Of a stretch of DNA of 23,131 bases, positions 1-23,131 are shown one piece after another (positions within the stretch are counted from its first letter, which is position 1; each line of letters opens with the position of its first letter). The notes under the pieces are model-generated. The model made no database searches, was not told the origin of the DNA, and saw nothing but the letters and a program-made list of their open reading frames with translations. The stretch comes from a virus: positions 1-23,131 of the IMG/VR virus record IMGVR_UViG_3300034283_001143; one strand, written 5' to 3'. Made by a program: the position numbers and the translations under genes.

Positions 1-292
1 TTGGTACTGCTGCGCCAATAAGGTCTACATTTTCATCTATCATTCTTACGACAGCCTGTGCGTCAAACCCTTGATCCGCATCTATAAATAAAAGATAATC
101 GCTCATACTTCTTAAAAACATTTCTGTCAAAGTATTTCTTGCTCTAGTAATTAAAGATTCATTAGAAAGATCAATAAAATTAAGTTGGTGCCCTGAATTA
201 GAAACTGCCTGAGCCAATTGTAAAACACTTTTCATAAAAGCACCACTACAGACACCACCATACATTGGTGTGGCTAACGTAATATGAGCCAT
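1..292 (-). CDS. Phage glycosyltransferase-like protein, N-terminal part (runs off the window)
   Basis: The first 97 residues are visible and the gene continues past the left edge. They begin MAHITLATPMYGG and include a Rossmann-like opening and FIDADQGFD at residues 69-77. A D-x-D near the end of a beta strand fits the nucleotide-sugar/metal site of GT-A glycosyltransferases. SLITRARN at residues 46-53, just before it, is also typical of phage members of this group. Such enzymes would modify host or virion glycans, but the substrate cannot be read. The start is the ATG at 290-292, preceded on the minus strand by AGGAG at good spacing. It is the last visible gene of the leftward tail module, 11 bases after the preceding small gene. 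Confidence is good for the class and low for the role. Confidence 0.7.
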   Translation of the reverse strand, partial: MAHITLATPMYGGVCSGAFMKSVLQLAQAVSNSGHQLNFIDLSNESLITRARNTLTEMFLRSMSDYLLFIDADQGFDAQAVVRMIDENVDLIGAAVP

Positions 293-303
293 AATTCTCC
301 TAT

Positions 304-528
304 CTATAAAATGTAGTTACTGTATCCAATTACTTGCAGTGGAATTGGAGGGGGGTTAGTAGAACTATACCCCTCAATCCCAATGTTAATAAACTTTATG
401 CGAAACGGTAAAACATCATTAATTTTTACAACTCTTGTTTCTGGAACAATCTTTGTAATTGAATAATTTTCTAAAGTTATACTTTTTGTTTTATTGGCGC
501 CCTTGTTGGACAGGACTGCTTTTGCCAT
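304..528 (-). CDS. Small conserved virion-module protein, 74 aa
   Basis: No named family is recognised. The protein starts MAKAVLSNKGANKTKSITL, has alternating hydrophobic residues suggesting beta strands, and a proline-rich turn (NPPPIPLQ) before the hydrophobic end GYSNYIL. It has no signal peptide or membrane segment. Its ATG overlaps the stop of the upstream RGDT-domain gene by one base, so the two are probably translationally coupled. The position among tail-fibre genes suggests a small structural or decoration component, which is inference from context. Confidence 0.6.
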   Translation of the reverse strand: MAKAVLSNKGANKTKSITLENYSITKIVPETRVVKINDVLPFRIKFINIGIEGYSSTNPPPIPLQVIGYSNYIL

Positions 529-938
529 TAATCTGTTACGTCTTCTAGGATAACCATACTACCCTGGGCAACTGTCCAGACCTGAAGATTACCAGCAGAA
601 GAAAGTTGTATGTCGAAGATGTCTCCTGTTTGAAGAGATACTGATTCTGATGCCTCTAGAGAAACTGTAAATTCGCCATCGCCATCATCTGCATCATGAA
701 TTGGTGTTAATGCCATAATTGTAGTTGCATCATCTGTAATGACACCTTTATTTTGTGCAAGAGTTGGACGTTTAATTTTCATTGTAATTGTCCAATCTGG
801 AATATTTAATGGCTCTTTGGCGTCATCGGTTACGTAAACACGAAACGCAGATGTGTCTCCACGAACTACTGTCCAAGTTACTGTTGGAGGTTTGTTCCCA
901 ACTTCATATTGACCGCTACTGCTTCTTGTTGTTGCCAT
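528..938 (-). CDS. BppU-like (RGDT) baseplate/tail-fibre domain protein
   Basis: A 136-residue protein with the signature WTVVRGDTSAFRVYV at about residues 22-36, a beta-rich middle, and a closing VWTVAQGSMVILEDVTD. The same layout (aromatic strand, RGDT, hydrophobic strand, and a final G-x-[IVM]-x-I...[DN]V[ST] strand) appears in the genes at 5991-6353 and 7298-7684. It resembles the N-terminal domain of baseplate upper proteins such as BppU, which anchors receptor-binding parts to the tail. The start looks leaderless: TATAAT on the minus strand ends six bases before the ATG, inside an extended TGTTATAAT. Family similarity is judged by eye. Confidence 0.65.
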   Translation of the reverse strand: MATTRSSSGQYEVGNKPPTVTWTVVRGDTSAFRVYVTDDAKEPLNIPDWTITMKIKRPTLAQNKGVITDDATTIMALTPIHDADDGDGEFTVSLEASESVSLQTGDIFDIQLSSAGNLQVWTVAQGSMVILEDVTD

Positions 939-944
939 GATTTA

Positions 945-950
945 ATTATA
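945..950 (-). promoter_or_regulatory. Extended -10 promoter, leaderless start
   Basis: Minus-strand TATAAT preceded by TGT (extended -10) and followed by exactly six bases before the ATG of the RGDT protein. No convincing -35 box is seen. Initiation at the A of the ATG would give a leaderless mRNA. Confidence 0.6.
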
Positions 951-954
951 ACAC

Positions 955-1485
955 TTAAAGTCCGTTTTTAACAGCACCCCAGGTGGCATTTCCTCCCTTA
1001 ATTGGCGAAACTAATATTTTTCCACTTGTTGCATGTGAATATGAAACAACACCAATAACACCAGAGCCATTTGTTGGTCGGGCATTGACTAGCCCACCAG
1101 AAGCCCCTATATATAACTTATCTCCATTAGAATATGTAGAAGTATTAATGTCATCTAAAACTCCAACCGTTACTACAACACCTTCTTGTCCATCTAATAT
1201 TTGAGCCTTGACCAAACCAACACATGGGAATGTATTAATATCATCAGACTCACATTTATCGATAGTTGCTCTGCCACTAGAGTATCCAGTTATGTATACA
1301 GGAGTTCCTTTTATTAATGTTGCCCCGCTTATATTTTTTACATCAAGAGATAAATAAGGGACTTGTAGGGCAGTTAATATATCATTTACCTTTTCTGCCA
1401 TTTCTTGCATGTCAGAATGAACGTTTACAGGATCATCTGCTAACGGATATGGTATTAATTGCGGATTTGTTGAACCTGATGCCAT
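955..1485 (-). CDS. Tail-fibre/virion surface protein
   Basis: A 176-residue protein. Residues 1-35 (with PYPLADDPVNVHSDMQEM) resemble a phage-fibre attachment segment. Residues 48-140 hold glycine-rich beta repeats: NISGATLIKGTPVYITG, then GLVKAQILDGQEGVVVTVG, then YSNGDKLYIGASGG. Stretches like these, with 'GxPVYI' and 'GDxLYIGxxGG', are common in phage tail-fibre and trimeric surface proteins. The C terminus ends GGNATWGAVKNGL. TATAAT with an upstream TGG lies nine bases before the ATG, so the leader is at most a few bases. It stands just left of the inverted lysozyme gene. The exact virion position is unknown. Confidence 0.6.
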   Translation of the reverse strand: MASGSTNPQLIPYPLADDPVNVHSDMQEMAEKVNDILTALQVPYLSLDVKNISGATLIKGTPVYITGYSSGRATIDKCESDDINTFPCVGLVKAQILDGQEGVVVTVGVLDDINTSTYSNGDKLYIGASGGLVNARPTNGSGVIGVVSYSHATSGKILVSPIKGGNATWGAVKNGL

Positions 1486-1519
1486 AATTTTATTATTATA
1501 CCACTAAAAGCATTGGTAG

Positions 1520-1549
1520 TTGACAAAATTGATTTGGGGTTGATATAAT
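1520..1549 (+). promoter_or_regulatory. Sigma70-type promoter for the lysozyme gene
   Basis: TTGACA at 1520-1525, an 18-base spacer, and TATAAT at 1544-1549, both full consensus. It faces right, against the surrounding leftward module. Confidence 0.75.
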
Positions 1550-1559
1550 TAAGGTATTG

Positions 1560-1573
1560 ACACCGAAAGGTGT
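1560..1573 (+). promoter_or_regulatory. 5' UTR hairpin with GAAA loop before the lysozyme gene
   Basis: ACACC-GAAA-GGTGT is a perfect 5-bp stem closed by a GNRA tetraloop, just after the expected transcription start and 22 bases before the start codon. It could stabilise or tune the lysin message. Confidence 0.5.
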
Positions 1574-1595
1574 TATTTTACTTATAGGAGGATCT

Positions 1596-2126
1596 ATGAA
1601 TAAAGAAGATTTTATTACTGGAATTGCCGGAAGTTTTATTGCTGCCGTAGTTGGTTTAACTGGGGCTAACGCAAATCTAGAAGAAATTGTACCTATAGAA
1701 ACTGCAAATGAAAAAGTTGAGTCGGGGACTCCGTCCGCAATAAAAGCAAAATATTCTAACGTTACAACCCTGTCAGATAAAGAGTTAAAGGTTTTATTGA
1801 AAGCGGTTGGCTTTGACGGACAAGGTTTAAAAATGGCATGGGCAGTTGCTAAAAAAGAAAGCAATGGCAGGCCTCTGGCCTTTAACGGCAACAAGGACAC
1901 TGGCGACCACTCGTTTGGAATATTTCAGATTAATATGAATGGAAGATTAATGGAGGATAGACTAGAAAAATTTAATCTTAACTCGGTCTCTGATCTTTTT
2001 AATCCAGTAACCAATGCAGAGATTGCTTTCTACATGACAAAAGGCGGAAAAGATTGGTCATCTTGGACTTATCTTGAGGGACAAAGAATTAAAGAATTTT
2101 TAACTAAATATCCGACAATTAATTAA
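1596..2126 (+). CDS. Lysozyme/transglycosylase-fold peptidoglycan hydrolase (endolysin or virion lysin)
   Basis: A 176-residue protein. Residues about 75-165 form an SLT/lysozyme-like domain: AWAVAKKESNGRP carries the candidate catalytic Glu88, followed by DHSFGIFQINM at 104-114, the usual S-x-G-x-FQIN block that lines the cleft. The expected reaction is cleavage of the MurNAc-GlcNAc bond of host peptidoglycan. Residues 7-25 are hydrophobic and end near GANA, so the N terminus may be a signal peptide or a signal-arrest-release segment, letting the enzyme reach the wall without a pore. The start at 1596 is chosen for its AGGAGG ribosome site; a longer frame from TTG at 1557 would begin inside the leader hairpin region. 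The gene is inverted among leftward genes and has its own consensus promoter. Confidence 0.8.
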   Translation: MNKEDFITGIAGSFIAAVVGLTGANANLEEIVPIETANEKVESGTPSAIKAKYSNVTTLSDKELKVLLKAVGFDGQGLKMAWAVAKKESNGRPLAFNGNKDTGDHSFGIFQINMNGRLMEDRLEKFNLNSVSDLFNPVTNAEIAFYMTKGGKDWSSWTYLEGQRIKEFLTKYPTIN

Positions 2127-2746
2127 AAATAGGCAATAGCCGTATATTTTGTTCCAGAAGTAACTCTAAGTTCTCTGTGTCTATAGTTTTTGTTTGCTGG
2201 ATATATCAAAACATCTCCTGCAGATAAACTTATAATTTCGTTGCCAACTCTATTTTCAAATTGAAATTCACCACCAGCATAGTTGTCGTTTAATGCTATA
2301 ACAATTGTATAAAAATGTTTTTGTCCATCTCTATCTAAATCATCGTGAAAATCAGAACTTTCAATTTGTTCGTAAATTGTAAAATTTTTTATTTTTTTTA
2401 TTGACAGTTCGTATTCTTTTATATAATCATACAGAAAGGGAAAGGCATAGTCAATTAATTCAGATTTTAAATTACTTTTTTTAATAGATTGCCCTAAATT
2501 GTTTGCCACTAAGTTAATTTCTGAAATTACTAAATTAGGAACCAATAAAAAATTATCTTCGCTTGGCAAGTTAATAACTTTTTGATTGACAATATGATCA
2601 GTATCTCTAATATTTTTTAAAGAAGAAATGCTCCATACATTTTTTGTTGATGGCTCATTGTTTACTGTCTGTAACAATTCTATAAAATTTTTATTTTTAT
2701 TCTCAGAATAAAGGATAACAAAGTTATCTAAAAAAGTTTTATTCAT
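2123..2746 (-). CDS. 2-oxoglutarate/Fe(II)-dependent oxygenase (prolyl-hydroxylase-like)
   Basis: A 207-residue protein. The C-terminal half is a double-stranded beta-helix oxygenase with all expected ligands in order: H134-x-D136 in FHDDLDRDG, GGEFQF at 158-163, SAGDVLIYPA at 175-184, the distal H190, and K200 in TSGTKYTA ten residues later as the likely 2-oxoglutarate carboxylate binder. This is the layout of prolyl-4-hydroxylase-type enzymes. The N-terminal half is lysine/asparagine-rich and unassigned. It ends convergently against the lysozyme gene and follows the two Hint proteins closely, so a virion protein could be its substrate; that is inference. Confidence 0.8.
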   Translation of the reverse strand: MNKTFLDNFVILYSENKNKNFIELLQTVNNEPSTKNVWSISSLKNIRDTDHIVNQKVINLPSEDNFLLVPNLVISEINLVANNLGQSIKKSNLKSELIDYAFPFLYDYIKEYELSIKKIKNFTIYEQIESSDFHDDLDRDGQKHFYTIVIALNDNYAGGEFQFENRVGNEIISLSAGDVLIYPANKNYRHRELRVTSGTKYTAIAYF

Positions 2747-2748
2747 AA

Positions 2749-3360
2749 TTAATTTTCTTCCATTATTAAATGACTAAGACATATAAAGTTTTCGGTTAAA
2801 AAAAAGTAATTATCTAAAAGTACTAAAGAAACTGAAATTTGGTTAGAAATTTTTGATTCAAAATCTTCAATTTTTGTTTTTAAAAATGGTTGATCTGGGT
2901 TAACAAAAATATTGTCATCTAAAGTTTCTACATTTAGATTAAAAGGCTTAGAATCTAAAGATTGAATAAAATAGTTTTCTTCATTTTCACTAGATATCAT
3001 TTTACCAATAATACTATCTGCATTTTTTAAATACATGTGATCTACCTCTAAATCTTTCTGTATTAATATTGGATCTATTCCTGACAATATATTGTTGTTT
3101 AAACTTTTAAAATTTCCAAAATTTTTATGAACAAAAACAGAATATACTGTTGCAGAACACAAAACAGTATCTCCTGTTTGAATAAAAAATCCTTCTCTTT
3201 TGTTATTTAATTTTATGTATCGATGATAAAATTCTGAATGAGTTAAAATTTCTGAATCTTTTGTTTTAATAGATAAAATTTTATCACCAAACTGTAAATC
3301 TTCAATGTTTTTTAAAGTTTTATCCTCAAGATATACTTTTGTTCCAATTGGGAATCCCAT
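2749..3360 (-). CDS. Degenerate Hint (intein/hedgehog-type) domain protein
   Basis: A 203-residue protein opening GFPIGTKVYLEDKTLKNIE and continuing DLQFGDKILSI. This matches the first block of Hint domains (C-x-x-GTxV-x-L-x-DG-x-x-K-x-IEDLxVGDxVLS), except that the position of the nucleophilic cysteine is glycine (residue 2). No terminal His-Asn is seen, and the rest is a beta-rich region ending FICLSHLIMEEN. It is therefore probably unable to self-cleave in the classical way. It directly follows the Hint-bearing repeat protein (6 bases apart) and precedes the oxygenase. It could be a structural relic, or a partner acting on the upstream protein. Confidence 0.55.
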   Translation of the reverse strand: MGFPIGTKVYLEDKTLKNIEDLQFGDKILSIKTKDSEILTHSEFYHRYIKLNNKREGFFIQTGDTVLCSATVYSVFVHKNFGNFKSLNNNILSGIDPILIQKDLEVDHMYLKNADSIIGKMISSENEENYFIQSLDSKPFNLNVETLDDNIFVNPDQPFLKTKIEDFESKISNQISVSLVLLDNYFFLTENFICLSHLIMEEN

Positions 3361-3365
3361 AAGGC

Positions 3366-4310
3366 CTACTTATTATGCACTAAATAATTACCCGCAATAA
3401 ACCAATCTGCTGGCTCACAACTAAATTGATAAACAGTTGTGTCTTTTATTAATGGAGTTATAGTTTCAATTAAAACTTCTGTAAAACTTCCATCTTCATT
3501 TACTTGTATCAAATAATCTCCGACCTGTAGAGCCCCTGTTGGAACTACTTGATAAAAGTCATTTGATTTTGTAAACATTGGCTGACTAATTGAAAATAAT
3601 TTTTCTAAATCATCATTAAAATATATTACTTCGTTTTTTGCAAAAGGCTCTATAGCAACAATGCGTGTGGTTGTTTTGTTTAATGGTGTAAGAGTTTTTG
3701 AAATCATTCCTACATAATCAAAATCATATTGCCCTGTAATATCGCTTTGTGGAATTTCTAATAAATTAACGCTGTCAATTTCATCATCAACTTTTAGGTC
3801 TTTGGCTGCAATTGGGCCATTAGGTGTGCTAATTAAAGTGTTTTCATCTATGCAGTTTGGTGGCGTAAAACTAAAAGGCCCAGGATTTGGTGCAAAAGAA
3901 AAAACTGGAGTAAAGCCAAATGGGGTAAAACCAAATGGGGTAAAACCAAAAGAAACAACTGGGGTGAAACCAAAAGGAGTAAAACCAAAAGAAACAACTG
4001 GGGTAAAACCAAAAGCAACAACTGGGGTGAAACCAAAAGGAGTAAAACCAAATGCTCCGAATGGAGTAAAACTAAAAGTATAATTTACTAAATTTACATT
4101 AGTACCAACAGCCTGAACTTCTCCTGCCACAATGCTTTGAGATTTAATTGTGTTATTTAGCCCAGCATCTCCTGTGTTTTCGTTTGTTGTGTTATAAACA
4201 AAGCCAGCGTTAGTTAAATTTGTTTCTGCAGTAGTTTTTGCAACTCCAACTACGTTTGGTATTGAGTTTTTTCGTGATCCTTTATTTCCACGTCCGATAT
4301 TTTTTGCCAT
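3366..4310 (-). CDS. PASTA - FGFTP repeat - Hint autoprocessing protein
   Basis: A 314-residue protein in three parts. Residues about 17-77 are a PASTA domain (IPNVVGVAKTTAETNLTNAGF, then Q-S-x-x-AGEVQAVGTNVNL), a fold that binds peptidoglycan muropeptides in kinases and penicillin-binding proteins. Residues 78-150 are a phenylalanine-rich array with eight FGFTP units separated by VVA/VVS. Residues 153-313 look like a Hint domain: the candidate nucleophile Cys153 starts CIDENTLISTPNGPI, AAKDLKVDDEI follows, and the end is ADWFIAGNYLVHNK, the usual terminal block with His-Asn followed by one Lys. The expected chemistry is N-S acyl shift at Cys153, cutting the repeat segment off. The start at 4310 is used because it overlaps the upstream stop (TAATG); an upstream ATG at 4340 would add 10 residues inside the previous gene. 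Confidence 0.75.
   Translation of the reverse strand: MAKNIGRGNKGSRKNSIPNVVGVAKTTAETNLTNAGFVYNTTNENTGDAGLNNTIKSQSIVAGEVQAVGTNVNLVNYTFSFTPFGAFGFTPFGFTPVVAFGFTPVVSFGFTPFGFTPVVSFGFTPFGFTPFGFTPVFSFAPNPGPFSFTPPNCIDENTLISTPNGPIAAKDLKVDDEIDSVNLLEIPQSDITGQYDFDYVGMISKTLTPLNKTTTRIVAIEPFAKNEVIYFNDDLEKLFSISQPMFTKSNDFYQVVPTGALQVGDYLIQVNEDGSFTEVLIETITPLIKDTTVYQFSCEPADWFIAGNYLVHNK
3861..4078 (-). repeat. FGFTP-coding tandem repeat
   Basis: The DNA is built from 15-base units encoding FGFTP, singly or in pairs, spaced by 9-base VVS/VVA codons. Units are nearly identical at the DNA level, suggesting recent expansion and likely length variation between related phages. Confidence 0.85.
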
Positions 4311-4930
4311 TATGCAACCAAATCTCCCATAGCAACCCAAGTATTTGCTGCACGTTTTACTAGAGTTACGCTAGACCACTGTGCTCTAATTTTTAGACCT
4401 GGGGTAGCATTTACTGTAACTCCCGATGCTCCTGCAAGTGTAACTTGAGAAGAAGAAGTTTGTAAAATATCAATAGCAGTTCCAATTGGAAAGTCAACAC
4501 TAGAGTCAAGTGGGACCGTTAATGTTCCTCCAGCAGACATTTCTATCATTTTAAAAGAATCTGAAATAACAAGAGTGTAAGAAGATGATTGTTGATTAAA
4601 TGTGTATAAAGGATCTACGATTGATAACCAATTTGTTCCATCATAAACCTGTAAATCATTTATAACACTTCCGCCAGCATTTTGTTTTAAAAATATAATA
4701 GTTCCGTAAATTGGTGTTGGAATTGCTGCTAATGCTGCTGCTGGGTTTAAGAATATATTAACATTTTTTGCAATTACGGTAGAGTTTAAAGATACAGTTG
4801 AATCAAATGTTTGCCCTGCAGTCCAAGTGTATGCTGCTGCAGTGTTTACTTTACCTGCAAGTTCATACCACTGGTCGGTGGCTTCATCATAAACATATCC
4901 TGGCCTTGGTGTTGAATTAAATGTTGCCAT
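4310..4930 (-). CDS. Tail-fibre/virion protein with RPGYVYD N-terminal tag
   Basis: A 206-residue protein. The N terminus (RPGYVYDEATDQWYELAGKV) resembles a short attachment module found at the start of phage fibre proteins. A beta-rich region follows with TWTAGQTFDSTVSLNSTVI, VYDGTNWLSI and a C-terminal part resembling a fibre tip (GASGVTVNATPGLKIRAQW). No catalytic motif is seen. It overlaps both neighbours by one base, in a strongly coupled run of structural genes, so a minor virion or fibre component is the likely role. Confidence 0.6.
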   Translation of the reverse strand: MATFNSTPRPGYVYDEATDQWYELAGKVNTAAAYTWTAGQTFDSTVSLNSTVIAKNVNIFLNPAAALAAIPTPIYGTIIFLKQNAGGSVINDLQVYDGTNWLSIVDPLYTFNQQSSSYTLVISDSFKMIEMSAGGTLTVPLDSSVDFPIGTAIDILQTSSSQVTLAGASGVTVNATPGLKIRAQWSSVTLVKRAANTWVAMGDLVA

Positions 4931-5373
4931 TAGATCACCTGAATAAAAGCGGTAGTGTTAGAATCATAAACATACATCTCTAACGGGGATGTTCCTTTTT
5001 TTACCCACAATAAACCATCAACAAGTCCGGATGCTGGGGTTGTGTTTTGATAAACTGATGTTGCTGATAAAGGACTTCCTGTTACAGAGGTTGCAGTGTT
5101 TACCCACAAAAATCCATCTACTGGAGAGGTTGGCTCTGTGTTTTGGACTTCTGCAGCAGCAGCGGGATTGTTTAAATTATCTGCAATTTGTTCTTGTAAG
5201 TCATTAATTGTATATGCTAATGATGGATTTAATAGTTGAGCAGTATCTGTATTGTTAACATCGTAAGTTGTTGATCCGTAATGATATAGTCTTAGTGCTG
5301 CTTGTATGTCAGCAGCATCGTCATACCCAGGAATTTTGCTTGGGTACAAATTTCCAATATTTTCAGAAGCCAT
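4930..5373 (-). CDS. Minor virion protein with duplicated 'DG-LWV' motif
   Basis: A 147-residue protein starting MASENIGNLYPSKIPGYDD and continuing DIQAALRLYHYGS, a helical N-terminal segment of the kind seen in small phage structural proteins. The C-terminal half has two copies of a strand-turn unit: NTEPTSPVDGFLWVNT (about 78-93) and NTTPASGLVDGLLWVKK (about 109-125). Units like these occur in phage fibres as small carbohydrate-binding or linker elements. A TATAAT on the minus strand just upstream and a GGCGGTGA ribosome site suggest an internal promoter. The function is not known. Confidence 0.55.
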   Translation of the reverse strand: MASENIGNLYPSKIPGYDDAADIQAALRLYHYGSTTYDVNNTDTAQLLNPSLAYTINDLQEQIADNLNNPAAAAEVQNTEPTSPVDGFLWVNTATSVTGSPLSATSVYQNTTPASGLVDGLLWVKKGTSPLEMYVYDSNTTAFIQVI

Positions 5374-5397
5374 AGTTCACCGCCTTCATTTATTATA

Positions 5398-5991
5398 TCA
5401 CGATTCCTCTGAAATTGGCTCTAAAATAACTGTAATTAAAGTGTGTACCGTAACTGGGGCTGATAGGTTTTGCCAAGTTCCAGAAGTTAGTTCGGCTGCT
5501 TTAAGAGTTATTACTAAGTTTTCATTGCTAGAGCCAGTTATCGCAACAGAAGATATTGAGGCTGCAACAGGGTTAGAGTGTCCTACTGAAAACTTAATTG
5601 AAAAATTTTCTTCTGTTAATGGAGTTCCAGTTATTTGAACAATATTTGCAATTGGAATTGTTATGTTTGCGCTGCCGGATGTCCAGTTAGAGACAAGATG
5701 ATTTGCTGAATAAATAGTTGGGTTAACTTTTAAAATTGGGACCCAAGTATTAGTTCCAAGACTAGAGATGTATTGATATAGATATGAGTATTCGTTTCCT
5801 GGAGCATTATTAATATATAAATCGTTTAAAATTGGAGTTTGGCCTATTGTAATTGCATTTGGATTCCCAGTTCCTACAAACACCTGACTGCCACGATTTC
5901 CAGTGGCGCCAATGTCTAATTGAACTTTAACTTCTGCTGGAGGTCCTAAAACTGTAATGTCGTCAGTATTAACTAAAACTTCTACTGACAT
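5398..5991 (-). CDS. Tail-fibre-like protein with short collagen-type motif
   Basis: A 197-residue protein. Residues 9-50 read ITVLGPPAEVKVQLDIG, then ATGNRGSQVFVGTGNPN, a segment with Gly-x-x turns typical of phage fibres where it joins the baseplate attachment part to the distal domain. The remainder is a predicted all-beta domain (NHLVSNWTSGSANITIPIAN, then LVITLKAAELTSGTWQ). No enzyme motif is found. Its ATG overlaps the stop of the upstream RGDT protein by one base, so the two products may assemble together. Confidence 0.55.
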   Translation of the reverse strand: MSVEVLVNTDDITVLGPPAEVKVQLDIGATGNRGSQVFVGTGNPNAITIGQTPILNDLYINNAPGNEYSYLYQYISSLGTNTWVPILKVNPTIYSANHLVSNWTSGSANITIPIANIVQITGTPLTEENFSIKFSVGHSNPVAASISSVAITGSSNENLVITLKAAELTSGTWQNLSAPVTVHTLITVILEPISEES

Positions 5992-6353
5992 TAAATTGCT
6001 CCAGTAACGTCATCGGTTATTGTAATGTTTCCAGTAAGCAATGTAATGATATTCGTAGAACTAGAATTTATCTGGATATCATACACGTAGGTTCCTGCAG
6101 CAAGAGTTCTTCCAACTGCTGGCAAGATAGTGCAAACAACAGTATCGTTAGTTGTATTAATTACCGCCTGTGCAGAGGTTTTTGTTCCTGCAACTCCTCG
6201 AGCCGTAGCAATTGTATAAATTGCACTGTTTACTCCTGCTGGAGCATAACTATCTAATGCAAAAACTGTTCCATCAGAATTTTTTGGAGAAAGAACAAAT
6301 TGGTGTGTGTCTCCACGGTAGTAGTTAAAGTTATATGTTCCTGGAAATGCCAT
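5991..6353 (-). CDS. BppU-like (RGDT) domain protein, second copy
   Basis: A 120-residue protein with FNYYRGDTHQFVLSPKN at residues 8-24 and the closing strand LLTGNITITDDVTGAI. This matches the layout of the proteins at 528-938 and 7298-7684, although overall identity is low. The likely role is anchoring the fibre protein encoded immediately downstream. A clear AGGAG lies before the ATG (CAAGGAGACAAAAAATGG). It stands just after the tRNA-Arg gene. Confidence 0.6.
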   Translation of the reverse strand: MAFPGTYNFNYYRGDTHQFVLSPKNSDGTVFALDSYAPAGVNSAIYTIATARGVAGTKTSAQAVINTTNDTVVCTILPAVGRTLAAGTYVYDIQINSSSTNIITLLTGNITITDDVTGAI

Positions 6354-6376
6354 TTTTTGTCTCCTTGTGCTTTAAT

Positions 6377-6447
6377 CTTTGAGTGAAGGAATCGGACCTT
6401 CATTGTCAGGTTCGGAACCTGGGGTCCGACCATTAGACGAACTCAAA
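6377..6447 (-). tRNA. tRNA-Arg (anticodon CCG)
   Basis: A full cloverleaf of 71 nt fits the minus strand. The acceptor is TTTGAGT/ACTCAAA (7 bp), the D stem GTCT/GGAC with a GG-containing loop, and the anticodon arm CCAGG-TTCCGAA-CCTGA (one C-A mismatch at the stem base). The T arm is GAAGG-TCCGATT-CCTTC, with discriminator G and no encoded CCA. The anticodon CCG reads CGG arginine codons. Position 55 in the T loop is C rather than T, which is unusual. An extended -10 (TGGTATAAT) lies just upstream, so it may be transcribed on its own within the tail module. Confidence 0.75.
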
Positions 6448-6463
6448 TTTTTAAAGCGTTATC

Positions 6464-6469
6464 ATTATA
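6464..6469 (-). promoter_or_regulatory. Extended -10 promoter before tRNA-Arg
   Basis: Minus-strand TGG-TATAAT lies between the stop of the collagen-like gene and the tRNA, about 17 bases before the mature 5' end. Confidence 0.55.
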
Positions 6470-6472
6470 CCA

Positions 6473-7195
6473 TTAACAGATAGAAATAGTCATGCTTTTT
6501 AAAATCATATCTGAGGGGAAGTCAGTCCTTATTTGTGGCTTTGCTATGCCTTTAAAAGATGCATCTTCTATATACAAGGTTTGATCTATAACAAAATCAT
6601 AAGTATTTTGATATTTTAAAGATCCCACAAAATTTACATGCTCTGTGTTATTTTTTGTAAAAAGCGTTCTTACCCAAACGTCAGTGTTTGCAGAGTAAGT
6701 TGATAATTGAATACTGTAAGAAATCTGTATTTTTGTTCCTACCTTAAGGCCTAAGAAATTAAACCCTTGTGCTTCGTCAATCCATAGCCGTTCGTTGTCT
6801 TTGGGCAAAAACTCTTCATTACTTAACTTTCTTTTAAAATTAAGAGTTACCCAACCTTTATCTCCTTCGGTTATTCCTAAATTTATTTTTTGTGTTTGCG
6901 AATTATAATATTTTGCCCAACCTGGTTGTTGTCCAGATAAAGATATTCCGTCTTTACCAGGCTTTCCTTCTTTTCCTTTTGCACCTGGAGGCCCTGTAAG
7001 TCCAGGGTCGCCTTTAGGGCCTTGTGCGCCTTCTAGTCCTGGTAAACCTTGGGGTCCTTGTGGACCTTGAATTGGAACATATGTTTGAGGTGTGGGAAAA
7101 GTTTCTGGGGTTATGTTTTGTTGCGCTTCTATAACTTTTTCAATATATGCATCTTTTGTTGCAAATGGCGTTGGCACGTTTTTACTTATTGCCAT
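6473..7195 (-). CDS. Collagen-like tail-fibre protein
   Basis: A 240-residue protein. Residues 44-85 form about fourteen uninterrupted Gly-X-Y triplets ([13 protein letters not shown] and onward), expected to form a trimeric collagen helix. The N-terminal 43 residues are a probable attachment segment ([15 protein letters not shown]). The C-terminal 150 residues form a predicted beta-sandwich head ([20 protein letters not shown], then [19 protein letters not shown]), likely the receptor- or glycan-facing end. Collagen triplets are common in phage fibres. The gene follows the 32-residue peptide gene by four bases. Confidence 0.75.
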
Positions 7196-7199
7196 AAGG

Positions 7200-7298
7200 T
7201 TACTTCTTTATTTTTATTGTTTTGCTAACTCCAGATGCAGTTATACGAATAACATCTGGCAAATTACTCTTAACATTACTAACTTTAACGATAGCCAT
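7200..7298 (-). CDS. 32-residue basic peptide
   Basis: ATG at 7296-7298 and stop at 7200-7202 give MAIVKVSNVKSNLPDVIRIT followed by a basic end (SKTIKIKK). The ATG overlaps the stop of the upstream RGDT gene by one base, and the next gene starts four bases after its stop, so it is a coupled gene rather than chance. The short beta-like pattern may be an assembly tag or a fibre segment. No family is recognised. Confidence 0.55.
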   Translation of the reverse strand: MAIVKVSNVKSNLPDVIRITASGVSKTIKIKK

Positions 7299-7684
7299 TA
7301 TAAACTTCCAGACACATTGCCAATTACAGATATAGTTCCAAGAACAGGAGTCCAAATAGTTTTATTTACATCATTTAGTGCAACCTGTAGGTCAAAAGTT
7401 AACTCTGCTACAATTCCATTATAGGTGCTTCCCCAAAATGATGTAATTTCGGCAGGGGCAGTAATAATAACATATCCGTCATATGATACAACCTCTAATT
7501 CATCTATAACATCTGTCTTTTTATCATAAGCACTGGCCGTGTATGACCAATCATCGGTATCAATATATGTAACTTCGTCATTGTTTAAAAAATCAACTCT
7601 TAGGGTGCAAGTATCACCACGGACAATGGTCCATTTAATATTTGCTGGATCTGACCCAAAAATCTCATTTTCGCAAGAAGACAT
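7298..7684 (-). CDS. BppU-like (RGDT) domain protein, third copy
   Basis: A 128-residue protein with IKWTIVRGDTCTLRVDFLN at residues 16-34 and the end IWTPVLGTISVIGNVSGSL. It is closest to the copy at 528-938 (WTVVRGDT, then VWTVAQGSMVI). It heads the leftward fibre operon. TATAAT with upstream TGG lies exactly six bases before the ATG, predicting a leaderless mRNA. The probable role is a baseplate or fibre anchor. Confidence 0.65.
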   Translation of the reverse strand: MSSCENEIFGSDPANIKWTIVRGDTCTLRVDFLNNDEVTYIDTDDWSYTASAYDKKTDVIDELEVVSYDGYVIITAPAEITSFWGSTYNGIVAELTFDLQVALNDVNKTIWTPVLGTISVIGNVSGSL

Positions 7685-7878
7685 AATAGGATTATACCAC
7701 TAAATATCAAAAAAAATATATGAAGGTTTTATAACAATTTGGTAACTTTTAAAAAACTGTCTCACTCTTTAAGATTTGGCCCCAGGATACAAAATCTATA
7801 GTGTATACTTAAAATATATAAAGAAAAAAGAATACCTTTAAACCTTAGATATCTTTATATATTATATATAGTAAAAAA
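7685..7878. other. AT-rich intergenic region
   Basis: This 194-bp stretch between the holin-like gene and the RGDT gene contains the leaderless promoter at 7691-7696 (minus), very AT-rich tracts near 7800-7870, and one AAACCTT near 7843. No gene, tRNA or clear terminator is seen. Confidence 0.5.
7691..7696 (-). promoter_or_regulatory. Extended -10 promoter, leaderless start
   Basis: Minus-strand TGG-TATAAT, then six bases, then the ATG at 7684. It has the same TAGTGGTATAAT form as the box before the gene at 955-1485. Confidence 0.65.
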
Positions 7879-8145
7879 TTATTTTTCAGTTTTTGATATA
7901 TGGGATAATAGAGCATCAAACATTTTATCTATTTTAGCGTCCATCTCTTTTCTCATCTCATTTGCTTCTGTCATCCGAACCTCTAACCTTGTGACCTGGT
8001 CCTTTAAACTTGATCCAGAATTGGGGCGAATTTCAGATAGTATTTCGTCAAAATAGTGTTTTGTTAACCACTTGATACTTCCAATGACAAATGCTACAAT
8101 AGTAAAGATAGATACAATTAGGGCTGCGGTATCAGTTGTTGACAT
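7879..8145 (-). CDS. Holin-like single-membrane-span protein
   Basis: An 88-residue protein with one transmembrane segment at about residues 8-27 (ALIVSIFTIVAFVIGSIKWL). A charged linker follows, then a helix from about residue 47 to 86 with heptad-like spacing (DQVTRLEVRMTEANEMRKEM). This build, a short N-out membrane helix plus a cytoplasmic coiled coil, is common for small proteins annotated as holins or lysis accessory proteins in actinobacterial phages. It is far from the lysin gene, so a lysis role is an inference. TATAAT lies nine bases before the ATG. Confidence 0.55.
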   Translation of the reverse strand: MSTTDTAALIVSIFTIVAFVIGSIKWLTKHYFDEILSEIRPNSGSSLKDQVTRLEVRMTEANEMRKEMDAKIDKMFDALLSHISKTEK

Positions 8146-8186
8146 AATAAAGTAATTATAACATTATTATTTAGGAGAAATTAAAA

Positions 8187-8945
8187 ATGAAAGACGCTAT
8201 ATTGGAAACGCTAAGTAAGTTTCAAAAAATTATAATCTCTCCAGATATTGATGGTTTTATGTCGGCGGAGTTGTTAAGTCGAAAATTTGATTCGGTTGTT
8301 GTTGGTACGTACGATAAAAATTTGTTATGTCTTGCTGACGATGTTAAGCCTGAAGAGTGTCTTTTTTTGGATTGCGATATGAATACAAAAGATTTTGTTT
8401 CGGTCGGAAATCATATGAGAATTGAAAATGACAATATGGCTGATTCGTCGTTTAATCCAAATCGTTTTTGGAATACGAAAATGTATACCTCTAAGTTTCC
8501 TTACGCAACCTGTTTTTTAATTTCGTCGGCAATAGAGGTTGATTTAGACCTGTATGACCTTAAACGCATGGCTCACGCTGATTCAACACTAACTAATATG
8601 GACAATTACAGCGCTAACATGCTTAGATGGTCTAGTAGGCTTAGAGAAGTGGATATCAAACCAATTATTGAAAAAACCTTAGATATATCAGATATCCGAG
8701 CAAAGTATCCAACACAATCTTTTGTATCAAGAAGGTTTGGACTAGATAGGTATCTAGTTACGTTAAATGCTGCTCTAATTTCCGAGGGGATAAAACATCT
8801 ACCAATAACTACGGGTAAGCGCTATATGGCTGATAAGGTTGGTATAAACACCCTTATGCGTTATATGAACGATATAATATCTTATGCAGAAATATACTCA
8901 GGCGAGTATAGTGTGACGTATAACCAGGAGATGGAATGGAGATAA
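8187..8945 (+). CDS. DHH-family phosphoesterase-like protein
   Basis: A 252-residue protein. Residues 18-30 (SPDIDGFMSAELL) match DHH motif I (D-x-DG-x-x-SA). LFLDCDM at 59-65 fits motif II. VGNHM at 73-77 sits where the DHH motif is expected but keeps only the last His. KFPYATCFLISS at 103-114 resembles the conserved region after it. DHH enzymes hydrolyse nucleic acids, nanoRNA or cyclic dinucleotides; with the altered motif III, activity is uncertain. A good AGGAGA ribosome site precedes the ATG. It is divergent from the holin-like gene and heads a rightward operon. Confidence 0.55.
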   Translation: MKDAILETLSKFQKIIISPDIDGFMSAELLSRKFDSVVVGTYDKNLLCLADDVKPEECLFLDCDMNTKDFVSVGNHMRIENDNMADSSFNPNRFWNTKMYTSKFPYATCFLISSAIEVDLDLYDLKRMAHADSTLTNMDNYSANMLRWSSRLREVDIKPIIEKTLDISDIRAKYPTQSFVSRRFGLDRYLVTLNAALISEGIKHLPITTGKRYMADKVGINTLMRYMNDIISYAEIYSGEYSVTYNQEMEWR

Positions 8946-9010
8946 TGGCAATAGGTTTGATTATGTTTACTATTGGGCTTATGGCTGTTATTAAGAAATA
9001 TGTCCGATGA
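8945..9010 (+). CDS. 21-residue membrane peptide
   Basis: The ATG overlaps the stop of the DHH-like gene (TAATG), and the product is MAIGLIMFTIGLMAVIKKYVR, one hydrophobic helix with a basic tail. It overlaps the next gene's start by 11 bases. Coupling at both ends and the clean membrane pattern argue that it is expressed. Confidence 0.45.
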   Translation: MAIGLIMFTIGLMAVIKKYVR

Positions 9011-9200
9011 CGTTAAGCCTTGGGATTTGTTTAATCCTAATCAGCCAAGAAGCCAAGAGGATCTTGTTAATTCCCGCTTAAAAATATGTAGAGCATGTGA
9101 ATATTTTAGACCTAAGACTGAAACCTGTCGTAAGTGTGGATGCTTTATGAAATTAAAGACTACGCTAGAAAATGCTAAATGTCCAATTGATAAGTGGTAA
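9000..9200 (+). CDS. Zinc-ribbon protein (DUF6171-like)
   Basis: A 66-residue protein. Residues about 30-66 hold C-x2-C-x8-C-x2-C-x-C followed by FMKLKTTLENAKCPIDKW. This pattern, with KCGCFM and the closing CP-x-x-KW, is typical of a small phage zinc-binding family. It likely binds one or two zinc ions; the partner is unknown. The ATG at 9000 is preferred over an upstream TTG at 8973, which would overlap the membrane peptide more deeply. Confidence 0.7.
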   Translation: MSDDVKPWDLFNPNQPRSQEDLVNSRLKICRACEYFRPKTETCRKCGCFMKLKTTLENAKCPIDKW

Positions 9201-9214
9201 AAGCGTGTTATAAT
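9187..9214 (+). promoter_or_regulatory. Promoter for leaderless oxygenase gene
   Basis: TTGATA at 9187-9192, a 16-base spacer, and a perfect TATAAT at 9209-9214. The ATG at 9221 follows after exactly six bases. The -35 box lies in the end of the previous gene. Confidence 0.7.
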
Positions 9215-9220
9215 GATTAC

Positions 9221-9964
9221 ATGAGTGTTAAAAGAATAGAACCAATTGAAATAGATAAATTTTTTACAGAAAAAGAAATGGACCTTGTCTATGGCGTTAT
9301 TGATGCAAAAATAGAAAAGGGTCTTACAGAAAAAAATGATCCATATGCAGAAATGTTTAAGTTTTCAAATAATGGTTTTATTACAAGTAATAGAGACTGG
9401 CCGAAAGAACTGATTGATGTTATTAAAAATAAAGCAGAAGAACTAGGCCAAGGTAATGTTTCATATGAGAATATAGTTTTAATTTTTTGCCGATACACGC
9501 ATGATAGTGGTGGGGCTCCAAACTTAGTTCCCCACGCAGATGTTGTTGTAAATAAAACTATGTACACCGCTACAGTGAGACTTAAAAGCAGTAAGCAATG
9601 GGATTTTTATGTAGAAGATAAAAAATTTGATATGGGAGAGTATGGTTCTGCTGTATGGTTTACTGGAAATCAAGATGTTCATTGGAGACCAGATATGAAA
9701 TTTGAACCACATGAATATTATGATATTTTGTTGTGTCAGGCCTGGACAGATACTAATAATGACCTATATCCAGAAAATCATTTTGACATCATGCTCGAAA
9801 AACAACGTGCTTTGCAAGAAAAATACAAAGACATGTTAACAATTGCAGGCACTGAAGACAAAAACACCAATACAGATTGTACAGGCATGTCTGATGGTCA
9901 AACTATTGAAGAGGCTGTTGCAATTGCAAAAGAGTTTGGCAGTAGAGCAACAAGAACAAACTAA
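9221..9964 (+). CDS. Putative 2-oxoglutarate/Fe(II) oxygenase
   Basis: A 247-residue protein. NLVPHADVVV at 101-110 supplies an H105-x-D107 pair. GEYGSAVWFTGNQDVHWRP at 139-157 supplies a distal H154 with a nearby Arg. YYDILLCQAW closes the beta-helix core. The spacing fits a cupin-fold, iron- and 2-oxoglutarate-dependent enzyme. The C-terminal 70 residues are helical and acidic. The ATG at 9221 is chosen over an upstream GTG at 9194 because the -10 box lies between them. It is the second such enzyme in the window; the substrate is unknown. Confidence 0.6.
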   Translation: MSVKRIEPIEIDKFFTEKEMDLVYGVIDAKIEKGLTEKNDPYAEMFKFSNNGFITSNRDWPKELIDVIKNKAEELGQGNVSYENIVLIFCRYTHDSGGAPNLVPHADVVVNKTMYTATVRLKSSKQWDFYVEDKKFDMGEYGSAVWFTGNQDVHWRPDMKFEPHEYYDILLCQAWTDTNNDLYPENHFDIMLEKQRALQEKYKDMLTIAGTEDKNTNTDCTGMSDGQTIEEAVAIAKEFGSRATRTN

Positions 9965-10143
9965 TCTAGAGAGTGATCTACCTCAGATTTACAAGTACAG
10001 CCATCGCAACAAAATTCTTGAAAAACCTTTAACGCCAAACCATCATTTATAACAGGTTCGTTATCTTGTAATCTTGCTATGTTAAGGGGTGTTTCATATC
10101 CTTTAGGAGTTTGTCTACTCCAAGAATCTGGATACTCGCTCAT
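9961..10143 (-). CDS. Small Cys-rich protein, 60 aa
   Basis: The product has an N-terminal region (MSEYPDSWSRQTPKGYE) and a Cys cluster FCCDGCTCKSE near the end, which could bind a metal. Its ATG overlaps the stop of the upstream membrane peptide (ATGA), showing coupling. It converges with the oxygenase gene, overlapping by 4 bases at the 3' ends. The function is unknown. Confidence 0.55.
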   Translation of the reverse strand: MSEYPDSWSRQTPKGYETPLNIARLQDNEPVINDGLALKVFQEFCCDGCTCKSEVDHSLD

Positions 10144-10238
10144 TGACCAAATACCCCGAAAAATATTACTGCCAAACCAATTATAATTATTGATGCAATA
10201 ACTTGTAATGCAATTACTCTCATTAAGAATCTTTTCAT
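10140..10238 (-). CDS. 32-residue membrane peptide
   Basis: MKRFLMRVIALQVIASIIII and the following GLAVIFFGVFGQ form one long membrane helix with basic N-terminal residues, so the N terminus is probably inside. Minus-strand TATAAT at 10245-10250 sits six bases before the ATG, predicting a leaderless mRNA. The stop overlaps the next start. Confidence 0.55.
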   Translation of the reverse strand: MKRFLMRVIALQVIASIIIIGLAVIFFGVFGQ

Positions 10239-10244
10239 GAATTT

Positions 10245-10250
10245 ATTATA
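10245..10250 (-). promoter_or_regulatory. -10 box, leaderless start
   Basis: TATAAT on the minus strand, six bases before the ATG at 10238. Confidence 0.55.
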
Positions 10251-10253
10251 CTA

Positions 10254-10412
10254 CTATATAGTCCACCAGGTGTTGTTATTGAAGAAGAATCCGACTTTTT
10301 CTCTGTATGCTGCATACCCCGCATTAATTGTATTCCAATCAGGATCGTGCGTTGTCAAACCACAGTATCGGCATAAGCCATGTCCTACATAGGTATAAGC
10401 GTGTTGACACAT
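10254..10412 (-). CDS. Small zinc-finger-like protein, 52 aa
   Basis: The product begins MCQHAYTYVGHGLCRYCGL and ends FFFNNNTWWTI. C2-x-H4 and C14-x2-C17 could bind one zinc. The start is set by TATAAT at 10419-10424 on the minus strand, exactly six bases before the ATG; no ribosome site is present, which fits a leaderless message. The function is unknown. Confidence 0.6.
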   Translation of the reverse strand: MCQHAYTYVGHGLCRYCGLTTHDPDWNTINAGYAAYREKVGFFFNNNTWWTI

Positions 10413-10418
10413 ATCTTT

Positions 10419-10424
10419 ATTATA
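10419..10424 (-). promoter_or_regulatory. -10 box, leaderless start
   Basis: TATAAT on the minus strand, followed by AAAGAT and the ATG at 10412. No clear -35 is seen. Confidence 0.6.
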
Positions 10425-10549
10425 CTACCTGGAAAATCTGAAAAAATTTTTATTTTGACAAAATCTGAATATTTTGTTTAGATGTACGATGCAGCATTTA
10501 GAAAATAAAAACCACAAAATATAGTGAGCACATAAAGGGGGGAAGCCCT

Positions 10550-10651
10550 CTATGCTTGCTCTGGGTAGTGTGTCCTATCGTAGTCAGCAAGTGTCCCACC
10601 ATTGTCTAGATGGGCCTTGCGTCTTAACTGTTCAGCAGAATACTCAGACAC
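10550..10651 (-). CDS. 33-residue hydrophilic peptide (GTG start)
   Basis: The reading frame begins at GTG 10649-10651, inside the end of the upstream gene (8-base overlap). It gives (M)SEYSAEQLRRKAHLDNGG and a polar end ADYDRTHYPEQA. Amphipathic helical content and the coupled overlap support it as real. The function is unknown. Confidence 0.5.
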   Translation of the reverse strand: MSEYSAEQLRRKAHLDNGGTLADYDRTHYPEQA

Positions 10652-10829
10652 TCTTGCGTCCTTGTATCCAACCCGAATGAATACCAATTAGCGGTGCGTT
10701 AATGTTAACCGCTGTTCCTAATGGTAATGCGTCAGCATATCTCTCGATAAACTCTAACACCCTGTCCTTGTTTTCAAACGGCATCTCTTTTACTGTACCG
10801 CTTACTGATGTTAGTTCTACTGTTATCAT
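10644..10829 (-). CDS. Small beta-alpha protein, paralogue of the 12831-13013 gene
   Basis: A 61-residue protein, MITVELTSVSGTVKEMPFEN onward, with EFIERYADALPLGTAVNI and a C-terminal GIHSGWIQGRK. It aligns along its whole length with the rightward protein at 12831 (EFINTYPNQLPVGVSVKL, GIRGTLRGKK). The fold appears to be strand-strand-helix-strand. The function is unknown. It sits near the end of the leftward early operon. Confidence 0.65.
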   Translation of the reverse strand: MITVELTSVSGTVKEMPFENKDRVLEFIERYADALPLGTAVNINAPLIGIHSGWIQGRKSV

Positions 10830-10963
10830 CTATCTCTCCTAATTAACTTAATTGAATAGATGAAAGCAATAGTGCCAACTAATAACCATGATGGTATGTC
10901 TAGTGCTAGACCAATGCTGTCAATGTATAGACTAAAGTAGTCTAGATCAAAATATAATTCCAT
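10826..10963 (-). CDS. 45-residue membrane protein
   Basis: The N terminus is MELYFDLDYFSLYIDSIGLA, followed by a membrane helix IPSWLLVGTIAFIYSIKLI and a basic tail RRDR, suggesting an N-out, C-in topology. It follows the upstream stop directly and overlaps the next start by four bases. The function is unknown. Confidence 0.55.
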   Translation of the reverse strand: MELYFDLDYFSLYIDSIGLALDIPSWLLVGTIAFIYSIKLIRRDR

Positions 10964-11056
10964 TTATTCTTCGTCCTCTCCGAACATCTCTACTAACGCT
11001 TTGTTAGCATTTTGTAAAGCCTCTATGGCTTCGTTAATCTTATCAGCGTTAGTCAT
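10964..11056 (-). CDS. 30-residue helical peptide
   Basis: MTNADKINEAIEALQNANKA followed by an acidic end (LVEMFGEDEE): one amphipathic helix. It is coupled to both neighbours (ATG overlaps the previous stop by four bases; the stop abuts the next ATG). Confidence 0.5.
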   Translation of the reverse strand: MTNADKINEAIEALQNANKALVEMFGEDEE

Positions 11057-11253
11057 AGCGAGAATCCTAATCTATTAGAAGTGATAGCCTCTACCTGTGC
11101 TAATTGCTCAGGAGTAGCGTTGCGATAAGCGTTAATGCTCTCAGCAATCCATGGAAAACTTTCCATAGCAAGCGCATGCTCTTTAGCATAGCGAGCCTGT
11201 TGGGCTTTTCTAATATCCGCAATAATGTTATTGTTAGGGTTATTGTTTATCAT
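11053..11253 (-). CDS. 66-residue helical protein, first gene of the leftward operon
   Basis: An asparagine-rich start (MINNNPNNNIIADIRKAQQA) leads to an alpha-helical remainder (YAKEHALAMESFPWIAESIN). The AAAGGA ribosome site is well placed. The mRNA would have a 250-base leader starting near 11504 and carrying five short repeats and two hairpins. No family is recognised. Confidence 0.6.
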   Translation of the reverse strand: MINNNPNNNIIADIRKAQQARYAKEHALAMESFPWIAESINAYRNATPEQLAQVEAITSNRLGFSL

Positions 11254-11286
11254 TTATAGTTATCCTTTCAAGATACTTTCTTTATA

Positions 11287-11331
11287 CCCCCTAGTCTAGC
11301 AGGGGGGACTGACATTTTGGGGACTTTCCCC
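11287..11331 (-). promoter_or_regulatory. Two GC-rich hairpins in the leftward 5' leader
   Basis: CCCCCT (11287-11292) pairs with AGGGGG (11301-11306) across an 8-base loop, and GGGG (11319-11322) pairs with CCCC (11328-11331) across ACTTT. Both stand out in an AT-rich leader and lie just upstream of the first leftward gene. No U-run follows, so a simple terminator is unlikely. Confidence 0.45.
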
Positions 11332-11342
11332 TAGTGTCGTGG

Positions 11343-11358
11343 TGTGAGATACCTCACT
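11343..11358. promoter_or_regulatory. CRP/GlxR-like site 1
   Basis: TGTGAGATACCTCACT: both half-sites of TGTGA-N6-TCACA with one mismatch. Confidence 0.5.
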
Positions 11359-11361
11359 TAA

Positions 11362-11481
11362 TTGCTACGCTCATCCTATTGCTAGGCTTATTTGGTAGGC
11401 TCATTGAGGCTATCTAATCTCTAACTCACTTACTTGCTAGGCTCATCCTCTTATCGAGGGTTATTTGCTAGGCTCATTGAG
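11362..11481 (-). repeat. Five imperfect 16-17 bp repeats in the leftward leader
   Basis: Copies start at 11362, 11379, 11392, 11434 and 11465, with plus-strand core TTGCTAGGCTCAT. On the transcribed minus strand each reads near ATGAGCCTAGCAA, some starting very short reading frames (M-S-L-A...). They could be iterons or leader elements. Confidence 0.7.
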
Positions 11482-11510
11482 TCTGCTTCTTTATTTTTTT
11501 GTATAATGGA

Positions 11511-11539
11511 ATTATAGCAGAGATAACCCCAAAAGTCAA
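11511..11539 (-). promoter_or_regulatory. Leftward early promoter
   Basis: On the minus strand TTGACT (11534-11539), a 17-base spacer, and TATAAT (11511-11516). The predicted start is near 11504. Confidence 0.75.
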
Positions 11540-11571
11540 GACGACACGCCGTAAATAACACGCATGTAATT

Positions 11572-11587
11572 AGTGATATACACCACA
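11572..11587. promoter_or_regulatory. CRP/GlxR-like site 2 (weak)
   Basis: AGTGATATACACCACA: one mismatch in each half-site. Confidence 0.35.
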
Positions 11588-11603
11588 CGACAATTCGGAC
11601 ATA
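11588..11603 (-). repeat. TGTCCG element, minus-strand copy
   Basis: The minus strand reads TATGTCCGAATTGTCG, the mirror of the plus copy at 11716-11731, each on the upstream side of its own promoter. Confidence 0.5.
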
Positions 11604-11615
11604 TTGGACATGTAG

Positions 11616-11636
11616 CCCGGCGCTATCGGGTGTGTC
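11616..11636 (+). repeat. GC-rich cassette element, copy 1
   Basis: CCCGGCGC-TATC-GGGTGTGTC; compare 12234-12254 and 13525-13545, which have the same N4 spacing. Confidence 0.55.
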
Positions 11637-11644
11637 TGAGAGAG

Positions 11645-11653
11645 TTATCCACA
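11645..11653 (+). promoter_or_regulatory. DnaA box 1
   Basis: Perfect TTATCCACA, running straight into a CRP/GlxR-like half-site. Confidence 0.6.
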
Positions 11654-11667
11654 TGATATAGATCACA
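11652..11667. promoter_or_regulatory. CRP/GlxR-like site 3, overlapping DnaA box 1
   Basis: CATGATATAGATCACA; the right half-site is perfect. Confidence 0.45.
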
Positions 11668-11686
11668 TACCCATTTCACGCTTAAG

Positions 11687-11695
11687 TTATCCACA
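11687..11695 (+). promoter_or_regulatory. DnaA box 2
   Basis: Perfect TTATCCACA, 42 bases after box 1 (four helical turns) and in the same composite context. Confidence 0.6.
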
Positions 11696-11709
11696 TGACC
11701 TACATCACA
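11694..11709. promoter_or_regulatory. CRP/GlxR-like site 4, overlapping DnaA box 2
   Basis: CATGACCTACATCACA; the right half-site is perfect. Confidence 0.45.
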
Positions 11710-11715
11710 CGACAC

Positions 11716-11731
11716 AATGTCCGATTTGTCC
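11716..11731 (+). repeat. TGTCCG element, plus copy 1
   Basis: AATGTCCGATTTGTCC: two GTCC units 9 bases apart. Related copies are at 14655, 15524 and 17424. Confidence 0.6.
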
Positions 11732-11749
11732 TACCTACTAGTCAGTAAA

Positions 11750-11771
11750 TGTCAGTGGTAGGTGTTATACT
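11750..11771 (+). promoter_or_regulatory. Rightward early promoter, TGTCnG-N10 class, copy 1
   Basis: TGTCAG, 10 bases, TATACT; the leader contains ATAAAGAAAG. The class recurs at 12348, 12775 and 13617. Confidence 0.6.
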
Positions 11772-11822
11772 TCTAGTATAAAGAAAGTTGAGAAAGGTTC
11801 TCAAACTTAGAAAGGAATTCAA

Positions 11823-11996
11823 ATGAATTCAGTTATAAATAAAGTGTGTAAGCATACACCTAATAAAAATGCTATCTCTATCGTTAATGACGAAAGATTT
11901 ACCTTCTGCGAGAATTGTGAGCAGAATATAACTTCTCACTATCGTGAGGATAATGACTTCATGTCTTATTGGACTTCTTGGAAAGTTGGTAAGTAA
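11823..11996 (+). CDS. Small zinc-finger-like protein, 57 aa
   Basis: The product begins MNSVINKVCKHTPNKNAISI and contains FCENCEQ. C9, H11, C29 and C32 could bind zinc. An AAAGGA ribosome site precedes it. It is the first gene of the rightward early operon after the control region. The function is unknown. Confidence 0.6.
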   Translation: MNSVINKVCKHTPNKNAISIVNDERFTFCENCEQNITSHYREDNDFMSYWTSWKVGK

Positions 11997-12098
11997 ATGA
12001 TAGATTTATTTTGTAAAGTTTGCGATGGCTTTGTGCTATCGCTTCCTGCTGATGAAGCAGAAGACTTAACTGTTAAATGTTCTAGTTGTTGGGAATAA
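11997..12098 (+). CDS. 33-residue zinc-ribbon peptide
   Basis: The ATG directly follows the previous stop. The product, MIDLFCKVCDGFVLSLPADE and then LTVKCSSCWE, has two C-x2-C knuckles 19 residues apart, a minimal zinc ribbon. The function is unknown. Confidence 0.6.
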   Translation: MIDLFCKVCDGFVLSLPADEAEDLTVKCSSCWE

Positions 12099-12102
12099 TA
12101 AA

Positions 12103-12228
12103 ATGTTAAAAGAAATAAAAAACAAAATTATTCGTATTCAAGAATTGCGTCGTAGTAATGCTGCGACTCCAATTCCAAATAAAAAAAAGTATTCAAGAAA
12201 AACAAAACATAAAAATAAATTGCAATAA
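12103..12228 (+). CDS. 41-residue strongly basic peptide
   Basis: MLKEIKNKIIRIQELRRSNA followed by a Lys/Arg-rich tail (NKKKYSRKTKHKNKLQ). It probably binds nucleic acid. It follows the previous stop by four bases and is the last gene before the GC-rich cassette element. Confidence 0.55.
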   Translation: MLKEIKNKIIRIQELRRSNAATPIPNKKKYSRKTKHKNKLQ

Positions 12229-12233
12229 AAAAA

Positions 12234-12254
12234 CCCGGCGCACCTGGCGTGTCG
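12234..12254 (+). repeat. GC-rich cassette element, copy 2
   Basis: CCCGGCGC-ACCT-GGCGTGTCG, five bases after the operon's last stop codon. Confidence 0.6.
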
Positions 12255-12263
12255 TACACAGGC

Positions 12264-12272
12264 TGTGGATAA
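12264..12272 (-). promoter_or_regulatory. DnaA box 3
   Basis: TGTGGATAA on the plus strand, a perfect TTATCCACA on the minus strand, between the GC element and the next CRP/GlxR-like site. Confidence 0.55.
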
Positions 12273-12283
12273 CTTACGTACGA

Positions 12284-12299
12284 TGTGATTTTTCTCACA
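12284..12299. promoter_or_regulatory. CRP/GlxR-like site 5 (perfect half-sites)
   Basis: TGTGATTTTTCTCACA. Confidence 0.65.
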
Positions 12300-12347
12300 A
12301 GACTTGAGCGTCTCATTATTTGGAATTACTGGCTAGTAGGTTGTAAA

Positions 12348-12369
12348 TGTCTGCTAATTCTGATAGACT
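12348..12369 (+). promoter_or_regulatory. TGTCnG-N10 promoter, copy 2
   Basis: TGTCTG, 10 bases, TAGACT; the leader has ATAAAGAAAGG. Confidence 0.55.
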
Positions 12370-12406
12370 TACGGAGTAAGAAAATAAAGAAAGGAAGTGG
12401 CTAACA

Positions 12407-12610
12407 ATGGCTAACTTATACACAATAGAAAATCTCCTAGTGGGAAAAACTTATAACTCAAAAACTTTGTCTGGAGAAATTGTCTCAGCAGAGAAATCTA
12501 ATCAACCAATTTGGTATGGAGAAAATACGGAAGCGTATTTGGTAGAAATTTTTTCTCCTCATACTTTGCGTAATAAATACCGCACAATTGCGGTGAAGGT
12601 TGGTGAATAA
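12407..12610 (+). CDS. Small SH3-like beta protein, 67 aa
   Basis: The product opens MANLYTIENLLVGKTYNSKT and then LSGEIVSAE, with a closing RTIAVKVGE strand. The 'xVGxTYxSKxxxGxIV' pattern recurs in the proteins at 15674-15844 and 16433-16603, suggesting three diverged copies of a small barrel. Such barrels often bind RNA, DNA or protein termini; the role here is unknown. The ribosome site is AAAGGAAG. Confidence 0.6.
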   Translation: MANLYTIENLLVGKTYNSKTLSGEIVSAEKSNQPIWYGENTEAYLVEIFSPHTLRNKYRTIAVKVGE

Positions 12611-12612
12611 TA

Positions 12613-12735
12613 ATGGGATATATTGAGATATTTCGCCTTGATGAACAAGGTGCTGGGTGGGTTGACCTTTCTGAGGCTACCCCCGCAGAATTGCTTGACC
12701 TAGAAATTGGCTTATTCCAAGAAGGGGCTTTGTGA
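12613..12735 (+). CDS. 40-residue acidic peptide
   Basis: MGYIEIFRLDEQGAGWVDLS followed by an acidic helix (EATPAELLDLEIGLFQEGAL). It starts two bases after the previous stop. Its stop codon lies within CRP/GlxR-like site 6. The function is unknown. Confidence 0.55.
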   Translation: MGYIEIFRLDEQGAGWVDLSEATPAELLDLEIGLFQEGAL

Positions 12736-12746
12736 GATAAATCACA
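12731..12746. promoter_or_regulatory. CRP/GlxR-like site 6 (perfect half-sites)
   Basis: TGTGAGATAAATCACA matches TGTGANNTANNTCACA fully. Confidence 0.7.
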
Positions 12747-12774
12747 AGGCAACACACCCCCCGCAGGTTGAAAA

Positions 12775-12796
12775 TGTCGGTGGGATTTGATAGGAT
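12775..12796 (+). promoter_or_regulatory. TGTCnG-N10 promoter, copy 3
   Basis: TGTCGG, 10 bases ending TTTGA, TAGGAT; the leader has ATAAAGAAAGG. Confidence 0.55.
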
Positions 12797-12830
12797 AGTC
12801 TTATCAAACAATAAAGAAAGGTGGTCAGAA

Positions 12831-13013
12831 ATGACTTACACTATAAAACTAGAAACCTATAATGGCGCAGTAAAAAATATTTACTTAACCACTAAAGGAC
12901 AAGTGGCTGAGTTTATTAACACTTATCCAAACCAATTACCTGTTGGCGTATCTGTTAAATTAGATTGCGATATGCTAGGGATTAGAGGAACGCTAAGAGG
13001 TAAAAAACAATGA
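12831..13013 (+). CDS. Small beta-alpha protein, paralogue of the 10644-10829 gene
   Basis: A 60-residue protein, MTYTIKLETYNGAVKNIYLT onward, with AEFINTYPNQLPVGVSVKL and GIRGTLRGKK. It aligns end to end with the leftward protein at 10644. The ATG at 12831 is chosen over a frame opening at 12768 because the promoter, leader and AAAGGTGG ribosome site lie between them. The function is unknown. Confidence 0.65.
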   Translation: MTYTIKLETYNGAVKNIYLTTKGQVAEFINTYPNQLPVGVSVKLDCDMLGIRGTLRGKKQ

Positions 13014-13159
13014 TTAACTCTGTTATGCGTTTTGATTGTAATGATTGCAATGGGCAAGGTCTTATCTTTTGGGGTAATGACCTTGACTACAATGTGGAAA
13101 AATGCGAGTGTAATGATTTCGCACTAGGAACTTTATTTACTACGAAAGAGGCTGACTAA
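13010..13159 (+). CDS. DnaJ-type zinc-finger peptide, 49 aa
   Basis: FDCNDCNGQGLIFWGNDLDY and EKCECN give C-x2-C-x-G-x-G ... C-x-C, a single DnaJ-like zinc knuckle. It is closely related to the protein at 13663-13827. The ATG overlaps the previous stop (ATGA), and the stop abuts the next ATG. Confidence 0.65.
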   Translation: MINSVMRFDCNDCNGQGLIFWGNDLDYNVEKCECNDFALGTLFTTKEAD

Positions 13160-13351
13160 ATGACTAGAAAAGACTATATCAAAACCGCAAACATATTGGC
13201 TGGATTTGTAGATGAAGTTCCACAAAACACTTATGAAGATTTAGTTCAAGAGTTTGCTGAGTGGTTCAAATCAGATAACGAAAACTTTGACTTTGCAAGA
13301 TTTGAAAAGGCTTGCGGAATTGATGAGATTGGATTAATAAATGTTAACTAA
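13160..13351 (+). CDS. Conserved small phage protein, 63 aa
   Basis: Helical throughout: MTRKDYIKTANILAGFVDEV, then LVQEFAEWFKSDNENFDFAR and FEKACGID. Proteins opening M-[ST]-R-K-D-Y are common in actinobacterial phages as small helical proteins of unknown function. It starts directly after the previous stop. Confidence 0.65.
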   Translation: MTRKDYIKTANILAGFVDEVPQNTYEDLVQEFAEWFKSDNENFDFARFEKACGIDEIGLINVN

Positions 13352-13493
13352 TTTAGATGTGATTGCAATAATAATTGCGCTACTTGGTTGCTTAACTGTT
13401 ATGGGTTTATTTTGGAAACAAAATATTGCACAACAAAAAGAAATTCGCAGATTGCAAATTGCGTTGCGAACTGAGCGACTTAAAAACAAATAA
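13341..13493 (+). CDS. 50-residue membrane protein with basic coil
   Basis: A membrane helix at residues 6-24 (DVIAIIIALLGCLTVMGLF) is followed by a charged helix (KQNIAQQKEIRRLQIALRTE). It overlaps the previous gene by 11 bases. It is the last gene of its operon. Confidence 0.55.
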   Translation: MLTNLDVIAIIIALLGCLTVMGLFWKQNIAQQKEIRRLQIALRTERLKNK

Positions 13494-13524
13494 ACAAAAG
13501 GCCCTAGAACATACGTTCGAAAGG

Positions 13525-13545
13525 CCCGGCGCTGACGGCGTGTCG
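13525..13545 (+). repeat. GC-rich cassette element, copy 3
   Basis: CCCGGCGC-TGAC-GGCGTGTCG, about 30 bases after the operon's last stop. Just upstream is a small inverted repeat, GAAC-ATAC-GTTC. Confidence 0.6.
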
Positions 13546-13563
13546 CAATCAATAGTCTTTACG

Positions 13564-13579
13564 TGTGGTTAAGATCACA
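13564..13579. promoter_or_regulatory. CRP/GlxR-like site 7
   Basis: TGTGGTTAAGATCACA; one mismatch. Confidence 0.5.
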
Positions 13580-13616
13580 CCCCAGATTCTCCAGATTATG
13601 GTGTCTAATTAGATTT

Positions 13617-13638
13617 TGTCGGTTGTATCTGATAGGAT
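13617..13638 (+). promoter_or_regulatory. TGTCnG-N10 promoter, copy 4
   Basis: TGTCGG, 10 bases ending TCTGA, TAGGAT; the leader has ATAAAGAAAG. Confidence 0.55.
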
Positions 13639-13662
13639 AAAGATATAAAGAAAGAAGGCAAA

Positions 13663-13827
13663 ATGGGTAAAGTAAAAGCAAGCGTAATGGATATATTGGA
13701 GTGCGATAGTTGTTATGGCTATGGTTGGCAATTCGTAGGAAATGCTATAGACTATGATGTATGGGCGTGCGAGTGTAATCCTTACAATATCCCTGCCGAC
13801 AACCTACTAGATTGGAAACTAAACTAA
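13663..13827 (+). CDS. DnaJ-type zinc-finger peptide, second copy, 54 aa
   Basis: ILECDSCYGYGWQFVGNAID, then YDVWACECNPYNI. It has the same C-x2-C-x-G-x-G ... C-x-C pattern and the same intervening [FW]xGNxxDYxV as the protein at 13010. It leads a new operon, with an AGAAGG ribosome site. Confidence 0.65.
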   Translation: MGKVKASVMDILECDSCYGYGWQFVGNAIDYDVWACECNPYNIPADNLLDWKLN

Positions 13828-14036
13828 TGGAATATACTTATTCACTTACTACTTCGTATGACGGAGAGTTAATTCATACCCTGCGAGTTAGCGATTTGTT
13901 TGACGCCGTTCATGCTTGGGATAAATGCGTGGACTATGGCTTTGCTAAAGAATACGCAACCTATAACTTGTCTGACCCAACAGGTAAGATGTATACTAAA
14001 ACCTTCTACACCAACGGAAAGGTATCAATTAAATAA
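13827..14036 (+). CDS. Small phage protein, 69 aa
   Basis: The product is MEYTYSLTTSYDGELIHTLR onward and ends YTKTFYTNGKVSIK, mostly beta with a central helix (DLFDAVHAWDKCVDYGFA). The ATG overlaps the previous stop (TAATG); a TTG at 13812 is less likely. The function is unknown. Confidence 0.6.
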   Translation: MEYTYSLTTSYDGELIHTLRVSDLFDAVHAWDKCVDYGFAKEYATYNLSDPTGKMYTKTFYTNGKVSIK

Positions 14037-14320
14037 TGGGATCAATAACAGCAATAGGTTTAGCAGATACAACGCTAGACCTAGAAACACAATTAAAGTA
14101 TCACTTGCAAGGTAATCATTATCCACCAATACCAACAGTAATGGTGCAGCCTTGCATCGAGGCTATTGACGCTTACTATGATGAGGACTACTCTCGTAAA
14201 ATAGAGTTGCCAATTGTTGATGGATTCCAGATTAGTTGGAAGGGTAATACTTGGACTACCGCTAGTGCATTGGTATCACACGCACACCTAGAGTGGTTTA
14301 TCGAGCCAGTAGATGAGTAA
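14036..14320 (+). CDS. Small phage protein, 94 aa
   Basis: The first half is helical (LETQLKYHLQGNHYPPIPTV). The end has ELPIVDGFQISWKGNTWTTA, then LVSHAHLEWFIEP. It is coupled by TAATG overlap to the previous gene. No family is recognised. Confidence 0.6.
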   Translation: MGSITAIGLADTTLDLETQLKYHLQGNHYPPIPTVMVQPCIEAIDAYYDEDYSRKIELPIVDGFQISWKGNTWTTASALVSHAHLEWFIEPVDE

Positions 14321-14405
14321 AGACTTGCAAGATAAACTAGATGCAGTTGCGCTAATCTTAGAGCCTATTCTATGGGAAACACTAGCAGAAATTGAGGAAC
14401 AATGA
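14313..14405 (+). CDS. 30-residue acidic helix peptide
   Basis: MSKDLQDKLDAVALILEPIL and then WETLAEIEEQ form one amphipathic helix. It overlaps both neighbours by 8 and 4 bases, so it is probably coupled. Confidence 0.5.
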   Translation: MSKDLQDKLDAVALILEPILWETLAEIEEQ

Positions 14406-14641
14406 AAACATTAGAAAACGATGATATTATTCTAATTATGGATTACTATAAAGTTGATATGTTAACTGCAGGACAGTTAATGGTTGACGATAACATTCTT
14501 GTTGATGGCGAGGTTGTTTGTATTACTGAAATAATTTCATTAGCCGATGGATACACTTTAGAAATTATAAATGATTTTGGTGAAAGAGATACTATTGAAG
14601 TTTCTGAGTATCAGCAATTTGATTTAATGATGTTGAAATAA
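14402..14641 (+). CDS. Small beta-barrel-like protein, 79 aa
   Basis: An N-terminal helix is followed by MVDDNILVDGEVVCITEIIS, LADGYTLEIINDFGERDTIE and a final DLMMLK. This could be a small SH3-like or KOW-like barrel. The ATG overlaps the previous stop. It is followed by a CCCGG-containing element and a TGTCCG element. Confidence 0.55.
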   Translation: MKTLENDDIILIMDYYKVDMLTAGQLMVDDNILVDGEVVCITEIISLADGYTLEIINDFGERDTIEVSEYQQFDLMMLK

Positions 14642-14654
14642 GAGGCGCCCGGCC

Positions 14655-14670
14655 AATGTCCGTTTTGTCC
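14655..14670 (+). repeat. TGTCCG element, plus copy 2
   Basis: AATGTCCGTTTTGTCC, upstream of the GP88-like gene's promoter. Confidence 0.6.
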
Positions 14671-14691
14671 CATTTTGTTAATTACGTATAC

Positions 14692-14720
14692 TTGTATTTT
14701 TCCCCTAAAAATGTTATACT
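14692..14720 (+). promoter_or_regulatory. Promoter for the GP88-like gene, leaderless
   Basis: TTGTAT, 17-base spacer containing TTTTTCCCC, TATACT, then five bases to the ATG at 14726. Confidence 0.65.
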
Positions 14721-14725
14721 TAATT

Positions 14726-15448
14726 ATGACCCAATTAAAGAGATCGCATGATAGAAAGGTCGCTAACCTTGTTACAAAAAATGGAAAGCAAGCCGCAATT
14801 GCAAACACGTTCGGATTACCCGCAGGAAAAAACTTTTCATGTCCTGGTGCTACGTCTATCTGCGAGACTGTTTGCTACGCTGGGAAACTTGAAAAACTAT
14901 TCAAAGGAGTAAAGGCTAACCTCCTTCACAATTGGGAGTTATTAAAAGACGCAGACGAATCAACTATGATAAGTCTATTAGATAATATGATTAATGATTT
15001 TAAAAAAGATTGTGAAAAGAAAAAAGCCCCACTACTATTTCGCATTCATTGGGACGGTGATTTCTTTAATGACACGTACACCAAAGCATGGAAGCAGATC
15101 ATCCTTAACAATGCAGATATAAAATTTTGGGTATATACACGAGTAGAAGCAGCAGCCTTAATGCTTAAGGGTATTGATAATCTATCTTTATACTATTCAA
15201 CAGATAGCGAGAATAAGCAAATAGGTGTTAGTTTAAAGAAAGATCATGGAGTGCGCCTTGCATACCTTGCACAGAATTTTGCTATAGGTCAAGCAGATAT
15301 GAAAAAATTGTTTGATAAACCTGGCGCTAAGTGTCCTGAGAACCTAAAAGCCATTCCCCTAATCTCAAATGCTGGAAGTGCTTGCGTATCATGCGGATTG
15401 TGTGTATACTCTAAAAGCGATATTGTTTTCTCATCATCTAAAAAATAA
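14726..15448 (+). CDS. GP88-family Cys-rich protein
   Basis: A 240-residue protein. FGLPAGKNFSCPGATSIC at 29-46 and ETVCYA at 47-52 supply C39, C46 and C50. LLFRIHWDGDFFNDTYTKAW follows in the middle, and C203, C220, C223 and C226 lie near the end (ACVSCGLCVYS). The pattern 'SCPGA...C..VCYA', then 'R-x-H-x-x-GDF...Y-x-x-W', is that of the phage gene-product-88 family, whose biochemical role is unsettled. The clustered cysteines suggest a metal or iron-sulfur site. The start is placed at 14726, after the -10 box; a longer frame from 14675 would run through the promoter. Confidence 0.7.
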   Translation: MTQLKRSHDRKVANLVTKNGKQAAIANTFGLPAGKNFSCPGATSICETVCYAGKLEKLFKGVKANLLHNWELLKDADESTMISLLDNMINDFKKDCEKKKAPLLFRIHWDGDFFNDTYTKAWKQIILNNADIKFWVYTRVEAAALMLKGIDNLSLYYSTDSENKQIGVSLKKDHGVRLAYLAQNFAIGQADMKKLFDKPGAKCPENLKAIPLISNAGSACVSCGLCVYSKSDIVFSSSKK

Positions 15449-15458
15449 GGAGTGGTGC

Positions 15459-15524
15459 TTGGAACTCTTAATAGGACTATCAATTATATTCGTCTATTTA
15501 TTGTTTGCTGGTCTAGGACACTAA
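15459..15524 (+). CDS. 21-residue membrane peptide (TTG start)
   Basis: TTG at 15459 after an AAGGAG ribosome site gives (M)ELLIGLSIIFVYLLFAGLGH, a single hydrophobic helix. The good ribosome site and composition support it, although it is very short. Confidence 0.45.
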   Translation: MELLIGLSIIFVYLLFAGLGH

Positions 15525-15539
15525 ATGTCCGTTTTGTCC
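15524..15539 (+). repeat. TGTCCG element, plus copy 3
   Basis: AATGTCCGTTTTGTCC, identical to the copy at 14655. Confidence 0.6.
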
Positions 15540-15554
15540 GTTTCTATACGCTGG

Positions 15555-15570
15555 TGTGAGATACATCACA
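15555..15570. promoter_or_regulatory. CRP/GlxR-like site 8 (perfect half-sites)
   Basis: TGTGAGATACATCACA matches TGTGANNTANNTCACA fully. A second inverted repeat, ATCTCA-AAATA-TGAGAT, follows at 15579-15595. Confidence 0.7.
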
Positions 15571-15610
15571 GATATCACATCTCAAAATATGAGATTATTA
15601 GAAATATAAC

Positions 15611-15639
15611 TTGTATTTTTGACCAAATAATGTTATTCT
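15611..15639 (+). promoter_or_regulatory. Promoter for the 15674 gene
   Basis: TTGTAT, 17-base spacer, TATTCT. Confidence 0.55.
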
Positions 15640-15673
15640 TAGGTAGTAAGCCAAACCAACAAGAAGGAGAACC

Positions 15674-15844
15674 ATGTCCGTATCAACCGCAACATACAAA
15701 GTAGGCGACACCTACACATCACAAAAATCAAAGGTAGTAGGAACTATTACCGAAATCGTGCCAACTAACAAAAACACAGTTCGTGTTAAGTTAGATGTAG
15801 CAGGACAAACACGCTGGACAACTTGGACAGCAAAGAACGCTTAA
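15674..15844 (+). CDS. Small SH3-like beta protein, 56 aa
   Basis: MSVSTATYKVGDTYTSQKSK, then VVGTITEIVPTNKNTVRVKL: an all-beta protein. It aligns with the protein at 16433 (TYQLGDLFTTSKTGITGRIV) over its whole length and more weakly with that at 12407. AAGGAG lies seven bases before the ATG. The function is unknown. Confidence 0.65.
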   Translation: MSVSTATYKVGDTYTSQKSKVVGTITEIVPTNKNTVRVKLDVAGQTRWTTWTAKNA

Positions 15845-15869
15845 TCTTAGCCTAGTGGCTAAATGTCCT

Positions 15870-15892
15870 GAGCATGACAACTAAAACTGCTC
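15870..15892 (+). ncRNA. GAGCA/TGCTC hairpin element, copy 1
   Basis: TCCT-GAGCA, a 13-base loop starting TGA and containing TAAAA, then TGCTC. It lies 26 bases after a stop codon. One of four copies; the type (RNA element or DNA site) is not settled. Confidence 0.5.
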
Positions 15893-15923
15893 AACTTAAT
15901 ACCAGAAACGGAAACCCATCACA

Positions 15924-16346
15924 ATGGCAAGAAGCAAACCCATCAGCGTAAAAATCGCTACTGCTAAGGTTATTACAGCCTTAGAAAACAGATTAGCCGA
16001 ACTAGAGGCTAACTATAAAACACAAGACGAGAACGAGGCAAAGTTCCAAACCCAAATAGACGCTTGGAAAAAAGAACTATTTGCTTTTGCTATCGCTAAT
16101 GTTTCTAAGGCAGAAAACCTTAGAACTAACTATCGCCAATGGAACAACAACCTTAATGTTGATTTTGATTTAACAGTTAAAGAAGGCGAGTTCCCTGCTG
16201 AACCTGAGCGTAAGTTTGAGCAAATCCATGTTCATACTTATCGTGAGCAGAAAGAGGAAATGGAAAACGCTATCCGTATCCTTAAAATGACCGACGAGGA
16301 AACAGTTAGCACTAGCACATATAACGCTATCGCTAGATACCTTTAA
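15924..16346 (+). CDS. Coiled-coil phage protein, 140 aa
   Basis: The N-terminal half is a long helix (VITALENRLAELEANYKTQD, then EAKFQTQIDAWKKELFAFAI). A short beta part (DFDLTVKEGEFPAEPERKF) and a second helix region follow. It resembles small helical proteins of actinobacterial phages of unknown function. The ribosome site is weak. The hairpin at 15870 is only about 30 bases upstream of the ATG. Confidence 0.65.
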   Translation: MARSKPISVKIATAKVITALENRLAELEANYKTQDENEAKFQTQIDAWKKELFAFAIANVSKAENLRTNYRQWNNNLNVDFDLTVKEGEFPAEPERKFEQIHVHTYREQKEEMENAIRILKMTDEETVSTSTYNAIARYL

Positions 16347-16349
16347 TAG

Positions 16350-16377
16350 TTTGGGGGTATTTGACTATGCCCCCAAA
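16350..16377. terminator. Terminator-like hairpin TTTGGGGG/CCCCCAAA
   Basis: A perfect 8-bp stem with a 12-base loop, four bases after the stop at 16346, flanked by A and T tracts. It could stop transcription in either direction. Confidence 0.55.
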
Positions 16378-16389
16378 ATATGTTAGACT
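16361..16389 (+). promoter_or_regulatory. Promoter overlapping the hairpin
   Basis: TTGACT (16361-16366) lies in the hairpin loop, with a 17-base spacer and TAGACT (16384-16389) upstream of the 16433 gene. Confidence 0.5.
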
Positions 16390-16432
16390 AGATAAGTAAT
16401 GACCCAAACCCAAACAGAAAGGCAAGACCCAA

Positions 16433-16603
16433 ATGACACTAGGCGGATACACATACCAACTAGGTGATTTATTCACCACAAGCAAAACAGGTATTACAGG
16501 TAGAATTGTAAAGTTCTCACCTATTAACTCTAAGACCACTAGAGTATCCTTACAATTAGCAAATGGCGCAAGACGCCTTGCTATGGTAAGCACAACTAAA
16601 TAA
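16433..16603 (+). CDS. Small SH3-like beta protein, 56 aa
   Basis: MTLGGYTYQLGDLFTTSKTG, then ITGRIVKFSPINSKTTRVSL. It has the same length and strand pattern as the 15674 protein (TYKVGD...KVVGTI...NTVRVKL), a clear duplication. An AGAAAGG ribosome site lies upstream. The function is unknown. Confidence 0.65.
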   Translation: MTLGGYTYQLGDLFTTSKTGITGRIVKFSPINSKTTRVSLQLANGARRLAMVSTTK

Positions 16604-16660
16604 TTTATCTCTGATAAGCACTTGGCTCATCTGCTAAGTTATTCCTGAGATAAGACTCCT

Positions 16661-16682
16661 GAGCATGAGTTCTAAACTGCTC
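16661..16682 (+). ncRNA. GAGCA/TGCTC hairpin element, copy 2
   Basis: TCCT-GAGCA, 12-base loop TGA...TAAAC, TGCTC; 58 bases after a stop codon. Confidence 0.5.
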
Positions 16683-16715
16683 ACCTTTTAATTGCCCCGC
16701 AAAAACCCGGGCACA

Positions 16716-16731
16716 TGTGATGTAGATCACG
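16716..16731. promoter_or_regulatory. CRP/GlxR-like site 9
   Basis: TGTGATGTAGATCACG; one mismatch, central TA present. It follows a CCCGGGC motif. Confidence 0.55.
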
Positions 16732-16763
16732 TCCCACTATGTGAGACTAATTAAGAACTGAAC

Positions 16764-16792
16764 TTGCATTTCACAGGCCATGGTGATATTAT
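16764..16792 (+). promoter_or_regulatory. Promoter for the 16818 gene
   Basis: TTGCAT, 17-base spacer, TATTAT. Confidence 0.55.
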
Positions 16793-16817
16793 TGTATTAA
16801 CAGAAAAGGAACCCCTA

Positions 16818-17315
16818 ATGAGCGAAGTAATGTTACAAGATCAGTTAACTGTTTCTTATAATCCCAACCTACTTGTGACCTACAAGTATATACCTGAACT
16901 GACACCTTCACATGGTGTGCAACTAGGGGAAGAGCCAGCAGCAACATTCATGACTGATAAAGTTACTGAGATTGAATGGCAACTTCATAAGTCACGAGAG
17001 TATGCAGCAAGATCATCTGCATTGGCTGCAGAGCGACGTGGTGACATTGAGTGGCTTGAAGAGCACATTGTTGAATGGTATGACCCAAACTATTCCAAAG
17101 AAGAAGTTTTAAAAGCGCTAGCAGAACACTTTGCTATTAATCCTATGAAGGAGATTAGCGTATACGGAACTGTTACATTCAGCGGAACAATACAGGTGCC
17201 ACTGGATGAGGTTGAAGATTTTGACCTAAGCAATGTAACCATTGACGCAGAAATAAGTTCATATGACTATGAAGCGGACCTAACTGTGGACGATGTATCA
17301 CTGGAAGAGAACTAA
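16818..17315 (+). CDS. Phage protein with helical N half and acidic beta C half, 165 aa
   Basis: A central helix (EIEWQLHKSREYAARSSALA, then ERRGDIEWLEEHIVEW) is followed by a beta domain, EISVYGTVTFSGTIQVPLDE, and a very acidic tail. The C-terminal pattern 'ISVYGTVTFSGTIxVP' recurs in actinobacterial phage proteins of unknown function. The start is at 16818, after the promoter and an AAAGGA ribosome site; an upstream ATG at 16764 lies in the -35 region. Confidence 0.65.
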   Translation: MSEVMLQDQLTVSYNPNLLVTYKYIPELTPSHGVQLGEEPAATFMTDKVTEIEWQLHKSREYAARSSALAAERRGDIEWLEEHIVEWYDPNYSKEEVLKALAEHFAINPMKEISVYGTVTFSGTIQVPLDEVEDFDLSNVTIDAEISSYDYEADLTVDDVSLEEN

Positions 17316-17378
17316 TAAGAGATCTGTAGCATCCGCTGCAGGGACCGTTTAAATTTGATAGGGGGCTATCAAGATCCT

Positions 17379-17399
17379 GGACATGATCATAAACTGTCC
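17379..17399 (+). ncRNA. Hairpin element, copy 3, with compensatory stem GGACA/TGTCC
   Basis: TCCT-GGACA, 11-base loop TGATCATAAAC, TGTCC. Both arms differ from the other copies in a way that keeps pairing. Confidence 0.55.
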
Positions 17400-17423
17400 T
17401 ATTAAAATGCCCGGCCCGCCCGA

Positions 17424-17439
17424 AATGTCCGATTTGTAC
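17424..17439 (+). repeat. TGTCCG element, plus copy 4
   Basis: AATGTCCGATTTGTAC, one base off the copy at 11716. Confidence 0.55.
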
Positions 17440-17475
17440 TATTTAAGAAGATTAAACCATTTCCCCCAATCCTAT

Positions 17476-17504
17476 TTGACATTGTCAGCCATGACTGCTA
17501 AACT
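17476..17504 (+). promoter_or_regulatory. Promoter for the DUF932 gene
   Basis: TTGACA, 17-base spacer, TAAACT. Confidence 0.6.
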
Positions 17505-17530
17505 TAGTTAAAACGATCGAAAGGAAAAAA

Positions 17531-18547
17531 ATGGCCCATGAGTTAGAAACTCAAAACGGTGTGGCAAGTTTTGCATCATTCCGTGAACCTGCATGGCACA
17601 ATCTTGGTACTGTATTTGATACTGAGAAAAACACTAACGAAATGTTAGTTGCTGCTAATCTTAATAATTGGAATGTTAGACTAGAGGATTTAGAAATCCC
17701 ATCTAGTTTAGTATCTGACAAACAATATCAATATGTTGTTCGCACAAATCCTACTGACAAATCTCAAACTGATGTTTTGGGAATTGTTGGTGAGCGTTAT
17801 GTTCCACTACAAAATGAAGATTTATTTTCATTCGGTGATAATATTCTTGATGGTGGTGGACGATGGGAAACTGCTGGCTCTCTTAAGGGTGGGCGTGTAG
17901 TATTTGGCTCTCTTGCATTAGAGCGTGAAACTGTATTAGACCCAAATGGTGTGGCAGATGTTGTTAAAACTTATTTGCTTATCAACACATCACACGATGG
18001 CTCAATCGCTATTCAAGCAAGCATAACACCCGTTCGTGTTGTGTGCGCTAATACTCTTAATGTTGCACTTAACCGTACACGCAAGAAAGATGGCGTCAAG
18101 CAATCTTTCAAAATCCGTCATACTCAAACTGCTCAGGGCAAAGTTGCTGTTGCTCGTCAAGCATTAGGTATGGCTAATTCATACATGGACGCATTTGATA
18201 AAATGGCTCATGCTATGATAACAAAAGAAATCACCGCACAAGATTTCAATAACATTATTCTTGCTGCATATCCTAAACCTGAAACCGATAGCAAGGGCTC
18301 TCTAAAGAAATGGGAAAACAAAGTAGATATGATTAACGATATCTATACTGGAGAGTTTAACGGAATGATTAGTGGAAATGCTTGGGGTGCGTTCAATGCA
18401 CTAACTGAGCGTTTAGACTGGTATCGTTCTGCTCGTGGTGGTAATAGCGAAAGCATGTTTGCTGCTGCTTCTGGATTTGACCCTGTAATAAATGCAGAGA
18501 AAAATCGTTTGCTAACTATTGTTCAAAATACTTTGCAACTAGTTTAG
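17531..18547 (+). CDS. DUF932 / TIGR03299 phage-plasmid-like protein
   Basis: A 338-residue protein with the family's landmarks. The N-terminal SFREPAWHNLGTVF is followed by VVRTNPTDKSQTDVLGIVGERYVPLQNEDLF across residues about 69-99. Then come GGRWETAGSLKGGRVVFGSL, LLINTSHDGSIAIQASITPV and RVVCANTLNVAL. The length is normal for the family, and the C terminus includes NAWGAFNALTERLDWYRSAR. Members are widespread in phages and plasmids, often near recombination or replication genes; the biochemical function is unknown. An AAAGGAAAAAA ribosome site and its own promoter precede it, and hairpin copy 4 follows 13 bases after the stop. Confidence 0.85.
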   Translation: MAHELETQNGVASFASFREPAWHNLGTVFDTEKNTNEMLVAANLNNWNVRLEDLEIPSSLVSDKQYQYVVRTNPTDKSQTDVLGIVGERYVPLQNEDLFSFGDNILDGGGRWETAGSLKGGRVVFGSLALERETVLDPNGVADVVKTYLLINTSHDGSIAIQASITPVRVVCANTLNVALNRTRKKDGVKQSFKIRHTQTAQGKVAVARQALGMANSYMDAFDKMAHAMITKEITAQDFNNIILAAYPKPETDSKGSLKKWENKVDMINDIYTGEFNGMISGNAWGAFNALTERLDWYRSARGGNSESMFAAASGFDPVINAEKNRLLTIVQNTLQLV

Positions 18548-18559
18548 CAATAAAATCCT

Positions 18560-18580
18560 GAGCATGATTTAAAACTGCTC
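18560..18580 (+). ncRNA. GAGCA/TGCTC hairpin element, copy 4
   Basis: TCCT-GAGCA, 11-base loop TGATTTAAAAC, TGCTC. It lies between the DUF932 gene and the tRNA. Confidence 0.5.
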
Positions 18581-18584
18581 CGCT

Positions 18585-18658
18585 GGTCCCATAGATCAAT
18601 TGGTTAGATCGTTACCCTGTCACGGTAAAGGCTACGGGTTCAAGTCCCGTTGGGATCG
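18585..18658 (+). tRNA. tRNA-Asp (anticodon GTC)
   Basis: A full 74-nt cloverleaf. The acceptor is GGTCCCA/TGGGATC (7 bp with one G-T), D stem GATC/GATC, anticodon arm TTACC-CTGTCAC-GGTAA, T arm ACGGG-TTCAAGT-CCCGT, discriminator G, and CCA is not encoded. It lies four bases after hairpin copy 4 and may be processed from the DUF932 transcript. Confidence 0.9.
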
Positions 18659-18717
18659 CAAGTGGGCCCGGGCATGACTATTTAAATAATAACACACAAT
18701 TGTTTCATTAAGAACGC

Positions 18718-18746
18718 TTGACTTTTTTCCCAGTTGCCTGTAAAAT
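18718..18746 (+). promoter_or_regulatory. Promoter for leaderless 18753 gene
   Basis: TTGACT, 17-base spacer with TTTTTCCCAGTT, TAAAAT, six bases to the ATG. The spacer motif recurs at 19466. Confidence 0.65.
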
Positions 18747-18752
18747 ATTAAT

Positions 18753-18974
18753 ATGACCCTAAACGTAGAAATATATGAAATGGATTACTCATGCTCTCCT
18801 GGTGGAGTTAACTGTTGGGAAGTATCTATTGACGAGTGGTGTGTCTCTGATTTTAAAACCGCAGGGGACGCAATACAATACGTGCTTGACAAATACCCTT
18901 ATGATGAGTTAAACTTAAATGTAAAATCCCTTAACTGGTACTTTAAGGAGTATGCAGATGATTACGCAGTTTAA
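18753..18974 (+). CDS. Small acidic phage protein, 73 aa
   Basis: MTLNVEIYEMDYSCSPGGVN, then CWEVSIDEWCVSDFKTAGDA and a helix ending LNWYFKEYADDYAV: a beta-beta-alpha pattern. It has a leaderless start and is the first gene of an operon running to 19438. The function is unknown. Confidence 0.6.
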   Translation: MTLNVEIYEMDYSCSPGGVNCWEVSIDEWCVSDFKTAGDAIQYVLDKYPYDELNLNVKSLNWYFKEYADDYAV

Positions 18975-19119
18975 ACCCAAAACCATAAACCAATTAGTAG
19001 AAACCATATACGAGGATAATTTCTCACACCTAGATCTAATAGACAACATGGCTAGCGGTGATTGTGATTGTCGTATCCATATCACTCTTAATACTATCTT
19101 AGAATATTGGGGTGAGTAA
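18958..19119 (+). CDS. Small phage protein, 53 aa
   Basis: MITQFKPKTINQLVETIYED onward, with GDCDCRIH and a C-terminal ILEYWGE. The ATG at 18958 is preferred over 18952 because it lies seven bases after AAGGAG. It overlaps the previous gene by 17 bases in another frame. Confidence 0.5.
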   Translation: MITQFKPKTINQLVETIYEDNFSHLDLIDNMASGDCDCRIHITLNTILEYWGE

Positions 19120-19283
19120 TGTCAATGCTAGGGTATGAAAGAGATGATTTAGATAATATGGTTCTTGCAGTTGAATCTGCTCTAACTACCGTGAATTCTG
19201 ACGATGATCCTTGGCTACACAGAAACCTTACACAAGCCTCTGACTTCTTGCAAGGCCTATGGGCAGAGGGGTACTTTGAATAA
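19119..19283 (+). CDS. Small acidic helical protein, 54 aa
   Basis: MSMLGYERDDLDNMVLAVES onward, ending FLQGLWAEGYFE. It is coupled to both neighbours by TAATG overlaps. The function is unknown. Confidence 0.55.
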   Translation: MSMLGYERDDLDNMVLAVESALTTVNSDDDPWLHRNLTQASDFLQGLWAEGYFE

Positions 19284-19438
19284 TGGCTCCTCAATATTCT
19301 CAAGACCACGGTGCAATTATAGATAAAATTATGGAACTTATAAACACAGATGGTGAGGTCCTGTCTGATGAAGAGGTTGTTAATAGTATTAGGGGACTTC
19401 TTGAAGAGAACCCTCAAACCTATTGGGGTGGAGTGTGA
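19283..19438 (+). CDS. Small acidic helical protein, 51 aa
   Basis: MAPQYSQDHGAIIDKIMELI and then SDEEVVNSIRGLLEENP, a two-helix pattern. Its stop codon lies within CRP/GlxR-like site 10. Confidence 0.55.
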   Translation: MAPQYSQDHGAIIDKIMELINTDGEVLSDEEVVNSIRGLLEENPQTYWGGV

Positions 19439-19449
19439 TGTAGATCACC
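19434..19449. promoter_or_regulatory. CRP/GlxR-like site 10
   Basis: TGTGATGTAGATCACC; one mismatch, central TA present. It lies just upstream of the next -35 box. Confidence 0.55.
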
Positions 19450-19459
19450 TTACGATACC

Positions 19460-19488
19460 TTGTAATTTTTCCCAGTTCGTAGTAAAAT
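19460..19488 (+). promoter_or_regulatory. Promoter for the 19519 operon
   Basis: TTGTAA, 17-base spacer with TTTTTCCCAGTT, TAAAAT. Confidence 0.6.
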
Positions 19489-19518
19489 TGTATTAAGAAC
19501 CCTAGAGAAAGAAGCCCA

Positions 19519-19842
19519 ATGCCCAAGTTAGTAGAACTTACAGAGGATGAATGGTTTAAACAGTTCAAGCCTATCCCAAACCATTTAGACGAGAATGCCT
19601 CATTCAATGACGGTGAACATGGCTATATGTTTGAGACATATGGTGATGAGGTAGAGTTTGTTAGAGACCATGCGTTTCTACATCCCAACACTGTATGGAC
19701 TTACTGTGACGGAGATAACGGTGGTACGTATATCTCTGACGGTATGCATATGGTTAATAGGATTGGTTACTTTGTAACTACCGTGCCCTACGATGACAAA
19801 CAGTATTATCAGATACAACTAATTGCAGGAGAGGACGACTAA
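19519..19842 (+). CDS. Conserved phage protein, 107 aa
   Basis: LTEDEWFKQFKPIPNHL at 7-23, then GYMFETYGDEVEFVRDHA and VWTYCDGDNGGTYISDG, ending NRIGYFVTTVPYDD. The block 'TxxDGDxGxxISxGxHxVNRxGYFxTxxPxD' occurs in conserved proteins of unknown function in actinobacteria and their phages. The ribosome site is AGAAAGAAG. It leads an operon of five genes running to 21258. Confidence 0.65.
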   Translation: MPKLVELTEDEWFKQFKPIPNHLDENASFNDGEHGYMFETYGDEVEFVRDHAFLHPNTVWTYCDGDNGGTYISDGMHMVNRIGYFVTTVPYDDKQYYQIQLIAGEDD

Positions 19843-20399
19843 TGCATACCCTACATTATCTAGCAGTTGAAGCAGATAACAAGCAAGAGGCTTTTGACAA
19901 AGTTGTTGTAAGCCTACAAACAAACGAAGACGGATACCGCATAGGCGATTGGTCAGATTGGCACGTCGTTGGCGGAGGAAGGTGGAGCACTAATGCACAA
20001 AAATCTAAAGATTTTATGGACGGTTATAACCATGACAGTACTGATGTTATTGGCTATGCTGAAAATAAAGAAAAGTTCCAAGAAGTAATTAAGGATATCT
20101 TAAGGTTCCGCTCTCAAACCATGAACAGAAACATAGTAGAGATTAAGACTGATAAGTTTATTAGTCAAATGGTCGACTATGCTTCAGAGGGTGGCAGGGG
20201 TCCCTGGAATGGGGATACCCTAATGAATGTTTATTCTATTAAACAAGCAGCAGAAATGCTCATGGGCTCTTGGACATCCGACAGTGGGTTTTACGATCTT
20301 CAAGAACATGTCTCAGAATTCGAGTATTTAAATGAGCGACTTGACAAACCTGAACAGTCTGCTCTACAATATCTAGTACCAGTAGACTTTCACTTCTAA
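19842..20399 (+). CDS. Conserved phage protein, 185 aa
   Basis: HTLHYLAVEADNKQEAFDKV at the N terminus, then GDWSDWHVVGGGRWS at 35-49 and YSIKQAAEMLMGSWTSDSGF near 131-150, with a helical middle. The 'DWHVVGGGRW' block is seen in hypothetical proteins of actinobacterial phages. The ATG overlaps the previous stop. The function is unknown. Confidence 0.65.
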   Translation: MHTLHYLAVEADNKQEAFDKVVVSLQTNEDGYRIGDWSDWHVVGGGRWSTNAQKSKDFMDGYNHDSTDVIGYAENKEKFQEVIKDILRFRSQTMNRNIVEIKTDKFISQMVDYASEGGRGPWNGDTLMNVYSIKQAAEMLMGSWTSDSGFYDLQEHVSEFEYLNERLDKPEQSALQYLVPVDFHF

Positions 20400-20408
20400 G
20401 GAGACCCA

Positions 20409-20741
20409 ATGATAAAAACAAAAACCTTAATCCTAGCAGGCCAAATAGGAATTGATAGCGGACAAGCAATGGTTGGCGACCCATGTTATTTAGAGCAATG
20501 GGATACTAACCAAAATGATGAGTGGAATATTGACGGCAAGCAAGGGCAATATTCTTATCATGGCGCAAGTGCCACCACACTTTCTAATGCTTACGGTCAG
20601 TTAGGTAATGGCACGGCAGTAGTATTTAATACAGGATATGGCGATGGCGTATATCCAGTCTATGTTCAGATGAACGAGGACGGCAGAGTTTCTAAAGTCG
20701 TAATCGATTTCGAGGGGGACCTAGATGAGGAGAATGACTAA
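20409..20741 (+). CDS. Conserved phage protein (GDPCY / FNTGYGDG), 110 aa
   Basis: All-beta: IDSGQAMVGDPCYLEQW near residues 15-31, then TAVVFNTGYGDGVYPVYVQM and DGRVSKVVIDFEGDLDEE. The pair 'GDPCYL..W' and 'TGxGDGxYPVY' is shared with a widespread family of small bacterial and phage proteins, distantly like DUF4241, of unknown function. An AGGAG ribosome site lies just before the ATG. Confidence 0.7.
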   Translation: MIKTKTLILAGQIGIDSGQAMVGDPCYLEQWDTNQNDEWNIDGKQGQYSYHGASATTLSNAYGQLGNGTAVVFNTGYGDGVYPVYVQMNEDGRVSKVVIDFEGDLDEEND

Positions 20742-20887
20742 TGGCTACATGGGATGTTGAAATAATCTTTGAGCCCACAGGTACTTATATGAATTTTGAA
20801 TATGAGACTGACACTGAAGACGAGAACGATATCTTTAATGAGATAACAAATCAAATATCAATTATACCTGAGAGAACGGATGACTAA
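20741..20887 (+). CDS. Small acidic protein, 48 aa
   Basis: MATWDVEIIFEPTGTYMNFE onward is strand-rich then acidic (YETDTEDENDIFNEIT). It overlaps both neighbours by one base (TAATG). The function is unknown. Confidence 0.55.
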   Translation: MATWDVEIIFEPTGTYMNFEYETDTEDENDIFNEITNQISIIPERTDD

Positions 20888-21258
20888 TGGGAGCACGCTG
20901 TACATTCGTATTTAAACAATCAGAGGACCTAGCAGTAGCACTGTACAGTCATTGGGGCGAAGACAGTATGTATACAGATCTGGCTCAGGCCCTAAAGCAT
21001 GCAGCGGTACGTAAAGGGGATACAGAATACTATACCCGCATGGCTATTAGTTATTTGATGCAAGACTCTATCTTGGATGAGACAGGGTTTGGAATCTATG
21101 CATGTAATCCTAATGACTTAGGGTTTGCGGACCATCCAATATTAATCGACCTAACAGATAATACTATTAGTCATGATGGCGTAGACCACAAAGACATTGA
21201 TAGTTTTATTTCTTATAATTGCTCTACGGATACGCCCGTAGGAGCGCTGCAGGGGTAG
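20887..21258 (+). CDS. Conserved phage protein, 123 aa
   Basis: MGARCTFVFKQSEDLAVALY, then SHWGEDSMYTDLAQALKHAA, GFGIYACNPNDLGFADHPIL, and a final SFISYNC. The start pattern 'GARCTFVFxQ...ALYSHWG' is familiar from actinobacterial phage proteins of unknown function. It is the last gene before a strong terminator. Confidence 0.65.
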   Translation: MGARCTFVFKQSEDLAVALYSHWGEDSMYTDLAQALKHAAVRKGDTEYYTRMAISYLMQDSILDETGFGIYACNPNDLGFADHPILIDLTDNTISHDGVDHKDIDSFISYNCSTDTPVGALQG

Positions 21259-21280
21259 GGTCACCACCTGCTAAAAACGA

Positions 21281-21327
21281 GGGTAGGGCACCGACTAATG
21301 GGTGGTTTGTGTCCTACCCCATTTTTT
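21281..21327 (+). terminator. Rho-independent terminator
   Basis: GGGTAGGGCAC (21281-21291) pairs over 11 bp with GTGTCCTACCC (21309-21319, one G-T), followed by TTTTTT at 21322-21327. An extra GGGGTAGG at 21252-21259 can compete for the same CCTACCCC. Confidence 0.75.
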
Positions 21328-21329
21328 GA

Positions 21330-21335
21330 TATACT
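21330..21335 (+). promoter_or_regulatory. -10 box after the terminator
   Basis: TATACT directly after the terminator U-run, serving the 21353 gene. The -35 would fall in the terminator stem. Confidence 0.5.
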
Positions 21336-21352
21336 GGGGAGTAAGGAGAGTT

Positions 21353-21586
21353 ATGTATCGTATTAGTAGGGCTAAGCAAACAACCAACGAGGAGAAGGTT
21401 GCTATTGCTATGGGCAAACACCTTGCTGACTTTTATCTTGATTTAGAAAAGGTTGGATATTATTTGGCTAAGGCAACCCCTTATTTAATTTATCGCAGGG
21501 CATTAGAAGTGCTGGAAAGTGCTAAGTTTCAAGAGGACGAGATAGAGCATGCTAAATTACAGTATGATCAAAGAAGGCTTCCATAA
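21353..21586 (+). CDS. Helical phage protein, 77 aa
   Basis: MYRISRAKQTTNEEKVAIAM, GKHLADFYLDLEKVGYYLAK, and LIYRRALEVLESAKFQEDEI: nearly all helix. The start at 21353 has a clear AAGGAG; a longer frame from 21302 would begin inside the terminator. The function is unknown. Confidence 0.6.
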   Translation: MYRISRAKQTTNEEKVAIAMGKHLADFYLDLEKVGYYLAKATPYLIYRRALEVLESAKFQEDEIEHAKLQYDQRRLP

Positions 21587-21601
21587 CAATGAATAGTTTG
21601 G

Positions 21602-21607
21602 TATACT
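21602..21607 (+). promoter_or_regulatory. -10 box, leaderless start
   Basis: TATACT, then TATAAG, then ATG at 21614 (six bases). No ribosome site is present. Confidence 0.6.
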
Positions 21608-21613
21608 TATAAG

Positions 21614-21919
21614 ATGAGCGAAACAGGACCAACCACTAAGTTAAAAATTCTTTCTGAGTTGTGGTTAACTTATCGTGATGAAGAAGCCTTTGAAGAGTTT
21701 GTAGACTATAACGATATAGGACTACCACTAGCCTACGCTATTCATACTGACATTGTTGCTCCTTCTCCAAGGTCTGATCTTTATACACAAGAAACCTTTG
21801 ATATGCTTTTGGCATCTCTAGGGTTTGTAGATGAGGCAGGGGATATTGTAGATAAAGGCTGGGAAGATTTAGAAGATATGTTAAATAATTCTGAGTCTTA
21901 TATTAAAGATAACAAATAG
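21614..21919 (+). CDS. Acidic helical phage protein, 101 aa
   Basis: SETGPTTKLKILSELWLTYR, then EAFEEFVDYNDIGLPLAYAI and LASLGFVDEAGDIVDKGWED. The central 'F-x-x-YNDIGLPLAY' segment resembles small phage proteins of unknown function. It has a leaderless start. Confidence 0.65.
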   Translation: MSETGPTTKLKILSELWLTYRDEEAFEEFVDYNDIGLPLAYAIHTDIVAPSPRSDLYTQETFDMLLASLGFVDEAGDIVDKGWEDLEDMLNNSESYIKDNK

Positions 21920-21929
21920 GGGGAACAAA

Positions 21930-22142
21930 ATGGAAAGAGTAGAGGCTAGAGCAGAAATATTAATAGATCAAGAGTCTTTTGATAACTGGGTGGTAGTAAG
22001 CGGTGGAAATAAGTCAAAGGTTGCTGCTGATCTTATTGGAGATATTTTTGGTCAGGATACTGCTGGAGAATATTTAATTGATGATGAGACTAAGATGGAA
22101 CAAATATCTAAAGTTGTTGGTTTTTATTGGGGCATGGCCTAA
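21930..22142 (+). CDS. Small phage protein, 70 aa
   Basis: MERVEARAEILIDQESFDNW, then VVVSGGNKSKVAADLIGDIF and a C-terminal MEQISKVVGFYWGMA. It follows the previous gene by 10 bases, with GGGGGAA as ribosome site. The function is unknown. Confidence 0.6.
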   Translation: MERVEARAEILIDQESFDNWVVVSGGNKSKVAADLIGDIFGQDTAGEYLIDDETKMEQISKVVGFYWGMA

Positions 22143-22170
22143 AGGCCCGGTCCATACTTTCCAAACCATC

Positions 22171-22274
22171 AAACCTTAAAACCTTATTACGATCCAGACA
22201 TTACGATCCACTGAAATATTTTCCAGATTCATGGACAAACCTTCATATGCTATAATTTCAATATGTCAAACCTT
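22171..22274 (+). repeat. AAACCTT repeat cluster, left part
   Basis: AAACCTT at 22171, 22179 (tandem, 8-bp period), 22237 and 22268. ATTACGATCCA occurs twice between them. Confidence 0.6.
22251..22256 (+). promoter_or_regulatory. -10 box, leaderless start
   Basis: TATAAT, then TTCAAT, then ATG at 22263. Confidence 0.65.
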
Positions 22275-22382
22275 AAAACCAAATGTTATTACTGTGATAA
22301 AGAAGCCACCTATGTATCTGACAAGGATGGTTTGATTATAGATACCTGTCTTATACACTTTAAGTATAGGTATTCTGGTTAA
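22263..22382 (+). CDS. Small zinc-finger-like protein, 39 aa
   Basis: MSNLKTKCYYCDKEATYVSD, then GLIIDTCLIHFKYRYSG: C8-x2-C11 and C29-x2-H32 could bind one zinc. The leaderless -10 six bases upstream fixes the start. The function is unknown. Confidence 0.6.
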   Translation: MSNLKTKCYYCDKEATYVSDKDGLIIDTCLIHFKYRYSG

Positions 22383-22402
22383 TCCCCCGCCAAAAATAAT
22401 GA

Positions 22403-22408
22403 TATAAT
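22403..22408 (+). promoter_or_regulatory. -10 box, leaderless start
   Basis: TATAAT, then CAGGTT, then ATG at 22415. Confidence 0.65.
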
Positions 22409-22414
22409 CAGGTT

Positions 22415-22594
22415 ATGAGTCCCCATCATTTTGCTAAATTAAACCGTAGCCGTCAATCACAAACTGAACGTGAAATTGAAGAGCGTGTAGAGCACGCCTT
22501 ATCCTTTGCTTTCTCTCCCGTCCGTCATCCCGTCAAGGCCTTTCGTGATATCAAGCGCCTTTTCAAGCGGGGACAAAGACAATCAGAGTCATAA
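22415..22594 (+). CDS. Basic helical protein, 59 aa
   Basis: MSPHHFAKLNRSRQSQTERE, then IEERVEHALSFAFSPVRHPV and a basic C terminus (FRDIKRLFKRGQRQ). It is likely amphipathic, binding nucleic acid or a membrane surface. It has a leaderless start and is the last rightward gene in the window. Confidence 0.55.
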   Translation: MSPHHFAKLNRSRQSQTEREIEERVEHALSFAFSPVRHPVKAFRDIKRLFKRGQRQSES

Positions 22595-22723
22595 TACTCT
22601 CTATATAAAACCTTAATACTTTCAAACCTTTTTACCTTTTTTTATTACGAAACCTTAATCTTTTTCCCAGATTCTATATGGTTTTATAACTTTTTCTTTA
22701 TTTTTTTATAGGGTTTTTGGTGC

Positions 22724-22752
22724 TTGACAAACCTTTATATCTATGGTATAAG
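22724..22752 (+). promoter_or_regulatory. Consensus promoter into a gene-poor region
   Basis: TTGACA, 17-base spacer, TATAAG. The transcript would start near 22759 and run toward the opposing gene; no convincing coding sequence follows. Confidence 0.55.
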
Positions 22753-22754
22753 GC

Positions 22755-22771
22755 ATATGCAGGGCATATGG
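22755..22771. promoter_or_regulatory. Palindrome CATATGC-AGG-GCATATG
   Basis: A perfect 7-bp inverted repeat with a 3-base centre, at the predicted transcription start. Possible operator or 5' hairpin. Confidence 0.55.
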
Positions 22772-22878
22772 TTTGAAGGTTTGAAGGTTTGGGATAGGAA
22801 GGTTTTTCCGCCAGACATTACGAAGCCCCATATAAAAGCGCTCCATTCCCCACCACTTTCCTCCACTTTACTCTACAG

Positions 22879-23131
22879 TCAGATCTTAGCCCTATCAGTA
22901 ACATTTATTTTTGATAAAACTATCTTTCTTCGTGCTTCCCAAGTGTCAATATCTTTAGGAAAATCAAAGTCTTCAGTCCAATCATCTATCTCTACGGAGT
23001 GAAATTTTTGTTTATCTTGGGTAAATTGATCTAGCAATCGCCAACCACCAGCACTGTAATTCTCTTTGGATTCTATGATTTTTAATATCGTAGACTCTAA
23101 GATAGGAATAGAAGAACCATCAAACCCTATA
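22879..23131 (-). CDS. C-terminal part of an unidentified phage protein
   Basis: The last 83 residues are visible; the gene begins beyond the right edge. They include DGSSIPILESTILKIIESKE, a GGWRLLDQFTQDKQKF segment and an acidic stretch (DDWTEDFDFPKDIDTWEARR), ending NVTDRAKI. The frame is open to the edge, while the overlapping plus frame has low-complexity content. No family is recognised. Confidence 0.6.
   Translation of the reverse strand, partial: IGFDGSSIPILESTILKIIESKENYSAGGWRLLDQFTQDKQKFHSVEIDDWTEDFDFPKDIDTWEARRKIVLSKINVTDRAKI

Follow-up and report, generated by a model that had tools for sequence, protein, structure and literature searches.

In T-even phages, the gene of the tip adhesin gp38 follows the gp37 fibre gene. 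Other phage fibres and spikes carry S74 or intramolecular chaperone domains, which are located at the C-terminus and remove themselves (PMC10579305, PMC7824862). The sole residues common to all class 1 inteins are an initial Ser or Cys and a final Asn, Gln or Asp; some inteins tolerate loss of the block-B His, and BIL domains, which have no +1 nucleophile, give mainly cleaved products (PMC7664689). The window analyzed here, an IMG/VR virus record of 23,131 bases, encodes a protein with a C-terminal Hint domain, a member of a large and apparently undescribed family of probable fibre-tip proteins with a real, conserved architecture.

The array protein and its place behind a fibre gene

The protein joins a PASTA domain, an aromatic and proline-rich array and the Hint domain (Table 1). 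The match to PASTA (PF03793) reaches 26.5 bits with an E-value of 6.1e-6, above the Pfam cut-off of 23.2 bits. In the array, the exact FGFTP units start at residues 87, 92, 100, 108, 113, 121, 126, and 131, and the 75 residues include 23 Phe, 14 Pro, 11 Thr, and 10 Gly (31% Phe and 19% Pro). The units vary at synonymous sites (TTTGGTTTTACTCCT, TTTGGTTTCACCCCA, and others), which indicates that the repeat is maintained at the protein level. The first-pass annotation had described the PASTA domain, the eight FGFTP units, Cys153, and the terminal His-Asn-Lys, all of which were recovered at these positions; its sole wrong particular was a length of 313 residues, as the translation gives 314.

Table 1. 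Features of the window around the array gene
Feature	Position	Strand	Remarks
Whole protein (PASTA, FxFTP array, C-terminal Hint)	3366..4310	-	314 aa; ATG at 4310, stop at 3366
PASTA domain, residues 17-75	4086..4262	-	PF03793 passes the Pfam cut-off (E 6.1e-6)
Aromatic/proline array, residues 78-152, eight exact FGFTP units	3855..4079	-	
Hint domain (BIL-type), residues 153-314	3369..3854	-	AlphaFold2, Foldseek, Pfam on relatives, residue table
Upstream fibre protein	4310..4930	-	Residues 101-206: phage minor tail C-terminal domain, phrog_8780
HintB, degenerate Hint, separate ORF	2749..3360	-	Residue 1 not conserved; His-Asn end absent
2OG-Fe(II) oxygenase	2123..2746	-	PF13640, E 1.1e-6; directly after HintB
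Collagen-like fibre protein	6473-7195	-	PF01391, E 6.5e-7; same gene block
Lysozyme-like/SLT domain protein	1557-2126	+	Opposite strand; converges on oxygenase gene

Four further IMG/VR contigs, up to 82 kb long, carry copies of the gene with 100% identity, and comparisons of relatives give the Hint region dN/dS values of 0.08-0.40, showing purifying selection; hence, the ORF is not a chance one. No match to the whole protein was obtained by tblastn against 50,697 records of named phages, and neither PHROGs nor a PDB sequence search recognized it. A genome-collection scan with this single protein returned two MAG contigs, which are perhaps viral. An 80.7-kb contig with the identical gene also has genes for a portal protein, a head protease, and a major head protein, the closest named relatives of which belong to Streptomyces phages (38% identity), and the fibre domain upstream is nearest to the minor tail proteins of Gordonia phages (about 47-50% identity over residues 101-206). 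An actinobacterial phage is therefore likely, with a likely host among the actinobacteria, probably a freshwater one, and the PASTA domain fits such a host. Wall binding by this domain would be a guess from the Pfam match, and PASTA is just one among several interchangeable N-domains.

The start codon of the array gene and the stop codon of the fibre gene before it overlap, and the placement in a virion module that had been proposed agrees with the surrounding block of fibre and virion genes. Among the array ORFs with 1.5 kb of upstream sequence, the fibre gene lies directly upstream of 62 of 69 ORFs (43 of 49 clusters), with a gap of usually 2-59 nt, and these neighbours end in one shared fibre C-terminal domain of ~100 residues. 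A search starting from the fibre domain found further phages in which the next gene encodes another N-domain followed by an aromatic low-complexity array. The sister tip proteins L212-L223 carry (FFPP)n, (YFPP)n, or (FFSPPG)n arrays and many have FK as their last two residues, while in L216 a HYGSF-type array is followed by a Ser1 Hint. In Gordonia phages, the same slot holds a short minor tail or hypothetical protein, and in eight contigs an unrelated protein of 677 residues lies 149 nt from the fibre gene. The slot after the fibre gene looks like a slot for tip proteins, and L212-L223 may represent a broader group of phage tips with aromatic low-complexity arrays. Since the array is common to the members and the fibre C-terminal domain to nearly all neighbours, the array is the best candidate for contact with the fibre, a contact suggested by co-occurrence and gene order.

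Fold and catalytic residues of the Hint domains

Searched against the Pfam Hint families, the query gave nothing above cut-off (best Intein_splicing, E = 0.051), and its relatives match Intein_splicing (best E = 5e-8), Hom_end_hint (1.9e-6), and Hint_2 (4.8e-5). The AlphaFold2 model of residues 146-314, built from 33 sequences, has a pLDDT of 89.8 and a pTM of 0.85. The top Foldseek matches are the BIL domains 6y75 (6.7e-7) and 2lwy (7.9e-7), followed by inteins and by the Hedgehog domain 1at0 (3.6e-5); the best 50 of the 59 PDB matches at E<=0.001 are all inteins, BIL domains, or Hedgehog domains. The Hint fold proposed earlier is borne out by this confident model and its BIL and intein matches, and so is the statement that no real C-extein exists, as one Lys (Lys314) follows His312-Asn313.

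Cys153 occupies the position at which the Hint superfamily has Cys or Ser. The His312-Asn313 end and the non-nucleophilic +1 residue, Lys314, which is also the last residue, are those of an A-type-like BIL domain. A class 1 splicing intein would be followed by a C-extein starting with Cys, Ser, or Thr, in place of which the query has a single Lys, and the sterol-recognition region of the Hedgehog type is absent, the protein stopping at HNK with no room after the Hint. Block B reads Ser-Ile-Ser-Gln instead of the usual Thr-x-x-His; the His is not a condition for Hint membership, because active inteins without it are reported (PMC7664689). It is kept in 50 of 59 domains, and in eight Cys1 members, the query among them, Gln takes its place.

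Scans of IMG/VR yielded ~80 array proteins, which form 57 clusters at 90% identity. The N-domains in front of the array include PASTA, FN3 with a PKD-like domain, and triple laminin-G, and the array is the part common to all FGFTP members. Three endings follow it: Cys1...His-Asn-Lys, Ser1...[His/Phe/Tyr]-Asp-[Ser/Thr/Arg] with a tail, or none, a Hint-like domain being present in 45 of 55 complete clusters and absent from 10. All 59 distinct aligned domains start with Cys (16) or Ser (43), as do those of three further members. This residue 1 is coupled to the C-terminal residue, Cys1 occurring with Asn in 15/16 and Ser1 with Asp in 43/43, and both signatures agree with the class 1 intein residue rule of PMC7664689. 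A single tree branch separates the two, so the coupling reflects one event followed by long retention, and the domains that retain these signatures share ~20-30% identity.

Most members of the Ser1 class have a tail and Ser in the +1 position. For example, L068:6067-6678 and L030:6178-6804 combine Ser1, a block-B His, a His-Asp end, Ser at +1, and a conserved tail of ~35 residues, which resembles an Asp-type intein signature, and the domain might splice the tail on. Among the Cys1 members, two near relatives (L201 and L202) end in HTK instead of HNK and the more distant L025 ends in CHK, so that the C-terminal chemistry is probably not universal in the family. The N-domain of L008 is 92% identical to that of the query and its Hint only 56%, with a dS of 2.0 in the Hint versus 0.52 in the flanks; the Hints have therefore been exchanged between lineages. 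Phages with two fibre/array loci mostly have the same ending at both, and mixed endings within one contig occur in L025 with L076 and in L047 with L136. The near-constant fibre neighbour, the block-B Gln, the Ser1/Asp signature, and the degenerate HintB had not been noted in the first-pass annotation.

HintB is related to the Hint of the array protein by profile-profile comparison (A1 versus A2, E = 1.9e-7), and the A1 profile finds the HintB copies of relatives at 1e-5 to 1e-6. Its model is weak (pLDDT 50) and serves as support only, the five best PDB matches being BIL domains (best 5.7e-4). HintB has G/F/S/A at the residue-1 position and shows that the Hint fold can persist at this locus without catalytic residues. 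All its occurrences found were next to PASTA-array genes, some of which encode an array protein without a Hint, and it is frameshifted in L006 and intact in L007. An origin by detachment from the array protein is disfavoured for HintB, as the window carries both Hints, but a past fission is possible; a binding or chaperone role is also possible. Where the flanks of PASTA-type relatives are long enough, the oxygenase, HintB, and PASTA-array genes are syntenic; as a guess, the oxygenase could hydroxylate prolines in the array or in the collagen-like fibre.

Proposed removal of the Hint domain and alternative readings

Homologues without a Hint end in FSPPFR, FAPPNFR, GRGARIY, and others. In the nearest of them (L022, L023, and L042), FSPPFR or FAPPNFR ends 1-2 residues from the Cys position, and the array/Hint junctions of members with the domain read FSFTPPN|C (query), FTFSPPK|C, FTFSPPS|C, and FGFSPPR|C. 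Because such homologues exist and end there, the N-terminal part needs no Hint to be complete and naturally stops close to the predicted cut, the strongest argument that the domain may be removed in other members. A tree of five flanking genes, with a support of 88/93 for one key branch, places at least two gains or losses of the Hint among eight PASTA-type phages.

We lean, with some reserve, towards a tail-fibre tip adhesin with a removable BIL-type Hint that is cleaved after residue 152. The interchangeable N-domain, here PASTA, would contact the host surface, and the array would associate with the C-terminal domain of the upstream fibre or with other copies of itself, the Hint being a temporary cap. 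Cys153 would attack the Asn152-Cys153 bond in an N-S acyl shift, hydrolysis of the thioester would free the mature residues 1-152 and the end of the array, and cyclization of Asn313 would shed only Lys314. The C-terminal step is unlikely in the HTK and CHK members, and the N-terminal cleavage would be independent of it. Of the two outcomes suggested in the first-pass annotation, release of the repeat segment is plausible, as the Hint-less homologues end almost at residue 152, and such a product would be expected in virions. Hedgehog-style attachment gives way to hydrolytic release as the better default, because Hedgehog is a more distant match to the domain than BIL domains and inteins are.

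Several residues count against cleavage. The query clade has Gln in place of the block-B His, the usual helper of the N-S shift, and at -1 four Cys1 members carry Pro, which is expected to be unfavourable. Together with the HTK and CHK ends, the Gln would suit a Hint that stays uncleaved as a permanent structural or oligomerizing C-terminal domain, its catalysis lost or vestigial in this clade, and the degenerate HintB next door, kept in synteny, offers a precedent. However, even very divergent members all have Cys or Ser as residue 1, whereas HintB is unconstrained at this position, and the Hint-less homologues mark the domain as dispensable for the mature protein; we regard a permanent domain as possible but doubtful. 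A selfish intein remnant or random acquisition with no role for the phage could be imagined from the frequency of inteins in phages and from the exchange seen in L008 (dS 2.0 versus 0.52), but the domain is always C-terminal, is under purifying selection, and is present in most complete clusters (45/55), which makes such an origin very improbable. A mobile intein is ruled out by the C-terminal position without room for a homing endonuclease and by the purifying selection.

The removable cap also has to be weighed against a Hint acting as a ligase, in which an amine of the fibre, a second tip copy, or a wall component attacks the Cys153 thioester, or a Hint that splices itself out and leaves Lys314. 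The Foldseek matches put the domain close to BIL domains, one of which reportedly ligates without nucleophilic side chains. Members that have lost the Asn still end in Lys, the Hint-less homologues of the nearest clade and the sister families often end in K/R, and the Ser +1 and tail of most Ser1 members would also suit splicing. On the other hand, no acceptor was identified, and a terminal Lys is not rare: K/R makes up 18% of the ORF ends in these loci, against which the K/R ends in 6 of 10 Hint-less clusters are suggestive only. Splicing that leaves the terminal Lys is further weakened by the HTK and CHK members, whose ends are incapable of Asn-mediated splicing. We consider ligation or splicing unlikely. 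The version in which the Hint is a virion-assembly ligase, its thioester linking the array end to a fibre or wall molecule, or splices to give a basic C-terminus mimicking that of the Hint-less homologues, is in our view quite unlikely.

Comparison with known systems

The removable cap favoured here would place an intein-related fold in the position of S74-type domains, in a family of probable tip proteins with freely exchanged binding domains. With natural pairs that differ in the presence of a Hint and with two catalytic signatures (Cys1/Asn and Ser1/Asp), the role of cleavage can be tested directly; the domains may also supply new autocleaving tags. The open-access literature yielded no paper that describes the processing of C-terminal Hints in phage virions. 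The "new virion biology" foreseen in the first-pass annotation is nevertheless too strong, as C-terminal Hints are already present, unremarked, in deposited phage tail proteins. Like the query, the "putative tail protein" of Dickeya phage AD1 has its Hint near or at the C-terminus, but with collagen-like repeats and a short C-tail after the His-Asn; the "large intein domain protein" of phage NCTB and the uncultured Caudovirales proteins A0A6J5NY54 ("PASTA_pknB domain containing protein") and A0A6J5MFV5 ("Fibronectin type III") also have a Hint at or near the C-terminus. For none of these proteins was a description of processing or of a family found. By name, size, and match, the last two are probably members of the array family.

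The BIL domains of C. thermocellum (2lwy) and T. thermophila BUBL1 (BIL2, 6y75) share Cys1, the His-Asn end, and the non-nucleophilic +1 residue with the query, which differs from them in its setting as a putative phage tip cap, its one-residue C-extein, its block-B Gln, and a sister class with Ser1/Asp. In the case of the Hedgehog autoprocessing domain (1at0), the Hint fold, the C-terminal position, and possibly the N-terminal cleavage chemistry are alike, but the match is weaker (3.6e-5) and the query has a His-Asn end and no sterol-recognition region. The gp38 tip adhesin of T-even phages and S16 is likewise small, contains repeats, and is encoded directly after the fibre gene; compared with it, the query has a Hint as a putative cap and a Phe/Pro array in place of polyglycine, and a sequence relation is not expected. 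To our knowledge, self-removing C-terminal fibre domains of phages are known so far only as S74/intramolecular chaperone domains, whose fold and Ser/Lys chemistry differ from those of the Hint.

Follow-up and report, generated by a model that had tools for sequence, protein, structure and literature searches.

Can a phage place many of its operons under a CRP/GlxR-type regulator of its host? The question is raised by positions 1-23,131 of IMG/VR record IMGVR_UViG_3300034283_001143 (this whole stretch of 23,131 nucleotides is called the window below), for which the first-pass annotation reported ten palindromes of the form TGTGA-N6-TCACA and proposed that they serve operon promoters.

CRP-like palindromes in the window

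All ten palindromes are present, each beginning at the coordinate under which it had been reported. Three have perfect half-site pairs as claimed (12284, 12731 and 15555), and both sites said to match the GlxR consensus TGTGANNTANNTCACA (PMC4254451), 12731 and 15555, do so. Their described location also held: site 12731 overlaps the stop codon of the gene that ends at 12735, site 19434 does so for the gene that ends at 19438, and the others are intergenic; spurious-looking minus-strand ORFs overlap 11572, 11652, 12284 and 12731. The features are listed here with the distance from site centre to +1; start sites were predicted, and all +1 distances rest on this prediction.

11343-11358, no strand assigned: CRP-like site TGTGAGATACCTCACT, 1 mismatch, adjoining the iteron-like repeats; serves a leftward promoter (-10 TAGACT 11298-11293, TGTCAG 11314-11309) at ~64.5 bp
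11362-11476, plus strand: five iteron-like repeats of TTGCTAGGCTCA (11362, 11379, 11392, 11434, 11465), belonging to a candidate origin of replication
11572-11587, no strand assigned: weak CRP-like site AGTGATATACACCACA, 2 mismatches, in the origin region; no class I distance
11645-11667, plus strand: DnaA box TTATCCACA (11645-11653) overlapping CRP-like site CATGATATAGATCACA (11652-11667)
11687-11709, plus strand: DnaA box (11687-11695) overlapping CRP-like site CATGACCTACATCACA (11694-11709); 76.5 bp upstream of the predicted +1, -10 TATACT 11766-11771, gene 11823
12264-12299, no strand assigned: minus-strand DnaA box (12264-12272) and perfect CRP-like site TGTGATTTTTCTCACA (12284-12299); promoter TTGTAA 12341 / TAGACT 12364, 84.5 bp, gene 12407
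12731-12746, no strand assigned: perfect CRP-like site TGTGAGATAAATCACA, overlapping the stop codon of gene 12613-12735; promoter TTGAAA 12768 / TAGGAT 12791, 64.5 bp, gene 12831
13564-13579, no strand assigned: CRP-like site TGTGGTTAAGATCACA; promoter TAGATT-TTGTCGG 13610 / TAGGAT 13633, 73.5 bp, gene 13663
15555-15570, no strand assigned: perfect CRP-like site TGTGAGATACATCACA; promoter TTGTAT 15611 / TATTCT 15634, 83.5 bp, gene 15674
16716-16731, no strand assigned: CRP-like site TGTGATGTAGATCACG; promoter TTGCAT 16764 / TATTAT 16787, 75.5 bp, gene 16818
19434-19449, no strand assigned: CRP-like site TGTGATGTAGATCACC, overlapping the stop codon of gene 19283-19438; promoter TTGTAA 19460 / TAAAAT 19483, 53.5 bp, gene 19519

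The palindromes are more frequent than chance allows, and the original observation is confirmed in a stronger form than first claimed. Three perfect sites occur in the window against 0.02 expected, and seven sites with at most one mismatch against 1.04 expected by shuffling; neither count was reached in any of 100 shuffles, so that site density does not equal that of shuffled sequence. Sites with two mismatches were not significantly enriched in the window (16 versus 12 expected, a count reached in 18 of 100 shuffles), and 11572, 11652 and 11694 are thus weak on sequence alone. Across 80 related loci in IMG/VR, the exact palindrome was counted 243 times, compared with 0-4 occurrences for other spacer lengths and 0-11 for permuted half-sites. 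The perfect palindrome was found in 334 distinct contexts versus 0-8 for permuted palindromes. Base frequencies in the spacer (T preferred and A avoided at position 6, A/T at the centre) agree with the GlxR consensus (PMC4254451). LacI-type operators have half-sites about 4 bases apart, and a LacI-type identity was rejected on that ground.

Helical phasing of sites and promoters

Eight of the ten sites stand at class I-type distances from a promoter, including 11343, whose promoter points leftward. The exceptions are 11572 and 11652, for which the closest rightward promoter is ~198 and ~118 bp away. The promoters have the form TTGnnn-17-TAnnnT, and TGTCnG often follows directly on the -35 element. 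The 65-85 base range first given for site-to-start distances resolves into discrete values of 53.5, 64.5, 73.5-76.5 and 83.5-84.5 bp. Overall, site centres lie ~53.5, 64, 74 or 84 bp upstream of the predicted start, and the phasing peaks are at 53, 63-64, 73-75 and 83-85.

This periodicity was assessed with independent promoters counted either by downstream gene family or as greedy leaders below 60% identity. When each downstream gene family was represented by a single modal value, R was 0.90 at 10.5 bp, which none of 5000 random sets reached; the 53-54 bp class contributed 9 of the 26 modal values. Greedy leaders gave an R of 0.34, reached in 7 of 3000 random sets. Clustering promoter DNA by single linkage was dropped, with 605 of 644 promoters falling into one cluster; the 15 values left over from it showed no phasing. 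Within one gene family, the site shifts by whole turns (63/73/83 or 64/74/84). Leftward promoters keep the same register in relatives (29 contexts at 64 and 7 at 74). Control motifs were less phased (R 0.11-0.47 versus 0.63), and the 10-bp phasing holds for the original set of relatives and also beyond it. An IMG/VR scan in which the gap was left free (22-52, with a recount at gaps 15-60) yielded 310 unique contexts, nearly all at gaps 27-29, 33-34, 37-41 and 47-50, and none at gaps 22-26, 30-32, 35-36, 42-46 and 51-58. A half-turn-off minority (gap 33-34) made up ~11% of the contexts.

These distances also bear on the direction of regulation. A CRP-like protein could act as a repressor of these operons, as CRP does at T1 pir (PMC6737242), but the sites stand 53-85 bp ahead of the predicted starts, off the -35 and -10 elements and helically phased, and we regard repression as very improbable.

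Retention of sites at operon heads

The palindromes are conserved in related phages. For the operon-head genes behind seven window sites, the site was kept in 12-100% of cases (at least 42% in six of the seven), compared with only 0-1% before operon-internal genes. It was present in all 58 distinct upstream regions of gene 12407 orthologues, and in 91% of 64 upstream regions for gene 12831, 55% of 40 for gene 13663, 72% of 83 for gene 15674 and 79% of 24 for gene 16818. Operon-head genes retain the site even among diverged orthologues. Among cultured phages with DUF932 or GP88, 9 of 10 lacked a perfect site; no phage genome matched the window by megablast, and we found no close cultured member of this phage lineage.

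Class I-type activation by a CRP/GlxR-type regulator, as originally suggested, is strongly supported by the N6 geometry, the spacer preferences, retention at operon heads only and the 10-bp phasing; protein binding and alpha-CTD contact are inferred from these sequence features. Many near-perfect sites are clustered in one block, and such packing might be expected of decoys that titrate host CRP off its own targets during infection. However, decoys need neither helical phasing nor retention at operon heads, and the candidate host genome offers few competing sites, which leaves titration scarcely credible.

Sites in the origin-like region

Sites 11572 and 11652 lie in an origin-like array with DnaA boxes, and 11652 and 11694 form a 42-bp-spaced repeat adjoining these boxes. 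Relatives carried the iteron 12-mer in 123 exact copies, compared with 0-2 copies of permuted 12-mers, and DnaA boxes were enriched (571 versus 22-39 for permuted 9-mers). A DnaA box stood at a fixed offset of +7 to a CRP-like site in 53 unique contexts. This enrichment, the fixed offset and the nearby iterons raise the possibility that the sites at 11572-11709 and 12284 serve mainly in replication initiation with DnaA and not in transcription, which would be compatible with class I activation elsewhere. This role covers at most four of the ten sites, 11694 and 12284 also stand at promoter distances, and the fixed DnaA offset could reflect common descent. We therefore consider it possible but rather unlikely.

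Source of the activator

The regulator had been suggested to be either a host CRP/GlxR or the phage's own version. The latter is disfavored: neither the cNMP-binding domain (PF00027) nor the Crp helix-turn-helix domain (PF13545) was detected in any of 21 related phage contigs (56-118 kb; contigs may be incomplete). In the absence of a CRP-family protein in these contigs, the activator is probably the host's GlxR/CRP, with binding inferred and no binding data available. WhiB, an actinophage indicator (PMC10202952), was present in 18 of the 21 contigs and, together with the actinophage-typical genes GP88 and DUF932, met the criteria for actinophages.

GlxR-like proteins with a GASRETVNKAL recognition helix are widespread in sampled Actinomycetota, and the candidate host lineage has GlxR orthologs with this helix. 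The link to this host is a single 4.7-kb contig in one MAG, and it was not strengthened by a search of the candidate host's order, in which a phage gene was found in 1 of 296 genomes. Perfect sites were almost absent from the candidate host lineage (3 in 18 genomes). In one candidate host genome, motif counts were below those of most permuted motifs and no host regulon was seen; none of its best 20 sites, and 2 of its best 40, were intergenic. No class III adenylate cyclase (PF00211) was detected in 19 genomes of the lineage, which is not established as the host. If the host has no detectable enzyme of this class, the signal to GlxR might not be cAMP.

Most proteins encoded in the phage block have no known function, and one of them could be a regulator of unrelated fold that recognizes a palindrome resembling the CRP site and turns on promoters of the phage itself. 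The scarcity of such sites and the apparent lack of class III adenylate cyclase in the candidate host lineage would fit this idea. Yet such a regulator would have had to converge on the spacing and spacer preferences of CRP, the sites are phased as in class I activation by CRP, and GlxR-like proteins with the matching helix are common in the Actinomycetota sampled; an unrelated fold thus appears unlikely.

Discussion

We consider it likely that a host GlxR-type protein activates these phage operons in class I fashion, although binding, activation, ligand, early timing and host are all inferred. The palindromes would be binding sites of a GlxR-type activator of the CRP/FNR family supplied by the actinobacterial host. 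A dimer sitting at least one helical turn upstream of a primary-sigma promoter would present its activating surface on the same DNA face as RNA polymerase and may recruit it, as at class I CRP promoters. One such module appears to head the divergent leftward operon and many operons of the block that lies rightward of the putative origin; the block's transcription would therefore be tied to the activity of the host metabolic regulator.

Class I CRP sites in E. coli are positioned in steps of ~10 bp, and promoters such as lac and malT share with the phage a CRP palindrome placed upstream of a sigma70 promoter in steps of about one turn (PMC10882989). Unlike these, the phage has many operons so arranged, TGTCnG after the -35 element and an activator that is not identified. 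Its register (-53.5/-64/-74/-84 from the predicted +1) is ~2.5 bp off the E. coli positions -61.5, -71.5, -81.5 and -91.5, with an extra 53.5 class nearer to the promoter than -61.5. GlxR of Corynebacterium glutamicum and CRP of M. tuberculosis, which are mostly activators (PMC4254451), share the consensus, and their recognition-helix sequence is identical in the candidate host lineage; however, they regulate host metabolic genes. No phage regulon of this size under GlxR/CRP was found in the literature searched. In phage T1, host CRP also controls phage transcription by metabolic state (PMC6737242), but pir involves few promoters, repression and a temperate decision, whereas the many phased sites described here suggest activation. 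WhiB-bearing freshwater actinophages such as the Planktophila phages (PMC10202952) share with the present lineage the habitat, WhiB and probable actinobacterial hosts; the isolates are ~39 kb, compared with contigs of up to 118 kb in the present lineage.

A broader proposal, plausible but tentative, is a clade-wide host-GlxR regulon covering the early region of freshwater actinophages and perhaps the DnaA-box origin, with sites stronger than those of the candidate host genome, through which phage development reads host metabolic state.

An uncultured family of freshwater actinophages thus appears to switch on many gene clusters via the CRP/GlxR-type master regulator of its host. In the literature found, phages described before rely on host CRP for no more than a few promoters; here, many operons across a phage clade seem to share one activator, a global metabolic regulator of the host. 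Natural sequence variation displays a helical phasing familiar from experiments with synthetic promoters, and the phased palindromes provide a computational marker for this phage group. They also offer a connection, open to direct testing, from the nutritional state of freshwater Actinobacteria to phage development.

Phage affiliation and palindromes of the window

The window is a linear IMG/VR virus fragment of 23,131 bases. Two of its genes have relatives mostly in phages of Actinobacteria:

14726-15448, GP88 gene
17531-18547, DUF932 gene

WhiB, described in the literature as an indicator of actinophage (PMC10202952), was present in 18 of 21 long relatives (contigs of 56-118 kb). The perfect palindrome TGTGA-N6-TCACA was absent from 9 of 10 cultured phage isolates bearing DUF932 or GP88, and its arrangement thus marks an uncultured lineage. 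The window also carries tRNA-Asp (gtc; 18585-18659, plus strand), tRNA-Arg (ccg; 6377-6447, minus strand) and a protein (3366-4340, minus strand) in which GFTPF repeats come after a PASTA domain and the C-terminal part seems Hint-like by eye.

All ten CRP/GlxR-like palindromes listed in the first-pass annotation were found at their positions. Three were perfect (0.02 expected) and seven had at most one mismatch (1.04 expected). At two mismatches the window count did not exceed chance, so sites 11572, 11652 and 11694 (named by start) need support from elsewhere. Sites 11652 and 11694 make up a repeat with 42-bp spacing, and a perfect DnaA box overlaps each of them.

Conservation in related phages

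Two IMG/VR scans yielded 158 related loci. In the 80 found by DUF932 (1.32 Mb), TGTGA-N6-TCACA occurred 243 times, compared with 0-4 occurrences for half-site spacers of 2-5 and 7-11 and at most 11 for permuted half-sites. Across all related loci, 334 distinct perfect contexts were detected versus 0-8 for permuted palindromes; in long contigs listed whole, perfect sites were confined to one block of up to ~10 kb. Spacer position 6 preferred T and avoided A and the centre was A/T, preferences like those of the GlxR consensus (PMC4254451).

Retention in related phages, which had been set as a test of the palindromes, was borne out when 220 bases upstream of orthologues of window genes (named by start) were examined regardless of site presence. 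For the genes behind seven window sites, the fractions with a site were 100% (12407), 91% (12831), 79% (16818), 72% (15674), 55% (13663), 42% (11823) and 12% (19519), versus 0-1% in shuffled sequence. Operon-internal genes (13160, 13827, 14036, 14402, 15924, 19119, 20409 and 20887) also gave 0-1%. DUF932 (51%) and 16433 (48%) have an upstream site in many relatives that is absent in the window.

Helical phasing to promoters

Distances from palindrome centre to predicted +1 in the window were:

11343, leftward promoter, 64.5
11694, 76.5
12284, 84.5
12731, 64.5
13564, 73.5
15555, 83.5
16716, 75.5
19434, 53.5

Eight of the ten sites lie at 53.5-84.5, compared with the spacing of about 65-85 bases first proposed for the TGTCnG promoters; 11572 and 11652 have no class I distance to a promoter. 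The promoter used for 13564 was not top-scoring and that for 11694 is weak at -35, so both assignments lean partly on relatives. Leftward promoters of the 11343 type in relatives had distances of 64 (29 contexts) or 74 (7 contexts). At 11751, 12347, 12775 and 13617 (plus strand) and 11314-11309 (minus strand), promoters have TGTCnG immediately downstream of the -35 hexamer, with 10 bases between it and the -10.

When promoters were predicted downstream of sites (TTG-16/18-TAnnnT), distances peaked at 53, 63-64, 73-75 and 83-85, and sites shifted by whole turns inside the 15674 (63/73/83) and 12407 (64/74/84) gene families. With one modal value per downstream gene family (n=26), phasing strength R was 0.90 at 10.5 bp, reached by none of 5000 random sets. 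These 26 families are an upper limit on independent cases, as some may share one promoter; DNA clustering was uninformative as a count of independent promoters. With a stricter leader set R was 0.34, a value attained by 7 of 3000 random sets, and control motifs near the same promoters were phased less (R 0.11-0.47 vs 0.63).

A further IMG/VR scan (palindrome, free gap of 22-52, TGTCAG, N10, TA), without selection by gene content, was recounted at gaps 15-60 and gave at least 310 unique contexts, at least 292 of them outside earlier loci. Among the matches listed, at least 83 had gaps of 27-29, 104 of 37-41, 73 of 47-50 and 10 of 59-60; none had gaps of 22-26, 30-32, 35-36, 42-46 or 51-58. At least 35 listed matches had gaps of 33-34, which puts them out of phase by half a turn. 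Of 8 displayed examples of this class, 6 had a TGTCC-type motif immediately after the palindrome, and a second factor may thus be involved.

Candidate origin and other recurring elements

11254-11822, 569-base gap between divergent genes, with five iteron-like repeats and two DnaA boxes

We infer that this gap is a candidate replication origin. In relatives, DnaA boxes were ~20 times commoner than permuted 9-mers, and a fixed +7 offset of DnaA box to CRP-like site occurred in 53 contexts.

A second motif, TGTCCG(A/T)TTTGT(C/A)C, precedes operons at 11718, 14657, 15526 and 17426 (plus strand). Its relaxed form was found in 139 distinct contexts in relatives versus 0 for two permuted forms, and it lay directly 3' of the palindrome in most off-phase examples displayed. 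It is possibly a site for a phage repressor or activator.

Hairpins follow genes at:

15870-15892
16661-16682
17389-17409
18560-18580

The 5-bp stem is GAGCA/TGCTC, GGACA/TGTCC or, in relatives, GGCCA/TGGCC, and the loop TGA...TAAAAC is conserved. Since both stem sides vary together, a conserved RNA element is suggested, on sequence grounds.

Binding protein and host

Neither PF00027 (cNMP-binding domain) nor PF13545 (Crp HTH) was found in the 21 long phage contigs. Of the two regulators first proposed, the phage's own version is disfavoured by this result, and a host GlxR/CRP is the probable activator, by inference. The sole genome-collection match of the phage gene, 82% identical, was on a 4.7-kb contig from an actinomycetotal MAG, where a site precedes a 16818-type operon. 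Most relatives of this MAG (mostly ~1-1.8 Mb; the candidate host lineage) encode a single GlxR-like protein, whose helix GASRETVNKAL is the same as that stretch of the solved M. tuberculosis CRP. Almost no perfect palindromes occur in this lineage; in one genome motif counts were below most permuted motifs, and none of the 20 best motif sites was intergenic. Class III adenylate cyclase was not found in 19 genomes of the lineage. In G022-G046, genomes of this streamlined lineage, a GlxR-like CRP is retained despite the scarce CRP motif and no detected class III adenylate cyclase. The main open point is whether the host lies elsewhere, strong targets of this GlxR are few in the host, or the sites are bound by a different protein.

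Mode of action

Steps of 10 bp mean that the protein, once bound, has to lie on the side of the helix turned towards RNA polymerase. Site positions are equally regular at class I CRP promoters of E. coli (PMC10882989). The absolute register in the phage is ~2.5 bp apart and there is an extra -53.5 class; these differences may stem from the start sites being predictions, not measurements, or from a polymerase of another type. A CRP-like protein could instead repress these operons, or the sites could act as decoys, but neither action predicts phasing. Activation, which the phasing favours, is therefore the best reading of the phased palindromes, with start sites that are predicted. The core of the class I CRP/GlxR-type interpretation is supported by phasing, motif and conservation, while binding has not been shown. 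Class I CRP-type promoters are of a known kind; here they would serve as a shared switch for many operons across a phage clade.
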